The position numbers and the translations under genes were made by a program. Source: Acaryochloris sp. CCMEE 5410 (GTDB taxonomy: Bacteria > Cyanobacteriota > Cyanobacteriia > Thermosynechococcales > Thermosynechococcaceae). Taken from it: a stretch of 64,000 nucleotides of DNA. The notes under the pieces are model-generated. The model had not been told where the DNA came from. It ran no database searches and was given only the letters and a program-made list of their open reading frames with translations. The stretch covers positions 372,001-436,000 of the forward strand of contig NZ_AFEJ02000001.1 of NCBI RefSeq assembly GCF_000238775.2, read 5' to 3'. Shown here piece after piece: positions 1 through 64,000 of this stretch; the stretch's first letter is position 1; every line of letters begins with the position of its first letter.

Positions 1-3000
1 ACGAAGAAAACGTTGCGTATTTAGAGCAAGTTGTCATTAATGGTGAGGTTCTAACGGGAGAGCAGCTTGGTGGACATCACGGCATCAATGGTCTGTCCAT
101 ACCACCTGAGTTGATTAAGGCAGATGATTTATCGAAGCGGACGCAATACGTTGAGATTGATATTTCACCCAATAATCCGTTCGTAGAGCCGTTGTACGAC
201 AATCTCTATTCTTGGTGTCGAGATCGCGGCGTTGATCTACCAGATCATGCCATTAACTTTCCGATTATTCTGGGTCAGCAATCTTTAGGCGCGATCGCAA
301 TTTTCTTACCTAAGGAACGAGAGTTATCTGAGGAGACTATTAAGCTAGGATATGCTCTTGCCAATCAAGTGGCGTTGGCTATGCAGCTGACGCAGCTAGC
401 TGAAGAAACAAAACAAACCGCTTTATTGCAGGAACGGGAGACGGTCGCTAAAGCAAGAATTGCTGAGTTGGCAGAACGCGATCGCATCTTAGAAGCCACG
501 GCAGCAGCAGCTAATATCATGCTCACTGACGAGAACTTTGATAGTGCTATTAATACAGCATTAGCGATTGTGGGGCATGGGCTAGAAGTGGATCGAATCT
601 TGCTTGGGCAGCACATCGATGCGTCATCGACAGAAGAACCAATCTACATTCAGTTTTTAAATGAGTGGGTTTCTGCTGGGACGACCAGCCAAATAGAGCA
701 TCCTGAACTGGTAAAAGTTAGCGATGAAGGCATTGAGTTTATCTATGAATCACTCCGTCAAGGCCAGATCTTTGGAGGAATCATTGATGAGTTACCCGAA
801 CCGTTTCGTAGTGGTCAGATAGAGTTAGGAGTCAAATCTACCTACTCTATTCCAATTATGGTTGAGGGCGATTATTGGGGGGTAATCGCTTTTGATGATT
901 GTCATCAGCTCACGCGGCGCAGTGAAGCTGAACTAGAAGCATTGAAAACATTAGCAAACTGTATAGGTAGCGCTATTGCGCGTGATCGAACCCGCAAGGA
1001 ACGAGAGGCTGCTGCTCAGGCTTATGCGGCTGAGCTAGAGACACATAACCTAGAATTGGCAAACCGCGATCGCATCCTCGAAGCCACTGCAGCAGCAGCC
1101 AATGTTTTGCTAACAGATAAGGACTTTGAAGGTGAAATTAAGCAAGCACTCCAACTCATTGGGGAAGCCGTAGGAACAGATCGAGTCGGCATTGCCCAAC
1201 ATCTTGAGGATCTCACCGAAACCAGCCCTGGGCACTGGCTAGTGATTCATGAGTGGTCCATTCCTGAGATGACCCCTGTCGCCGACCTTTGCTATCCAGA
1301 CCCCATGCAAGGAACCTATGGTGGTGCTGAACAGCTCTACAAGATACATCAACGAGGTGAAAGTTTTAGCATCAAAACGGAACAGATGATGGAGCCGTTT
1401 CGTAGTTCTATGGCGTTTATGAACATCCAAACGTTACATGCGGTCCCTATTATTTTGCGCGAGCAGTATTGGGGCACCGTGGTGTTTGGAGATTGTCGCC
1501 AGCAGCGGCAGCGTAGCGTAGCTGAACTTACGGCCCTACAAACGGTAGCGGATTGTATCGGCAATGCCATTGATCGCGATCGCATCCGCAAAGCCCGTGA
1601 AGCTGCCGAGCGCACTGCCCTAATCGAACGGGAAAGGGCGGCCCGTGCAGTAGAGCTAGAAGCGGCAAACCAAGTCCTGACCACCCGAGATCGTTGGCTA
1701 GAGACCACCGCTACCGCTGCCAACCAGCTCCTAACCGCCGATATCTCGACCAGTGTTAACACGGCTCTGCAGACGATTGGCACCAATCTAGAGAGCGATC
1801 GCCTGGGCGTGATGCGTCATGTTGCTGATGCGACTGAGCTAGGTCATTTCCAGATCCTTTATGAATGGGACTCAGCGGGTACTGCGGCTCAAATCGACGA
1901 CCTAGAACTTCACCAAATGCCTGCCAGTGACTTTGCTGAGTGGACCTGGCATTTGATGACAGGCCAACCCGTCGGTGGCCCCGTAGAAGAACAGCCCGAA
2001 CCCTTTCGCAACACAATGCGGAGCCTTGGTACCCTCTCGACCTATGCCGTCCCCATCTTTATTGAGACGGAGTTCTGGGGGGTGATGTTTATGGATTACT
2101 GCCGTGAATTGCGGCAGCTTACCTCTGCGGAATTAGCCGTGTTTAAAACCGTTGCCACCTGTATCGGTAGTGCTATCTATCGAGAGCAAATGAGCTGCGA
2201 TCGCGAACAGGCTGAACGCGATACCCTTCTGCAGCACGAGCGGGAACAAGCGGCCCAAAAACGAGCTGCTGCCCTGGAGATCTACAATCGCCAACTTCAA
2301 CAGCGCGATACGTTACTCAATAGTGTTAATGCTGCCGCCCAGAGTTTGGTAGCTAATGAAGACCTGGCTACGGCATTACCCACAATGCTGAAAATTTTGG
2401 GTGAGGGAACGGGCCAGTGTCGGGCCTATATTTTGCGGAATTCACTAGATGAGCAAACAGGCCAACTGTTGTTTAACCTGATGCTGGAGTGGGATGCCCC
2501 TCAGATTCCCTCCAAAATGGAGGTAGGGGCTCATTTCCCGGTCCCCATTGATCGCTTTCCTGATCATTTAACCGCTCCCCTCAAAGCAGGACGGGCGACT
2601 CAATTTCTGGCCAGTGAATTGGACGGTATCAAGCCCGCAGATCGTCAACCAGGGCAAGTTCTCTCTCTTGTGGGCGTTCCCATTACAGTGGGCGGTGAAT
2701 GGTGGGGATTATTAGGATTAGATGATTGTGTGGAAGAGCGGGTCTGGAGCGATACCGAAATTGCGGTTTTAGAAACGGCTGCTTCTGCAGTGGGGGGTGC
2801 TGTGGAACGCGATCGCAGCCGTCAAGCTCGGGAAACAGCCGAAAAAGCGGTTCTGGCAGAGCGGGAAAAAGCTGCACGGGAGCGGGCGGCGGAGCTAGCC
2901 AAAACCAATGAAGCGATCGCAAGAAGTCTAACCAGCTTAGTGGCCAGTCCCGAGTTGGATCAATTTTTAGGTGCAATCATTGCCGAAATGGCTCGACAAC

Positions 3001-4700
3001 TCAATGCTTGTAAGGTGCATCTATTCCTCTACGACAAGCCTACCCATACCCTAACTCAGCGCGTTGCCGTACAAGACGGACATATTTATCTCGGTGCTGG
3101 GCCAAACGACCCCGAAATGCTCAGCCATCCTATTCCAGCCGATATAACCCCTGGGTGGGATGCCATCATCAATGGTGAACGTCCCCTCACCTATGACGAG
3201 ACCCTGCCCTACGACGAAGAAATTTGGTGGCCAGAAACGTTAGTGTGGCACAAAGCACAGGGTCATAAGGCGATTACCTGTATTCCCATGAAAGCAGGGG
3301 ATGTACCGATTGGTTACATTGGATTCTGCTTCTACGATCGCACCGTCCTCAGCGATGAACAGCTCGAATTTATGCAAGCGCTGGCGAACCAAGCGATTGT
3401 TGCCATTCAACTCACCCGCCTAGCCGATGAAGCCAAACAAGCCGCAATTTTGCAAGAGCAAGAAAAGGCTGCCCGAGAACGAGCGGCAGAGCTGGCGAAG
3501 ACCAATGAGGCCATTTCTCAAACTCTGGATGCCCTCACCACTGAGCCAGAACTAGATCGTTTCCTCGGTCAAATCTTGACCCAAATCATCGAGCAAATCG
3601 GCGCGGATGATACCCACCTCTTTTTGTATGATGCCGAAACCCATACCTTGCACTCCCAACTTGCCGTTCAAAACAACACGGTCTATTCAGGCAATGCCCC
3701 TGGCGATCCCGAAATTTTCCACACCGATATTCCAGTTGATATCACCGCATTTTGGCAAATCCTCCTTAATGCCCCTAAGCCAGTTACCCTGGATGAAAAC
3801 AATCCTGATGCAGCAGAATTCTTCTGGCCGACAACCGTAGAGTGGCACACCTCCCGAGGCCACCAGTCTGCCACCTGTGCTTGTATGAAAATCGGCAACC
3901 AACCCATTGGATTTATTGGGTTCGCCTTTTGCGATCAGACGGTTCTCAGCACAGAACAGCTCGAATTTGTCCAGGCTCTCACTAATCAAGCCACCCTCGC
4001 CATTCACCTCACCCGTCTGGCGGAGCAGGCCCGCACCAATGCCCTTACTGATGAGCGCAACCGACTGGCCCGCGAAATCCACGATACCCTGGCCCAGGCA
4101 TTCACGGGCATCTCCCTGCAGTTGGAAGCCGCTAAAAATATCATGAACCAACAGCCGGAAACTGCAAAAAGCTATCTCGACCAGGCCCGCGACCTCACCC
4201 GTCAGGGACTCTCTGAAGCCCGTCGTTCGGTTCACGCCCTGCGCTCCCAAGCACTGGAAAGCGAAACGCTTGTCAAAGCGCTCCAGAAAAATCTTACCCA
4301 GATGACTCTCAATACGTCCTTACAGACTGAATTCCAAATTCAGGGGACTCCCATTCTTCTAGAAGAAGGGCTGCAGCTCAATCTCCTCCGCATTGGTCAA
4401 GAAGCCATAACCAACGCCCTCCGCCATGCCCAGGCTCAAACCCTCACCGTTACCCTGACCTTTACGGACCAAGAGGTTAGCCTTTGTGTCACGGATGATG
4501 GCCTGGGCTTTGAACCCCAAGATGTGGCAGATATAGCAGGATTTGGACTAGTGGGGATTCGTGAGCGCACGGCCCGTTATCAAGGCCAAGTCAAAATCAC
4601 CAGCCATCCGAGTGAGGGAACCACAATAGAAGTGAAGTTGCCAGTGCAGCCCAAACCATCCTCCCCAGGTAGGGAAGAGGATGGCAGAACTGGACGTTGA
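1..4700 (+). CDS. Multi-GAF NarL-type sensor histidine kinase (5' end outside window)
   Basis: The reading frame is open to the left edge of the window, and the first visible residues already lie inside a GAF domain, so the true start is upstream; the TTG at 111 is only the first internal start-like codon. I count seven GAF domains joined by short helical linkers rich in Arg/Glu/Ala. GAF1 (partial), 6 and 7 are of one subtype and GAF2-5 of another, which suggests growth by internal duplication. The last ~200 residues hold a HisKA_3 dimerisation box (EIHDTLAQ, His 1324 counted from codon 111) and an HATPase_c domain (N box in QEAITNALRHA, G box in DDGLGFE). No membrane segment is visible, so it is probably a soluble kinase working with a NarL/LuxR-type regulator outside this window. 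None of its GAF domains shows the Cys-His pair expected of a bilin site. The ligands are unknown. Confidence 0.93.
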   Translation, partial: EENVAYLEQVVINGEVLTGEQLGGHHGINGLSIPPELIKADDLSKRTQYVEIDISPNNPFVEPLYDNLYSWCRDRGVDLPDHAINFPIILGQQSLGAIAIFLPKERELSEETIKLGYALANQVALAMQLTQLAEETKQTALLQERETVAKARIAELAERDRILEATAAAANIMLTDENFDSAINTALAIVGHGLEVDRILLGQHIDASSTEEPIYIQFLNEWVSAGTTSQIEHPELVKVSDEGIEFIYESLRQGQIFGGIIDELPEPFRSGQIELGVKSTYSIPIMVEGDYWGVIAFDDCHQLTRRSEAELEALKTLANCIGSAIARDRTRKEREAAAQAYAAELETHNLELANRDRILEATAAAANVLLTDKDFEGEIKQALQLIGEAVGTDRVGIAQHLEDLTETSPGHWLVIHEWSIPEMTPVADLCYPDPMQGTYGGAEQLYKIHQRGESFSIKTEQMMEPFRSSMAFMNIQTLHAVPIILREQYWGTVVFGDCRQQRQRSVAELTALQTVADCIGNAIDRDRIRKAREAAERTALIERERAARAVELEAANQVLTTRDRWLETTATAANQLLTADISTSVNTALQTIGTNLESDRLGVMRHVADATELGHFQILYEWDSAGTAAQIDDLELHQMPASDFAEWTWHLMTGQPVGGPVEEQPEPFRNTMRSLGTLSTYAVPIFIETEFWGVMFMDYCRELRQLTSAELAVFKTVATCIGSAIYREQMSCDREQAERDTLLQHEREQAAQKRAAALEIYNRQLQQRDTLLNSVNAAAQSLVANEDLATALPTMLKILGEGTGQCRAYILRNSLDEQTGQLLFNLMLEWDAPQIPSKMEVGAHFPVPIDRFPDHLTAPLKAGRATQFLASELDGIKPADRQPGQVLSLVGVPITVGGEWWGLLGLDDCVEERVWSDTEIAVLETAASAVGGAVERDRSRQARETAEKAVLAEREKAARERAAELAKTNEAIARSLTSLVASPELDQFLGAIIAEMARQLNACKVHLFLYDKPTHTLTQRVAVQDGHIYLGAGPNDPEMLSHPIPADITPGWDAIINGERPLTYDETLPYDEEIWWPETLVWHKAQGHKAITCIPMKAGDVPIGYIGFCFYDRTVLSDEQLEFMQALANQAIVAIQLTRLADEAKQAAILQEQEKAARERAAELAKTNEAISQTLDALTTEPELDRFLGQILTQIIEQIGADDTHLFLYDAETHTLHSQLAVQNNTVYSGNAPGDPEIFHTDIPVDITAFWQILLNAPKPVTLDENNPDAAEFFWPTTVEWHTSRGHQSATCACMKIGNQPIGFIGFAFCDQTVLSTEQLEFVQALTNQATLAIHLTRLAEQARTNALTDERNRLAREIHDTLAQAFTGISLQLEAAKNIMNQQPETAKSYLDQARDLTRQGLSEARRSVHALRSQALESETLVKALQKNLTQMTLNTSLQTEFQIQGTPILLEEGLQLNLLRIGQEAITNALRHAQAQTLTVTLTFTDQEVSLCVTDDGLGFEPQDVADIAGFGLVGIRERTARYQGQVKITSHPSEGTTIEVKLPVQPKPSSPGREEDGRTGR

Positions 4701-4717
4701 TTCTAGCTTTGCAAAAC

Positions 4718-5299
4718 TCACCCTTGCCATTGGCGAATAAACCACTCAATTACCATTTCTAGACTCTTTTCATCCAATTCATAGTGGTCTTCTGCTGTCG
4801 GCTTGGGGAAAAAATACCCAATGGAGTACAAGAACACCTTCAGATCTTGTTCAAAGTTCTCAACCTTAAAAACGTTTGCCTTAATCCCTTCTTTAAGTAG
4901 AAACGCAACATTATCTCTAACCACCTGACTTTCTTCTTCCTGCAGCTCTGGTTTAAGGCGCATCACCGCCCGAGCGAGTTCTGCCGCATGAGTTCCGCTT
5001 AAACGATGGTCTTGAACAGCACGGAAACGATTAACCAGATAACGTTTAAGCTTTTCAGGGGCTGGCAACGGTGACTGTAAAATCTGATTTGAATCAAGCA
5101 TATGTTGCTGAACATACGCCTCAGCTGCCGCAATCAAAATCTGATTCTTATTCTTGAAATATAGATAGAGTGTGCCAACCGCTATACCTGCATCCTTAGC
5201 AATTTCCTGCATGGTCGTTTTCTTGACCCCATATTGACTCAGCCGTTGCTTTGCCGCTTGCAAGATCGCGTCTCGTTTGGCCTCATCCAGTCGCTGCAT
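4718..5299 (-). CDS. TetR/AcrR-family transcriptional regulator
   Basis: This 193-residue protein begins with a TetR DNA-binding domain (residues ~8-55: helix-turn-helix TTMQEIAKDAGIAVGTLYLYF) followed by a helical ligand-binding domain. Length and layout are normal for the family. Its start codon lies inside the 3' end of the cytochrome P450 gene (17-base overlap), so the two are almost certainly cotranscribed and translationally coupled. The pairing suggests that it represses the P450 operon and responds to a P450 substrate or product. A palindrome upstream of the P450 gene (6710-6742) is the obvious candidate operator. The ligand cannot be inferred. Confidence 0.9.
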   Translation of the reverse strand: MQRLDEAKRDAILQAAKQRLSQYGVKKTTMQEIAKDAGIAVGTLYLYFKNKNQILIAAAEAYVQQHMLDSNQILQSPLPAPEKLKRYLVNRFRAVQDHRLSGTHAAELARAVMRLKPELQEEESQVVRDNVAFLLKEGIKANVFKVENFEQDLKVFLYSIGYFFPKPTAEDHYELDEKSLEMVIEWFIRQWQG

Positions 5300-6692
5300 A
5301 TCGATCAGTCTTTTGGTGGATCGTCACTTTAATGCCATATTTTGGACGCAGGGTGAATCTTGGATCAATTTCAATTGGCTGATTTGGCACTAACGAGATC
5401 CTAAACTTTTGAATGATCGCTGCCAAAATTGTCTTCGCCTCCATCAGGGCAAAATTCTTACCAATACAGACATGGGGGCCGGCCCCAAAGGGGAGATAGG
5501 CATACTTGTGGCGATGGACTTGGTCAGGTAGAAAGCGATCTGGATCAAACTGCTCAGCATCATCCCAATACTGGCGATGGCGAGACGTAAAGTAACTGTT
5601 GATATTAATAATGGCACCCTTGGGAATAGCATATCCTTGCAGCTCATCCCGCTCCAGTGCCATTCTCGGCGCTAGCCCTATTCCCGGTGGATAAAGCCGC
5701 AAAGACTCATCAAAGACACGTCCGGTATATTCGAGTTGCGGCAATGTCTCAAAACTGGGAGCCTCTGCACCCAATTCAGTGTTGATTTCATCCTCTATCC
5801 TGGTCAGGATATGAGGATGGGTGCCCAGAATATACCAAGTCCAGGCTAACGCTGTGGCCATCGTTTCATGGCCTGCATTGATCAGGGTAATGACTTCATC
5901 TTGCAATTGGCGATCGCTCATTCCTGTTTGAGTCTCTGCATCCTGGGCAGTCAGCAACATGGATAGCAAATCATAATGTTCGGTCCGATCATAGCGACGC
6001 GATTGAATAATATCTAAAACGATACGATTCAAGGTTTGTTTGGCTTGGCGAAATTTTAAATTTCGAGGTGTGGGCAGCCAAACCGGCACGGCAAGGGGGG
6101 AAGTCAGACGAAAGTAAACATACGCCAATGCCGTTCGGAAGGCTTTACCCAAAGCATCAGATTCTTGACTGATATCGACACTAAACAGGGCTAGACTAAC
6201 GATCTGGAGAGTCAGGCGGGTCATTTCAGCCGCGATATCAATGACTGCTCCCTCGGGCTTTTCTTCCCATTCCCGAATCAGGGACTGAACGCATTTGAGC
6301 ATCACAGTATGGATATAAACCAACTTTTTCTGCTGGAAAGCAGGCTGCATCAACCGTCGATGTTTCTGCCACAAGTCACCTTCGCTGGTAAATAACCCCT
6401 GCCCCTGAACTAATCCCATTGGCTTTAGGAAAAAATCAGGCTTGCCATATCGGTTTGGGTATGTGGATAAAATATGCTCTGCATGGTCGGGATGAATGGC
6501 TGAGTACAGCGTCAAACCCGGCATGATCGGCAATCGGACTAAATCCCCATACTCCTGATGGAGCGTGCCCAGGTATTCAATGGGCGTCTTTTGCAGGGAG
6601 GGAAGCTTAAAGAGCAAATACCCTGGTGGGCCAGGCGGGGCTGGTAGATAGCGTTTCGTTCCCTGTTGAGGGACTTCTTCTAGATCAGGCAT
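5283..6692 (-). CDS. Cytochrome P450
   Basis: The 469-residue protein is a haem-thiolate monooxygenase. Visible motifs in order: a Pro-rich hinge near the N terminus (PAPPGPPGY), the I-helix oxygen-binding motif AGHETMATA, the K-helix ExxR (ESLRLYPP), and the haem-binding loop FGAGPHVCIGKNFALMEAK with Cys409 as the axial ligand. There is no N-terminal membrane anchor and no fused reductase, so a ferredoxin or flavodoxin partner is expected. Cyanobacterial enzymes of this general type oxidise fatty acids, alkanes or terpenoids, but the substrate cannot be read from the sequence. It is the first gene of a two-gene operon with the overlapping TetR regulator gene downstream. Confidence 0.95.
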   Translation of the reverse strand: MPDLEEVPQQGTKRYLPAPPGPPGYLLFKLPSLQKTPIEYLGTLHQEYGDLVRLPIMPGLTLYSAIHPDHAEHILSTYPNRYGKPDFFLKPMGLVQGQGLFTSEGDLWQKHRRLMQPAFQQKKLVYIHTVMLKCVQSLIREWEEKPEGAVIDIAAEMTRLTLQIVSLALFSVDISQESDALGKAFRTALAYVYFRLTSPLAVPVWLPTPRNLKFRQAKQTLNRIVLDIIQSRRYDRTEHYDLLSMLLTAQDAETQTGMSDRQLQDEVITLINAGHETMATALAWTWYILGTHPHILTRIEDEINTELGAEAPSFETLPQLEYTGRVFDESLRLYPPGIGLAPRMALERDELQGYAIPKGAIININSYFTSRHRQYWDDAEQFDPDRFLPDQVHRHKYAYLPFGAGPHVCIGKNFALMEAKTILAAIIQKFRISLVPNQPIEIDPRFTLRPKYGIKVTIHQKTDRYAATG

Positions 6693-6709
6693 AATGTAAA
6701 CGTTAAGTG

Positions 6710-6742
6710 AATAATGAATATATTTATATAATATTCATTATT
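6710..6742. promoter_or_regulatory. Perfect 12-bp inverted repeat upstream of the P450 operon, candidate TetR operator
   Basis: The arms AATAATGAATAT (6710-6721) and ATATTCATTATT (6731-6742) are exact reverse complements separated by 9 A/T bases. The site ends 18 bases upstream of the P450 start codon, where a TetR dimer would block transcription. Assigning it to the operon's own TetR protein is inference from position and symmetry. The high A/T content makes some chance symmetry possible. Confidence 0.55.
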
Positions 6743-6978
6743 GCTCACACCCCAATTCAGTAACTGTGTTGAAAAACACAGAGCACCTAAAAAAGTGCCG
6801 ACAACCAGGATCTAGCAAAAAAATTCTCAAACTGTGATGCCCACAATACTGAGCCTCCGGTAACAGGTGGATCTTTATCCTGTATAAGGACTTTGGGAAA
6901 TAATTGGGAAATCTACACAAATGCGGGGCATCCTAACGCTAGGAGAGCTGTGTGTAACTCATGCACGATTACTAAAGA

Positions 6979-9747
6979 ATGGCCAATCGTGGCATACATT
7001 TGTCTCATCGCTCAGAGCCAATGCAATTAGATCCTCAATCTACAACGCTTCCAAGTCAGACTTCTGAAGTAGCTCTTCAAACCCAACTTCAGCAAGCGAT
7101 TTTATTATTGGAGGTTACCAAAGAGATTCGGCAGAGTCTGGAAACCCAAACTATTTTTGAAACCTCTGTTCAGCGGGTTTTGGAATTAATAAAGGCTGAT
7201 AGAGTCGCCATCTTCAAACTGGATCCAGCTGCCAACTATACAACGGGATGCTTTGTTGCTGAAAAAGTAGTATCGCCTTTTGCCTCTGCTTTAGCCGCTA
7301 ATGTACGCGACGATTGTTTTGGTCATAATTATGCCAATAAATATCAGCAAGGGCGGGTGTTTGCTGTTTCAGATATCTATGCCCAAAATCTGAGCGATTG
7401 TCACATTCGAATTTTGGAGCGGTTTCAGGTTCGGGCAAATCTCGTCGTCCCTTTACGCCAGGGAGAGAAATTATGGGGGTTGTTATGTATCCACCAATGC
7501 AGCGGCCCTAGAGTTTGGCAACCCTACGAAACCCAATTTATTCAGGAGGTGGCGGACCATCTGAGTGAAGCCTTAAGGCAAGCAGAACGTTTAGAAGAGA
7601 CTCAGCAGCGTTCGCAAGACTTACAGACTGCTCTGAAGTATGTTGATACCCAACGCAAGCGGGAAATTTTAATTGCTAACCATGACCGCAATGTTGCTCA
7701 GATTGTCAGCCAAATTCGTCAAAGCTTAGATATTAACGATATTTTTACAGCGACAACAGAAAAGGTACGAGCGTCTCTAGAATGCGATCGCGTTGTTGTC
7801 TATCATTTCTTACCGGACTGGTCCGGTGAATTTATTTTTGAGGCATCGGACAGCTCATTCCTTCCCCTGGTGACGGCTAATACCACGACTAACTGGGAGG
7901 ATACCTATCTACAAGAAACCCAGGGAGGACGCTATCGCCACCAAGCAACAACCGTAGTGGCCGATATTTATGAGCAAGGCTACACAGATTGTCATCTTGC
8001 CATGTTGGAACGGTTTCATATCCGCGCCTTTATGGTTGTACCTGTATTTGTGGGTGAGAAACTATGGGGCTTATTAGCTGCCTATCAACATTCTCAAATC
8101 CGACATTGGCAAGATTTAGAGTTGAAACTGCTTAGAAAAGTGGGAGCCCAATTAGGAGTAGCGCTGCAGCAAGCGAATTTACTCAAAGACTTACGTGAGG
8201 CCAAAAATGCTGCTGAGACCGCAAATCAGGCAAAAAGTGTTTTCCTTACCAATATGAGCCATGAGCTACGCACACCTTTAAATGCGATTCTTGGCTTTAG
8301 TCAGCTACTCAGCCGTGATCAGAATTTGACCCTAGAGCAAAAGCAGACCCTGAGAACGATTAATAGCAGTGGTGCCCATCTGCTCAACTTAATCAATGAC
8401 GTTTTAGAAATGTCCAAGATTGAGGCTGGAAAAGTTGATCTGAATCAGGGGCAGTTTGATCTGAGAGCGCTTCTAGAATCTCTGTTTGAGATGTTTAACC
8501 TTAAGGCTGAAGCCCGCCAATTGCGTCTTGACTTTGAGCTTCCACCTGATTTACCTCAATATATTGTGAGTGATGAAAGTCGGCTACGTCAGGTGCTCAT
8601 AAATGTTTTAGGTAACGCGATTAAGTTTACGGAAGTAGGATCAGTCACCTTAGCAGTATCCACCCTTCCCCTGCAATCTGTAAGTGAACAGATCAGTGAC
8701 AATAGTTCTGACAATGAAGTCATAACGCTTGAGCCAACCTTGGAAAACGACACGCTCTTGCAGATCACTGTTACAGATACGGGGGTAGGCATTGCTGACG
8801 ACGAATTACCCACTCTTTTTAATCTGTTTACACAAGCCTATGCGGGGCGGCAGTCCTTTGAGGGAACTGGTTTAGGGCTTGCCATCAGTCGCCAATTTGT
8901 ACAGCTGATGCAGGGAGATATTCATCTCTCTAGCAAAGAAGGCCAAGGGACAAAGGTCCAAATTCAAATTCCAGTTAAAATCGCGGTAACTCCACCAGCT
9001 CAAAGGTGTAATTCTCCCGGAACTGTGGTGAGACTCGCTCCTGATCAAGCGGAACAACGGATTCTGATTGCAGAGGACCACCCTGAAAATCGACAACTTA
9101 TGGTTAAGCTACTGCAAAGTGTCGGCTTTCAGGTTCGAGCAGCTGAAGATGGTCAGTCTGTGATTGATCTATGGCGAACTTGGCGTCCCCATCTAATCCT
9201 AATGGATTGGCAGATGCCAGTACTCAATGGCTATCAAACCACGCAACAGATTCGCTATCTGGAAGCACAGTGTTCCACTCCCCCTTCCACGACGCAATCC
9301 ACTGAGAAGAGGACAGTGATTATTGCATTGACCGCCAGCGTTTTTGAAAGTACCCAAAAGGAATCGCAAGAAGCGGGATGCGATAGTTTTATTTGCAAAC
9401 CCTTTAAGGAAGAAGAACTGTTCAATGTTCTGGCTACGTTCTTGGGGGTGGAATATATCTATGACCCAACCCAGGATGAAGCGTCTAATGAAAGTGAAGT
9501 CAAAACCTGGACTGACTTAGAAATCCAACAGCATTTATCGTTATGGCCAGCAGATCACTTACTTGATCTTAAGCAAGCGGCGATCACCTTAGAAGAAGAG
9601 GCAGTCTTTCATCTATTGATGGCCTTTCAAGCAAAGGAGCCAGCATTAATCAAAAAACTCATGGAATACTTCGATACCTTGCGATTTGATAAATTGGTTT
9701 ATTTTGCCCAAGAAGCGTTAGACCTTGGGCAAAATAAGCCCAAGTGA
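6979..9747 (+). CDS. Hybrid histidine kinase with two cyanobacteriochrome-like GAF domains
   Basis: 922 residues. GAF1 (~45-200) carries both a DXCF-type motif (Asp111-Asp112-Cys113-Phe114) and the canonical bilin-binding pair Cys141-His142. GAF2 (~235-400) carries Cys338-His339 but no DXCF. HisKA follows (SHELRTPLNAILGF, His428), then HATPase_c (Asn546 in the N box), a receiver domain (~690-835, phospho-acceptor Asp743 in ILMDWQMP) and a C-terminal helical tail of ~90 residues. In known cyanobacteriochromes DXCF plus Cys-His indicates a two-cysteine blue/green-type photosensor. A covalent chromophore here is inference, since related GAF domains with Cys-His are not all proven to bind bilin. 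No membrane segments. A single-domain response regulator gene follows after 24 bases. A second ATG at codon 15 is an alternative start. Confidence 0.93.
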   Translation: MANRGIHLSHRSEPMQLDPQSTTLPSQTSEVALQTQLQQAILLLEVTKEIRQSLETQTIFETSVQRVLELIKADRVAIFKLDPAANYTTGCFVAEKVVSPFASALAANVRDDCFGHNYANKYQQGRVFAVSDIYAQNLSDCHIRILERFQVRANLVVPLRQGEKLWGLLCIHQCSGPRVWQPYETQFIQEVADHLSEALRQAERLEETQQRSQDLQTALKYVDTQRKREILIANHDRNVAQIVSQIRQSLDINDIFTATTEKVRASLECDRVVVYHFLPDWSGEFIFEASDSSFLPLVTANTTTNWEDTYLQETQGGRYRHQATTVVADIYEQGYTDCHLAMLERFHIRAFMVVPVFVGEKLWGLLAAYQHSQIRHWQDLELKLLRKVGAQLGVALQQANLLKDLREAKNAAETANQAKSVFLTNMSHELRTPLNAILGFSQLLSRDQNLTLEQKQTLRTINSSGAHLLNLINDVLEMSKIEAGKVDLNQGQFDLRALLESLFEMFNLKAEARQLRLDFELPPDLPQYIVSDESRLRQVLINVLGNAIKFTEVGSVTLAVSTLPLQSVSEQISDNSSDNEVITLEPTLENDTLLQITVTDTGVGIADDELPTLFNLFTQAYAGRQSFEGTGLGLAISRQFVQLMQGDIHLSSKEGQGTKVQIQIPVKIAVTPPAQRCNSPGTVVRLAPDQAEQRILIAEDHPENRQLMVKLLQSVGFQVRAAEDGQSVIDLWRTWRPHLILMDWQMPVLNGYQTTQQIRYLEAQCSTPPSTTQSTEKRTVIIALTASVFESTQKESQEAGCDSFICKPFKEEELFNVLATFLGVEYIYDPTQDEASNESEVKTWTDLEIQQHLSLWPADHLLDLKQAAITLEEEAVFHLLMAFQAKEPALIKKLMEYFDTLRFDKLVYFAQEALDLGQNKPK

Positions 9748-9771
9748 AATTAATCATAGCTACTCATCGCA

Positions 9772-10242
9772 ATGCAACTGACAACTCCTCAGGCTGCCAA
9801 CATCTTAATCGTTGATGATAACTTGAATAATCTCAAGGTTTTAGTAGGGATATTGTCGGATTCGCCCTATAAAATTCGACGGGCTGTGACTGGAGATATT
9901 GCCTTGCAATGTATTACTGCTGCACCTCCCGATTTAATTATGCTAGACATTATTTTGCCTGATTTCTCAGGTTACGAAATCTGCGCAAAGCTCAAGCAAG
10001 ATCCTGAAACCGCGAATATTCCCATTATTTTTATGAGTGCCTTAAGCAGTAATGCGGATAAGGTAAAAGCTTTTACAGTTGGGGGAGCAGACTACATTAC
10101 CAAACCTTTCGAGAGTACGGAAGTGAAGGCTCGAATCCATAATCAATTGCAGCTAAGAGCGGCTCAAACACAAGTAAAATTGCTCACTGCTGAACTTGAA
10201 AAAATGCGTACAGTCCAAATCAGTCAATCTGGCAATAATTAG
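9772..10242 (+). CDS. Single-domain response regulator (CheY-like, PatA/Rcp type)
   Basis: 156 residues: one receiver domain (~10-125) with the acidic pair DD near the N terminus, the phospho-acceptor Asp in IMLDIILPDFSGYE, Ser in FMSAL and Lys in YITKPFE, then a short charged helix. It lacks an output domain, so it probably passes phosphate on or acts through protein contact. It follows the hybrid kinase by 24 bases on the same strand, and the pair are likely partners. Its receiver closely resembles the N-terminal receiver of the REC-kinase at 31096-32310, which suggests a shared origin. Confidence 0.92.
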   Translation: MQLTTPQAANILIVDDNLNNLKVLVGILSDSPYKIRRAVTGDIALQCITAAPPDLIMLDIILPDFSGYEICAKLKQDPETANIPIIFMSALSSNADKVKAFTVGGADYITKPFESTEVKARIHNQLQLRAAQTQVKLLTAELEKMRTVQISQSGNN

Positions 10243-10293
10243 CAGAATCTTGCGAGTGGTGACATCAAGCGCAAGCCAAATCTGTACATTATT
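10243..10293 (-). pseudogene. Tiny transposase fragment (IS1-like DDE motif)
   Basis: Read on the minus strand, this segment encodes NNVQIWLALDVTTRKIL, which resembles the segment around the first catalytic Asp of IS1-family transposases (W-x-A-L-D-x-x-T). Stops flank it in frame, so only a scrap remains, directly abutting the stop codon of the response regulator gene. The identification rests on about 17 residues and is tentative. Confidence 0.4.
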
Positions 10294-10375
10294 CAAATTA
10301 GTTCAGAGAGTTGAAGGCTCAAACCTTCAAGATCAATTTCATACTGTTTCAACAATGTATTGAGCTGGTGAGCGG

Positions 10376-10637
10376 GTTTATTTGTTGAAGACTGGGCGTA
10401 GAAGCGGTCGAGTCAATATGATTGCGGCGTTGAGGGCAAAGCAGTTGATGGCCCCGTTCACGATCGAAACGGTTTGCAACCGGACGGTATTTGAAATTTG
10501 GCTGGAGCGTTGCTTGATACCTTTGCTCAAACCTGGGCAAAAGCTGGTGATTGATAATGCCACCTTTCTCAAGGGAGGACGAATCTAGGAATTGGTGGAA
10601 AAAGCAGGATGTGAAGTTTGGTATTTACCGCCTTATA
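10376..10637 (+). pseudogene. Decayed IS630-family transposase, interrupted by a second insertion sequence
   Basis: The frame encodes recognisable IS630-type DDE transposase segments: GRRSGRVNMIAALRAKQL, then LIPLLKPGQKLVIDNATF (second catalytic Asp), then an in-frame amber stop at 10586-10588, and after it ELVEKAGCEVWYLPPY in the same frame. The N-terminal third is missing. The frame breaks off at PPY, exactly where the next element begins, and resumes beyond it as only a few codons (Asp-Leu-Val-Ile, then stop). This is a dead element that served as the target of the later insertion. Confidence 0.75.
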
Positions 10638-10681
10638 CCAAATCCGATTTATATAACTCCGATATAATGCATAATTAGAGA

Positions 10682-11257
10682 ATGCCAAGAAAACTATATC
10701 TCGAACCCCATTTTTCGCCTGACGAGCTGAAGTCTCATTATCGAGCCAGCCAAGACCCAGTAGAATCGCGCCGCTGGCATCTGCTGTGGCTCGTCAGTGA
10801 GCAAACAACGCTAACTCAAGCAGCCCAAGTGGTCGGTCTCAACTACGATTACGCTCGAGAAATCGTCAGGGAGTATAACCACAATGGCGCCCATGGGTTA
10901 CGCAACCGACGCAAAGATAAGCGACCTCATCAATCTCGCAGTCTTCTGACTCAAGACCAATGTGCACAATTGTTGACTCGTCTACAAACCCCACCCGCCG
11001 ACGGTGGTCTATGGAACGGCCCCAAAGTAGCCCAGGTCATCGCTCAGATGACAGGAGTCGATAAGGTTTGGCCCCAACGCGGTTGGGACTATCTCAAGCG
11101 ATTGGAGCAGTCCCTGCAATGCCCACGTCCTCACCACCGTAAAGGTGAACCAGAGGCCCAAGCCGCTTTAAGAAACTGCCTGAGTACAAAGCAGAATTGG
11201 AGCGACGCTACCCTAAGGCTCAGGTCGAAGTTTGGTCCTTTGATGAACATCGTTTAG
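10682..11257 (+). CDS. IS630-family transposase, N-terminal part (helix-turn-helix domain)
   Basis: 191 residues in this frame. It begins MPRKLYLEPHFS and contains the helix-turn-helix typical of IS630 transposases (TLTQAAQVVGLNYDYAREIV, ~50-70) followed by a second helical domain (~95-145). Similarity to the family ends near residue ~165 (EAQAAL), and the remaining codons look like out-of-frame reading. The catalytic half continues in the -1 frame from about 11173. Joining the frames at the GCTTTAAGAAA stretch would restore a full-length protein. Confidence 0.8.
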   Translation: MPRKLYLEPHFSPDELKSHYRASQDPVESRRWHLLWLVSEQTTLTQAAQVVGLNYDYAREIVREYNHNGAHGLRNRRKDKRPHQSRSLLTQDQCAQLLTRLQTPPADGGLWNGPKVAQVIAQMTGVDKVWPQRGWDYLKRLEQSLQCPRPHHRKGEPEAQAALRNCLSTKQNWSDATLRLRSKFGPLMNIV

Positions 11258-11739
11258 GCCTTAAACCCATTATTCGAAAGATTTGGGCGCCTGTGGGTCA
11301 GCGTCCAATTGCTGAGGTGGACCATCGCTATGAATGGACCTATCTGTATGGATTCGTTCATCCCGCAACTGGCAATACCGAATGGTTCATTCTGCCTCGG
11401 GTCAATGGAGAATGGTTTAATCAAGCCCTACAAAGCTTTGCTCAGCAAGTTGGAGCGGGAAAGCACAAACAGATTCTTCTCGTTCTCGATGGAGCCGGAT
11501 GGCATACCTGTAAAAATCTGGTGGTACCTAAAGGCATTCATCTGAAGGTTTTACCCCCCTATTCTCCAGAGCTACAGCCCGCTGAACGGTTGTGGCGGCT
11601 AGCGGATGAACCACTGGCCAATCGATGCTTTGAGACCCTGGATGAGTTGGAAGATGTGCTCGAGCAGCGCTGTCGAACTTTAATGACAATGCAATCAGAC
11701 ATTCAAGCTCTCACTCACTACCATTGGTGGCCAGCTTGA
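11197..11739 (+). CDS. IS630-family transposase, catalytic part (DDE domain), -1 frame
   Basis: The frame is open from about 11173; the first ATG is at 11197. It carries the DDE core: first Asp in VWSFDEHRLGLKP, second Asp in ILLVLDGAGWH, and the final Glu in PPYSPELQPAERLW. The C terminus looks complete. On its own it lacks the DNA-binding half, so activity needs a frameshift joining it to the upstream frame. One extra T in the run at 11173-11176 would restore a single frame. A real mutation and programmed slippage cannot be told apart here. Confidence 0.8.
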   Translation: MERRYPKAQVEVWSFDEHRLGLKPIIRKIWAPVGQRPIAEVDHRYEWTYLYGFVHPATGNTEWFILPRVNGEWFNQALQSFAQQVGAGKHKQILLVLDGAGWHTCKNLVVPKGIHLKVLPPYSPELQPAERLWRLADEPLANRCFETLDELEDVLEQRCRTLMTMQSDIQALTHYHWWPA

Positions 11740-11915
11740 CAGATAAGATATTTCGGGGGTTAATGAGTCGGATTTGGTATGATTTAGTAATTTAGCTAAT
11801 TGATCAGCCACTTTCGATGATCTTCTCTCAATGTTTAGTAGGTGTAATGGACAGAGGCAACCCTTTCTCAGAAGAGTAAGTTGAGCCTCCCCATTATGCG
11901 CCTGAGCAATCCAGG

Positions 11916-13655
11916 TTATGCGATCGCATTCTCCACTTTCTCAGACTCAGACAACTCCCAAGTCGTATCTGCTGCTAACTTTAAGGTGCGCTCGTGGTAG
12001 TTCGTTAACGTTGATCGGTGGCCTACACTCAAAAAGGTGGTTTCCAGATGCTGTAACTGCTGATAGAGAGAAGCTTCATTACTCAAATCCAAAGCACTCG
12101 TAGCCTCATCGAGAATGGCATATTGGGGCTTATTCAGTAACAGCCGAGCAAAGGTGAGCCGCTGCTGTTCACCCAACGACAACACCGAAGACCAATCTTC
12201 TACCGCATCAAATCCCTCAAACCGTTCATCTAAGTCCGGTAGATTAATCTGCTGCAAAATGGCCTTGAGTTCTTCGTCACTGGCCTCAATCTCCATATTG
12301 GGATAAATCATCTGATCCCGGAGACTGCCCACAATCATATAGGGTCGTTGAGGTAGGAAAAGGATATCACCAGGTTGAGGACGGTGGATGGTACCTTGGC
12401 CCGAATTCCATAACCCGGCCATCGCTCGCAGTAAGGAACTCTTGCCACATCCACTTGGCCCTTTGACCAACAGCCCTTCGCCTTCAGACAACGCTATAGA
12501 GAGATCGGTAATTAAAGTCCTCTGATAATTGGGGGTCATCAGGGTTAGTTCAACTAGAGATAAGCCTTCCCCTTCCTCTACGGTAAAAGTGGGCTGGGTG
12601 AGTTCTTCTTCCGCATCAGACTCTGTCGATTCCTCTTCCGTCTGGCTCGGCTGTTCCAAACTTTCAGCAAAGGTATAGAGACGGTCGATGCCTGCCCCAA
12701 AGGAGGTTAACTCTTGGAAACGGGCCACAATCAAATTCAACGAAAAGAAGATCCGAATAAACGCGCCTTGGGCTTCGGAGACTTTACCCACCTCTAGCTC
12801 ACCCGCAAAGATGCCAGGGGCGACGACAATGGCAGGTAGGATAAAGGGCAAAAACTCATAGGCATTGGAAAACACATTCAAATTCAACTGCCAAATAATC
12901 AGGTTCTTGAAATTATCAAAGGCTTCCATAAACCGCTCTTTCACCTGATCGGCTTCCTGCTGTTCTCCCCGATAAAAGGCAATGGATTCAGCGTTTTCGC
13001 GAATACGTACCAGGCTAAACCGGAAATCGGCTTCCTTTTTCAGTTGGGCAAAATTGAGCCTGACGAGTCCTTTTCCAAAGACCCCCACCGTCACCACGGT
13101 ACCCAGGACGGCATAGAGCACCAAAAACAACACTAAGGAAGAGGAAATCTTCCATAGCACGCTGCTAAAGGCAATAATCCCCAAGAGGGAATCCACAATA
13201 ATCAGCAGAAAGGTCAGGGATTCTTGGGTAAAACTTTTAACATCTTCGGCAATTCGCTGGTCCGGGTTATCGATATCTGTATGGAGGTTGTTGAGATTGT
13301 AGTAGGCGCGATTGCTAAAGTAGTTATCCACGTAGCGATTCGTCAGCCAGCGTCGCCACTGTAACCCTAAGCGATCGCGCAAATAGGTATAACCTGCAAA
13401 AATAGGTGCATAAGCCACCAGCACCCCCAGAAAAATCATAATGGTTTGCCAAAATCGGGCTTCATCCTGGGCGGAAAGGGCAGAAATCATTACTCCTCGG
13501 CGATTGTTGAGAAGTACGCTTAAGCCGGTATACCCCAGAGAAAGTACCATCACTAGCAGGAGCAATCCCCTGGCTTTCCATTTCTCCTCGCTATTCCAAT
13601 AGCTAATGGCAATTTTCCAAAATCGCCCTAAAACCTGCAAATTAAATCGTTCCAT
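11916..13655 (-). CDS. ABC transporter, fused permease and ATPase (SbmA/BacA-like, YddA type)
   Basis: 579 residues. The N-terminal ~330 residues form a six-helix membrane domain of the ABC_membrane_2 type (e.g. GLLLLVMVLSLGYTGLSVLL, MIFLGVLVAYAPIFAGYTYL). An acidic linker follows (~335-355). The ATPase domain has Walker A GPSGCGKSS, signature LSLGEQQR, Walker B YAILDEATSAL and switch His in SVGHRS. It should act as a homodimer in the inner or thylakoid membrane. SbmA/BacA relatives move peptides, and YddA/Rv1819c relatives peptides or cobalamin, so the substrate is open. It reads divergently from the inositol-phosphatase gene across ~75 bases. Confidence 0.93.
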   Translation of the reverse strand: MERFNLQVLGRFWKIAISYWNSEEKWKARGLLLLVMVLSLGYTGLSVLLNNRRGVMISALSAQDEARFWQTIMIFLGVLVAYAPIFAGYTYLRDRLGLQWRRWLTNRYVDNYFSNRAYYNLNNLHTDIDNPDQRIAEDVKSFTQESLTFLLIIVDSLLGIIAFSSVLWKISSSLVLFLVLYAVLGTVVTVGVFGKGLVRLNFAQLKKEADFRFSLVRIRENAESIAFYRGEQQEADQVKERFMEAFDNFKNLIIWQLNLNVFSNAYEFLPFILPAIVVAPGIFAGELEVGKVSEAQGAFIRIFFSLNLIVARFQELTSFGAGIDRLYTFAESLEQPSQTEEESTESDAEEELTQPTFTVEEGEGLSLVELTLMTPNYQRTLITDLSIALSEGEGLLVKGPSGCGKSSLLRAMAGLWNSGQGTIHRPQPGDILFLPQRPYMIVGSLRDQMIYPNMEIEASDEELKAILQQINLPDLDERFEGFDAVEDWSSVLSLGEQQRLTFARLLLNKPQYAILDEATSALDLSNEASLYQQLQHLETTFLSVGHRSTLTNYHERTLKLAADTTWELSESEKVENAIA

Positions 13656-13731
13656 TAGACCTTATCAATAACCCATCCCATACCTGACGTTAACCTAGTT
13701 AAGGTAAGAAGGGGTTGTTTGCCCGTAAACG

Positions 13732-14622
13732 ATGGAAACTATGTCTAACTCACCCACGCCTCGGCAGATCCTAGAAACATTACTGCCGCCCTTAAGATTA
13801 GCCGCTGCCTATTCCAAAAATATTCAGTCCGTCATTGCGGCTCGCCCGGAAAAAACGAATCAGCACAATCACTTTGGTGCGGCCTTATCGGATGCCGATC
13901 TGTCCATTCAAACCTTAGTAGAAGTGGCCCTGTTGGGAGCTTATCCTCAAATCCGCTTCTACGGGGAAGAGTATGAAAAAACAGCTAATACCAAATATTT
14001 CCGAGCCATTGATTTAGGACCGGAGGGAGATTATTTAGTCACCCTCGACCCCATTGATGGCACTCGTTTTTACCTGGATGGCCATGATAACTACCAGATT
14101 ATTGTGGGTGTCCTTAATCAGGATGAGTACGAAGCCGTATTAGCCATTTCTCCGGCCCAAGATTGCTATTACTATGCTCTGCGAGGCATGGGTACGTTTT
14201 CTGGTCCACTCAATGCCTCTCTGGACCAGTGCCAGAAGCTACAGATAGAGAACCCTAAACCCCTAATCTATTTGGGTTGGGGACTGTCGGATCAGATTCC
14301 CGATGTTGGTCCTGACTACCAAATCAACGACTTAAAAACGGCCTATTCCGACGAGCAGTTTGCCCCCAATATCAACGCTATCCTCAAGGGAGAGCTAGCA
14401 GGGGCGATTTTGGAATCGGGAAAATTTATTGACGGGGCTGCCATTGCTTTCCTAGCCCAAGAAGCAGGCTGTATGATCACCACCTTAACGGGAGAGCCGA
14501 TGCCCCCCTTACATACCAGCCAGAATTACCAAAGACCGGGCCTGATTGTGGCAACTTCGGCGACTGTTCATCAGGATCTATTGCAGGTGGTTGCCAAAAC
14601 TTTACTGGTGTCAGCGGGTTAG
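13732..14622 (+). CDS. Inositol monophosphatase-family protein
   Basis: 296 residues, within the usual size range of the Mg-dependent, Li-sensitive phosphatase superfamily. The first metal site is clear: GEE (~83-85) and DPIDGT with Asp106, Asp109, Gly110 and Thr111. The C-terminal second motif, usually W-D-x-A-A, is weak here (FIDGAAIAFLAQEAGC, with Gly-Ala-Ala and no Trp). The substrate is therefore uncertain: inositol-1-phosphate, 3'-phosphoadenosine or a sugar phosphate. A second in-frame ATG (13741) is an alternative start. The last 12 bases overlap the convergent gene at 14611-15738. Confidence 0.88.
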   Translation: METMSNSPTPRQILETLLPPLRLAAAYSKNIQSVIAARPEKTNQHNHFGAALSDADLSIQTLVEVALLGAYPQIRFYGEEYEKTANTKYFRAIDLGPEGDYLVTLDPIDGTRFYLDGHDNYQIIVGVLNQDEYEAVLAISPAQDCYYYALRGMGTFSGPLNASLDQCQKLQIENPKPLIYLGWGLSDQIPDVGPDYQINDLKTAYSDEQFAPNINAILKGELAGAILESGKFIDGAAIAFLAQEAGCMITTLTGEPMPPLHTSQNYQRPGLIVATSATVHQDLLQVVAKTLLVSAG

Positions 14623-15738
14623 TTTAACGGCTTTATTCCCCCCAACATGAATGTTGTACTGGGGAAGCAAGGTATCAACAATATAGGAGCGATGGGCGAT
14701 TAAGGCTTCGTGGAACCGTTTCCAATGGCTTTCTAGAAAACTGGGGTAATACTGAAAGATTTCTTCACCCGTATCTAGAAAAGCTTCGGTGCCGATCGCA
14801 TTATGTTTCCAAGAACCGATGCCTTTATGGATATAGGACAGATGGGCACTGCCGAAACTAAATCGCCCCTGGTTGATTAAGTCGAGCCACTGCCGATACC
14901 GCACCTCATTATCCTTATGGGTAATGGATTGTAAGTATTCAGCAATTACAGCTTTATCCGCTGCAGGCAGTCCGGGGACGAGGGCATTCGGATCCCCCAA
15001 TCGGTAGCGTCGCAACCACTGACACATATGATCGGCGGCTTCAAGATAGTCTGTCGGATTGTTTCGGATAATTTTCTCGTTGAGACCGTTGGTATAGCCC
15101 CATTTCAGAAACGGCTTGTCGGGATGCCCTAAGACCGCTCCATGTCCCAGGGGAAAGACTTCGCTGAGCAGATGGCCTGTGAGATTGTCGACCAGATTCT
15201 TTTTGAAGTAGGCTTTGACCTTTTTAGTGAATTTGCGGTCGAGGTTGCCTCGGGCGTCAATCAGTTTGGTGGCTTCATTGACCTGGTGGTTAACGCCTGC
15301 AAACCCTTGGTGAGCCCAAGTATCGGCATAAACATGCATGGCGATACCCAGCCGATATAGACCATGATGGGTCTGGTGAAGCTGGATACATTCTCGCAAC
15401 ATATCCTGGGCGACATGGCTGTTGGGGCGGCAAATTAATTTATTGATAAAGGTGCCATTGGGGTTCTGGTGAGCGGCCAGTCCCTCATTCCCTGGTAAAA
15501 AATGAAACGGAATCCAAACTTGATAGTTTGCCAGCTGGCGAAAATTTCGATAATCCAGCAGTTTATGGGCAGAACTAATGTGATTAAATACGGTGCCATT
15601 GTTAAAGCGAATTAAGCCAGAATTTGTGGCGTCATCGACATATTGGGCGCAGTGGGCAATGACATCGGCTTCTGGGTGATCGAACCCAGCCAAACGGGCC
15701 ACGATATAGGTGACACCGTTATGGAAATCGATTTGCAT
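14611..15738 (-). CDS. Conserved protein resembling the DUF6765 / zinc-dependent hydrolase-like group
   Basis: 375 residues with many His and Asp. Conspicuous are IDFHNGVTYIVARLAGF at the start, AHCAQYVDDAT (~29-39) and the helix GIAMHVYADTWAHQGFAG (~150-167). H-x-x-x-D-x-x-x-H patterns of this kind occur in phospholipase C/P1-nuclease-like zinc proteins, and the sequence reminds me of DUF6765 proteins. There is no signal peptide or membrane helix. A zinc hydrolase is an inference from His/Asp spacing only. It converges with the inositol-phosphatase gene, and the two stop codons overlap by 12 bases. Confidence 0.7.
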   Translation of the reverse strand: MQIDFHNGVTYIVARLAGFDHPEADVIAHCAQYVDDATNSGLIRFNNGTVFNHISSAHKLLDYRNFRQLANYQVWIPFHFLPGNEGLAAHQNPNGTFINKLICRPNSHVAQDMLRECIQLHQTHHGLYRLGIAMHVYADTWAHQGFAGVNHQVNEATKLIDARGNLDRKFTKKVKAYFKKNLVDNLTGHLLSEVFPLGHGAVLGHPDKPFLKWGYTNGLNEKIIRNNPTDYLEAADHMCQWLRRYRLGDPNALVPGLPAADKAVIAEYLQSITHKDNEVRYRQWLDLINQGRFSFGSAHLSYIHKGIGSWKHNAIGTEAFLDTGEEIFQYYPSFLESHWKRFHEALIAHRSYIVDTLLPQYNIHVGGNKAVKLTR

Positions 15739-16374
15739 TCTGGGTGTGGCTCCCTCAGCGGGAAGGGTTGCTATCAGACTACCTGAAGATGGTGACGACC
15801 GTCAGTAAGTTTATTTTTTATTGAGATAGTGTTCTGGATGCCGATTTGAGAACGGGTTGACAGCCCATTTTGATGGATTGAACTGGGTTTTAAGGCGATT
15901 TCCGAACGGTTTGGCTAGGGTTGAAAGACTCGATTCGGGAGCAGTTATTGAACCAACCATAATCAAACCTTAATCGAGAAAAATGCGAAACTTAACCTGT
16001 CTTTGCGGACGGATTTAAATTGAATTCTTCAGAATAGACGGCAGGTTCACAATTTCTCAGAGTAAACTGATCGGCTAAGTAAGCTGATTGATATGAAGGG
16101 AATCGCGGGTTAGATGTTCTTAATCTTGAGGTGCTATGGAAACAAAAACCTGGGATTAATTGCCACGCCCTTGTTTGTGCCTGCGTTTTTTGATCTTGCT
16201 CTATGCCCAAACCTCTAGTTGTGAAAGCGGCAACAAGTAGGCTCGCCTATTCTCAAGGTACAAAGCAATGGTGGGCGAATTTGCGATTCGTAAATTGAGG
16301 TAAACAATCTGATGATCAGGGATGCGATCTCATCTTCATCCTCCATAATGGCGAAGTTGCTCTAGATTGCATCT
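15739..16374. other. Intergenic gap with no supported gene
   Basis: Between two divergently transcribed genes. The open frames on either strand are short and lack ribosome-binding sites and family resemblance. I saw no tRNA fold, long palindrome or repeat. Promoters for both flanking genes must lie here but no clear boxes stand out. Confidence 0.5.
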
Positions 16375-17223
16375 ATGTCAGTATCGTTCACCTGCCGCCA
16401 GGAGACTGTCTGCTTTGGCGGCACCATGGGATTCTACAGCCATGACTCCCAAACCTGCCGCACCCCCATGAATTTTGCCGTCTATCAGCCTCCCCAAGCT
16501 GAAACAGGCCGAGTTCCCGTGCTTTATTTTTTATCGGGACTCACCTGCACAGAAGAGAATTTTGTCACCAAGGCGGGTGCCCAGCGATATGCGGCTGAGT
16601 ATGGCGTGATGCTAGTGGCTCCTGATACCAGTCCGCGGGATGGCGAAACCCCTGGAGCAGAAGAGGATTGGGATTTAGGGACCGGGGCAGGGTTTTATGT
16701 GAATGCAATGGCGGATCCTTGGGCCAAGCACTATCACATGTATGACTATGTTGTAGAAGAGTTACCAGCACTAATTGCCCAATTTTTCCCGGCAAATCCA
16801 GAGCGGCAGAGTGTGTGTGGTCATTCCATGGGCGGCCATGGGGCCTTAGTCTGTGGGTTACGGAATCGCGATCGCTATCGGTCCATTTCTGCCTTTGCTC
16901 CCATTGTGGCTCCGACTCGCTGCCCCTGGGGCCATAAGATCTTCTCCAATTATTTGGGCGTGGATATGGAAACTTGGAAGCAATACGATGCCTGTGAGTT
17001 GGTGCATCACTACCAAGATGATCGCCCTTTGCTAGTAGATCAAGGCACAGCAGACTCTTTTCTTGAAGAACAGTTGCGACCTCACTTGCTGCAAGAAGCC
17101 TGTGAGCAGGCCCAGCGTCCCTTAACCCTGAGAATGCAGCCGGGCTATGACCATAGCTACTATTTCATCGCCAGTTTTATCGGCGATCACATCAAATTCC
17201 ATGCCGAATATCTGTGTTCGTGA
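16375..17223 (+). CDS. fghA: S-formylglutathione hydrolase
   Basis: 282 residues, normal for the esterase D/FrmB family. It hydrolyses S-formylglutathione to formate and glutathione in glutathione-dependent formaldehyde detoxification. Signature segments include YFLSGLTCTEENF (~51-63, oxyanion-hole region), the nucleophile elbow GHSMGGHGAL with Ser151, a late acidic residue in QGTADSFL, and His in GYDHSYYF near the C terminus, completing a Ser-Asp-His triad. No alcohol dehydrogenase gene of the same pathway is adjacent. Confidence 0.95.
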   Translation: MSVSFTCRQETVCFGGTMGFYSHDSQTCRTPMNFAVYQPPQAETGRVPVLYFLSGLTCTEENFVTKAGAQRYAAEYGVMLVAPDTSPRDGETPGAEEDWDLGTGAGFYVNAMADPWAKHYHMYDYVVEELPALIAQFFPANPERQSVCGHSMGGHGALVCGLRNRDRYRSISAFAPIVAPTRCPWGHKIFSNYLGVDMETWKQYDACELVHHYQDDRPLLVDQGTADSFLEEQLRPHLLQEACEQAQRPLTLRMQPGYDHSYYFIASFIGDHIKFHAEYLCS

Positions 17224-17299
17224 GGGTTTCCTCAACTGAAATTCGATACCAGGGGGAACAATGTCCTAAAATTAGGGGATTGCCCACCCTCACAGTTCC

Positions 17300-17854
17300 A
17301 TGGACATCCAGGCATTTATTCAACAAAGTTGCGGCCGATGGTTTACGCAGCGCACATGCCATCAGATGGGAAATTTATCCTCTGAGGCCCAATCGGCGCA
17401 GCTTTGGATGGAACAACTGAGCTTGGAAGATAGCGCTGTTTTGGAGTTGTGCAACGCTGCCGAAGTTGATCCAACGGTGGCTCAATGTGCCGCTAGAATT
17501 TCTTGGAAAGAACAGGGGTTTCAGGTTCAACCTCAAGAAACGGGGGAGTTGTTGTTGGTCGCCCTATCAAACACACCCCATCAAGGAGAAATTCTGCAAC
17601 AAGTGGGTTCAGCTCCTTTGATGCGACTCAATTTTCAAATTGATGGTGATCAGAGACTGATCCTCACGGGAACCCAAGATCAATTGCATTTGGAGGAACG
17701 GGTATGGTTCGCCAGCCCTAATTTGCGTTTACGCATCAGTCTATTAAAACAGGCGAATCAACTATATCAAGCGACTTGGTATTCTGAAGTGCGGATGGGA
17801 GTTTTACCCGAACCTGCGCCCGAAGAACTACCCCATGCCGCCTCAACCAAGTAA
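17300..17854 (+). CDS. CpcS/CpeS-type phycobiliprotein lyase
   Basis: 184 residues, the usual length of the S/U-type bilin lyases, which attach phycocyanobilin or phycoerythrobilin to Cys-84-equivalent residues of phycobiliproteins. Family hallmarks: an N-terminal [12 protein letters not shown] segment and the C-terminal block [17 protein letters not shown] followed by YSEVRMG. The fold is a lipocalin-like beta barrel with no cofactor. The gene marks the host as phycobilisome-bearing. It lies 40 bases upstream of der on the same strand, so cotranscription is possible. Which lyase subtype (CpcS, CpcU, CpeS) it is cannot be set without a tree. Confidence 0.85.
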
Positions 17855-17894
17855 GCGCCAATCATTCAATTTATTTAGAAATAGGGATATCAGT

Positions 17895-19256
17895 ATGGGG
17901 TTACCCATTGTTGCCATTGTTGGTCGCCCAAATGTGGGTAAGTCAACCCTCGTCAATCGACTGACAGGGATGATGGATGCGATTGTCCATGATTCGCCAG
18001 GAGTGACTCGCGATCGCACCTATCGTCCGGCCCTCTGGAATGGTCGGGATTTTTCCCTAGTGGATACTGGCGGATTGGTGTTTGACGACCAGACGGAATT
18101 CCTTCCCTTTATTCGGCAGCAAGTCATGATTGCCCTAGCGGAAGCTACCGTGGTGGTGATGGTGGTAGATGGCCAAGCTGGCCCCACCCCCGCAGATCAT
18201 GAGATTGCCCATTGGCTGCGGCAGCAGGATACCCCTGTGCTGTTGGCAGTGAATAAATGCGAATCCCCAGAACAAGGCATCACCCAGGCGGCCCAATTCT
18301 GGGAATTGTCTTTAGATGAACCGTTACCGGTCTCAGGCATTCACGGTAATGGCACTGGCGATCTTTTAGATCAGGTGGTCGAATATTTCTCCGAAACCCC
18401 TGAATCTGAAGATGAACCGGAGATTAAGGTGGCGTTGGTAGGACGCCCAAATGTGGGTAAATCCAGCTTGCTCAATGCTTTTGTGGGCGAGAATCGCTCG
18501 ATTGTGAGTCCCATCTCCGGCACAACCCGCGACACCATTGATATGGTGGTTCGTCGGGGTGAGCAAGCCTACCGCTTTATTGATACGGCAGGCATCCGTC
18601 GCAAGAAAAATGTCTCATACGGACCGGAGTTCTTTGGCATTAATCGGGCGTTTAAAGCAATCCGGCGATCGCAAGTCGTATTGTTTGTGATTGATGCCTT
18701 GGATGGGGTTACAGAACAGGATCAGAAGTTAGCTGGGCGGATTATTGATGATGGTCGAGCTTGTGTATTGGTGGTGAATAAATGGGATGCCGTCACGAAA
18801 GACACCTACACCATCAATGAATTCAGCAAACAGATTCGATCTCGCCTCAATTTTATGGAATGGGCAGAAATGATTTTTGTCAGTGCCCAGACCGGGCAAC
18901 GGGTGGAAAAAATTCTGAACTTGGTGGATACGGCTGCTCGACAGTTTGAACAGCGGGTAACCACTTCTGTGATAAATGAAGTTTTGGAAGAAGCGGTGAG
19001 CTGGCATACGCCTCCAACCACTCGCCAAGGACGGCAAGGCAAAATTTACTACGGAACCCAAGTCAGCAGTCAACCACCGACGATTGCTCTGTTTGTGAAC
19101 AATCCTGACCATTTCAAAGACAATTATCGTCGCTATATCGAACGACAATTCCGAGAAAATTTAGACTTTACAGGTACCCCGATTCGTCTACTCTGGCGAG
19201 GGAAGAAGCTGCGGGATGTGGAGCGGAATACTGCGAATCGAGCAACAAGAGCTTGA
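17895..19256 (+). CDS. der: Ribosome biogenesis GTPase Der (EngA)
   Basis: I chose ATG 17895, not the in-frame start at 17835, because it gives 453 residues beginning [19 protein letters not shown], as in known Der proteins, and the earlier start would overlap the lyase gene. Two tandem GTPase domains are present: G1 motifs GRPNVGKST and [10 protein letters not shown]3 DTGG and DTAG, G4 NKCE and NKWD. A C-terminal KH-like domain follows. Der assists 50S subunit maturation and is essential in most bacteria. Nothing unusual in the protein. Confidence 0.97.
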
Positions 19257-19352
19257 TTTAATGTTTACACCCAATTTTTCAGAGTTAGCTTTAGAAATAT
19301 CTAAATAGCTGTGATTCTGTGTGGCAATCAATAAAATGATAGCTTTCTGAGG

Positions 19353-19412
19353 AAACAGCCACATATGCCAAATCTTATTCCAAAAAAAAGATTTGGTAAA
19401 TGTGGCTGTTTT
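19353..19412. terminator. Long hairpin downstream of der
   Basis: The arms 19353-19376 and 19388-19411 pair over 24 bases with one G-U wobble and one mismatch, around an A-rich 11-base loop. The distal arm ends in CTGTTTT. It lies about 95 bases past the der stop. A terminator is the simplest reading, although the stem is longer and less G/C-rich than most and the T run is short; a small mobile palindrome is the alternative. Confidence 0.5.
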
Positions 19413-19524
19413 GGTAACAAAGATGGGGAATGATAATAGAAATGTTTTTTCAGTAGATTATTGATCTAACATTTTTTTCTGGCGTTTCTCACTTATTAAC
19501 CTAAATAATAGCTATCCCTGAAAA

Positions 19525-21039
19525 ATGAAAAGCAAGTGGATTGCATTGAGTGGCTTAAGTTTTAGTATTGGTTTTTGTCTATCTATACCCATTAACAAAA
19601 ATATTGAAAAATCTCTATTGATGGGGGTAGGTGCATCAGCTAGCACTATGGCATCTGTATCAATCTTGAGTAAGCTAAATAAGATTGATGAGCACATTTA
19701 TAGAAGCAGATTAGATCTTACTGAGCAACAAAAAGATGTAGCGGCTCAATTGGAGCATTTGCAAGAAGATAAAGCATCTGCTGGTGAATCACTGGCGGTG
19801 GTGGTTGAGCAGCTAGATAAAAAAAATGAAGCTTATTCTCAGATTTCTGATAGGAATAAGCAGCTAGAGTCAGACAAAGAGGATTTAGAATCCTTAATCA
19901 ATCAATACTCTTCAGAGTTAGATGATATCAGCTGTTTAATTGAAGAAAGAAATGAGGAAATAGATCAATTAGATCAAAGTAAATCAGATCTTGAAAGCAC
20001 TCTAAAAGATTTACATGGCCAACAAACCAGCTTTGAGCAAAGACTTGAAGAGAACAGATCCTCCCTGAGCCTAATTGAAGCTGAAGTAAGTTCTCTAGAG
20101 GAACAGAGAGTTGGATTGCTAGCTAATTGTGAAACCCTTAATGAAGAGATTAAGAGTATTGAACAAAATAAAACTGAGATAAATGCTTCTATTTCTAATG
20201 CAGAACTACAGTTAAGTCAGAATAATGCAGAAGAGAAGAGTTTACAAGAGCGTATTATAGCTCTTAGTTCTCAAGCTGAAGCCAAAGAGACTGAAGTAAG
20301 CAAATTAAATATAGAAATCAGTAAACTAAATAAAAATAAGGAAATCATAGAAGACAAGAAAAACTCCTTCTCTTCCTTAGATTTTATTTACCTAAGTAAT
20401 ACGGGGCTTGATAACAGACAACAAAAAATAAAGGAAATATGTGAAGATAAGGATATAGATATTTGTACTCATTTTACAAGAATCAAAAACTTACCAAGTA
20501 TACTCACTCATGGCTTACTCCCTAGAAAACATCTCAAAAAACTAAATATTAATTATGAATCTGTCAATCCTGAAAGAGTAGATAGCTATAATGATTCAGT
20601 TTCCCTAAATATAAGCTTTCCTCATTATGATCTAGTCTTTGATTACACTGAAAGAACTCAGAAGAATTGGGTCTGCATAAGTTATGCCAAAAATATTCTT
20701 TGGGAGTTGGACTGTGCATTCTATTTTACTGAATCCACTAGCAAAAAAATATTATCAACCTCTTTAGAGGAAAGAAAAAGCGTAAAATCATTTGAAGAGC
20801 TTTTTATAGGAAATGATCATCTTCCTAAAGAATATCCAACAGATTCTAAAGCCGAGGTGCTAGTTTTTGGTGTTATCCCCCCTTCTTATCTTAAAACAGT
20901 TACTTTCTATGATGATGAAGTACGTGATAATTGGATGAGAGATAATCCGATATTCAGTTTTAATGACAGACTATTTAGTCGCAGAGATAAGATTAGAAGT
21001 GGCTGTGAAAGTGCCAAAGAGGTAAACATACATCATTGA
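19525..21039 (+). CDS. Membrane-anchored coiled-coil protein with C-terminal DarT-like ADP-ribosyltransferase domain
   Basis: 504 residues in three parts. Residues 1-50 hold two hydrophobic stretches (about 5-23 and 31-48) that could anchor the protein in a membrane. Residues ~52-285 form a long SMC-like coiled coil. Residues ~290-500 resemble DarT (DUF4433), which ADP-ribosylates thymidine in single-stranded DNA: HFTRIKNLPSILTHGLL (His316, NAD-binding type), ERVDSYNDSVSLNISFPHY (Arg351) and KAEVLVFG (Glu444, the position of the catalytic Glu). DarT toxins normally pair with the macrodomain antitoxin DarG, and no such gene is adjacent. The region is more AT-rich than der upstream, which suggests acquisition by transfer. 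A defence or toxin role is inference. The assignment rests on recalled motifs and was not checked by search. Confidence 0.75.
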   Translation: MKSKWIALSGLSFSIGFCLSIPINKNIEKSLLMGVGASASTMASVSILSKLNKIDEHIYRSRLDLTEQQKDVAAQLEHLQEDKASAGESLAVVVEQLDKKNEAYSQISDRNKQLESDKEDLESLINQYSSELDDISCLIEERNEEIDQLDQSKSDLESTLKDLHGQQTSFEQRLEENRSSLSLIEAEVSSLEEQRVGLLANCETLNEEIKSIEQNKTEINASISNAELQLSQNNAEEKSLQERIIALSSQAEAKETEVSKLNIEISKLNKNKEIIEDKKNSFSSLDFIYLSNTGLDNRQQKIKEICEDKDIDICTHFTRIKNLPSILTHGLLPRKHLKKLNINYESVNPERVDSYNDSVSLNISFPHYDLVFDYTERTQKNWVCISYAKNILWELDCAFYFTESTSKKILSTSLEERKSVKSFEELFIGNDHLPKEYPTDSKAEVLVFGVIPPSYLKTVTFYDDEVRDNWMRDNPIFSFNDRLFSRRDKIRSGCESAKEVNIHH

Positions 21040-21166
21040 TTTACATCAAAAGTCTGAAGTTGTAGGGGTTTTGTTTATAATGATTTGACTCGTTTTAAGA
21101 TACTCAGTATAGTTTAGGTTTTGGGTAAATCAAGGTGAATCTATAATCGAATATATGAGTGTCAAA

Positions 21167-21559
21167 CTATTTATCACAGCTATTTGATTTTGATTTAGAC
21201 TTCGAAGCTTCAGATTGGTCTTTATTGTCATTCTCTGATAGCGAACCCAGAACCTTAGTGAGTGGGAACCCTTTGCGAATTCTTCCATTATTGGGTGAAT
21301 CCAAAAGCACTGAATCTGAGCCTGAATTGGGTTGTGGGTTCGATTGTGCAGTGTTTGATAATTTCTTACTGATTTGACAGAGATCTTGGTTAGTGTAAGA
21401 GGTTTCTGACTGCTGATCTGATAGAGAAGCAGGAGAAGTGTCCTGTATATCTGAGGCTTTTGGAGATGGACTATTTTTCTCCTGAGCCAGTGATAAAGAA
21501 GGTGAAAAACATAAACAAGACCCTAGCAATAGAACTGCTGATTTTGGATGCCAATTCAT
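21167..21559 (-). CDS. Small secreted hypothetical protein
   Basis: I prefer the second Met (21559) over the upstream start at 21571, since MNWHPKSAVLLLGSCLCFS begins a good signal peptide with likely cleavage after SLSLAQ. The mature part (~105 residues) is Ser/Asn/Asp/Lys-rich and probably disordered, ending in a SKSKSKSNSCDK-like tail. No family is recognised. An overlapping frame on the other strand has no comparable feature. It lies tail to tail with the DarT-like gene, about 125 bases apart. Confidence 0.55.
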   Translation of the reverse strand: MNWHPKSAVLLLGSCLCFSPSLSLAQEKNSPSPKASDIQDTSPASLSDQQSETSYTNQDLCQISKKLSNTAQSNPQPNSGSDSVLLDSPNNGRIRKGFPLTKVLGSLSENDNKDQSEASKSKSKSNSCDK

Positions 21560-21571
21560 CAGGATACCCAC

Positions 21572-22118
21572 CAGTATTGAGAAAGTGAAAAAGCTTGACT
21601 GTTATTCCCAGTCTAACGAAAAGTTAGTTTTATCAAGAGGGATGCATACAATACAGCGCTGTAACTTTTTTACTTTAGGTGTTGATTTTTTATTGAATAG
21701 AGAATGAACACGGAATATCACAATTGTAAATAAGCGTGGACAATACATTGCATTGAATCTTGAGGGTTTGGTTTTCCGGTCAACTTAACCCATTATAGTA
21801 CAATTATACTATAATGATTCTTCAGCTATTACCAAAATTTTTTAATCGTTTAGTATTTATAGCCCCGCTCTCATAGGCTTGTTTGGATAAGGCTCCTAGC
21901 CTGATTAGGCCGTTAAGGTTCAACATGTTAATAATTACTCTCTGCCGACTTTACCTATGTGGCAAAACTCATTTTGAACGAGGGGAGTAGGGAAGCACTG
22001 CTTCTTCCCCAAATAGAGCTGGCGTGCCACTTTCGACATATGAACTGTGCTGGAAGCAATTACTGCCATAGCACTCAGACCCTTCTGTCCAAGACTTACG
22101 CGATCGCAAGTTGGATTC
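21572..22118. other. AT-rich intergenic region upstream of the MFS permease gene
   Basis: No supported gene. It holds the palindrome at 21791-21816, described separately. Short frames that extend the permease upstream of 22119 have no hydrophobic or family character. Confidence 0.5.
21791..21816. promoter_or_regulatory. Perfect 10-bp inverted repeat, candidate operator
   Basis: CATTATAGTA (21791-21800) and TACTATAATG (21807-21816) are exact reverse complements around a 6-base spacer. It lies ~300 bases upstream of the permease start and ~230 bases upstream of the secreted-protein gene, which reads the other way. The binding protein is unknown. The size fits a dimeric regulator site. Confidence 0.4.
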
Positions 22119-23441
22119 ATGACAAAAGTTTTCTATGCCATTTTGGTGAACTCACTAGTTGCCCTGTTGACGAATACCTTTGTTTGGTTTGCGGCAACGT
22201 TTTGGGTGTACTTGCAAACAGAGTCTGTTGTGGCGATGTCGATGATGGCGGGCATCTATTTAATTACCGTGTCTATTTCCGGTTTCTTCCTGGGGGCATT
22301 GGTGGATAGCTATTTCAAGAAAACCGTGATGCTGCTGTCCAGCTTCTGCTCCCTTGTTTTATACCTCTTGGCCTATGGGGTTATTGCTTTCTCACAGGTC
22401 GAAGTCTTTACCAATCCTGCAAACCCCAGACTCTGGGGATTTATTCTTCTAGCATTAGCGGGTGTAATCGCAGGTAACTTACGATCCATTGCTCTCCCTA
22501 CTTTAGTGACGCTTTTGGTCCATAAATCTAAGCGAGACCAGGCCAATGGTCTCGTGGGAACCATTAATGGTGTTTCATTTTTAGTGGCGTCTACCTTCAG
22601 TGGATTGGTGATTGGTTTTTTAGGTGTGAATTGGATGTTGGAAATCGCGATCGCATTGACCTTGTTAGCCATCCTTCAACTTGTAACAATCCCCATACCT
22701 GAGCAGAAAATCCTACGAACTGAGTCAGAAACTCGAAATGTTGATCTTCAGGGCACGATTCGATCGATTTATCTTGTCCCTGGTCTATTCGCATTAATTT
22801 TCTTCAATACCATCAACAACTTTTTGGGTGGGGTCTTTATGTCTTTAATGGATGCCTATGGACTATCCCTGGTATCTGTTCAGGTTTGGGGGATTTTATG
22901 GGGATTCTTAAGCTTGGGCTTTATTTTGGGTGGGATTGGGGTGGCCCGCTGTGGCTTAGGGAAAATTCCCCTGCGAACCTTATTTCTGGCCAACCTAAGC
23001 ATATGGGGAGTGGCCATCTTTTTTACCATTCAGGCGTCAATTGTGCTGTTGGCGATGGGGTCTTTTGTTTACCTGTGTCTAACCCCCGTGGTGGAAGCTG
23101 CCGAACAAACCATCTTGCAAACAGTGATCCCCCTTGAGCGCCAGGGGCGGGTTTTTGGCTTTGCCCAAAGTATTGAGCAAGCGGCTTCCCCCTTGACTGC
23201 ATTTATGGTGGGTCCTATTGCCCAGCTCCTGTTTATTCCGTTTATGACCACAGGGGCTGGGGTTGAACTCCTGGGTCCCTGGTTTGGAACGGGTCGGGCT
23301 CGGGGAATCGCCCTATTGTTTACGGTGACGGGACTGGTGGGATTAATGATTACCGTATTGGCAATGCGATCGCATTCCTACCGAATCTTATCGAAGCAAT
23401 ATCGCAGGGCCAAAACCCATCAACTTGAAGCAAGGGTATAA
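22119..23441 (+). CDS. Major facilitator superfamily permease
   Basis: I place the start at ATG 22119 (MTKVFYAILVNSLVALLTN), because the extra 24 codons of the longer frame lack coding character. The 440-residue protein has about twelve hydrophobic helices in two halves, the loop motif GALVDSYFKKTVML after helix 2 (MFS motif A-like), and a charged C-terminal tail. The overall look is that of bacterial macrolide/multidrug MFS exporters that lack strong sequence signatures. The substrate is unknown. Confidence 0.85.
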   Translation: MTKVFYAILVNSLVALLTNTFVWFAATFWVYLQTESVVAMSMMAGIYLITVSISGFFLGALVDSYFKKTVMLLSSFCSLVLYLLAYGVIAFSQVEVFTNPANPRLWGFILLALAGVIAGNLRSIALPTLVTLLVHKSKRDQANGLVGTINGVSFLVASTFSGLVIGFLGVNWMLEIAIALTLLAILQLVTIPIPEQKILRTESETRNVDLQGTIRSIYLVPGLFALIFFNTINNFLGGVFMSLMDAYGLSLVSVQVWGILWGFLSLGFILGGIGVARCGLGKIPLRTLFLANLSIWGVAIFFTIQASIVLLAMGSFVYLCLTPVVEAAEQTILQTVIPLERQGRVFGFAQSIEQAASPLTAFMVGPIAQLLFIPFMTTGAGVELLGPWFGTGRARGIALLFTVTGLVGLMITVLAMRSHSYRILSKQYRRAKTHQLEARV

Positions 23442-23565
23442 TCCCACAGAGGTTCTGTTCCCCTTGGGAGAGGTGAAAATATGGATTTAGCACCGATGCT
23501 ACAAGAATCACAGTGGGCAGAAAGTTAGAATTGAGTATAGTTCCTCATACTTTCGATGTTGCAAC

Positions 23566-25665
23566 ATGATCTGTTGCCTCAGTCCTACCTGCAATCAGCC
23601 CCAAAACCACGATGGAGATCACTACTGCCAACGATGTGGTGCGCCCCTATCCGCGTTACTCAGAAACCGCTATAAAGTTATCAAACTTTTAGGGAAAGGG
23701 GGGTTTGGCCGGACTTTTCTGGCCCATGATACGGATAACCTGAATGAGCGTTGTGTTGTAAAGCAGCTCACCTTCCAATCCACCAATGCCTGGATGAAAC
23801 AAAAAGCCATTCAGCTCTTTGAAGGGGAAGCCCAACAGCTCCAGCAACTGGGGACTCACCCTCAAATCCCTGCTTTACTGGGCTATTTTGAAGACGAAGG
23901 CTGTCTGTATCTGATCCAGCAGTACATAGAAGGGAAAAATTTAAAGCAGCTCCTTGAACATCAGGGCCCTTTTTCTGGGGAACAGATTGAGCAAATATTG
24001 CTTAATCTGCTTCCAGTTCTGCAATACATCCATGAACGCGGCGTTATTCATCGAGATATTAAGCCCGATAATATTATGCATATTCCTGGAACTGGGAAAT
24101 ATGTGCTGATCGATTTTGGCGTTGCAAAACCTATCCCTAATCCTGCGAAAGAGCTATCTGGGACCGTCCTGGGTTCTCCTGGTTTTGCACCCTTTGAGCA
24201 AATGCGATTAGGCATTGCCACCCCTAGCGGTGATTTGTTCGGATTAGGCGCGAGCTGTTTTTATCTATTAAGCCAAACCTCTCCATCCACTTTGGCAACG
24301 GAACTCGGGTACAGTTGGCTAGAGTCATGGTATTCCTATGTTTCTCAGCCCCTCAGTCCCTTGCTAAGACAGGTTTTGAGTCAGCTTTTACAGAAAGAAG
24401 CCTCAAACCGCTATCAATCGGCAGAAGCAGCCCTAAAAGCGTTATTCAGGACGGTCCCAACCCCAGGGGCCAGCGCCACAGCAACGACTCTCCCCAAAGC
24501 TTCGACGTTACCGTTACCGGGGCAAGTGCAGAATTCCCTGGAAGCGTCTTTGCCCCCTACAAAAGTGGTTGAATCTTCGGTGGACCGACGGTCCAAACCC
24601 TTTATCTTTTATTTAGCACCCCAATCCAATACCACTTCCCTTCAAAAAGACTCGTCTCCCCGCATGAGTCGCAAGGTAGTTGGCAGTGCCCTATTCACCC
24701 TGACACTCCTGGGCGGAATCGGGTATGTCGTGGCCCAAGGGCTACAATCAGCTGTTTCCCCCAAAGCGATCACAGTTGCTGAGGTCAACCGGCAAGTTCA
24801 AGGTCATCTCCAACAAGGGGATCAAAAGTTTGCCCAAGGAGACTATCAACGGGCATTGCGTGAATATGCAGCTGCGATTCAGAAAGATCCTGAAAATGCA
24901 GAAGCCCACTTTAACAGTGGGATTACGAAACGTCGGCTCAACGATCTTAAAGGGTCCATCGCCCATTACACTACCGCCATCCGCCTCAAGCCGACCTCAG
25001 TTGATGCTTACAATAATCGAGGATTGGTGCGTAGCGAGCTAGGGGACAAACTGGCGGCCATTGCTGATTTTACGGAAGCGATTCGCCTCAATCCCCAGCA
25101 TGTTCAGGCCTATAACAATCGAGGAACCATCTATTCTGAGGTGGGGAAAAAACAGGCGGCCATCGCCGATTATTCCCAAGCGATACAGATTGATGCTCAG
25201 TATTATGAGGCGTACTTTAATCGCGGCATTGTGCAGTCAGATCTGGGCAATACCAAGGCTGCGATCGCAGATTATTCCCAGGTCATTCGCCTGAACTCCA
25301 ACTATGCTCAAGCCTACAATAATCGGGGAATTGCATATGTTAACCTCGGCAATTTGAAGAATGCGATTGCCGATTATACTCAGGCGATTCGTGTTGATCC
25401 CAAATATGCCAGAGCTTATACTAATCGGGGCACTGCCCAATTAACCTTGGGAAATAAACAAGCCGCAATTGCTGACTACACCCAAGCCATTGACATTGAT
25501 TCAACCTACGCTAAAGCATATGAAAACCGTGGTACGGTAAAAGGCCAGCTCGGCAAGAAGCAAGAGGCGATCCAGGACTTACAAAAAGCTGCAGATATTT
25601 ACCAAGTTCAAGGAAAGACGAAGGATTACCAGAAAATGATCGAGGCTATAGAAAAATTGTCATAA
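23566..25665 (+). CDS. Serine/threonine protein kinase with N-terminal zinc ribbon and TPR repeats
   Basis: 699 residues. The N terminus has a four-Cys zinc-ribbon-like motif (C-x4-C, then CQRCG) common in cyanobacterial Hanks-type kinases. The kinase domain (~36-300) has a Gly-rich loop GKGGFGRTF, the Lys of VVKQL, catalytic loop HRDIKPDN and DFGVAK. A Pro/Thr/Ser-rich linker leads to one membrane helix (~368-390, ALFTLTLLGGIGYVVAQGL), then eight 34-residue TPR units (~405-680). Topology puts the kinase in the cytoplasm and the TPR array on the other side of the membrane, as in SpkB-like sensors. The TPR units are alike (AYNNRG...AIADYTQAI), a sign of recent duplication. Confidence 0.95.
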   Translation: MICCLSPTCNQPQNHDGDHYCQRCGAPLSALLRNRYKVIKLLGKGGFGRTFLAHDTDNLNERCVVKQLTFQSTNAWMKQKAIQLFEGEAQQLQQLGTHPQIPALLGYFEDEGCLYLIQQYIEGKNLKQLLEHQGPFSGEQIEQILLNLLPVLQYIHERGVIHRDIKPDNIMHIPGTGKYVLIDFGVAKPIPNPAKELSGTVLGSPGFAPFEQMRLGIATPSGDLFGLGASCFYLLSQTSPSTLATELGYSWLESWYSYVSQPLSPLLRQVLSQLLQKEASNRYQSAEAALKALFRTVPTPGASATATTLPKASTLPLPGQVQNSLEASLPPTKVVESSVDRRSKPFIFYLAPQSNTTSLQKDSSPRMSRKVVGSALFTLTLLGGIGYVVAQGLQSAVSPKAITVAEVNRQVQGHLQQGDQKFAQGDYQRALREYAAAIQKDPENAEAHFNSGITKRRLNDLKGSIAHYTTAIRLKPTSVDAYNNRGLVRSELGDKLAAIADFTEAIRLNPQHVQAYNNRGTIYSEVGKKQAAIADYSQAIQIDAQYYEAYFNRGIVQSDLGNTKAAIADYSQVIRLNSNYAQAYNNRGIAYVNLGNLKNAIADYTQAIRVDPKYARAYTNRGTAQLTLGNKQAAIADYTQAIDIDSTYAKAYENRGTVKGQLGKKQEAIQDLQKAADIYQVQGKTKDYQKMIEAIEKLS

Positions 25666-25804
25666 CATCCCAATTATAAATACTACTAGAAAAGGGTAAA
25701 TTTTTAGTGAAAGATGGAAATTGTGTGTCAGAATCTTTGAAACTTTAATTCTGAAAATTTCGTCTTTTTAGGCAAACGTTCCCTATACCTTTGAGGCATT
25801 TTTA

Positions 25805-26215
25805 ATGACTAAATTTGCTCCCAGTATTCAAAGAATAGTCTTATCCGCAACCACCGTGGGTTGCTTGGCAAGTTTCTCTATTCTGTCTCCTCAGCTGGTT
25901 AGATCCCAGGATATTCCTCAACCGGATCAATCCCCAGCTGCAACCGATGAAATCACGCCCACCCCTGAAGCTGACCCAACGCCCGGAGCCCCTGAAGCTG
26001 ACCCAACTCCTGAACCCGCGGCTCCCAATAGCGGCCAGACTATCTCACCCACGACAGTGGAAGAAAGTTCTGATGCAATTGGTGGTGCTGACAGCCCAGC
26101 TCCTGCAGCTCCCACAGGCGATGTTGCCCCTGCTGACCCTAGCGATCCAGCACCGGTTACCCCAACAACCCCAGCAGAAGAGGTTGCCCCACAACCTGTC
26201 CGTGGACTGTGGTAA
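25805..26215 (+). CDS. Small secreted Pro/Thr/Glu-rich protein
   Basis: 136 residues. A signal peptide (~1-34, ending near LVRSQ) precedes a low-complexity Pro/Ala/Thr/Glu region with an imperfect repeat (PEADPTPGA / PEADPTPEP). It ends PVRGLW. No folded domain is apparent, so it is probably an extracytoplasmic, disordered protein. It follows the kinase gene by ~140 bases and is closed by a strong terminator at 26263-26303. Confidence 0.65.
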   Translation: MTKFAPSIQRIVLSATTVGCLASFSILSPQLVRSQDIPQPDQSPAATDEITPTPEADPTPGAPEADPTPEPAAPNSGQTISPTTVEESSDAIGGADSPAPAAPTGDVAPADPSDPAPVTPTTPAEEVAPQPVRGLW

Positions 26216-26262
26216 CTCTCATCTATTGGGCTGGATTTGAGTAAAGATTCAAACTCAAAATG

Positions 26263-26303
26263 CCAGGTTGATCAATCCGCATGGTTGATCAACCTGGTAT
26301 TTT
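26263..26303 (+). terminator. Rho-independent-type terminator after the Pro-rich protein gene
   Basis: The 13-base arms CCAGGTTGATCAA (26263-26275) and TTGATCAACCTGG (26285-26297) pair perfectly over a 9-base loop and are followed by TATTTTTATG. Stem length and T run fit an intrinsic terminator. Confidence 0.8.
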
Positions 26304-26393
26304 TATGATTAGCCGAGCCATATCGACACCTTTGCCCCTTTTGTTAATAGTCCTACGCAACGCGGTGAGGCAGCTCAAAAAGTCCGGCTATCA

Positions 26394-27026
26394 TTATTTC
26401 AGTACTTTTGACATATCCATCTGTTGCTGTGCCTTGCGTTCACTGTAGCGATCAGTGAGTTCATCCACTTTGTCACGCAGTAACAAGGTAAACCGATACA
26501 GTTCTTCCATCACATCAACGACCCGATCGCGATAGGCAGAATCTTTGAGTCTGCCATCTTCGTGAAATTCCTGGTAAGCCTTTGCTACAGAAGATTGATT
26601 AGGAATGGTGAACATTCGCATCCATCGTCCCAGCAATCTCATGGTATTCACCGCATTAAAGGATTGAGACCCGCCTGAAACCTGCATCACAGCAAGGGTT
26701 TTTCCTTGGGTGGGCCGAACAGCCCCTAATTTTAGAGGTATCCAGTCAATTTGAGTTTTCATCAAGCCAGAAATATTGCCGTGGAGTTCAGGGCTAGACC
26801 AGACCTGCCCCTCGGACCATTGGACCAGGGTGAGCAATTCCTGAACTTTGGGATGGGTATCGGGTTCAGCTCCATGTAACGGAAGCCCGCGAGGGTTAAA
26901 AAAGCGCACTTCTGCCCCCATCTCTTCAATAATCCGTGATGCTTCTTCTGCCAGAAGACGACTGTAAGAGCGCTCTCTCAAAGAACCATAAAGGAACAAA
27001 ATTCTGGGAGGATGATCAAGACTCAT
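26394..27026 (-). CDS. arsH: ArsH-type NADPH-dependent FMN reductase
   Basis: 210 residues of flavodoxin-like fold. The phosphate-binding loop [14 protein letters not shown] (~12-25) and the segment [20 protein letters not shown] (~77-96) match ArsH, a tetrameric flavoprotein that reduces quinones or metals and oxidises trivalent organoarsenicals. The C terminus carries a basic helix ([11 protein letters not shown]). No other ars genes (arsR, arsB, arsC, arsM) are in the window, so an arsenic role here is unproven; a general quinone-reductase role is possible. Confidence 0.9.
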
Positions 27027-27227
27027 CTTTATTATTTAATTCTGTAGGCGGACTAAAAATAGTGTCGACTTTGATTTTACAAAGATACGGTTAAAGTATT
27101 GATTTATATTTTTAGCCAGATAAAGATGAGACAAATTTAGGAAGATTTTTGCTTGGCCGAATACTGGCACGAGTCAGGGACAATAACATGATTGATTGTG
27201 TTGCATGGCAATCTACCACAGAGGTGG

Positions 27228-27569
27228 TTACTGTGGGCCTTCAACAGACATTGAGCCATTCGTATTGAGTAATTCGCTGAGCTGGTTGAAAATCTGAAAG
27301 CAATGATTCTGTCTATGGAAAGGCAACTCTTCATTCGTCACAACCACATCCATCTGCTTAGCATTGGCAGAATCTAAAGCATTGTCTACCACAACTTCAA
27401 TGGTGACGAGTTTGGCAATGGCAACTTGTCCAGGGTGCTCTCTAGCAATCAGACAGTCCTTTTGGAAAAATAGGACTTCTAGACCATTTCCATCTAAAAA
27501 TGTTCGTAATTTTGAATAGATATTGTCTAAGGGTTGTGAAACGGTGGTTGAGCAAGTATATCTAGCCAT
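27228..27569 (-). CDS. Conserved hypothetical protein of cyanobacterial type
   Basis: 113 residues with even composition and a clean start (MARYTCSTTVSQPLDNIY). It looks like a compact alpha/beta protein and ends with a short tail. It reminds me of small conserved cyanobacterial proteins with an REHPG-type loop and a late NEELPF segment, but I cannot name a family. No signal peptide or membrane helix. Function unknown. Confidence 0.65.
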   Translation of the reverse strand: MARYTCSTTVSQPLDNIYSKLRTFLDGNGLEVLFFQKDCLIAREHPGQVAIAKLVTIEVVVDNALDSANAKQMDVVVTNEELPFHRQNHCFQIFNQLSELLNTNGSMSVEGPQ

Positions 27570-28043
27570 AAAAATGTATTAAAGTGTTATTCGCCTAAAG
27601 GAAAGCCACTCTCAATTCACCTTGTCTGGGATTGAATTGAATCGAGAAGTTAGCTCCTATGGGCTCAACCTCTCATGTATTTGTGAAGTTCCGGTTAACC
27701 CCGCTCTGCTCGGAATGATTGCCCCATAGACATAGGATGGCGGCGGACAAAAAATAGCTTATGACAGATAGACAAATCTCATCGAATTTCCTGGTAACAA
27801 TCTCTTTGGGACCTGTGTGAAGCAAAGCTTGGGGAAGGACGTAGAAATTTCCGAACCCGTTCCGCATGGACTTAGCTTAGGGCTAAACAGCTGACAATAC
27901 GGCTATTTGTGGCCTTCGCCATAGCTGCAGATATGCCCCATAACAAGCTGTAGTTAAAAAAAGATTAGGGCTAGCCTCACCACCTTCGAAGCGTGTCGGT
28001 CAGCAAGTTTGTCATAATAGGATTGAAATACTGGATATTTGGC
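27570..28043. other. Intergenic gap with no supported gene
   Basis: Short frames on both strands lack family resemblance, and the frame that would extend the 2TM protein upstream to 27993 adds only 17 poorly coding residues. No strong hairpin or repeat was noticed. Confidence 0.45.
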
Positions 28044-28532
28044 ATGGCAGCGGAACCGTCAAAAGCAACATTGACCTACAGCCAAGAGCAAGTTCAGCAA
28101 ATCCTCAACCTTGCGATCGCACAACAAGACTATGAGGGTGAATTTTCCCATGCGCAGCTTCTAGAAATTGCCGAAGAACTAGCGATTCCCCAAATCACCT
28201 TGGAGCAGGCTGCTCAAAGTATCAAAACCCAACAAGGGGAATTAGTGAAGCGCCAAAGCTTTAATTTGTATCGTCGCGCTAACTTGCGAAAAAAAGCAGG
28301 ACGATATGCGATCGCAAATGCCACTCTCATCCTCATCAATACCCTTATGGGATTCTCGTCCCCATGGTCTTTGTATATTGCCTTGATCTGGGGATTGCGT
28401 TTAGGACTGAATGCCTGGAATGTCTATCACACTGGGGATGAAGCCTACGAACAGGCTTTTCGGAGATGGGAACGCAAGCATCAGTTTCAAAAGAAAGTGG
28501 ATACCTGGCTGGGACGATTGTTAAGTGTCTAA
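28044..28532 (+). CDS. 2TM-domain membrane protein
   Basis: With ATG 28044 (MAAEPSKATLTYSQEQVQQI) as start, it has 162 residues. Residues ~1-60 form a helical domain that recurs ahead of 2TM modules in cyanobacteria. Two hydrophobic helices follow (~88-128) and then a charged C terminus. The role is unknown. Related 2TM domains are often found fused to kinases or regulators and may help anchor or assemble them. Confidence 0.8.
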   Translation: MAAEPSKATLTYSQEQVQQILNLAIAQQDYEGEFSHAQLLEIAEELAIPQITLEQAAQSIKTQQGELVKRQSFNLYRRANLRKKAGRYAIANATLILINTLMGFSSPWSLYIALIWGLRLGLNAWNVYHTGDEAYEQAFRRWERKHQFQKKVDTWLGRLLSV

Positions 28533-28580
28533 TCCAGTAACGCCTCTCTTATCCCTTCCACCTAATCTGCCCCCAATCAC

Positions 28581-28614
28581 ATAGCCCGCTCAGCAATGAT
28601 ACTAAGCGGGCTAT
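28581..28614. terminator. Hairpin between convergent genes
   Basis: ATAGCCCGCT (28581-28590) and AGCGGGCTAT (28605-28614) pair perfectly around a 14-base loop, between the 2TM gene and the convergent htpG gene. The position fits a terminator serving both strands, but neither side has a clear T run. Confidence 0.5.
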
Positions 28615-28656
28615 AAATGTTGAAGCTTAGGGGCGCTTCCCCAAGTTTCAAGGTCT

Positions 28657-30663
28657 CTATTTCGCAGCTAACTCAGTCAACCGAGTGAGCACCTGGTTAG
28701 AGCGCTCGGTAAATGCTTGCATTCCCTCAGCATCAAACCCTTTCTGAGCCATCAGAGCCAAATCATAGACATGGTGGCAAATCTGATTTGCTAATTCTCC
28801 TGCAGGGGATTGACCATCCGCTTGGACCACTCCTCCCTGACTCAGAGTCAACAGATTTTGAATCAGCGGATGAGAGGTATTGACTAGCAACGTATATTCA
28901 GTAGGAAACTGCATATTCTGCTGCTGCATCATGGCCATCATCTCCTGCATCCGACGAGCAGATTCCGGTAACAGCACTATTGCTGGAGGTGCCCCTTGAG
29001 GAGTATCCGACTTCAACGCTTCGGTGCGGATGGTTAGACTAGAATTGTCCAGAGATTTCTCAAACAGGGCCTTGATAATTTCACTGCGTGTTTGATTGGT
29101 AGTGGGATCGACAATTTCGGCTGCTTGATCCTTATCAATAAGGGTTTCATCTAAATCCGCATCCACCCGGGCAAACTTTACGTCTGTATATTCTCGTTCT
29201 AGGAACGGGACAAAGTGGGTGTCAATAAAAGTATCCAGGAACAGTACTTCCAAACCTTGATTTTTCAGCAAGGAGACATAGGTCGCTTGGTTGACCTCAT
29301 CGGTACAGTAGTAAACCTGGTTCTCATGCCGCTCCTGATTGCGCTCCAGATACTCTTTCAACGTCGTATGGGGCGGTTCAGAGGAGGCAGCAGAAGCCTC
29401 TTCTCTGGCATCAGCTGGAGAATCTGCCCAAGCATCATCCGTCGTATCTTCAGAATTTTCAACGGCAGGTTCAGCCTTAGGCTCTGGGGCTGGAGCAAGT
29501 TCAGCAGTGGTTCGATAAATCAAAATATCTTCGATTTGTTTCTTGAACTTATCGTTGTTGATGGAGCCGAATTTGACGAAAGTCCCCACATCTTGCCAGC
29601 AGCGAATATAGGCATCCCGGTCATCACGATAGAGGGCTTTTAGACGATCCCCAACTTTTTTAGCAATGTAATCCGCAATCCGGCGAACCGTGCGATCGTT
29701 TTGCAAAAAGCTACGGGAGACATTGAGAGGGATATCGCTACTGTCAATTACGCCCTGGAGCGGCATCAGGAACTGAGGAATCACCTCTTCACAGTTGTCG
29801 CTAACAAATACCTGATTGCAAAACAGCTTTATTTGGCCTTTCGTCACATCAATATCCGGCTTCAGCTTCGGAAAGTAGAGAATGCCATTGACGATAAACG
29901 GATAGTCCGTATTTAGATGTACCCAGAGTAAAGGATCTTCCTGGAAGGGATATAGATACCGATAAAACTCCAGATAGTCTTCATCGGTAAGATTGCTAGG
30001 AGACTCTTTCCAAGGTGCTTTTTGCTTGTTAATTTGCTCATCCCCTAATTTGATGGGGACAGGCAGGAAATCACAGTAGGTCTTCACCAAAGACTTGATG
30101 CGAGCCTCTTCGGCATATTCAATCTCCTCTTCCATCAAAGTGAGGGTAATCTTAGTCCCTCGCTGATTCCACTCTGAGGCCTCTAACTGATAGTCCGTAT
30201 TGCCTTCGCAGGACCAATGAACGGCTTCCGCCCCTTCTTTATAAGACAGCGTATCGATTTCAACTTTTTGCGCCACCATAAAGGACGAATAAAAGCCCAA
30301 GCCGAAATGGCCAATTATAGCCTGATCACCACTGTCTTTATATTTCTCGACAAATTCCTCTGCACTGGAAAAGGCCACCTGAGTAATATATTGCTTGACC
30401 TCATCAGCTGTCATGCCGATGCCATTGTCGGTAATGGTGAGCTGCTTGTTGTCCTTGTCAACGGTGATTACAACCTCAGGTTCCCCCACTTCACCGGAAT
30501 ATTCCCCTGCCATCGACACCATCTTCATTTTCTGCATGGCGTCCACTGCATTGGAAATCAGTTCCCGCAAGAAAATCTCATGGTCTGAATAGAGCCATTT
30601 TTTGATGATCGGGAAGATATTCTCGGTATGTATCGAAATTGTGCCTTGTTCCAGCATAGTCAT
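28657..30663 (-). CDS. htpG: Chaperone HtpG (Hsp90 family)
   Basis: 668 residues. The ATP-binding domain shows the family signatures YSDHEIFLRELISNAVDA, DNGIGMT and GHFGLGFYSSFMVA; the middle and dimerisation domains follow. It is longer than the 624 residues of E. coli HtpG, mainly because of an acidic Pro/Ala/Glu/Asp-rich insertion (~386-433) in the middle domain, before the segment TTLKEYLERN. In cyanobacteria HtpG supports heat and light stress tolerance and phycobilisome linker stability. No CIRCE element is visible upstream. Confidence 0.97.
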   Translation of the reverse strand: MTMLEQGTISIHTENIFPIIKKWLYSDHEIFLRELISNAVDAMQKMKMVSMAGEYSGEVGEPEVVITVDKDNKQLTITDNGIGMTADEVKQYITQVAFSSAEEFVEKYKDSGDQAIIGHFGLGFYSSFMVAQKVEIDTLSYKEGAEAVHWSCEGNTDYQLEASEWNQRGTKITLTLMEEEIEYAEEARIKSLVKTYCDFLPVPIKLGDEQINKQKAPWKESPSNLTDEDYLEFYRYLYPFQEDPLLWVHLNTDYPFIVNGILYFPKLKPDIDVTKGQIKLFCNQVFVSDNCEEVIPQFLMPLQGVIDSSDIPLNVSRSFLQNDRTVRRIADYIAKKVGDRLKALYRDDRDAYIRCWQDVGTFVKFGSINNDKFKKQIEDILIYRTTAELAPAPEPKAEPAVENSEDTTDDAWADSPADAREEASAASSEPPHTTLKEYLERNQERHENQVYYCTDEVNQATYVSLLKNQGLEVLFLDTFIDTHFVPFLEREYTDVKFARVDADLDETLIDKDQAAEIVDPTTNQTRSEIIKALFEKSLDNSSLTIRTEALKSDTPQGAPPAIVLLPESARRMQEMMAMMQQQNMQFPTEYTLLVNTSHPLIQNLLTLSQGGVVQADGQSPAGELANQICHHVYDLALMAQKGFDAEGMQAFTERSNQVLTRLTELAAK

Positions 30664-31095
30664 TGGTATCCGTTCAGGCGATCAATAGTAATTCCATCAT
30701 TTCCCTTAAAATATCGCATTTCCAACAGCCACTTAGATACTGTAAGTGCAGGTGAGATCACCGATGGTATGGGATTCGGATATCCCTACCTACCCAGCTA
30801 GTAAACGAGATGGATCTATAACCAGTGATTAAAAGAGTTAATGTCTACGATGAAAGTATTTTGTTACTTTTGGTATGGTTATCTATTTCTATCGAAATCA
30901 ATCGATAGGGTTATCCTATAAACCATAGCTAAAATTATCGTCAAAACATCCTTGAATGATAAAGAGGGATCTGAAATTTTGCGGAAATAGTACTTGGTTA
31001 AGGTGTAAAGCCTGTACTATTAGGAATAAAATTAACGATCTTTTGCCATTTAGTCAGATTTCTGTTAAATTCAGCCCGACTTTGCGAATGAAATA
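30664..31095. other. Divergent promoter region between htpG and the REC-kinase
   Basis: No gene-like frame. A small inverted repeat CTATCG/CGATAG (30889-30894 and 30903-30908) is present. No CIRCE or known heat-shock box was recognised. Confidence 0.45.
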
Positions 31096-32310
31096 ATGAC
31101 AACTTTGCCGAATAAGACCCTAAAGTCAAATATTTTGGTCGTTGATGATTCGGCAGAAAACCTGCGTATCCTCTCTAGTATGCTGACAGAAGAGGGATTC
31201 GCTGTTCGCTGTGCCCGCAGTGGCCTTATGGCTTTGACAACATTACAAAATACTCGTGCTGATTTAATATTGCTAGATATTAAAATGCCTCAAATGTCAG
31301 GTTATGAGGTGTGTGAACATCTAAAGGCTGATCCCGTTACCCGTGAAATTCCAGTAATTTTTATCAGCGCTCTAGACGAAGCGATGGATAAAGTCAGAGC
31401 GTTTCAATTAGGTGGTGTTGATTATATTACTAAGCCTTTTGAGTTACCTGAAGTACTGGCACGAATTGAAAATCAAATTACCATTAGTCGCCTAAGAACT
31501 CAACTGCAAAACCAACAGCGAAAACTGCTCAGACAGAATCAAGAGCTAATGCGGTCTAACCGAGAATTAGAGCAGTTTGCCCATGTGATGTCCCATGATT
31601 TGAAACAGCCATTACAAAGTTTTCTATTCGCCATCGGGCTAGTCGAACAATGCTGTCAATCGAATACGAATCCCAAAGTGTTCGACTATTTAAAGCGCTT
31701 GCGAGATACCAGTGGGACCATGCAGAAACTCATTGATGCTTTACTAGATTATGCTCGGGTTGGCAATGAAGAGTTAGCCATTGAGGAAATTGCATGCGAG
31801 TCTATTTTGGCCATGGTACTCGATAATCTTCAGGTGGAAATTACTGAGCAATCTGCTGTTATTCATCATGATGCACTACCAACTATCATGGCAGATAGAA
31901 ATCAAATGATGCAGCTCTTCTATCACCTCATTACAAATGCCTTGAAATTCCAGCCTCCTAATAACAAACCAGACATTAAAATCTCAGTAAATTTGTTACC
32001 ACAAGATGTGACTGAGCAAACAGGCAGTACTGGGTTTCTTTCCTTTGGAAACTATGATCAGCAGGAAAACTATAAAACTCAAAGCTACCTGTTTAGTATT
32101 CATGACAATGGTATTGGTCTAGATGCTGACCAAGTTGAGTTGATCTTTGAAGTCTTTCAAAGACTTAATTCAGATGATTACTCAGGGACGGGGATGGGAT
32201 TGGCAACCTGCAAAAAAATCCTAGAACGCCATAATGGACGCATTTGGGTGGAGTCAGAACTGGGTAAAGGTACAAATGTATACTTTACGCTTCCACAAAA
32301 TCCTTCCTGA
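31096..32310 (+). CDS. Receiver-domain histidine kinase (REC-HisKA-HATPase)
   Basis: 404 residues. A receiver domain comes first (~12-128, phospho-acceptor in ILLDIKMPQMSGYE), followed by a short coiled-coil linker (~135-165), HisKA with SHDLKQPLQSFLFAIG and HATPase_c (N box in FYHLITNALKFQ, G1 in HDNGIGLD, G2 in GTGMGLATCKKI). This order is common in cyanobacteria, where such proteins act mid-phosphorelay, their receiver taking phosphate or a signal from another kinase. No membrane part. The kinase core has the SHDLKQPL variant seen in phytochrome-associated kinases. It is flanked by long gaps and is probably transcribed alone. Confidence 0.94.
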   Translation: MTTLPNKTLKSNILVVDDSAENLRILSSMLTEEGFAVRCARSGLMALTTLQNTRADLILLDIKMPQMSGYEVCEHLKADPVTREIPVIFISALDEAMDKVRAFQLGGVDYITKPFELPEVLARIENQITISRLRTQLQNQQRKLLRQNQELMRSNRELEQFAHVMSHDLKQPLQSFLFAIGLVEQCCQSNTNPKVFDYLKRLRDTSGTMQKLIDALLDYARVGNEELAIEEIACESILAMVLDNLQVEITEQSAVIHHDALPTIMADRNQMMQLFYHLITNALKFQPPNNKPDIKISVNLLPQDVTEQTGSTGFLSFGNYDQQENYKTQSYLFSIHDNGIGLDADQVELIFEVFQRLNSDDYSGTGMGLATCKKILERHNGRIWVESELGKGTNVYFTLPQNPS

Positions 32311-32603
32311 TCGCTTGGATGTAAAGGACAAAACATTAATTTTTAAAAAATAATAAAAAGCAGATCTGAAGTAACCAGATAGGTGTTAGCTCACACCAGA
32401 AGTTCTGAGTGCAAACTCTATAGAATTAGTTTGCTTCCATGCTTTAGAAAATCATCAATTCCGTGTTAAATATCTGCCAGTTTGGCTTGATTTTTATCGC
32501 ATCCATTTGCTTTTATACCTATAGTTAACTATTTCAAGGTTCCCCCTTGACCGTTTAATCTCGCATTATTTTCATTGCTAAACTCTTTTTTGAAGGTTAA
32601 TTT

Positions 32604-34214
32604 ATGTTTATCTCAACAAGAAAATATCCGGTTACTACCGAGGAATCTGATGCCGACCTAGATATATTCAGGAACAGTGGTGATCGGAGATCTACTTCTT
32701 CTAATAGTGATGACATATTTGATTTTTCCCTCCATAACGTAGATGTGACTGCGGCAAGCAGGACTGGAGTGAGCACAAAAAGGCAAATCAATGTTGTAGC
32801 CAATAGTCCTACTGTTCCTCCTAATCCATCCAATCCATTAGTCGCTAGCAGCCCAATAGTGCCTGCACTTTCTCTAGAGCAGGAAGATACCACGGGTATC
32901 CAGGTTCGGGTGGCTTCTGTCCTCACTGCAAACCAAGAAGTTACCCCTAGCAACAACCCTGGTGCCAGAGGAAATTCTATCCTTCTACTTAATCCTGATG
33001 GAGATGCCTTAAGTTATCAATTAACGGTCTTTGGTTTGGATTTCGGCCGGTTTATTGGGGATGGGCCCCCCTTTACAGCGGATACCAATGATGATGTGAC
33101 CAAAGTTCATATCCATAATGCAATTAGAAATGAGAATGGCCCCTTAGCTTTCGCCCCCATCGATTTAAGCGATCCAACCATCGATAATCAGGATGCCGAC
33201 GATTTGCAGTTCCAACTAAATGTGGATGGATCCGTGACCTTGACCGGACGATGGGAATTAACAGATCCAGCCTTAATTTCCCTGAGCGAGTTTGTAGATG
33301 ATTTTCGCAATGTAGTTAGAGGTGGTGACATTCCTTTGTATTGGAATATCCATACTGAAGGCTCTCCTTCCGGGGCCATTCGGGGCCAACTTATTGAGCG
33401 GGGATTGCAATCTCCTGTCCGTCTAACATCAGAGTTAACGACAAGCCAAGAAGTTACACCCAGTAGTAATCCTGAAGCCTCGGGACAATCGGTGCTCCAA
33501 CTCAATAGTGCTGGTGATGCCTTGAGTTATACCCTTACAATCTTTGGTTTAGACTTTGGACAGTTTATTGGTGATGGCACTGCCTTTACCTCTGATACCA
33601 GCGATGATGTGACTAAAGTCCATATCCATAACGCGGTTCGAGGAGACAATGGTCCCCTTGCTTTTGCTTTGATTGACTTAGAAGATTTAGCGGTTAACGA
33701 TCAGGATAATGACGACCTCATAATCTCTCGAAATGAAGATGGCTCAGTGACCCTGCAAGGCATTTGGGAAACGTCTGATCCAGCTCTCATTCCCTTGAGT
33801 GATTTTGTGAATACGATCCGTGGTTCGGCTGCTGGCGAGGATATCCCTTTGTATTGGAATGTTCATACCGTGGGTTCTCCAGCTGGAGCGATTCGTGGAC
33901 AGTGGCAGCCAGATGGGTTAACAGGGAGTGACTTGCCCAACAGCCTTGTCGCCAGTACTTCTCAGGCTACTTTGCAAGGAAGTGAGGGCTACGATCGCTT
34001 TACCTTGGGAGATGAGGTTGTTGAGGACACTCTCCAACAACATTTTGTTTTTAAGGATTTTGATGTTTTAGATGAAATGGATTTGGGTACAGCAACGGTA
34101 CTATCAACCCATGTAATTAGCTCAGACCGGATGGTCGCTAACCTAAGTAGTGGCGATACTCTGACTGTTGTGGGTGATACTATTACAGCTCAAACCCAGA
34201 TGATGACGGTATAG
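32604..34214 (+). CDS. Two-CHRD-domain exoprotein with C-terminal secretion-type domain
   Basis: 536 residues. The first ~100 are polar and disordered. Two CHRD domains follow (~105-250 and ~255-400), each with DFGxFIGDG, DDVTKVHIHNA, LYWN(I/V)HT and (G)AIRGQ. The last ~95 residues (from ATLQGSEGYDRFTLGD) resemble the C-terminal part of cyanobacterial proteins exported by type I secretion. There is no N-terminal signal peptide, which fits that route. CHRD domains are usually extracellular and calcium- or matrix-associated. No ABC/HlyD export genes are adjacent. Confidence 0.85.
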   Translation: MFISTRKYPVTTEESDADLDIFRNSGDRRSTSSNSDDIFDFSLHNVDVTAASRTGVSTKRQINVVANSPTVPPNPSNPLVASSPIVPALSLEQEDTTGIQVRVASVLTANQEVTPSNNPGARGNSILLLNPDGDALSYQLTVFGLDFGRFIGDGPPFTADTNDDVTKVHIHNAIRNENGPLAFAPIDLSDPTIDNQDADDLQFQLNVDGSVTLTGRWELTDPALISLSEFVDDFRNVVRGGDIPLYWNIHTEGSPSGAIRGQLIERGLQSPVRLTSELTTSQEVTPSSNPEASGQSVLQLNSAGDALSYTLTIFGLDFGQFIGDGTAFTSDTSDDVTKVHIHNAVRGDNGPLAFALIDLEDLAVNDQDNDDLIISRNEDGSVTLQGIWETSDPALIPLSDFVNTIRGSAAGEDIPLYWNVHTVGSPAGAIRGQWQPDGLTGSDLPNSLVASTSQATLQGSEGYDRFTLGDEVVEDTLQQHFVFKDFDVLDEMDLGTATVLSTHVISSDRMVANLSSGDTLTVVGDTITAQTQMMTV

Positions 34215-34238
34215 GTACATCTAAACTTACACTGCATT

Positions 34239-34303
34239 GACCGAAATGCCGTTATTGATAGGTGGAACTATGTTTCTTCTTCATCAATAACGGCATTTCG
34301 GTC
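34239..34303. terminator. Perfect 21-bp inverted repeat between convergent genes
   Basis: The arm at 34239-34259 is the exact reverse complement of 34283-34303, with a 23-base loop. The right arm lies inside the last codons of the SNF2 helicase gene (encoding ...DRNAVID), so the left arm copies that coding end in inverse orientation. The position between converging genes fits a two-way terminator, but a T run is weak. Confidence 0.6.
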
Positions 34304-37300
34304 TAGTAACAACAAATTACGAAGTTGATCTGTATCAAGTTCGGTTAACCAATTCTCTCCTGCACCAACAACCTGTTCTGCCAGCGCTTTTTTGCTTTCA
34401 AGCTGTTCATGAATCCGTTCTTCTAGGGTGCCAGTACAGACAAATTTATGCACCTGAACATTGCGAGTTTGGCCAATCCGAAAAACCCGGTCAGTGGCTT
34501 GATTCTCGACGGCGGGATTCCACCAGCGATCGAAATGAAAGACATGGTTGGCACGGGTGAGGTTGAGACCAACACCACCTGCTTTTAAGGACAAGATAAA
34601 GATTCGGGGCCCCTGGGGATCATGTTGGAACCGATCAATCATCGATTCTCGCTGCTTCTTGCTGCTGCCACCATAAAGCAACAAGGTTTCACGCTGCAGT
34701 TTGGTTTGTAAATACTGTTGGAGCAGTTTGCCTAACTCTGCAAATTGAGTAAAAATCAACGCCCGATCGCCTTCATCTAATAATTCTTCCAGCATTTCTT
34801 GTAGCCGTTTCAATTTGCCAGAACGCTGAAGATCGAGATCTAAGGTTTCTTCATGCAAATACTGGGCAGGATGATTGCAAATTTGTTTGAGCTTGACCAA
34901 TGTGGCTAGGATAATGCCCCGTCGCTGAATTCCTTTGGCAGCATCCACTGCGTCCAGAGATTCTTGAACCGTGGTTTGGTAAAGTTTGGCCTGTTCAGGA
35001 GTCAGGCTACAGAAGACAGTCATTTCCTGCTTCTCGGGCAAGTCTTGGATGATGTCTCGGTCTGTTTTGGTTCGGCGCAGGATGAAGGGTTGGACGAGGG
35101 AGCGCAATGTTGTCAGCGATGCCGTATCACCGTATCGCTCAATAGGGGTGGCAAATCGTCGTTGGAAAAAGGGCTTAGGTCCGAGATAGCCTGGATTCAA
35201 AAAGTCAAGAATAGACCAAAGCTCAGTTAAGCGATTTTCTAAGGGGGTACCAGTCAAGGCAATCCGCACTTTAGATTGCAGATTGCGGACTGCCTGGGAT
35301 TGCCTGGCCTCAGGATTTTTGATGTTTTGAGCCTCATCCAAGACAATTCCCTGCCAGGTAAGGGCGGATAAGGTCTTTTCGTCCCGATGGATCAGGGGAT
35401 AACTCGTAATCACTAAATCTAAGGGTTTGATTTTTTTGAGAAAGGTTTTGCCCTGTGGTCGTCCCGAACCATGATGCACTACTACCTTTAACTTTGGACC
35501 GAACCGATGCACCTCTCGCTCCCAATTTCCCAGCACAGAGGTTGGACAAACGAGTAACATCGGCCCAGTTAATCGACCTTCATTTTTTAGGTGCAAAAGA
35601 TAGGCGATAAACTGTACGGTTTTCCCCAGACCCATATCATCCGCTAAACAAGCGCCAAGGCCCCATTGCTCCAAAAAAGTTAGCCAGCCCACCCCTCTGG
35701 CTTGATAGGGACGTAAACTCCCCTCAAAACCAGGAGGTTCAGAGATGGCCGTTAAGGTTTGGTTGCCGTTTAGGGTTGTTAGTAATGCTTCTAAGGACCC
35801 TGAGGCTTCAAAACTGACCACCGGCAGTTTATCGATGGTTAAGGTATCTCCGGTGCTGATGCGAAGGGCATCTTCGAGGGACAAACCGGTTTTATTCTGG
35901 CGAGATGCAAAGAAGTTCTGAGCTGCCTTCACATCCTGAGGTCTAAATTCAACCCATTCGCCGTTAATTTCCACTAAAGGAGACTCTTGGGCAACCAACC
36001 GATCAAATTCGGCTTTGGACAAGGTTTGTCCGCCAATGGCAAGCCCCCACTGGAAATTCAATAAGCTGTCCAAGCCAATGGTACTGTCATTGTGAGATTG
36101 AGCCGCCGCCTTAATTTGCAGTCCCAGCCGATTTGCCATGGCATTTTGGTCTGACAAACTGGGGGGAAGCATTACTCCAAACCCACTATCTTCCAGTCGC
36201 CATGCTGCTGCTTTGATAAAATCATAGGCTTGGGTTGGGGATAAGCTCAATTTTGTCGGCCGTGCTCCCTGTAAGCTTTCTTCTAACAAGGGGTAAACCC
36301 TGGAGGCCAATCCCAATCCCTGCAACAAGGTTTCTTGGGGGCGCTCAACCTTACGGCCTAAATAATCCATATGTTCTGAATTCGTATTCCAAACCACCTC
36401 TGCGGTGACCAGAAAAGTTGGATCATCTGTTGCTTGGAGAAAGTACTCTACTTTCCAGTCTCCATGACTGGTTGGAGGTTGTAAATTGAAGCAGGCGCGA
36501 TACTGCTGTTCTTGTAGGCTTTGTTCAATGGGACGCAACCATTGATTTAGGGTCTCAACCCAAGTACCACAGTTTTCTTTCGTTTCTTTGAGAAGCGAGT
36601 TAGATGAGCTAAAAGCTGGTAACCATTGTTTAAACGTTGAATTGATCCCTGCCTTTTGCATGGAGGTGATGAGCTCATCGTCAATCCCTTGACGAACCTG
36701 ATGATCGATGATGTGAGTTAAAAAATCTGTAAGCAGATATCCAGCTTTGGTCGGTAAGCCCACTGCTGGTGCTTGAGTAACGATGGCCTGATAAAACAGA
36801 CAAGCTTGAGGCATCCCTTTAACGAACTGTTGAAATCGCTGTCGATCCGTCGCGCTATCTAGTAAGGGTTGCCAGAAAAAGTGGCAGGTTTGGTCTGTTT
36901 GAGCCTGAATTGAGGGTATAAATTTTGAACGGGTAAGTAAGTCCAGCCCCCAACGTACTGAATGGCACCAAAAAAGAAGTTCTGCTCCTAAAAATGCCTC
37001 TTCACCGGTACTGGTGTGTAAGGGGAGTCCAGCTAAGAAATCCAAAGCTTGCCCAGGGGGAATCTCTAAACCTTGCACGATGAAAGGGTGCAGTTCATAG
37101 GATTCATCCTCATCGAATACTGTAGATGAGTGCAATGGTATTAGCTTTTCTTCCTCGGTATAGGCCGGTAAGGTAACAGTCTGGGCACTCCACGAGGTCG
37201 TAATGGGGGATTCTTTGGCAGCACGACTTTTTGCTGAACGAGATTTTTTCCGCTTGGGGGGGGATGTAACGACCGTTTGCAGGGAGGGGGTGAGGGATAG

Positions 37301-37543
37301 TTGTCGAGACTCAGATAACGTTAGTAGAAACTGACTCAATTCCTTTGGGTCCATGGCCAAAGGATGGGGCAACGTCTCTTCTGAAATTGGATTTTGTTTG
37401 GCGGTTGTACCGCGCCAAGTTTCAGCCCAAATAAACAATGTTCCATTTAAAAGCCGCTGAGCATTGGTTTTAGATGCAGCGTTTGACGGTTGCCCATCTT
37501 TAAAGTCTGAGGTTGGCCGCCAACTACCATGCAAGATCGCCAT
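34268..37543 (-). CDS. SNF2-family DNA-dependent ATPase/helicase
   Basis: 1091 residues. The N-terminal half (~1-590) holds an SNF2-associated domain of the DUF3670 type. The ATPase core has motif I LADDMGLGKTVQFIAY, motif II DEAQNIKNP, motif III ALTGTPLENR, and the C-terminal helicase block with LSLKAGGVGLNLT and NPAVENQATDRVFRIGQ. It belongs to the bacterial RapA/HepA-like SNF2 group that remodels protein-DNA or RNA-polymerase complexes; the precise role is unknown. The C terminus carries one arm of a perfect 21-bp inverted repeat. It is probably transcribed alone. Confidence 0.95.
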   Translation of the reverse strand: MAILHGSWRPTSDFKDGQPSNAASKTNAQRLLNGTLFIWAETWRGTTAKQNPISEETLPHPLAMDPKELSQFLLTLSESRQLSLTPSLQTVVTSPPKRKKSRSAKSRAAKESPITTSWSAQTVTLPAYTEEEKLIPLHSSTVFDEDESYELHPFIVQGLEIPPGQALDFLAGLPLHTSTGEEAFLGAELLFWCHSVRWGLDLLTRSKFIPSIQAQTDQTCHFFWQPLLDSATDRQRFQQFVKGMPQACLFYQAIVTQAPAVGLPTKAGYLLTDFLTHIIDHQVRQGIDDELITSMQKAGINSTFKQWLPAFSSSNSLLKETKENCGTWVETLNQWLRPIEQSLQEQQYRACFNLQPPTSHGDWKVEYFLQATDDPTFLVTAEVVWNTNSEHMDYLGRKVERPQETLLQGLGLASRVYPLLEESLQGARPTKLSLSPTQAYDFIKAAAWRLEDSGFGVMLPPSLSDQNAMANRLGLQIKAAAQSHNDSTIGLDSLLNFQWGLAIGGQTLSKAEFDRLVAQESPLVEINGEWVEFRPQDVKAAQNFFASRQNKTGLSLEDALRISTGDTLTIDKLPVVSFEASGSLEALLTTLNGNQTLTAISEPPGFEGSLRPYQARGVGWLTFLEQWGLGACLADDMGLGKTVQFIAYLLHLKNEGRLTGPMLLVCPTSVLGNWEREVHRFGPKLKVVVHHGSGRPQGKTFLKKIKPLDLVITSYPLIHRDEKTLSALTWQGIVLDEAQNIKNPEARQSQAVRNLQSKVRIALTGTPLENRLTELWSILDFLNPGYLGPKPFFQRRFATPIERYGDTASLTTLRSLVQPFILRRTKTDRDIIQDLPEKQEMTVFCSLTPEQAKLYQTTVQESLDAVDAAKGIQRRGIILATLVKLKQICNHPAQYLHEETLDLDLQRSGKLKRLQEMLEELLDEGDRALIFTQFAELGKLLQQYLQTKLQRETLLLYGGSSKKQRESMIDRFQHDPQGPRIFILSLKAGGVGLNLTRANHVFHFDRWWNPAVENQATDRVFRIGQTRNVQVHKFVCTGTLEERIHEQLESKKALAEQVVGAGENWLTELDTDQLRNLLLLDRNAVIDEEET

Positions 37544-37954
37544 AATTTAGTTATGAATACTCCCTTGGAGACGTATGGTCCATTCACTGGTAAAAACGGG
37601 GTTGATATCACCTTTAAACTCGTTAATGTGATGACAATATTGATGCAACCTTTGCTTCATGATGATGCGGTGAAGAGATGACTGGGATTTGTCTTTTGAG
37701 CCATCATCAATCTGAAAATATTGTTATGAACATAAACGGGCCACCCAAACTTAAGTGTCTTAAGTCTAGGCGGTGATCTTCTATACCTATGCTACAGGGT
37801 GAACTTGTCATATGGATATCCCTTTTAAAGGTCAGATGGGAATCAATAAGCAACATGTCTGATTGCTGTTCTGCAAAGCAAGCGGTTCTCTATCAATGTT
37901 AGGATTGCGACAGAAAAAAAAAGGACAAAACAATAAGTAAGGACAAGTCACTTA
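37544..37954. other. Divergent promoter region between the SNF2 helicase and pnp
   Basis: No gene-like frame. A purine-rich stretch with AAGGA lies 10-20 bases before the pnp start codon. PNPase leaders often fold into autoregulatory stems in other bacteria, but no long stem was found by eye. Confidence 0.45.
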
Positions 37955-40105
37955 ATGTCAGAAGTTATTAAGTCAATATCTGTTGACGGGCGGGAAATAA
38001 AACTCACTATCGGCCGTTTCGCTCCGCAGGCCGGTGGGTGTGTATTGATTGAATCTGGTGAAACTTCAGTTCTAGTCACTGCGACGAGATCGTCAGGACG
38101 TGAAGGAATTGATTTTCTTCCTTTACTCGTAGATTACGAGGAGAGACTGTATGCAGCCGGTCGTGTGCCGGGGGGCTTTCTACGACGGGAAGGCCGACCC
38201 CCTGAAAAAGCGACCTTAACCTGTCGCCTGATCGACCGACCCATGCGGCCCCTATTCCCAAATTGGTTGCGGGATGATTTGCAAATCGTGGCGACAACGA
38301 TATCTATGGATGAGCAGGTTCCCCCTGACGTCTTAGCCGTGACGGGGGCTTCTGTTGCCACCCTCTTGGCCAAAATACCCTTTAAAGGGCCCATGGCTGC
38401 AGTGCGAGTCGGCCTAGTGGGGGATGACTTTATTATTAACCCCACCTATGAGGAGATCTCTGAAGGGGAACTCGATCTCGTTGTTGCTGGTTCACCGGAT
38501 GGGGTGATCATGGTTGAAGCCGGGGCCAATGAAGTGGCTGAGCAAGACATGATCGAGGCCATCGATTTTGGGTATGAGGTGGTTTGTGATCTTATTAAGG
38601 CTCAAAAAGAGTTGATTGCTGAGTTGGGGATTGAGCAGGTAGAAGAAGCTGCTCCAGAAACGGATCCAACCCTAGAGAACTTTGTCCAAGAGCGCGTAAC
38701 TGACCCTGTTAAAGAAGTGCTGGCCCGGTTTGAAAAGGATAAGAATGTTCGGGATGCTGCCTTAGATGAGATTAAGGAATCTGTGAAAGTTGCTATCGAT
38801 GAGCTTCCAGAAACAGATCCAGTACAGGTGGCAGCAGTAGAAAACCCCAAAGCTATTGGTAAGGTGTTTAAGAGTATTACTAAAACCTTGATGCGCCGCC
38901 AGGTGGTTGAAGATAAGGTCCGAGTGGATGGCCGCAAGCTAGACGAAGTCCGTCCTATTTCTTGTAATGTGGGCGTTCTTCCCCAGCGCGTTCACGGCAG
39001 TGGTTTATTTAACCGAGGCTTAACCCAGGTTTTATCTATCGCGACCTTGGGAACACCGGGTGATGCTCAAGAGATGGATGATCTCCATCCTGATAGCCAA
39101 AAACGTTACCTTCATCACTATAATTTTCCGCCCTACTCTGTGGGTGAAACCCGACCCATGCGCTCACCGGGACGTCGGGAAGTGGGGCATGGGGCTCTTG
39201 CTGAAAGAGCTTTACTACCGATGCTTCCTAGTAAAGAAGAATTCCCCTACGTTCTTCGAGTCGTTTCCGAAGTCTTATCCTCTAACGGGTCTACATCGAT
39301 GGGGTCAGTTTGCGGGTCCACTTTGTCCTTGATGGATGCGGGAGTGCCCCTGGCTAAGCCGGTGAGTGGAGCCGCTATGGGCTTAATCAAGGAAGGAGAT
39401 GAAGTCCGAGTCCTGACAGATATTCAAGGGATTGAAGATTTCTTGGGGGATATGGACTTTAAGGTGGCGGGTACTGCAGATGGCATTACCGCCTTGCAAA
39501 TGGACATGAAGATTACTGGGTTATCTATGAAAGTGATCGCTGAGGCGATTCATCAAGCGAAACCCGCTCGACTCCATATTTTGGATAAGATGCTGGCGAC
39601 AATTGACAGTCCTCGCAAAACGATGTCTCCCTATGCACCTCGCCTATTGACCATCAAGATCGATCCAGAACAGATTGGAATGATTATTGGTCCAGGCGGT
39701 AAGACCATTAAAGGGATTACCGAGGAAACGGGGGCTAAGATCGATATCGAAGATGATGGTCGCGTTACGATCTCAGCAGTAGATGAGAAGGCTGCATCTC
39801 GTGCCCGCCAGATTATTGCTGGTATGACGCGCAAGCTGGCAGCTGGCGATGTATTCTTGGGTAAAGTGACTCGGATTATTCCGATTGGGGCCTTTGTGGA
39901 AATTGCGCCTAGTAAGGAGGGCATGATTCACATTTCTCAGTTGGCAGACTATCGAGTTGGCAAGGTGGAAGATGAAGTCACCGTTGGCGATGAAGTGGTG
40001 GTTAAAATCCGTGAGCTAGACAATCGCGGTCGCATTAATCTGACTCGCTTGGGGATTCATCCTGAAGAAGCGGCTGCGGCTCGTGCAGGTGGTTCTGAGT
40101 CATAG
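37955..40105 (+). CDS. pnp: Polyribonucleotide nucleotidyltransferase (PNPase)
   Basis: 716 residues with the full family layout: two RNase PH-like domains (~1-215 and ~315-545, joined by a helical domain), a KH domain (~560-620, [13 protein letters not shown]) and an S1 domain (~628-700, [15 protein letters not shown]). It is the phosphorolytic 3'-5' exoribonuclease of RNA decay, working as a homotrimer; in cyanobacteria PNPase also adds poly(A)-rich tails. The last 71 bases overlap the 3' end of the convergent queG gene. Confidence 0.97.
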
Positions 40106-41075
40106 TTAGCTTGGTTTTTTGACGATTGGATTTAAGAGATGCTGTGGCGTTCCGTTGCAGCATCTCTAGTTTGATGCGGCGGAAGGCAGAGGCTCTAAAT
40201 CTGCGATCGCGTTCTGATACCGATAGGGTTGCTAGCTCTGTTAGTGTCGGGGCAACATTTTCAGGATAGGGCTGGAAGTCAGAAATATCTGTTTCTTGGG
40301 CAAATCTTTGATTCCAGGGACATACATCTTGGCAAATATCACACCCTGCAACCCAGCCTTGTAAATTCGCTGCAATTCCATCGGGCAGTGCAGCCTCCCG
40401 ATTCTCAATGGTGTGGTACGCAATACAGCGATTCGCATCAACGACAAAAGGTTCACGAATCGCATCCGTGGGGCAGGCTGTAATGCAGCGGGTACAGGAA
40501 CCACAATGTTGAGTGTGGGGACGATCCGGTTCCAAGTCTATATTCGTCAGAATTTCTCCTAGAAAAAGCCAGGAACCATAGTTCCGCGAAATCAGGTTGC
40601 TGTGTTTACCAATCCAGCCAAGACCAGCTCTTTCAGCCCAGACTTTGTCTTGGACAGGACCAGTATCGACGTAGTAGCGGACTTGGATCCGCGGGTCCTG
40701 TGCTTGCATCCACAGAGCTAAAGCTTTGATGCGGCGACCCACGACACGATGGTAGTCTCGGCCCCAACCGTAGCGTGAGATTTTGGCATACTCTTGTCCT
40801 GATGGGCGTTGGTGGGGAGTGTAGTAGTTGATACCTAAACAGACGATGGAGCGGACATCGGGCATAACTTGGTAAATATCTTGTCGACGTGGATCATTCA
40901 TCCAAGCCATATCGGCGTGATATCCCTGGTTGAGCCATTGTTGTAAGGGGAGAGTTAAGGCTTGCGCTTTGTCCTGCCATTGAGCAACACTGACAAGGCC
41001 AACTTTGTGGCAACCCAGTTCGATGGCTTTATCCTTGAGGGTTTGACTATTTATTCCTGAGCCATGGGTAGCCAT
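40035..41075 (-). CDS. queG: Epoxyqueuosine reductase
   Basis: 346 residues. QueG performs the last step of queuosine synthesis in tRNA, using cobalamin and two 4Fe-4S clusters. Visible: the substrate/cobalamin region [19 protein letters not shown], cluster motif [15 protein letters not shown] and second motif [11 protein letters not shown]. Core similarity ends near [10 protein letters not shown]. The last ~30 residues are antisense to the end of pnp and look like run-on after loss of an earlier stop. A CobD-like gene at 56863 suggests that the host handles corrinoids. Confidence 0.94.
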
Positions 41076-41553
41076 AGGGTAGTTATCTAAATCAATCGTT
41101 AGTCCAGAGACTATTGAGTATCTTGCCCTTAAAGGGGTTGGGGAAATTAAACGTATGTTAGGTAAAGGTTCATTGATAGAGGTGTTGGAATTCGAGATAG
41201 ACGATTTACAATGAATTTCTCTGATCTTTTTGGGAGAATTTACCTTTTATTGAGCTAACTCTGCAACCGGACAAAAATATCGTTATATTGCAACAATAAT
41301 CTCCCTAATTCAATTGATTAATATTAACTGTAGAAATGAATTAAGTTTTTCCTCATCTTGAAAATCTAAAGATCGGGAGTTTAACCCATGTCAGTAATCT
41401 ATTCTGTCTGGGACGCTAAAGCTACCCTCCTCAATCGAGTATCGACAAATGGTTACTTTGATTAAGAGTGATTTTCCCAATGTATTTCTGATCAGTACGC
41501 TTTAAGAGCTACTGGAGATTGTGACCACATAAGGCCATGTAACTCTTGACTTG
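41076..41553. other. AT-rich intergenic gap with only a doubtful mini-frame
   Basis: A 25-codon frame at 41388-41465 (MSVIYSVWDAKATLLNRVS...) is the only noticeable one. It has no clear ribosome-binding site and no family, and might be a gene scrap. No repeat or hairpin stands out. Confidence 0.4.
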
Positions 41554-42135
41554 ATGATGGCGAATCCTGAACATGTCGCGGAGTTAAAGAAAGGGGTTCA
41601 ATCCTGGAACCAATGGCGACAAAGGTATCCTGATGTGATTCCAAATTTGACAAGCTCAAACTGGGTTGAAGTTGACCTGAGCAATGCTAACCTCCAGATG
41701 GCAGATATGAGTGGGGCTAATCTGCTCGGGACTATTCTGATTGGGGCAGAATTACGATGTGCCAATTTGGCCAACACGGATTTATTAGGCGGGCTATTGA
41801 ATGGAGCCGATATGAGTCGGGCCCACTTGTGTTGGACTAGATTATTTGGAGCGAATCTAGACAGTGCGACTTTAGCTGGTGCTGATTTATATGGGGTTGA
41901 TCTGGGGAGAGCGATTCTCTCCAAATCTAATTTAATGGGAGCGAGCTTGATGGAAACAGATTTATGTGAGGCCAATCTTCAAAGAGCACAGCTACTGGGA
42001 ACGAATTTATATAATGCGAATTTGCATCGGGCTGTCCTCCGGAAGGTCGAAGGTCTAACTGTCTCGCAAATTAAAACAGCTCATAACTGGGATGGCGCTT
42101 TTTTTAGCGAAGAGTTCAGAATGAGATTAGGTTAG
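41554..42135 (+). CDS. Pentapeptide-repeat protein
   Basis: About 193 residues. After a ~40-residue head (Trp-rich, EHVAELKKGVQSWNQWRQRY) come about 22 pentapeptide units of the A(D/N)LxX type from ~46 to ~165 (e.g. ANLLG, ADMSR, ADLYG, ANLQR), which fold as a right-handed beta helix. The C-terminal ~30 residues (LTVSQIKTAHNWDGAFFSEEF) form a cap common in cyanobacterial members. Function unknown. Of the starts TTG 41551, ATG 41554 and ATG 41557, either ATG is plausible. Confidence 0.88.
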   Translation: MMANPEHVAELKKGVQSWNQWRQRYPDVIPNLTSSNWVEVDLSNANLQMADMSGANLLGTILIGAELRCANLANTDLLGGLLNGADMSRAHLCWTRLFGANLDSATLAGADLYGVDLGRAILSKSNLMGASLMETDLCEANLQRAQLLGTNLYNANLHRAVLRKVEGLTVSQIKTAHNWDGAFFSEEFRMRLG

Positions 42136-42195
42136 CGGTAAACATTCGTCTTTTTTGCGCCGTACAACCGTCTTCATTCTAAGAATCTAAGAATG

Positions 42196-42543
42196 TTACT
42201 CATTCCAGATTGTCACTTGTTCTGGATGTTGGTCACCAGAAATTTCTTTCAGGAACCCTAGTTCATTGCAGGGTTGTCCCAACTCATAGAGGGAATTTCG
42301 CGTTTTGACATAGACATGCCCTGCACCTGCAAAATATCCCTGAATAGTTGAGGTTATAATCTTAGCCCCAACGGAATGGTTGGGGTGACCATAAAGCCTA
42401 CCTTTGATAATCGGCCTTCCAGCTTTTTCTAAGCCTATCCATGACTCAATAATCGGAATCCTACTGGAGCTCTCTTGTGGTGTTTGTCTAGATAGAGAGA
42501 TATTCCTTTGGAAAAAAACTTTGATATCTTCAATCGTGACCAT
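42196..42543 (-). CDS. Hypothetical protein
   Basis: 115 residues, soluble, not recognised. The middle part (IKGRLYGHPNHSVGAKIITSTI) and an aromatic/Gly segment (YFAGAGHVYVKTRNSLYEL) look like a beta-rich fold. Even amino-acid use and a clean start argue for a real gene. It reads convergently to the pentapeptide-repeat gene. No function proposed. Confidence 0.6.
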   Translation of the reverse strand: MVTIEDIKVFFQRNISLSRQTPQESSSRIPIIESWIGLEKAGRPIIKGRLYGHPNHSVGAKIITSTIQGYFAGAGHVYVKTRNSLYELGQPCNELGFLKEISGDQHPEQVTIWNE

Positions 42544-42821
42544 AAAGATATTGAGCTCTTAAAAAGGACACCTATGAAGCGGGAGATGAAAACTCTAAAT
42601 TTTCTATCCCTATATCTAAATTAATTGAAATTTTGATATAGCAAATCAGTAATATCCCTGAAAGCTAATCTCTAATATGGTTTTAACTGATTTGGACAAG
42701 GTGGATTGGAGATAGATAGACCCTGCCGAGTGATTAGATGGATCGGCGCACTTAATTTCCGTGAATAGAAAACAAAAAATTATATTTATCGGCAAGAAAA
42801 GTCTGTTGGAGCCAACATTGA

Positions 42822-43181
42822 CTATTGAGCGCAAGCCAAATCTCGAATCGCTTCATTAAGGGGATCAGAGATGAGTAAATGCCAATCCTCTTTCGTCAAT
42901 TGACCGTTAACCTCTACATCTTTAAATCGGTTGGAGTTGCAATCATACGTAGTTACATAATCGATACGCGGCGGCGTTTCACCTTCATTGAGGTAGTAGC
43001 TGAGGACCGTGACCTCTGAACCTATTCGTTGGATAGAATCGCGATCATAATATTGGCGAATTCGGCCTTGATCAGTTTCTGCAGCTAGTTCCCAGGATAT
43101 AGCTGTGGCGGGTTGTGCGGCTAGTAGTAGCCATGCGATCGCAAGCCCGATCACCAGCACTCCCATTCCAATCTTTTTCAT
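42822..43181 (-). CDS. Secreted protein resembling surface-adhesin E-type proteins
   Basis: 119 residues. A signal peptide (~1-27, MKKIGMGVLVIGLAIAWLLL, cleavage near ATA) precedes a small beta-rich domain with W-E-L, YYDRDSIQRIG, VLSYYLN and a Cys pair (TYDC near ~80 and LACAQ at the end) that could form a disulfide. This pattern recalls the surface-adhesin protein E fold. It is likely periplasmic or exported. The role is unknown. Confidence 0.75.
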   Translation of the reverse strand: MKKIGMGVLVIGLAIAWLLLAAQPATAISWELAAETDQGRIRQYYDRDSIQRIGSEVTVLSYYLNEGETPPRIDYVTTYDCNSNRFKDVEVNGQLTKEDWHLLISDPLNEAIRDLACAQ

Positions 43182-43274
43182 TGCTCACCTTCAAGCGCCA
43201 AACTGCTGTTATCGCTACTTTACGTTAGCGAGACCTGGCCTTCCATGACAAACAGTAACAGTAATATCAAAATG

Positions 43275-43300
43275 ATATCACTTTGCTATCTTAGTGATAT
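43275..43300. promoter_or_regulatory. Inverted repeat upstream of the SPFH/RHH operon, candidate operator
   Basis: ATATCACT (43275-43282) and AGTGATAT (43293-43300) are exact reverse complements with a 10-base spacer, ending 21 bases before the SPFH start codon. Further ATATCA half-sites lie just upstream (43264-43269). The operon's own ribbon-helix-helix protein is a plausible binder; this is inference. Confidence 0.45.
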
Positions 43301-43321
43301 GGATTCAAAGGAAACGAAGAT

Positions 43322-44209
43322 ATGAATTCCACGAAAGAATCATCCGCTTGGAAAATTAATGGGTTTGGGGTGTTGCCGATTCTCTTATTGTTTTTGGGGA
43401 TCAGTAGTTGGTATTTATTTCCCTTTGTTCTCTTTGAGAAAACATTAGCAGGGCCACAACTCTGGCTAGGGTCTGGATTACTCGCTATGGCAGGGATATT
43501 GGCCAGTGGCTTTTTCCTAGTCGATCCGAATCAGGCTCGGGTATTAATCTTGCTAGGAAAATATATCGGCAGTATCCGTGAACCAGGTTTTTACTGGACC
43601 ATTCCTTTCATCGTCAGTAAGCGCCCAGTCTCCCTACGGGTTCGCAACTTCAACAGTGAAAGATTGAAGGTCAATGATGCCCAGGGCAGTCCGATTGAGA
43701 TTGCAGCAGTTGTCGTTTGGCGAGTGATTGATTCCGCAAAAGCCACCCTGGATGTGGAAAGTTGTCGTGATTTCGTCGCGATTCAAAGTGAGACGGCCCT
43801 TCGCAGTTTAGCCAGCCGCTATGCCTACGATATTTTTGACAATACCCAAGAGTCTTTGCGGGGCAACCCTGATCAAATTTCTGACCTGCTTAAACAAGAA
43901 GTCCAGCGTCGGTTAGACGTTGCCGGGGTTGATATTATCGAAACTCGAATTACACACCTGGCCTATGCCCCTGAAATTGCCCAGGCGATGCTTCGTCGCC
44001 AACAAGCGATCGCAGTGATTGCTGCCAAAGAGCGAATCGTCGAAGGTGCCTTAGGCATGGTAGAAATGGCACTGCATCGGTTGAGTGAGCAACAGGTGGT
44101 AGACCTGGATGAAGAACGGAAAGCTGCTATGGTAAACAACTTACTGGTGGCCCTGGTTTCTGAAAGTTCAACACAGCCGATCATTAATGCTGGAACCCTG
44201 TATACGTGA
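43322..44209 (+). CDS. SPFH/Band 7 (prohibitin-like) membrane protein
   Basis: 295 residues. Two hydrophobic helices lie at the N terminus (~17-38 and ~46-66), followed by the SPFH domain (~70-215: [22 protein letters not shown] ... [13 protein letters not shown]) and a helical C-terminal part typical of oligomerising Band 7 proteins. They form large membrane cages or platforms linked to protease control and membrane domains. Its stop overlaps the start of the next gene (GTGA), so the two are translationally coupled. Confidence 0.92.
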
Positions 44210-44388
44210 GCAAAAAGAAGCGCTTCTTATTACGACTCGATCAGGCTCTTTACGACACCCTCGAACGTTGGGCGGCGGATGAGTTGCGCAGCGTCAATGC
44301 TCAAATCGAATTTTTACTTAAGGAATCCACCCGCAAAGCAGGACGAAAGAAGGAACCCTCATCCGATCAGGAATCAGCGTCCGATTAG
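44206..44388 (+). CDS. Arc/MetJ-like ribbon-helix-helix protein coupled to the SPFH gene
   Basis: 60 residues from a GTG start that overlaps the SPFH stop by three bases. The N-terminal [20 protein letters not shown] plus [13 protein letters not shown] reads as a beta strand and two helices of the RHH DNA-binding fold; the tail is charged and disordered. It lacks a toxin partner, so it is not an ordinary antitoxin. It may autoregulate the operon through the palindrome at 43275-43300. Confidence 0.8.
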
Positions 44389-44428
44389 TCCTGGTAACGT
44401 TAATGGCAACCCTTACAAACCCGTCTTC

Positions 44429-44821
44429 TTAAGGAATTTGAGTGGTAACTTGTCCTGGATAAGTTATCTGAATTACCCCTCCCCAAGTACAAAAGCACTT
44501 AGACGTATTGTTTAATGCCGGAAAATTATTGATTAGAACCGTTGGTGAACCTGGTGTCCAAGGGGCTGGAATAACGGGGATACAGGGCATCGGGGTAAGA
44601 ACACCCATTGCGGCGGCTGTTGCCGAGGCGACCGTCGGGTTCGCCAGGGAAGAACACATGCCAAACGGTGGAATATTGGCAATGGGGGCATAGTCCATAA
44701 TGGTGGCGGCAGCGGGTCCCCCCGTCAGAACTGGTGGTCCTTTGGGAATCACAATCAAAGAACTAGGCGCTGCTCCAAAAGAACATTGTAAGGACGCCCC
44801 CATGACGACTTGTTGTCCCAT
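44429..44821 (-). CDS. DUF4280 PAAR-like spike-tip protein of a contractile injection system
   Basis: 130 residues with Gly/Pro/Ala-rich composition, an N-terminal MGQQVVMGASLQCSFG and several Cys residues, as in DUF4280 proteins. These replace or resemble PAAR proteins, which cap the VgrG spike and sharpen the tip. It is the last gene of the minus-strand injection-system operon, 22 bases after vgrG, which supports this role. No effector extension is present. Confidence 0.85.
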   Translation of the reverse strand: MGQQVVMGASLQCSFGAAPSSLIVIPKGPPVLTGGPAAATIMDYAPIANIPPFGMCSSLANPTVASATAAAMGVLTPMPCIPVIPAPWTPGSPTVLINNFPALNNTSKCFCTWGGVIQITYPGQVTTQIP

Positions 44822-44843
44822 TGACTACTCCTTCCTGTCACTA

Positions 44844-46802
44844 TCAATTGATCTTTACGATTGAGCCCTTGATGGTATTCACCCCAGAGGCCTGAACGGT
44901 CACCAAAGCCCCATCAATTTTGGTTTGGGCAGTTCCTTTGATCGCAGCCTGAACCCCCTGAATCGTGACACCAGAATTGCTGAGTTCAATCGATGAGCTA
45001 CCCACTTTTAACGTAATTTTGGTCGTTGCCGTCAGGGTGATTTCGCCTGCATTCAGGCTGATTTTCCGCGAACTGCCGCTGGTCCCGGATTTAACATTGA
45101 TATCTCCCGTCGAAATCATATCGATCTTGGCGGAGCCATTATCATCCAGTAAAACTTTATGACCCCCTTTGGATTTAATTTCTAGCTTTTTGCCTTGATC
45201 ATCCAGCCGAGCATAATGCCCCTCTTTCGTTTTTAATTCTGCGAACTTTTCACTGTCATTCAGATACAGATGATGGCCATACACCGTATCTAAATAAATG
45301 CCTTTCTTTTTAGCATCTTTATCCGCTTCTACAAATTGGAGGGTATGGCCCGTGCGAGTTTTTACTGTTCGGAGATTGACCTTGCCATCGACAATGGAAC
45401 TCTCCACTTTCTCTGGAGGACTATCCTTGCCATTCCATACCCCACCCACAATATAGGGACGGTGGATATCGCCATGTTCAAACCCCACTAGCACCTCATC
45501 ATCGACTTCGGGTAAACAGTCAAAACCTCGATCTTTCCCGGCTCCACTGGCCACGACTCTGGCCCAGTTGCTCTCATGCTCCTCCGTCAGGGTGGGAAAC
45601 TTGACTCGAACTCGTCCCCAACCTTTTGGGTCCTTGTTATTCGTGACTTTGCCCACTAACAGGGTTTGCCCCGCCTGCAGCCGTTGAGAGGGAGCCAAGG
45701 TTGAGAGTAAATCGCCTCCCCGTAACCCCCGCACGCTGAACTCCGTGGAATAAACCCGATCTTGAAATAAATGGCGCGTTTCAGTGATGTAGTACTTGCC
45801 GCTGTATTTGCCCATATCTTTGAGTTGGACTACCTGCCCTGTTCTCAAATCAGGATTACCCTCAGCTCTAGCATCCGCCACCACAAACTCTCCTCCCAGT
45901 TCATCAATCAGAGCCTGGGCGATGGTATCGGCTTCCTTGGCACTAAAGACGGGTTGATCCACCACAATCATTTTGGGCGTCGTCGGTTTGCCATTAAAGA
46001 CAGTGCTTTGCTTCTGGCCGGAGCCATGATCGGTGGAGGTTAGTAGTTTCTCGCTATTTTTAGTGGAGACGATAGCTTCCTTGCGTTCATAATCCCAGCC
46101 CCGCACTTCAACACTTTTAACCTGTTCGGCACTGGTAACTCGCACTCGAAAGCTATGCAGATCCTTGAGCCAGGTTAGGGAAATATTGGAATTGGCTTTG
46201 GGCTTCCTAAAATTCATCTTGCCGTCTTGAACATAGAGTTCAAACCCATTCCGGGCTGCCCGCTCCCGTAGAAATTCCATATTGGTCTGATTCTCTTGAA
46301 AAATATAGTCATGGGGAGACCCGCTATTATCGATGGTGCCAGCGGGGATTCCGACTTCTCCAATCAATTTCTTGACTACATCCGTGTCGGTCATATTCTG
46401 GAAGGACCGATTGTAGCGACCTCGATGGAGTCGGTGGGACGTGTCGTAGCCCCGAATCACGATAGGGGCTTGGGAACTCGCAGTAAAGTTCGTCTCCATA
46501 CCGGTGATTTCTCCATCCAGCACATAGCCCTGATTCTCTTCATCAAAGTCCTGGGCTTCGGTGGTGCTGCCACTAAAGCCGATTTTGATGGTTTTACCAA
46601 TCTGAAATAGATCGTCATATTGCCAAGGGGCATCAACGGAACGGCCAGAAAAGTAGTCGTTCTTAATCACCAAGACAAACATGCCAGGTAGGTGCAAGCT
46701 TTCTTCCACGGAAATCTGGAGAATATCTTCCATCAGCTCGTTGGACGCTTTTTTGCCATCAATTTCTAAAAGTGGCTCGGCAATGTAGGTGGTTGCAGGC
46801 AT
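44844..46802 (-). CDS. VgrG-type spike protein (gp27/gp5-like) of a contractile injection system
   Basis: 652 residues. The N-terminal ~370 form the gp27-like hub (phage late-control D type). A gp5-like OB-fold follows (~378-460: LVGKVTNNKDPKGWGRVRVKF ... VGFEHGDIHRPYIVGGVWNG), and then a C-terminal beta-helical needle with alternating KIT, ITLTATTKITLKV-type repeats (~490-652). It forms the trimeric spike at the baseplate centre. It lies between the tube-adaptor gene (25-base gap) and the DUF4280 tip gene. No C-terminal effector domain is seen. Confidence 0.93.
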   Translation of the reverse strand: MPATTYIAEPLLEIDGKKASNELMEDILQISVEESLHLPGMFVLVIKNDYFSGRSVDAPWQYDDLFQIGKTIKIGFSGSTTEAQDFDEENQGYVLDGEITGMETNFTASSQAPIVIRGYDTSHRLHRGRYNRSFQNMTDTDVVKKLIGEVGIPAGTIDNSGSPHDYIFQENQTNMEFLRERAARNGFELYVQDGKMNFRKPKANSNISLTWLKDLHSFRVRVTSAEQVKSVEVRGWDYERKEAIVSTKNSEKLLTSTDHGSGQKQSTVFNGKPTTPKMIVVDQPVFSAKEADTIAQALIDELGGEFVVADARAEGNPDLRTGQVVQLKDMGKYSGKYYITETRHLFQDRVYSTEFSVRGLRGGDLLSTLAPSQRLQAGQTLLVGKVTNNKDPKGWGRVRVKFPTLTEEHESNWARVVASGAGKDRGFDCLPEVDDEVLVGFEHGDIHRPYIVGGVWNGKDSPPEKVESSIVDGKVNLRTVKTRTGHTLQFVEADKDAKKKGIYLDTVYGHHLYLNDSEKFAELKTKEGHYARLDDQGKKLEIKSKGGHKVLLDDNGSAKIDMISTGDINVKSGTSGSSRKISLNAGEITLTATTKITLKVGSSSIELSNSGVTIQGVQAAIKGTAQTKIDGALVTVQASGVNTIKGSIVKIN

Positions 46803-46827
46803 GGGCAGTTAGCTTGATTTCAGTACT

Positions 46828-47403
46828 TTAGCGACCAAAGGTTGTTCGGTTAGAACGACTATCCTGGGAGCGATTGGGAGAGGCAGACTGGCTTCCCCCT
46901 GCTAAGCTTGATTCGTCAATTTCCTTTAGGGACATATCGACTCGGGCTTGGACAGGGGTACCGTCCGGTAAAAATAAGGTGAGTTTGTAGGTAATTTGCT
47001 CGACAAAACAGCGTAAATATTGCTGGTCTCCCCAAGTGAAGATATAGATGGGCGGTCGTTTGTTGGCAGCGTCGCCACTGTCATCAAAGTCCAAAGCTTT
47101 GATCAATTTGCTGACATAGGCATCAATCACACTGGTCCCTTGTTCGTAGGTATCAAACAAGATATTGCTCAAGGACAGAGAGCAGGCTTCTGGGTAGGCA
47201 AAGGTGACCTTGGGTAATCCCTTAGCAGTTCGTGCCCCTTGGCTTTCATTCAGACGCATCGACTGCTGAAAGACCAACTCTGTGGGGTTGAACATAAATT
47301 CAATATCTTTACTCTTGTCCGTGGGTTGGTGGACTAAAGTTGCTTTGGCTAACTTGCCTGAGGCAACAGCACTATTATTGCTGCGAGAACCACTATAGGT
47401 CAT
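46828..47403 (-). CDS. Tube-initiator / baseplate adaptor protein (Afp7/gp53-like CIS protein)
   Basis: 191 residues. It opens with a charged tail, then the conserved block FMFNPTELVFQQSM, a region with RPPIYIFTWGDQQYLRCFVEQ, and ends with VDMSLKEID, the layout of eCIS proteins that link spike hub and first tube ring. The usual C-terminal LysM domain is missing; the C terminus is a short Ser/Arg-rich tail. It follows the giant gene by 29 bases and precedes vgrG by 25. Confidence 0.88.
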   Translation of the reverse strand: MTYSGSRSNNSAVASGKLAKATLVHQPTDKSKDIEFMFNPTELVFQQSMRLNESQGARTAKGLPKVTFAYPEACSLSLSNILFDTYEQGTSVIDAYVSKLIKALDFDDSGDAANKRPPIYIFTWGDQQYLRCFVEQITYKLTLFLPDGTPVQARVDMSLKEIDESSLAGGSQSASPNRSQDSRSNRTTFGR

Positions 47404-47432
47404 GGTTTATATTCAACCTCTTCATATATAAT

Positions 47433-50400
47433 TCACCACGGTAAACGACCCGATTGATACCCTCCGTGTCTCTCTCGCTCCACTTCTAGGCGCTGTCGGA
47501 GGACGTGATAGATCTCTCTTGCTAGGATTTCGAAACTTTGCTCATCTACTTCAGGTTCAGTTGACTTTTCAGCTTGGGATTGACGCATCACCACTTCTGT
47601 CATTTCGGGCGTGGATGAGATTGGGGGAGCAGTAGTTGGAGACTTTTGTAAGGGTTGAGCCGTTCGTTGGGTAAATGCTGTTTTCCTTTGGACTTGCTTT
47701 TCTGGGTGAATTCCTGTGGGGGTGAGGACTAAATCTGAAGTGTCTTCAGGGGTTGCAGTGGTTTTCTCTGCTTTAGGTTGGATGACGGATGACCGGGTTG
47801 TGAATAGGTCTTCGATACTGGACCAGTTGGAGGGGAGTGCTGGGTTGCTTGAAGATGGGATTGTGGGTGCGATCGCATCCTCCGTATTTATCTCATAGCG
47901 CTCGCTAGACCATCCTGTTTCATCATCAGCTTTTCGTTGTAATGGTGCATTCGGATTTTGAAAATCCCTTAGTTTCTGAGAATGATGTTTACGATTTGGT
48001 TGACTGGAAGGTAATAGGTTACTGATAAGTTTCGGAGAAACGAAATTGTCTGCAATGTTGGACAAGGGAGTAGGCGACTGGCCCGTTGCCAACAACTGGG
48101 CAACGGTTAGGTCTGGGGAATTCCCCTCTGGTTGTTTGGGCTCAGGTGGTTGAGCTGCTATCTCAATAACTCGACGTTGCAGAGACTCTCGTGAGCCAGA
48201 CTGAGTATCTACCGGGTCTATCGGTTGAGGACGTGAGTTGAGGGTATCTTCAGCTTGAGCTTGGTGCTGGATTGTGGGCTTCAGGGGAGACGTTGATAAT
48301 GGCTGGACTGAAGTGAGCGAGGAGTCTGAGCTATCTGCCTCTGAAGGCTGCAACTTTGAATCAGATTTTGCGGCAGGAAGTTCTGCAACCTCGGATGTTT
48401 CTCCAACAGGTGAGGAGATGTCTCTATTGGCACGGTCAAGATCTGTCTCTACCAGAGAAGAGTTGCTCTCTACAGTCCTTTGAAGAATCGGGTCTTCGTG
48501 GAGATCCGAGGATGAGCTGGACGCACTATCCTTAGGGTGTAAATTATCATTTGCGAGATTTTCGTCAGGACGTTTAGCTGGGATCTCTATAATCCGACGG
48601 TGGGGAGAATCGATCTGATCCGGTTGAGGCTGGATATGCTCTACTTTTTGGAGGGATGAATCAGCTTGAGGAAGTGCTGAAACCTGAGATTGTTCAGCAA
48701 TATTGGAAGAGGGTTTGGGATTGACAGGGTCAAGATTTTCCTCTGTCAAAGAAGAGTTGGCCTCTGAATTTCTTTGCAGGCTTTGATTTTCGATGATTTC
48801 CAGGGATGAACTGGATGAGATATCTTGATCGGATAAGTTAGCTTTTTCAATATTTCCGTCAGGATGTTGAGCTGGAATTTCTATAATCCGACGGTTTGGA
48901 GAATCGATCTGGTCTGGTTGAGACTGGATGCGCTCTACATTTTCGGGTGGAGATTCACCCAGGTTATCAGTTGGATGTTTCTGTAAATCTGGTGTTGGGG
49001 TATCAGTATTAGTGGGTTCAGCCGAGAGAGTGGGATTAGCTTGAGTCTGGCTGGTGGATAAGTCAGGGTCGGTCTTTAGCTCTGAACCAATATGGGATTG
49101 ATGTTTTGGCTGGATGATTTCTGACGTTGCTGAAATATCAGTCGGAGCAGCACTAGAATCGGGTGACTGCTCGATATCGATACTGGATGCTTGTAGTGTA
49201 GACTCTGTAGTCGCTTTAGCTACATCATTTGCAAGGGACTTATCAGTAGTTGGAGCCGTTTCTGAGTCGCGATTAGGGACAGCTTGCTGTTGGTCGGGTT
49301 GCTCTATAGGTTGGATTTCTGGGGTTGGCTGGATTTTAAGCTTATCTCCAGACTCTAGAGGTGATTCTGGGGTGCGATCGCAATTATCAAACGATTGTCC
49401 AAGGTTGTCTTTCGTAGGTTGTAGCTCCGTTGCGGGCTGGACAACAGAAATTTCAACAGCTTGAATTGGAACGGTAGAGGCTTGCTTTGATTCTAAATTC
49501 GATGGTGCTGTATGGGGCTCAGTTTGAGCTGAAGTCTCTCCTAAAATAGAAGCTTCAGAGATTTTAGGCTGAGCATTTGACGGTTTGCTGGCGTTACTGA
49601 CATCCTCCCTTGGGGGAACAAATGGCAGGTCGCTATCGATGTGAGCCTCAATCTTTCGTTGAACATTGCCTTCTTTCTCCAGGACATTACTGCTAACATC
49701 ACTACTCTTTATAGGAGCTTGAGGAGCATGATGTTTCTGAGATTCAAGATCCTTGGAGTTCCGTGCTGAATCTAAAGCTGTATTGTCAGAGTTGATCGCA
49801 GGTACATGGGTGCTTGGGACAGATAAGCTTTCAGATACTGGCTCTTCCAATGGATTCTCTTGGGCTTGAATCGTTGGGGAAGTACCAAGTGGAATGTTGT
49901 CGTCTTGTTCCTTAATTTGGGATGCTTGGACATTAGGGCTAGCCAAATTTTGACTAGCCATTCTTGAGGTATTAACGTCTAAAACTACCTCTGAACTCTC
50001 TTGAAGGTTACTTTGGCTACTCTCGCTGGAAAGCTTTTCCTGGTTTTGACTAGATTTATGGACAGATGAAGTTGGGCTAGTAGGCAATTGGGGGTGGTCA
50101 GTTGCCGATGGCTGTTCAACCTTAGTTTGAATCGAAATTTCGCTAATAGGTGGACGTTCTGAAACAGGTGATTCTGTTTCTAAAACATTTTGAGTCAGCA
50201 AGGGTTGGGTTTGAGATTCAGGCTGCTCGGGTTGAGACTGCTCTTGTATTGTTTCACGCTGGATTAAGCTGTCTGGATTACCAGATGGATCGCTTTTACC
50301 TGATACTCCTGGAGCTTCATTGAACTCTGTTGACCTCTGTATAGATCGTTCAGCTTGAGAAAGAGGATGAGAACTAGAAGTTGTAGAAGTATTTGAATCA

Positions 50401-53400
50401 TCAGAACTATCAGGTGTTGAAGATTGCTGAGGCGCAATATCCTGACGTTGAATAGCGTCACTCATACTTGTAGTAGAGACCGCTTGTTTTGCCACACCAC
50501 TTGTATTAGCGTTTGGTTTTTCTGGAGAATTGGGGTGTTCTGTTGATTGCGCAGTTTTCTCTGGTTTAGCCTGCACGTTCAGGCTCGTCGTCGAATCGGT
50601 TTTTGTAGTCTCCCTAGACATTTGTGCGGGAGACGAAACTGATTTTTGTTTCTTTGCCTTAGTTTTTGACTTATGTTTTTTAGGTTTTAGGTTGGTTAAT
50701 TGCTGGACAATGGTTGTACCTAACTTTGAAATAGGGGAATTGAAAGGACGGTTGCGATCGCGACTTTGAGACGCTTCTGGTATTGCAGTACCAAAGTTTG
50801 CTGAACTTTGGCTCGATACATTGGTGATGGGCTGCTCTGAGCTGCTTGAGCTTGCCTCAGCGCTATCCCTCTGTATTGTTCCCTCGTTCTCATGGAGCAA
50901 TGCTGGATTGTCTTGTCCTGAATCCTGCTGAGGCTCAGGAGTCTTTGCTTTATCTACAGAGCTAGATTGAATGGACGGCTCAGTCGTAAACGCTTGCGGA
51001 TGACTGATATCTTCTTGGGAAGGGGAAACAACGGAACTTGTTTCTGTTTGCACAAGACTTTCTGTCACAGCGTCAGATGTAGAGGTTAGCTGTTCTGAAG
51101 CAGTCAGTGATGGTTGTTCAATGCCATTAACTGGATCTGCAATAGACTCAGTAGTGGCTTGAATATTTTCTCCATTCAGCTCCGGTACTACAGAATTGAG
51201 TGGTTGATCTGTCTGTGCAACTCCAGATGATGTTGCTATTTGAGCCGAGTCAGTTTCATTAATTTGCGTGGGTTGAGGTGATTTTCTCCTTGAATTTTGC
51301 TTGAGTATCGACCGGTCAACCCTCTGTCTAATTTCTGAACCTAGATTTGTAATCCGATCCGCAAGCTGATTCTGAATTAATTGCCATTCAGGTATAGGGG
51401 CATTGGTTTGTGACTCCACGACTGATGCGGAGCTATGCCCTTCTTCAGGGGAGGAGGTCTCAATACTGTTCGAGGTAGGAAAGTTTACTTGCTCAGACTG
51501 GGGAGGTGAAGGGCTTGAGGATTGTGAGTCTTCAGCTTTTTGTACAGTGGGTAATTCTTGAGTTTGGAGATGATCTTCAGCATTCACATCGGTGTGGTGA
51601 TCTGTCTGGTTGTTAGGATGTGCTTGTTCATCTGAACTCAGTTCAGGCTTTGATGGGCTAGCGGTGCCTAGGCTTGTATTGGGTGAATAGGACTTCGCTT
51701 GAATGTCTGATTGAATGGACGTTGCTGCGGATTTATCTTCACTACCAATATCTTGTAAGGGTTGGGAATCTCCATTTACAGATCTGTGAAGTGAGACAGG
51801 GCTAATGGTCTGATCTTCACGCTTCTGGTTTGAGTTTTTAGGTAAATTTTGCTCTTGCTTTTGAAATGGATTAAACTCTTCATTCGGATAAGGTTCAAGT
51901 TGACGACTAACCGTGTCCATGACCTGCTGGCTGAGATGGGTCAGCCGTTTTAGGGGGTGTGCTGGTAATTGTCCCCACTTCTTTGTTTTTGGTCGGGAAG
52001 TTTCAGTCCCAGCACTTGAAGTAGCACTAGGCGATGAAGTCGTCTTTAGCTGATTTACACTAATCTCGGGTGTTGAAGATTCAGAATTATTTCGATGCTG
52101 TCCAGTAATCGTAGAATTTGAGGCTGACTCAGTCTTCTTTTGGAGGTCTGTGACTGAGTCAGATTGTATGTCTTGATTGATCGTCAGTTCAGAGGTCGCT
52201 GGAGTAGCATGAGGATGCTTTTGGGGTGAGTCTTCAGAATCAGAAACTGCTTGAACCATTGGAGAATTCTGTTCATGGTTAGCAATCTCAGTTTTCTCTG
52301 GTAAAGCATCTTCCCTGGCAGATTCCTGTGGAGAAGCTTGTGCTAAAGCCTGGACTTCACTTTGGACTAGAGGTACTTCAGGAGGTGATGGCGTTGAGTC
52401 GGGAAATGATTTGGTTTGGATAGATGGAGGGTTTGACGGCTGGGGAGAAACACCAGTGGATTTCTGCAACCCATTTACTTTGGCTTTTGATTGACCAGTG
52501 GGGAATGAATGAGATGCTTGTTTGAGCTGAATCCCAACTTTATGAATATCCTGCTTAGCTCGTTCCCCCACCCGCGATAGCCGAGCTTGTAAGGGAATCT
52601 TTTTCTGTTTGTTTTTTTTATTCTGTTTCTTCTGTTGTTTTGAAGTTGCTTTAGTGGATGCCTCGGGAGATGGTTCGTCTGCTCTTTGAATAACGGTTGC
52701 CCGTGTCGCATTCCCATCAGTTTTTTTGGTAGTGCTGGGTGTAGGGGGAGTTTCGGTCGATGCGGGAGGGGAACTAGTCGGACTAGTTTGATTCGTTTCT
52801 ATCTTGGATGTATGCAGGTGGTCAGTAGAAGATTGCTGAGCTGCCGAACTTTCTATTTTTTGAATAACGGCTGTATCGGTTTGGCTCTCGCTACTCTGGG
52901 CTGTAGAGCTTGGCATCGTAGAATCCTCAAGCAAAAAAGGCTTTTCATCTAGAGATTGCTGAGGAGATGCTTGGGCGGCTTGTTCAATAGGTGTTGTCTC
53001 TATTGATTTCCCCCTAGGTATGGTGGGAGGGCTAGATGTTATGGGTGTCTCAATTGAAGAGCTGCTATCAGTTGAGCTACTTGGGTTAGCGTCTTCTTTG
53101 GAATTTGTGAGGGAAAGCTGTTGCAGACCGTTAGGGGGAATTGGAGATGACTGGATAGTCTCACTAGCTGGTTTAGCTGTGTTGCTGTTAGTCCCTTGTT
53201 TGGATGGTGTAGTGTTAACCTGCTCGCTGTGAGCTGTGGTCTCCAGTGAAGTTTGGATTGAAATGGATTGAGATTCGATAGGTTGACTATTAAGTAAGTC
53301 CGTTGAGGTGTCAGTCCCTTGTTGGGATGATTTAGTGGCTACCTCCTTATTGCTTTGAGCTGTGGCTTCCAGCGAAGTTTGGATTGAAGCGGATTGGGAT

Positions 53401-54857
53401 TCGTTCGGTTGAGTGCTGGATACTTGCGGTTCCGGGCTAGGTTGAACAGAGATAACTGTTTTTTGGCTAGAAGGTGGAGATACTGTTGGAAGGGAGGCTT
53501 CTTTACTTTGGGTAACCTGGGTTGTTTGTGCAGATCGAACTAAAGAATGGTCATTGGTAACCGGAACTTTTTGGAGGCTCGGCTGATGAGGTGCAGAGAT
53601 GACTGAGTCTTGGGTTGGCGACGGATCATCATTTGTAGCACTAGCAGTAGGCGAAGGTCTTGGGCCTGAAGATTTAAATTCTGAGTTTAGAGAAGTGGAT
53701 TGTTCATAAGACTGGGGAAGACTCTCTTGGATTATGGAGGGTTCAGAAGCAACTTTAGTTTCCAGGATATCCTGGTGCTTCGCTTGGAGGGGGGACCCAT
53801 CAGGTGCTTCGGCAGAAGTACTCACCTCTGGAGGTATTGCTTTGGTGGTGGAATGGATGGTTGGGTTAGCCGTTTGTTCAGGCTTCTGTTTAGATTCAGA
53901 AATGGTCTGCTTAGAAACTACCTTTGATGATGTCTGGTCTCCAACAGTTTCGTCCTGTGAATAAGAAACAGGGGAAAGTGTTGATTGTTGAAGATGGGAT
54001 TTCGTGGGTGGAGGGCTAGTTTGTGAAGCTGGGTCTAGTTTAGGTTGGAGTGTTTGTTCAGGCTTTTGCTTAGATTCAGAAATGGCCTGCTCAGAAACCA
54101 TCTCTGATGATTTCTGATGGTCATGGGTGTTTTCTATTGGGGAGGGAATAGAGGAAGTTGTTAATTGTTGAAGATGGGATTTCGTGTATGGAGGGCTAAA
54201 TTTTTGAGCCTTGTCTAGTTTGGGTTGAAGCGTTATTTCAGGGCTGTTTCGTTCTTGGGCAATCTGTGTTCCTGACTCAGCTTGCTTAGTAACGGGTCTC
54301 TCCCTAGTCTCTTGTTCTCTATCCTGAGCAGGCTGAATAGAAGGGGCTGATATTTGGGGTTGGTCATTATGAACGACTGCACCAGTCTCAAGAGAGGGTG
54401 CCTGTTGCACTTTTGGTGTACTAGCGGCATAACTATCGATTTTGCCAGGGTTGTTCTGAGCGCTTGACAGTCGCTGATTGGAGGGTGTTTGTTCTAATTT
54501 GGGTTGCAGACTTTCGGTGGGTACTTTCGGAGCAAGTGTGTTGGGTTGGGTTTCAGGAGACTGAGTTACGAAGGAATCAGAAATGTTGGAATTGCCCGTA
54601 GAGCTGTTGCCGATGGCTTCTCCTGGCACCTGATTAGAAAGCTGACTACCTAGAGAATTTGTCCAAGCCGCTTCGGTCGGCAGACGGGTATCCAAATTGA
54701 TTAGGGATACAGCGCCCAAGGGAGATAGGGTATGGGGTTGGAGAAAGGATTGTCCTAGAGCTGGAGGGGGGAGCAATGGATGCTGAAGGCCAAGCGAGTC
54801 TGAGGAAGGGATCTCTTCCGATGGAGATTGATGACCTTGGCCTGAATTAACATCCAT
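47433..54857 (-). CDS. Giant 2474-residue low-complexity protein in the injection-system operon
   Basis: Mostly Ser/Gln/Pro/Thr/Glu-rich and predicted disordered, with scattered short IQR/LQPK-type motifs. Four basic amphipathic segments stand out at ~740-786, ~956-1005, ~1152-1200 and ~1372-1407, roughly 200 residues apart. Tandem repeats are visible in the DNA: ~180 bp (two copies, about 53874-54233), ~130 bp (about 53160-53420) and ~294 bp (about 48577-48938). The last ~35 residues look conserved and helical (ILAREIYHVLRQRLEVERERHGGYQSGRLPW in two overlapping parts). It sits between the tube and tube-adaptor genes. The family is not recognised. A scaffold, length ruler or tether is possible but unproven. 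Confidence 0.8.
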   Translation of the reverse strand: MDVNSGQGHQSPSEEIPSSDSLGLQHPLLPPPALGQSFLQPHTLSPLGAVSLINLDTRLPTEAAWTNSLGSQLSNQVPGEAIGNSSTGNSNISDSFVTQSPETQPNTLAPKVPTESLQPKLEQTPSNQRLSSAQNNPGKIDSYAASTPKVQQAPSLETGAVVHNDQPQISAPSIQPAQDREQETRERPVTKQAESGTQIAQERNSPEITLQPKLDKAQKFSPPYTKSHLQQLTTSSIPSPIENTHDHQKSSEMVSEQAISESKQKPEQTLQPKLDPASQTSPPPTKSHLQQSTLSPVSYSQDETVGDQTSSKVVSKQTISESKQKPEQTANPTIHSTTKAIPPEVSTSAEAPDGSPLQAKHQDILETKVASEPSIIQESLPQSYEQSTSLNSEFKSSGPRPSPTASATNDDPSPTQDSVISAPHQPSLQKVPVTNDHSLVRSAQTTQVTQSKEASLPTVSPPSSQKTVISVQPSPEPQVSSTQPNESQSASIQTSLEATAQSNKEVATKSSQQGTDTSTDLLNSQPIESQSISIQTSLETTAHSEQVNTTPSKQGTNSNTAKPASETIQSSPIPPNGLQQLSLTNSKEDANPSSSTDSSSSIETPITSSPPTIPRGKSIETTPIEQAAQASPQQSLDEKPFLLEDSTMPSSTAQSSESQTDTAVIQKIESSAAQQSSTDHLHTSKIETNQTSPTSSPPASTETPPTPSTTKKTDGNATRATVIQRADEPSPEASTKATSKQQKKQNKKNKQKKIPLQARLSRVGERAKQDIHKVGIQLKQASHSFPTGQSKAKVNGLQKSTGVSPQPSNPPSIQTKSFPDSTPSPPEVPLVQSEVQALAQASPQESAREDALPEKTEIANHEQNSPMVQAVSDSEDSPQKHPHATPATSELTINQDIQSDSVTDLQKKTESASNSTITGQHRNNSESSTPEISVNQLKTTSSPSATSSAGTETSRPKTKKWGQLPAHPLKRLTHLSQQVMDTVSRQLEPYPNEEFNPFQKQEQNLPKNSNQKREDQTISPVSLHRSVNGDSQPLQDIGSEDKSAATSIQSDIQAKSYSPNTSLGTASPSKPELSSDEQAHPNNQTDHHTDVNAEDHLQTQELPTVQKAEDSQSSSPSPPQSEQVNFPTSNSIETSSPEEGHSSASVVESQTNAPIPEWQLIQNQLADRITNLGSEIRQRVDRSILKQNSRRKSPQPTQINETDSAQIATSSGVAQTDQPLNSVVPELNGENIQATTESIADPVNGIEQPSLTASEQLTSTSDAVTESLVQTETSSVVSPSQEDISHPQAFTTEPSIQSSSVDKAKTPEPQQDSGQDNPALLHENEGTIQRDSAEASSSSSEQPITNVSSQSSANFGTAIPEASQSRDRNRPFNSPISKLGTTIVQQLTNLKPKKHKSKTKAKKQKSVSSPAQMSRETTKTDSTTSLNVQAKPEKTAQSTEHPNSPEKPNANTSGVAKQAVSTTSMSDAIQRQDIAPQQSSTPDSSDDSNTSTTSSSHPLSQAERSIQRSTEFNEAPGVSGKSDPSGNPDSLIQRETIQEQSQPEQPESQTQPLLTQNVLETESPVSERPPISEISIQTKVEQPSATDHPQLPTSPTSSVHKSSQNQEKLSSESSQSNLQESSEVVLDVNTSRMASQNLASPNVQASQIKEQDDNIPLGTSPTIQAQENPLEEPVSESLSVPSTHVPAINSDNTALDSARNSKDLESQKHHAPQAPIKSSDVSSNVLEKEGNVQRKIEAHIDSDLPFVPPREDVSNASKPSNAQPKISEASILGETSAQTEPHTAPSNLESKQASTVPIQAVEISVVQPATELQPTKDNLGQSFDNCDRTPESPLESGDKLKIQPTPEIQPIEQPDQQQAVPNRDSETAPTTDKSLANDVAKATTESTLQASSIDIEQSPDSSAAPTDISATSEIIQPKHQSHIGSELKTDPDLSTSQTQANPTLSAEPTNTDTPTPDLQKHPTDNLGESPPENVERIQSQPDQIDSPNRRIIEIPAQHPDGNIEKANLSDQDISSSSSLEIIENQSLQRNSEANSSLTEENLDPVNPKPSSNIAEQSQVSALPQADSSLQKVEHIQPQPDQIDSPHRRIIEIPAKRPDENLANDNLHPKDSASSSSSDLHEDPILQRTVESNSSLVETDLDRANRDISSPVGETSEVAELPAAKSDSKLQPSEADSSDSSLTSVQPLSTSPLKPTIQHQAQAEDTLNSRPQPIDPVDTQSGSRESLQRRVIEIAAQPPEPKQPEGNSPDLTVAQLLATGQSPTPLSNIADNFVSPKLISNLLPSSQPNRKHHSQKLRDFQNPNAPLQRKADDETGWSSERYEINTEDAIAPTIPSSSNPALPSNWSSIEDLFTTRSSVIQPKAEKTTATPEDTSDLVLTPTGIHPEKQVQRKTAFTQRTAQPLQKSPTTAPPISSTPEMTEVVMRQSQAEKSTEPEVDEQSFEILAREIYHVLRQRLEVERERHGGYQSGRLPW
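48577..48938 (-). repeat. ~294-bp coding tandem repeat in the giant gene
   Basis: Two near-identical segments encode (R)RIIEIPA(Q/K) followed by a run of serines and a (S/I)LQR motif. Their first ~68 bases (48577-48645 and 48871-48938) match closely. A diverged third copy (RRVIEIAAQPPE) begins near 48140. The unit is ~98 residues. Confidence 0.7.
53874..54233 (-). repeat. ~180-bp coding tandem repeat in the giant gene
   Basis: Two copies of a 60-residue unit encode TKSHLQQ(L/S)T ... QxISESKQKPEQT. The matching DNA blocks begin near 53874 and 54054. Both copies are in frame. Confidence 0.7.
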
Positions 54858-54869
54858 AAACTTTGCAGG

Positions 54870-55433
54870 TTAATTACTGGGATAGAATCCTCCAGCATTG
54901 GCATCTCTACCTTGTAAGAAGGTGGCCCCACCACCTGCATTGCTGCTGGGTTGCAGATTGGCAACAACCTTTAGACCTTCGTAAGCCAAGGTGAGTTCTT
55001 CGATGGCAACGGTGGAGGTATCTGCTTGGAGGGCGGGTGCTTGCCAAGCCACAGGGACTGCACCAATTAAGGTCCAGGTTTGAATGGTTTCTCCTGCTTG
55101 ATTGAACAAAAGGATATTGATGTTGCGACGTTGGGGATTGACATTACGATCGGTCGGTTCTAATTGGGTAAGCATACGACTGGCCCACCCCCAAAACACC
55201 AGATCATTAGTGATCCCCCGCTTGAGGGTGACATCGGAGAATTCAGTTTGACCGAGTATGATCCGCTGCTGGTTGTTGACGCCGCCTTCAAAATAGGTGT
55301 CATGCTTAATTTTGGCGCTTAACCCCGAACATTCAGTGAAGCAAGCACTGATGTAGCTCTTTTCTTGGATTTCGACATAGAAGCGATTGGCGGTGACGTA
55401 GTTAAGGTTATGGGTTTCACTGTTGCTAACCAC
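54870..55433 (-). CDS. Contractile-injection-system inner tube protein (gp19/Afp1-like)
   Basis: 187 residues from a GTG start, which overlaps the preceding stop by one base (TAGTG), implying coupled translation. The T4 gp19-like tube fold is marked by NRFYVEIQEKSYISACFTECSGL, then EGGVNNQQRIILGQTEFSDVTLKRG and a beta-rich half ending EELTLAYEGLKVV. The C terminus has an unusual Gly/Asn/Ala-rich tail (~165-187). Tube proteins stack as hexamers inside the sheath. The giant gene begins 12 bases downstream. Confidence 0.93.
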   Translation of the reverse strand: MVSNSETHNLNYVTANRFYVEIQEKSYISACFTECSGLSAKIKHDTYFEGGVNNQQRIILGQTEFSDVTLKRGITNDLVFWGWASRMLTQLEPTDRNVNPQRRNINILLFNQAGETIQTWTLIGAVPVAWQAPALQADTSTVAIEELTLAYEGLKVVANLQPSSNAGGGATFLQGRDANAGGFYPSN

Positions 55434-55654
55434 TAGTACCCTCCTCCGTAGGTTCGCTCGCGCTGATAATGTAAGTCGTTTTGCATCAATTCATAGATGC
55501 GATCGCATAACTTAGATTGCGCCAGAGGATCTTGCAAAATCTGGGCTGCTAATCTGAAAACCCTATCTCGTTCAGATAGCTCAGACAGTCTAGGCGAACC
55601 GTTCCCCCTTGAAATTCCCCAGTTTTCTCCTAGAGACTGATTCCCTTGGCTCAT
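55433..55654 (-). CDS. Small injection-system-associated protein, unrecognised family
   Basis: 73 residues and the first gene of the minus-strand operon. The N-terminal third is polar. The rest is helical and charged (RVFRLAAQILQDPLAQSKL) and ends LCDRIYELMQNDLHYQRER plus a Gly/Tyr tail. This end resembles the C terminus of the giant protein (shared I-Y, L, RER and GGY positions). Its gene overlaps the tube gene by one base. Function unknown; a docking role is suggested by the shared motif. Confidence 0.75.
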   Translation of the reverse strand: MSQGNQSLGENWGISRGNGSPRLSELSERDRVFRLAAQILQDPLAQSKLCDRIYELMQNDLHYQRERTYGGGY

Positions 55655-56550
55655 ATGGCAAGTACCTATTCACAACTCTCCCCGCCAACCCCCAATCACC
55701 CTGCTTCAGACAAGGTATAAGGGACCAGCCTCACTCTATGGGGCAAACTAAGCAACTGATAGTAGCCAAAGGTCTAACTGCAACCTTCAAAGAGGTCTAA
55801 ATTTGCACCTGCTTTCTATGATCATAAGAAGCTGTGATCAATAAATAAGGTCTAATGGACAATTTATCTCTTTCCTAGATTTATTCAGAAGCGAGAAGGA
55901 GTCGTGCATATTTCTTAGCTTTCTAATCAGAATATTTTTCGTTTTGGCTCTGTCAATTATTAACAAAAGATAAAATTTTAGTAAATATAGCCAGCGATCC
56001 ATCGGTCGTAAAGAAATTAAATTTCAGGCAGAACTTTACCTAGCGGATATCAACGGGTGGGTAAAAGCAGAATAATTTTCAGACTTCATTCACATTTTTC
56101 AACTGTAAGGACAGCTTTTTATCAGCTGAGACCGCCAAAAGAGCCTTAACTTAATAATTTTTTACAGGATTAAATTTCTTCTGACAAATAAAACCTGTTG
56201 ATCATTAACAATCGAGAATCATCACAATAAGAATGCCTTAAATGTATATATAGGAAGGATTCTGGGATTTTTACTTGCCTGTAATTTTTGCCAAAACACT
56301 CCAAAATTTTCTAGTCATAAACTCGTAATAACCAAAAAAAACCTGAAATCCAGAGATTATCAAGGTTCTGTCGATCTATATTTAGCAAATAGCATTTAGA
56401 ATATTCCATTAAATCGACGTGGTTGCGACATTTCAGCCAGTTAGACTGTAGTCACACTCCAGATAAATCTGATGTTTTGTCTATATTTTTCTGGAACTGC
56501 AGATTCGATTTTTTTTGCTCACGCTTAACTGAACAATTAGGAGTCAATCA
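55655..56550. other. Large AT-rich gap between the injection operon and the HU gene
   Basis: Nearly 900 bases without a supported gene; stop codons are frequent on both strands. It must hold the promoters of the minus-strand injection operon and of the HU gene. An AGGAGT-type ribosome-binding site lies ~10 bases before HU. No sheath or baseplate fragment was recognised. Confidence 0.5.
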
Positions 56551-56832
56551 ATGAATAAAGGAGAACTCGTCGACGCCGTTGCTGATAAGGCAAGTGTCAC
56601 GAAAAAGCAGGCAGATGCAGTTCTGACTGCCGCCTTAGAGGCCATTGTTGAATCTGTCTCGTCAGGAGAAAAAGTCACATTGGTGGGATTTGGCTCATTT
56701 GAACCTCGCGAACGCAAGGCCCGGGAAGGACGTAACCCCAAGACCGGTGCGAAAATGAAGATTCCCGCAACTAAAGTTCCAGCTTTCTCTGCAGGTAAGC
56801 TATTTAAGGAAAAAGTTGCTCCTAAAAAGTAA
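56551..56832 (+). CDS. hup: HU-family DNA-binding protein
   Basis: 93 residues, the usual size. The opening MNKGELVDAVADKASVTKKQ and the DNA-arm region GFGSFEPRERKAREGRNPKTG with a basic C terminus are classic HU/IHF. HU is a dimeric nucleoid protein that bends DNA. Cyanobacteria have HU and no separate IHF subunits, so HU is preferred. A strong AGGAGT ribosome-binding site precedes it. Confidence 0.97.
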   Translation: MNKGELVDAVADKASVTKKQADAVLTAALEAIVESVSSGEKVTLVGFGSFEPRERKAREGRNPKTGAKMKIPATKVPAFSAGKLFKEKVAPKK

Positions 56833-56862
56833 TTCCTTAATTTTCTGGATGAGGCGTCACTA

Positions 56863-57966
56863 TTGAGTCGCCCTTTACACGGAGGCAACCTGCGGTGGGC
56901 TGCAGACATAGCAGGTTGTTCTCCCGGCTGTATCCTTGATTTTTCGGCAAGTATCAACCCACTTGGGCCGCCTAAATCTGCGATTGCAGCCATTCAAACT
57001 CATCTCGATACCCTCACGGCTTATCCAGATCCGAGTTATCAGTCAATATGCCAGGTGTTGAGTAAGGTTCATCAGCTCCCCGTTGACTGGTTTTTGCCGG
57101 GAAATGGTTCAGCTGAATTACTCACTTGGGCCTGCCGTGATTTGGCCCAACTGGCATGGACTGGGGTTCTAACGCCTGCCTTTGCTGACTATCAACGAGC
57201 ATTGAAGGCGTTCCAAGCTCAAATTCGGCCATTACCTCTGAATATTAGACAGATTCAACATCAATCTTCCAGTGATTTGATCGAGCAGGCATTACAGATC
57301 GCTCGTCAGTCTGCCGATTCAGCTCAAGCTGGACTATTACTGAATAACCCCCACAATCCCACTGGGGGGTTAGTCAGCATCCATCAAATCGAACCGTTTC
57401 TAGAGCAGTTCCCTTTGGTGGTGGTGGATGAGGCATTTATGGACTTTCTGCCTGTAGATGCTGACTTCAGCTTGATCTCTAAAGTGCAAGATTTTCCGAA
57501 TCTCGTTATCTTGCGTTCCCTGACCAAATTTTATAGTTTGCCTGGGTTGCGGTTGGGGTATGCCATTGGCCACCCCGATCGGCTCCAGCGCTGGCAGAAA
57601 TGCCGTGATCCCTGGTCTGTAAACTCTCTGGCCGTTATGGCGGGAATAGCAGGGTTGGGAGATCACGTTTTTCAAAATAAAACCCTATCTTGGTTGCCCC
57701 CTGTCCGTACCAAACTGATGCAAGGTTTGGTGGAGTTGGGGGCTTATCCCCTGGAGGGGGCAGCGAATTTTCTGTTAGTACAAACGAAGGTTTCAGTACC
57801 TTTGCTGCAGGAGTTGCTTTTAAAGCATCATCATATTCTCATTCGAGATTGTCTTAGCTTTCCCGAATTAGGAGATCAGTATTTTCGGATTGCGGTGCGG
57901 ACTCAAGCAGACAATCAACAGTTACTCACTGCTTTGGCCGATTGCCTACCTCAGTTATCTGTTTAG
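56863..57966 (+). CDS. cobD: CobD/CobC-type threonine-phosphate decarboxylase (aminotransferase fold)
   Basis: 367 residues from a TTG start 30 bases after HU. The N-terminal LHGGNLRWAADIAGCSPG segment and DFSASINPLGPP are typical of CobD, the PLP enzyme that makes aminopropanol phosphate for cobalamin or pseudocobalamin side chains. The PLP lysine is in RSLTKFYSLPGLRLGYAIG; LLNNPHNPTGG binds the cofactor. A histidinol-phosphate aminotransferase role is the alternative but is less likely given the N terminus. The next gene follows after 34 bases. Confidence 0.88.
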   Translation: MSRPLHGGNLRWAADIAGCSPGCILDFSASINPLGPPKSAIAAIQTHLDTLTAYPDPSYQSICQVLSKVHQLPVDWFLPGNGSAELLTWACRDLAQLAWTGVLTPAFADYQRALKAFQAQIRPLPLNIRQIQHQSSSDLIEQALQIARQSADSAQAGLLLNNPHNPTGGLVSIHQIEPFLEQFPLVVVDEAFMDFLPVDADFSLISKVQDFPNLVILRSLTKFYSLPGLRLGYAIGHPDRLQRWQKCRDPWSVNSLAVMAGIAGLGDHVFQNKTLSWLPPVRTKLMQGLVELGAYPLEGAANFLLVQTKVSVPLLQELLLKHHHILIRDCLSFPELGDQYFRIAVRTQADNQQLLTALADCLPQLSV

Positions 57967-58000
57967 ATGAGAGAGGGCATAAACGCCTGGGGAGTAGGCA

Positions 58001-59287
58001 ATGGCTGATTATGATTTGGTGGTGGTGGGTAATAATGCGGTGGCTCCCTGGGCTGCGATCGCAGCCAAAGAACGGTCGGCCCGAGTGGCGTTGATTGCTG
58101 TTGCGCCAGCCCCCATCCCGTATCATCTGCTGTTGCGACAGTGGGTACAGACCCAGCCCTCTATGGCTTTGGCCGATTGGGTTGAAGCCATGACCTCGCG
58201 GTTGCAGGCACCTTATTCGCCAGCCAAATTAGCCAGTTTGGGCATTGAGCAGATCGATGGTATCGCTCAATTTAAAACCAAACCGCAATTTCAGGTGCAT
58301 TGTCAGAATCGGGTATTGCGAGCCCGCCGGTATCTTCTCTGTTTAGATGCCGATTTATCTGCACCAGATGTTCCAGGTTCAGCGGACTGGCTTAGTCCCG
58401 CGCAGGTCCTCACCCGCCTAGAGAATCCCCATCAGCCTTTAGCCGATCCAGTGCTAGTGGTGGGGGATGGTCCAGTGGCCGTTTCCCTCAGCCAATCCTT
58501 AGGTCGATTGGGGCATTCCGTTCACTTAGTTTGTCCCCAGGGCCAGATACTGCCTGGGGAAGATGCTGAAGCGGCTTGGCGAGTGCAAGCCCACCTAGAA
58601 GCCGATCGTGTCAATAGTCACACCCACAGCCAGATCAAAAACGTTACTCCATCATCCAGCTCCTATCAGGTAACGACAAATCAAGGCCAATTGATGGCCG
58701 GATCCTTAGTTTGGGCCGTAGAAACAACGTCAGCCATCATCAATCCCCATCAAATTGCTGTGGATCTTCGCCATACCGCTCAAGGTTTGTGGGTGAACCC
58801 GCAATTGCAAACCTCACGCTCCCAAGTGTATGCCTGCGGGTCTGTGCTAGGGGGATATACCCTGGCAGATATTGCTCGACATGAGGCCGGGATAGCGGTA
58901 AATAATGCCTTGGGTGCTAGACAAGCGATTGAATATGGCATCCTACCCTGGGCTATCCCGACCATGCCAGAGCTAGCCAGGGTGGGGTTAACAGAGACCC
59001 TGGCCCAACAAGCGTCCATCCCCTTTCGGTGTTTCTATCACACCTATCAACAGTCAGACAAAGGCCAACTCCAGGACCAGACGGGTTGGTGTAAGGTCCT
59101 TGTCCACAAGAATGGACAAATACTGGGGGCTCATATGGTGGGTATTGGGGCAGCCGAAGTGGTTCATCTGATCGCTTTAGCGATGCAAAAGCGGTGCCCC
59201 GTGTCTGAGCTAGCTGGACTGGGTACGTTTAGTTCCAGCTACGGCAGCCTTGTCGGGCAAATCGCTCGGCAGTGGTGCCAACAGTAA
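58001..59287 (+). CDS. Degenerate FAD-dependent disulfide-reductase homologue
   Basis: 428 residues with the overall layout of pyridine-nucleotide-disulfide oxidoreductases: an FAD-binding N terminus, an NAD-binding segment (VLVVGDGPVAVSLSQSLGRLG, ~152-172), a second FAD motif (YACGSVLGGYTLADIARHEA, ~273-292) and a C-terminal dimerisation domain (GAHMVGIGAAEVVHLIALAM). The N-terminal GxGxxG is altered (VVVGNNAVAPWAA), and the Cys-x4-Cys redox site is absent. It may bind FAD but cannot use the usual dithiol chemistry. It lies 34 bases after cobD and is probably cotranscribed. Confidence 0.85.
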   Translation: MADYDLVVVGNNAVAPWAAIAAKERSARVALIAVAPAPIPYHLLLRQWVQTQPSMALADWVEAMTSRLQAPYSPAKLASLGIEQIDGIAQFKTKPQFQVHCQNRVLRARRYLLCLDADLSAPDVPGSADWLSPAQVLTRLENPHQPLADPVLVVGDGPVAVSLSQSLGRLGHSVHLVCPQGQILPGEDAEAAWRVQAHLEADRVNSHTHSQIKNVTPSSSSYQVTTNQGQLMAGSLVWAVETTSAIINPHQIAVDLRHTAQGLWVNPQLQTSRSQVYACGSVLGGYTLADIARHEAGIAVNNALGARQAIEYGILPWAIPTMPELARVGLTETLAQQASIPFRCFYHTYQQSDKGQLQDQTGWCKVLVHKNGQILGAHMVGIGAAEVVHLIALAMQKRCPVSELAGLGTFSSSYGSLVGQIARQWCQQ

Positions 59288-59325
59288 CTTCAGCCAAGGC
59301 CGTTTTCAAGGGAATGTTGTATCTT

Positions 59326-60327
59326 CTACACCGCTTGAGGCGCTTTGCCTATCTGTTCACGGCCATGGGGGTCAGACAAGCTGGTTATATCAGGCCCCGC
59401 AGGAATAATGCCGCCAGGATTTAAGGGAAAAAGAAAACCGTAGTAACTTTGTTTGACGGCTTCTAGGTTGCAGGTGTCTGCTACACCAGGGAGTTGGTAG
59501 AGGTCCCGCAAATAGGGGCCTAAATGCTGGTAGTCCTGAATGCGTCGTCGATTGCACTTGAAGAGGCCGTAGTAAGCGACATCGAAGCGAAATAAAGTTG
59601 GAAAAAGCCGTACATCCGCGAGTGTCAAGGTATCACCACAGAGATACCGTTGCTGGGCTAAGGCTGTATCGATTTCGTCTAGTACTTCGAACAGCTCCCT
59701 GCAGGCCTGATCGTAGGCGGTTTGGGTTTGGGCAAATCCACAGCGATACACGCCATTATTGACGGCATGATAGATTTTTTCATTCCACTGGTCGATGGGA
59801 GGACGTAGGGCTTCTGGGTAGAGATCTAGATCTGGCTGCTGAGCCAGGTCGTTGAAGGCTGAATTCAGATTGACGATGATCTCGGAACTTTCGTTGTTGA
59901 CGACCTTTTGGGTTTGGGTATCCCAAAGCACAGGTACAGTGCAACGGCCTTCATATCCAGGTTGGGCCAGTAGATAGAGATCTCTAAGGTTACGGCACCC
60001 TTGATGCTCTGAGGCAAAAACCCAACCCCCTTCTGTATCCGAGGGTTGAACCACGACGACATCGATGACATCTTGTAACCCTTTTAAGGCACGAACCACT
60101 AAGGTGCGATGGGCCCAAGGACAGCCTAATCCCACATAGAGGCGATACCGTTGGGACTCTGCCGGAAAGGACTCGCTGCCAACGGTGTTTCGGAACTGAC
60201 TCTCAGGGCGAATATAGGCTCCAGCTTTACTCCGAGGGGCCATATTCGACATCATCACATTCCACATCGTGGTCCAAACAAACTTACCCAGGCTGATGAT
60301 GGCTTTGGGGGGGAGAGATTTACCCAT
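59326..60327 (-). CDS. Glutathionyl-hydroquinone reductase (xi-class glutathione transferase)
   Basis: I start it at ATG 60327 (MGKSLPPKAIISLG), preceded by an AGGAG ribosome-binding site at good spacing, and not at the in-frame start at 60360. The 333-residue protein has the catalytic motif GLGCPWAHRTL (Cys ~76), the thioredoxin-like N-terminal domain with VPVLWDTQTQKVVNNESSEI, and an all-helical C-terminal domain with LTLADVRLFPTLFRFD. The family reduces glutathionyl-hydroquinones. It converges on the flavoprotein gene. Confidence 0.92.
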   Translation of the reverse strand: MGKSLPPKAIISLGKFVWTTMWNVMMSNMAPRSKAGAYIRPESQFRNTVGSESFPAESQRYRLYVGLGCPWAHRTLVVRALKGLQDVIDVVVVQPSDTEGGWVFASEHQGCRNLRDLYLLAQPGYEGRCTVPVLWDTQTQKVVNNESSEIIVNLNSAFNDLAQQPDLDLYPEALRPPIDQWNEKIYHAVNNGVYRCGFAQTQTAYDQACRELFEVLDEIDTALAQQRYLCGDTLTLADVRLFPTLFRFDVAYYGLFKCNRRRIQDYQHLGPYLRDLYQLPGVADTCNLEAVKQSYYGFLFPLNPGGIIPAGPDITSLSDPHGREQIGKAPQAV

Positions 60328-60602
60328 GATCTGATCTCCTCTGGATGGGTGGGCGCACAATGGGGAAAGATGGCTTTGCTCTGACCTATTGAACCTTACC
60401 TAAATCTGCCAAAACTGAACCGACGAAGGACGATTGCTGAGCAGTTGCACAAAGGTAAAGGTGAAATGATCTTTATTTTCAAGGAGGGAAACGGATTTGT
60501 CTTCTAAAGTTAAGACAGTTTCATGTTTAGCAGCTACATTCCCCATCTTCCCACTCCAAAGGAAGCTTTTATGGCAACCTCACAGATTCAGAGGATATCG
60601 AA

Positions 60603-60962
60603 ATGCGTGGACTTCTGTTAACTATTTTGGCTACAGCCCTCAGTCTACTGGTGGTGGATTACGTGTTTCCTGGGGTTGATTTGGACAGTATCCCCACTGC
60701 GATCGCAGCTGCAATTGCCATTGGCTTGGTGAATGCCATTGTCAAACCCGTGCTGAAAGTGGTGTCTTTCCCATTGACCTTACTATCCCTAGGCGGTTTT
60801 TTGCTGGTGCTGAATGGGTTATGTTTCTCCCTCGCCGCTGTATTTGTACCCGGCTTCCGAGTGGATGGCCTATTGGCATTCTTTCTAGGGCCGATTGCCT
60901 TATCGGTAGTGAATGCGTTCTTGAATCAGTATTTACCGGAAGAATCCCCCTCAGCCAGCTAG
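60603..60962 (+). CDS. Small four-helix membrane protein (DUF360 / 'phage holin family IV' type)
   Basis: 119 residues with four hydrophobic segments (~3-22, 31-53, 58-80 and 88-108) and the signature AIGLVNAIVKPVLKVVSFPLTLLSLG. Databases call this group 'phage holin family', but members are chromosomal and widespread. No lysis genes are nearby, so a prophage origin is not implied. Function unknown. Confidence 0.88.
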   Translation: MRGLLLTILATALSLLVVDYVFPGVDLDSIPTAIAAAIAIGLVNAIVKPVLKVVSFPLTLLSLGGFLLVLNGLCFSLAAVFVPGFRVDGLLAFFLGPIALSVVNAFLNQYLPEESPSAS

Positions 60963-61014
60963 TAAGGCAGTATGCCCACAGTTAGTTTTTTGTGGTGTTC
61001 TGGCGTCTGGTGTT

Positions 61015-61305
61015 CTAACCCGCAATCAAGTCCCGTGTGCGAACTTCCAGGGGCGGGTGGATAGCAACTTTTACTTTGAGGGGGCAACAGAGATCCTTCC
61101 GAGATTGGGCCAACTCGCGAATCAGCAGTAGCCGAGAACGAATGTAAGCTTTTGCATTGGCTTCTTCGTCCTGAGGCAGTTGGTTGCGGTTTTTAAGATT
61201 GGTCACTAGAACCTGGACAAGTTGATTGTCGTTGAGCTGGGTCAACATATCGGTCTGAGTCGTTTCGATAACTTCCCAGACTTGCCGGAGAAGGTTGGAA
61301 TTCAT
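61015..61305 (-). CDS. Conserved cyanobacterial hypothetical protein
   Basis: I use ATG 61305 (MNSNLLRQVWEVIETTQTD); a GTG three codons earlier is possible. About 96 residues, largely helical, with SRLLLIRELAQSR in the middle and a basic/proline tail. It recalls small helical proteins widespread in cyanobacteria. No function is assigned. Confidence 0.7.
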   Translation of the reverse strand: MNSNLLRQVWEVIETTQTDMLTQLNDNQLVQVLVTNLKNRNQLPQDEEANAKAYIRSRLLLIRELAQSRKDLCCPLKVKVAIHPPLEVRTRDLIAG

Positions 61306-61579
61306 TACATTCACCCTAGGTGAGTGTTTTTCGGAAAAGGTTTTTTATGGAATTATTAATATTTTCTTTAGATTTGAATATTCCCAATTCTACGCTTATC
61401 GTTCAGCAACCCACTAACAGATCGAATACAAAACACATAACTTAACTTATGTACATGGCCCGCAAACTACTGTGAATAGGTAAATCTACGGTACGAGGGT
61501 ATCTCACGATTGGAGATCTGGATCCATCAGATAGAAGGTAAATTGTGATAGCTACAGGAGGAGCAGAGCCCCTTGGACC

Positions 61580-62455
61580 CTAGTCTGCCCCGCTTGATCT
61601 CCGAAACGTTTGTTGTCCTAAGAAAACGCTACTCAACACGATCACACCCCCCAACAGTTGAAGGGAGGACAGGGTTTGCTGGAGAAAGAGATACCCCAAC
61701 AGCGTCGCCACGATAGGGCTTAATAACCCCAGATAGGAAGCAGCAGTGGCATTGAGTTTACGGATGCCTCGAAACCACAAGGCATATGCCAGCCCAGTGC
61801 CGATCAGTCCTAAATAGAGAAACCCTAATAGGTTCGTTCCCGAAATTTGCTCGAAGGGGCCTTCCACAATCAGAGCAATGGGGAGTAGCATCAGTCCTCC
61901 TACCGTGAGTTGCCAGGCCGTAAACACCATCAGGGACACAGGAGATTGCCATCGCTTCACCAAAACCGTTCCCAAACCCATGGTTGCAGCACTTGCGATC
62001 GCAGCCACAATCCCCACACTATCCAGCTGAGCTTCGGGTCCCAACACCAATAGGCCCACGCCCATAAATCCAGTGATGGCAGCTAGGATCGATCTCCGAG
62101 ATGGCTTCTCCCCCAAGAGTTGCCATGCAAGCAAGACCACCAGCAAGGGCTGAATCGAACCTGCGGTTGCGGCCACTCCCCCTGGGAGTCGATAGGCCGC
62201 CACGAACAAGAGGGCTTGGAAAAGACCAATATTGAGTCCCCCCAGAACCAACATCCGCCCCCACCAGATACCTTGGGGGAGCTGCCTCAGGCTAAGGATC
62301 AGGATCAGACCCATGGGAAGTGTTCTTAGAGCTGCCACTAACAAGGGATGCCCTGGCGGCAGTAACTCCGTCGTTATCACATAGGTGGTCCCCCAAGCGA
62401 TTGGGGCTAGAGCTGTCAACAAGACATTGAACAGCCAAGCTGAGGGAGCATTCAT
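61580..62455 (-). CDS. EamA-family (drug/metabolite) transporter
   Basis: 291 residues with ten hydrophobic helices arranged as two EamA repeats (~10-140 and ~150-285), the first containing WGTTYVITTELLPPG, the second ending in LLSPIVATLLGYLFL. Family members export amino acids, metabolites or drugs. It is divergent from the marR gene across ~127 bases holding a large composite operator, so MarR very likely controls it. Confidence 0.93.
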   Translation of the reverse strand: MNAPSAWLFNVLLTALAPIAWGTTYVITTELLPPGHPLLVAALRTLPMGLILILSLRQLPQGIWWGRMLVLGGLNIGLFQALLFVAAYRLPGGVAATAGSIQPLLVVLLAWQLLGEKPSRRSILAAITGFMGVGLLVLGPEAQLDSVGIVAAIASAATMGLGTVLVKRWQSPVSLMVFTAWQLTVGGLMLLPIALIVEGPFEQISGTNLLGFLYLGLIGTGLAYALWFRGIRKLNATAASYLGLLSPIVATLLGYLFLQQTLSSLQLLGGVIVLSSVFLGQQTFRRSSGAD

Positions 62456-62460
62456 AATTT

Positions 62461-62532
62461 ATCTTGACATTAAGATACTTGACATCAAGATTCTAGCATT
62501 TATCTTGATATCAAGTATCTTGAAATTAAGAT
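62461..62532. promoter_or_regulatory. Composite palindromic operator array between eamA-like and marR-like genes
   Basis: Four ~16-bp palindromes of consensus ATCTTGAxATxAAGAT lie at 62461-62476, 62475-62491, 62502-62517 and 62517-62532. Pairs 1-2 and 3-4 also form one large inverted repeat, with 31-bp arms matching at 26 positions around a 10-base spacer. A weaker fifth copy lies at about 62534-62550. The array covers the region between both divergent starts. Confidence 0.8.
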
Positions 62533-62582
62533 TTATCAGATGTTAAGATAATCGCCATTCAAATGCTGAGCCGCCTGTTCCC

Positions 62583-63074
62583 ATGGATATCGATGCAGTC
62601 GACGAAATTTTGGCCCAATGGCAGAGAGAACGTCCTGATTTAGATGTATCGCCCATGGGGACAATTGGCCGCATGACCCGATTGGCCAAACATTTCCAAG
62701 GGGCAATGGGGGACACCTTTGCCAAATTTGGCTTGAATCCAGGCGAGTTTGATGTCCTCGCCACCTTGCGACGGTCTGGGCAGCCCTATCAGCTTTCACC
62801 TACCCGGCTGTTTCACGCCATGATGGTGTCCTCCGGGACCATGACTCATCGCATTGATTGTTTGGAAAAAGCCGAGCTGGTTGAACGCATCCTCGACCCC
62901 AACGATCGTCGAGGAACCCTGGTTCAGTTAACGGATAAAGGATTTGAGCTAATAGAAAAAACCGTTGAAGCTCATGTCACCCATGAACACCTTCTTCTGA
63001 GTACATTAGAGAAATCTGAAATAGACCATCTTACTCAGTTACTTCGAAAGCTTTTAGGCTCATTCGAGCAGTAA
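62583..63074 (+). CDS. MarR-family transcriptional regulator
   Basis: 163 residues with a winged helix at ~55-120: LNPGEFDVLATLRRSG, TRLFHAMMVSSGTMTHRID (recognition helix) and the wing DPNDRRGTLVQLTDKG. The layout and DR(R)G wing are classic MarR. The divergent EamA gene and the operator array at 62461-62532 make an autoregulated exporter switch likely. The inducing ligand is unknown. Confidence 0.95.
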   Translation: MDIDAVDEILAQWQRERPDLDVSPMGTIGRMTRLAKHFQGAMGDTFAKFGLNPGEFDVLATLRRSGQPYQLSPTRLFHAMMVSSGTMTHRIDCLEKAELVERILDPNDRRGTLVQLTDKGFELIEKTVEAHVTHEHLLLSTLEKSEIDHLTQLLRKLLGSFEQ

Positions 63075-63460
63075 ATAGAGTATTTTGGCAGGTACTATAT
63101 ATCACAAAAATAGAAAGATTTTTCCGACTAAAATTCTTTCCCTTAATCAAAAATATATTCTATCGAATAAAATTTCAATGACCCGTTTTCTTAGGCATAA
63201 AGATATAGATAATTGCATTGAGTCTAGTAGAATTAGATGGACAATGACATCAAATTTTTAGATGTTGCACTGAATTAGCCATACCTGCCAACCCTATCTG
63301 AATCAAGGCCTTGGCAGATAATCAGAATCTAGCTACACTAAATTAAAATTTTATCTATACTTTCAAAGGGAGATTTTTTTGCGGGTTAATATCCTTCGCA
63401 TCATTGAAAAAGTTTTCTAGTTTTATAGATAGTTAAATATTGTGGAAGGAGATAATAAAT
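63075..63460. other. AT-rich intergenic gap
   Basis: No supported gene; stops are dense in all frames. A ribosome-binding sequence GGAAGGAG lies just before the next start (TTG 63461). Confidence 0.5.
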
Positions 63461-64000
63461 TTGAGTCTCCTAGGTTTCTTTTTTTCTTACACAAGTTTAT
63501 TGATTGCTAATCTTTTGGGTCAGCAGGAACCGTTCCCCATCGCGCTCCTTCCGGATATAACGGTTGCCTTAATGTTTGGAGGCATGGCTTGTTTATTGAC
63601 CTCTATGGCATTTCGTCATCAGACCTTTTTGAGCGATTCAAAACCCTATGGTCTGCTGATTACCTTCTTGGGGGCATGTAGCCTCATTCCGGTTTTAGAT
63701 ATTGTCTCTCTTCGCATACCCATTGCTGGAGTACAGGGGGGCGTTAAGATTCTCACCGCAGTCATTGGGATCTGGACTGCGAGGGAATATCTGGCCACTG
63801 TTCCACAGGGGTTTTCACCAAGTTATCCTTCATCCTTAATAGATGAAAAGCAAGTCCTCAAGCAGGAGCTCGATCTGACTCACCAACCAGTATCAGGACC
63901 AGATAAAAGCCTGGAACTCTTCAACTATGCCTTTGAATATGCCTTAGTCGGTCAGGCGATTCTATCCCCAGATGGGGAGTGGATCAGAATCAATCCAGCC
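63461..64000 (+). CDS. Membrane-anchored PAS sensor protein (3' end outside window)
   Basis: An open frame from TTG 63461, preceded by GGAAGGAG, runs to the window end (180 codons seen). Three to four hydrophobic segments fill the first ~110 residues; FLGACSLIPVLDIVS and VKILTAVIGIWTARE recall the membrane part of ethylene-receptor-like cyanobacterial sensors. From about residue 150 a PAS domain begins (NYAFEYALVGQAILSPDGEW). A histidine kinase or cyclase output beyond the edge is likely. Confidence 0.7.
   Translation, partial: MSLLGFFFSYTSLLIANLLGQQEPFPIALLPDITVALMFGGMACLLTSMAFRHQTFLSDSKPYGLLITFLGACSLIPVLDIVSLRIPIAGVQGGVKILTAVIGIWTAREYLATVPQGFSPSYPSSLIDEKQVLKQELDLTHQPVSGPDKSLELFNYAFEYALVGQAILSPDGEWIRINPA

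Follow-up and report, generated by a model that had tools for sequence, protein, structure and literature searches.

A homologous C-terminal helix on a giant and a short protein of a cyanobacterial eCIS operon, and a possible plug and tape-measure-like role for the giant

In a minus-strand eCIS operon of Acaryochloris sp. CCMEE 5410, a short protein of 73 aa and a giant protein of 2,474 aa end in C-terminal helices that, judged by profile comparison, are almost certainly homologous. Our best explanation of the whole is a plug and tape-measure-like giant with a spike-docked helix, with which the short protein co-assembles; we regard this reading, in which docking, lumenal location and pairing are what we infer, as evenly poised. 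It builds on features established here, namely the helix homology, the C-terminal position of the helices, the selection on the protein ends, the gene slot, its occurrence in step with the absence of DUF5908 and CIS_TMP, and the charge reversal between the helices.

The giant's extreme C-terminal helix would dock in the cavity that the VgrG spike and the tube initiator Cis7 form together, the place taken by Cis6/Alg6 in other eCISs and by the C-termini of the tape measure in phage A-1(L). The body of the giant, long and disordered, would reach into the tube lumen, the N-terminal conserved island would anchor the other end, and the long helix of the short hairpin, paralogous and charge-reversed, would co-assemble with that of the giant as one helical bundle in the cavity. 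Given the gene slot, docking of the giant's helix in the spike and initiator cavity is quite probable, and replacement of both plug and tape measure by the giant is moderately likely.

The operon and its two C-terminal helices

The window, by which we mean the whole stretch of 64,000 nucleotides that was analysed, belongs to a genome of 8.1 Mb in 23 contigs. Its six-gene operon encodes, in order, the short protein, a gp19-type tube protein, the giant, Cis7, a VgrG-type hub/spike and a DUF4280/PAAR-like tip, and the short gene's TAG stop and the tube gene's GTG start share one base. The features, in positions of the window, are as follows.

55433..55654 (stop included), minus strand: short protein of 73 aa, encoded first in the operon; predicted to form a helical hairpin whose second helix is long
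55436..55510, minus strand: C-terminal motif of the short protein, LCDRIYELMQNDLHYQRERTYGGGY; almost certainly homologous to the giant's C-terminal helix, charge-reversed at several positions
54870..55433, minus strand: tube protein of the gp19 family in the Cis5 position (PF06841, E 2.5e-36)
47433..54857, minus strand: giant slot protein of 2,474 aa, rich in Ser/Pro/Gln/Thr and for the most part predicted to be disordered; directly 5' of Cis7, proposed plug and tape-measure-like protein
54678..54803, minus strand: island conserved near the giant's N terminus, about residues 19-60, LGLQHPLLPPPALGQSFLQPHTLSPLGAVSL (dN/dS 0.06)
47682..54509, minus strand: disordered body of the giant, with 16 short motifs [VIL]Q[RPAMT]K or [VIL]QR[SQE] (shuffling expectation 0.9)
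47799..47843, minus strand: WSSI box, PALPSNWSSIEDLFT, at residues 2339-2353 of the giant; recurs in relatives, mostly 100-250 aa before the C terminus
47436..47555, minus strand: C-terminal end of the giant, residues 2435-2474, made up of the helix (predicted by AlphaFold2) and the GGY/GRLPW tail; dN/dS 0.04, and conserved in relatives at their very C terminus
46828..47403, minus strand: tube initiator CIS_tube, Cis7 (PF19266, E 1.4e-18)
44844..46802, minus strand: VgrG-type hub/spike, Cis8, proposed docking partner (PF04717 and PF05954)
44429..44821, minus strand: PAAR-like spike tip, DUF4280 (PF14107, E 1.3e-37)

Membership of an eCIS is evident in the operon, where a gp19-type tube, a CIS_tube/LysM initiator, a VgrG spike and PAAR occur together, and in the genome, where a sheath, Pvc16_N, an AAA ATPase and eCIS_core proteins are all present. 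Another contig carries the sheath, three further tube-like proteins, two Pvc16_N, the AAA ATPase and eCIS_core proteins, the sheath cluster and the spike operon lying on different contigs; the eight eCIS_core matches of the genome are scattered across several contigs. Over 171 aa, the window's Cis7 matches that of an Acaryochloris MAG at 100% identity.

The short protein ends LCDRIYELMQNDLHYQRERTYGGGY and the giant ends LAREIYHVLRQRLEVERERHGGYQSGRLPW; an earlier note on this DNA had drawn attention to both C-terminal sequences, and both are present exactly as it quoted them. The 19-residue cores align without gaps with 7/19 residues identical, which is weak if taken alone. Comparison of the short and giant families with hhalign gave a probability of 95% (P 1.3e-8 to 1.8e-8), and the profile-profile score was 39.1, whereas 200 column shuffles reached 15.1 at most and profile reversal gave 8.9. 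To control for what charged amphipathic helices score in general, we compared the giant's profile with the unrelated helical C-termini of DUF5908 and phage tape measures and obtained 9-12. In a held-out test, profiles from one locus set were tried on 73 other loci (7,254 ORFs) from species related to those used in training: the best 12 non-slot matches of the giant's profile were all short proteins, and the best 24 non-short matches of the short profile were all giant-type slot proteins, a cross-family result that is independent of the kinship between test and training species.

On the strength of the shuffled, reversed and unrelated-helix controls and of this reciprocal detection, we take the helices to be homologous; a chance likeness of two amphipathic charged helices, which might appeal to the core identity of the window pair alone and to the commonness of RER endings in helices, is extremely improbable, since the same controls and held-out matches exclude it. 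That a profile should link both proteins in relatives had been set beforehand as a point on which the proposal could fail, and the two were linked in the held-out loci. Calling them otherwise unrelated, as the earlier note did, was too strong: because their shared end is a homologous helix, they are not wholly unrelated.

AlphaFold2 predicted a helical hairpin for a 52-aa fragment of the short protein (helices 7-19 and 22-48, pLDDT 88), and for the giant's last 150 residues a helix at 111-140 as the sole confidently ordered element (pLDDT about 80-97; the rest about 50-65). Against a congeneric relative (G005), dN/dS was 0.04 in the giant's 40 C-terminal codons, 0.06 in its N-terminal island and 0.44 in its body, and 0.03 in the last 35 codons of the short protein. 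Strong purifying selection acts at the two ends of the giant and not on its body. Neither motif had a meaningful match in Pfam, PHROGs or NCBIfam; the PDB returned chance matches only, such as FOXP3 and RGS10, by sequence and by profile, and tblastn against 50,697 phage records returned no match. In our search of the open-access literature, neither a giant protein in the Cis6 slot nor the short protein turned up.

Opposite charges on the two helices

The shared end had been proposed to be a docking tag for a common partner in the particle. That it is a functional element inside the particle is supported by the purifying selection, by its fixed C-terminal position and by the strict slot beside the tube initiator and VgrG, and the idea of the same tag on both proteins is probably an oversimplification. 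When helix positions were compared across 74 giants and 30 short proteins, the hydrophobic positions (-3, 1, 2, 5 and 9) and E14-R15 were common to both helices, and several charges were reversed: position 8 is R/K in 73/74 giants and D/E in 30/30 shorts, position 0 is E in 55/74 giants and R/K in 24/30 shorts, position -1 is R/K or neutral in 73/74 giants and D/E in 27/30 shorts, and at position 10 the charges are also opposite, more weakly. Position 8 lies on the hydrophobic face of a helical wheel, and an R8-D8 pair could form a polar layer of a mixed bundle. In type-B genomes that lack the short gene, position 0 of the giant is K or A instead of E in six of seven, these seven genomes probably standing for two independent lineages only.

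The charge reversal, together with the altered position 0 where the short gene is absent, favours hetero-pairing in the spike cavity over two uses of one tag, and direct pairing of the short protein with the giant's helix, as read from these substitutions, is plausible at just under an even balance. Were the two helices instead docking tags, each binding on its own to the one partner they share (VgrG, Cis7 or the tube) and neither touching the other, one would expect what is indeed found in part: homologous helices encoded in one operon beside the hub genes, with the hydrophobic face and E14-R15 in common. A systematic reversal at -1, 0 and 8 is unexpected for two copies of a one-site tag, and the usual change at the giant's position 0 in genomes missing the short gene likewise speaks against it, so that we consider separate binding rather unlikely. 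As to the partner, VgrG and the tube were on the earlier list of candidates, and the cavity of the VgrG/Cis7 spike and tube initiator is the most likely site; a common third partner fares less well, the opposite charges fitting mutual pairing. The short profile found no match in the seven type-B genomes, and the short protein is therefore not universally required.

The slot 5' of Cis7 and its occupants

With the giant's last 43 residues as query, matches were obtained in 19/292 cyanobacterial genomes, a sample with one genome per species and with gaps in places. The ORFs that end in the motif differ greatly in length, and at nearly all examined loci they stand immediately 5' of Cis7. When named genomes were scanned with an alignment of Cis7, 79 loci were obtained, all of them cyanobacterial according to their record titles and some of them one contig present in both collections, across which the order short - Cis5 - slot protein - Cis7 - VgrG (- PAAR) recurs; the short gene stands directly 5' of Cis5 in 42/50 loci of type B, the window's type, with Cis5 within reach. 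The slot proteins range from 141 to 3,110 aa, a 22-fold spread. Most of those of 266 to 3,110 aa have the N-terminal island 'PLGIKNPLL...LGQ.FL.P.FL.PLG' in common, and most also carry the C-terminal helix and, usually 100-250 aa ahead of the C terminus, a 'P.SWSSI.EL' box; the linker in between varies freely. In the slot proteins of L052, L056, L126, L127, L128, L131, L135, L136 and L170, the helix motif is present twice in tandem.

In Anabaena, the slot directly 5' of Cis7 (All3321) holds the plug Cis6 (Asl3322; PDB 7b5h chain AL). At divergent loci, the ORF in this place encodes a DUF5908 plug in three, a Nostoc-type protein with the end pattern 'IDVDALADKVERKIMRRLVIESERRG' in about eight, a 632-817 aa protein in three prophage-like loci that is called tape-measure-like by its length, position and N terminus and has no Pfam tape-measure match, and in one a protein that contains eCIS_core and whose end looks helical. 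The prophage-like loci are L157, L164 and L169, in each of which the next gene encodes a CIS_tube/Cis7-like protein; L164 and L169 are also IMG/VR viral contigs. In the genome G047 (L155:8669-9952), the plug-slot protein, of 428 aa, has an eCIS_core domain and looks like a fusion of a plug and a cargo-associated domain. Weak matches of the giant's profile in four divergent-locus genomes fall exactly in the slot 5' of Cis7, and the Nostoc-type slot helices matched the giant's helix with P 1.2e-9.

The tube-facing spike cavity is plugged by trimers of Cis6/Alg6, and Alg6 is required for assembly (PMC8894136; PMC8894135); in phage A-1(L), three tape-measure C-terminal helices, arranged as a tripod, are intertwined with the spike (PMC10966104). 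Among PDB entries, the tube initiator of this Anabaena myophage is the closest relative of the window's Cis7. Like the giant, the DUF5908 plug (Cis6/Alg6/Afp6/Pvc6; PF19265; PDB 7b5h chain AL, 7aef chain t) is encoded directly 5' of Cis7 and has a helix at its extreme C terminus, predicted in the giant, with a proposed site in the spike cavity. The giant differs from it in size (2,474 aa against about 50 aa), in having no sequence match to it, in lacking an N-terminal DUF5908 strand and in having a paralogous short partner. Homology of the giant's helix with the DUF5908 helix was considered and rejected, the profile comparison giving no significant similarity. The thylakoid-anchored CIS of Anabaena (all3313-all3327) is, like that of the window, a cyanobacterial eCIS with Cis5, Cis7, Cis8 and PAAR; unlike it, it has the 50-aa DUF5908 plug Asl3322, and its paper describes no giant slot protein or short partner.

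The tape measure of A-1(L), gp13, is like the giant long, encoded after tube and chaperone-like genes and provided with a C-terminal helix near the spike, a location proposed for that of the giant. Known tape measures are helical, whereas the giant's body is predicted disordered and is Ser/Pro/Gln-rich, and the sequence link is weak and runs only through the Nostoc-type relatives (P 6e-4; a non-significant P 0.055 for the giant's own helix against phage tape measures). With the eCIS tape measure Cis14/Afp14 (CIS_TMP, PF19268) the giant would share a lumenal location. In contrast to systems with Cis14/Afp14, the window's genome has no PF19268 match, and it has no PF19265 (DUF5908) match over the cut-off.

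Among the 292 cyanobacterial genomes, PF19266 (Cis7) occurs in 33, and DUF5908 and CIS_TMP both occur in the same three of these (G118, G201 and G219) and in no other; the chance of the same three recurring if drawn at random from 33 is 1 in 5,456, phylogeny ignored. This coincidence indicates that small-plug eCISs also carry a separate tape measure, and that genomes with only the slot protein are without both. Taken with the chaperone-like genes, the phage-like gene order and the Nostoc-type link, it suggests that the undivided phage arrangement has been retained, or regained, in the slot protein. A tape measure of fixed ratio was judged unlikely for the whole family, given the 22-fold spread of lengths, which makes a simple length ruler unlikely. 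By a rough estimate, the dry volume of three 2,474-aa chains equals about 97 nm of a 3.6-nm-wide lumen, and three giant chains would thus fit an eCIS-sized tube only if tightly packed.

The body of the giant is enriched 29-fold in [VIL]Q([RPAMT]K|R[SQE]), against 1.4-fold for background ORFs, and the same kind of motif is enriched in eCIS_core cargo proteins ([VIL]QR[SKQE], 59 against 1.9 expected). The repeated motif [VIL]Q[RPAMT]K / [VIL]QR[SQE] is common to the giant's body and to eCIS_core (DUF4157) cargo (L174-L203), well above shuffles; a published survey detected no conserved cargo-loading sequence (PMC11297309). These motifs, the eCIS_core domain inside one slot protein and the freedom of the bodies to vary would suit a giant that is itself a very large cargo or effector-like protein, its C-terminal helix a loading anchor to the spike and plugging secondary. 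We think this improbable: no toxin or enzyme domain recurs among the scanned slot proteins, their N-terminal island is conserved, and the slot is otherwise occupied by structural plug or tape-measure proteins.

Should the plug and tape-measure-like reading of the giant be correct, a positional rule, 5' of Cis7, would be available for locating a missing plug or tape measure, a C-terminal anchor would hold very long disordered chains within the injection tube, and the plug would be of two components whose pairing is testable in vitro. Haloarchaeal eCISs have been reported without cis6 and cis14 homologs (PMC11566945) and gut eCISs without Cis6 (PMC12210884); if the ORF 5' of Cis7 serves both functions whatever its sequence or length, such scored absences may have a simple explanation. 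More broadly, and only tentatively, many cyanobacterial eCISs without Cis6 and Cis14 might have both tasks done by one protein of 141 to 3,110 aa, its helix being half of a charge-complementary hetero-bundle with a small paralog and its cargo-motif body perhaps scaffolding lumenal loading; in this full form we think the idea somewhat unlikely.

The short gene and its upstream neighbours

In co-linear loci, the short gene is preceded by tail-assembly-chaperone-like and DUF6760-type genes. This order, and the charge complementarity of the short protein to the giant's helix, could point to an assembly factor, a placeholder or chaperone that, before assembly, occupies the giant's site or holds its helix and that mature particles no longer contain. 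Such a role is quite improbable in our view, as the short protein has no chaperone-family match and its homology is to the structural helix of the giant, not to chaperones; the short protein of the window and two relatives had no Pfam match, neither to PF20546 nor to a phage tail-assembly-chaperone (TAC) family. Homology of the eCIS chaperone-like genes to gp11/gp12 of A-1(L) was not established. Identity of the short protein with DUF6760 was also considered and rejected, DUF6760 being a separate gene in L048. At that locus, the tail-assembly-chaperone-like ORF (4183-4569) overlaps the DUF6760 ORF (4515-4709) in another frame, an arrangement that recalls the G/GT frameshift in phage tail chaperones.
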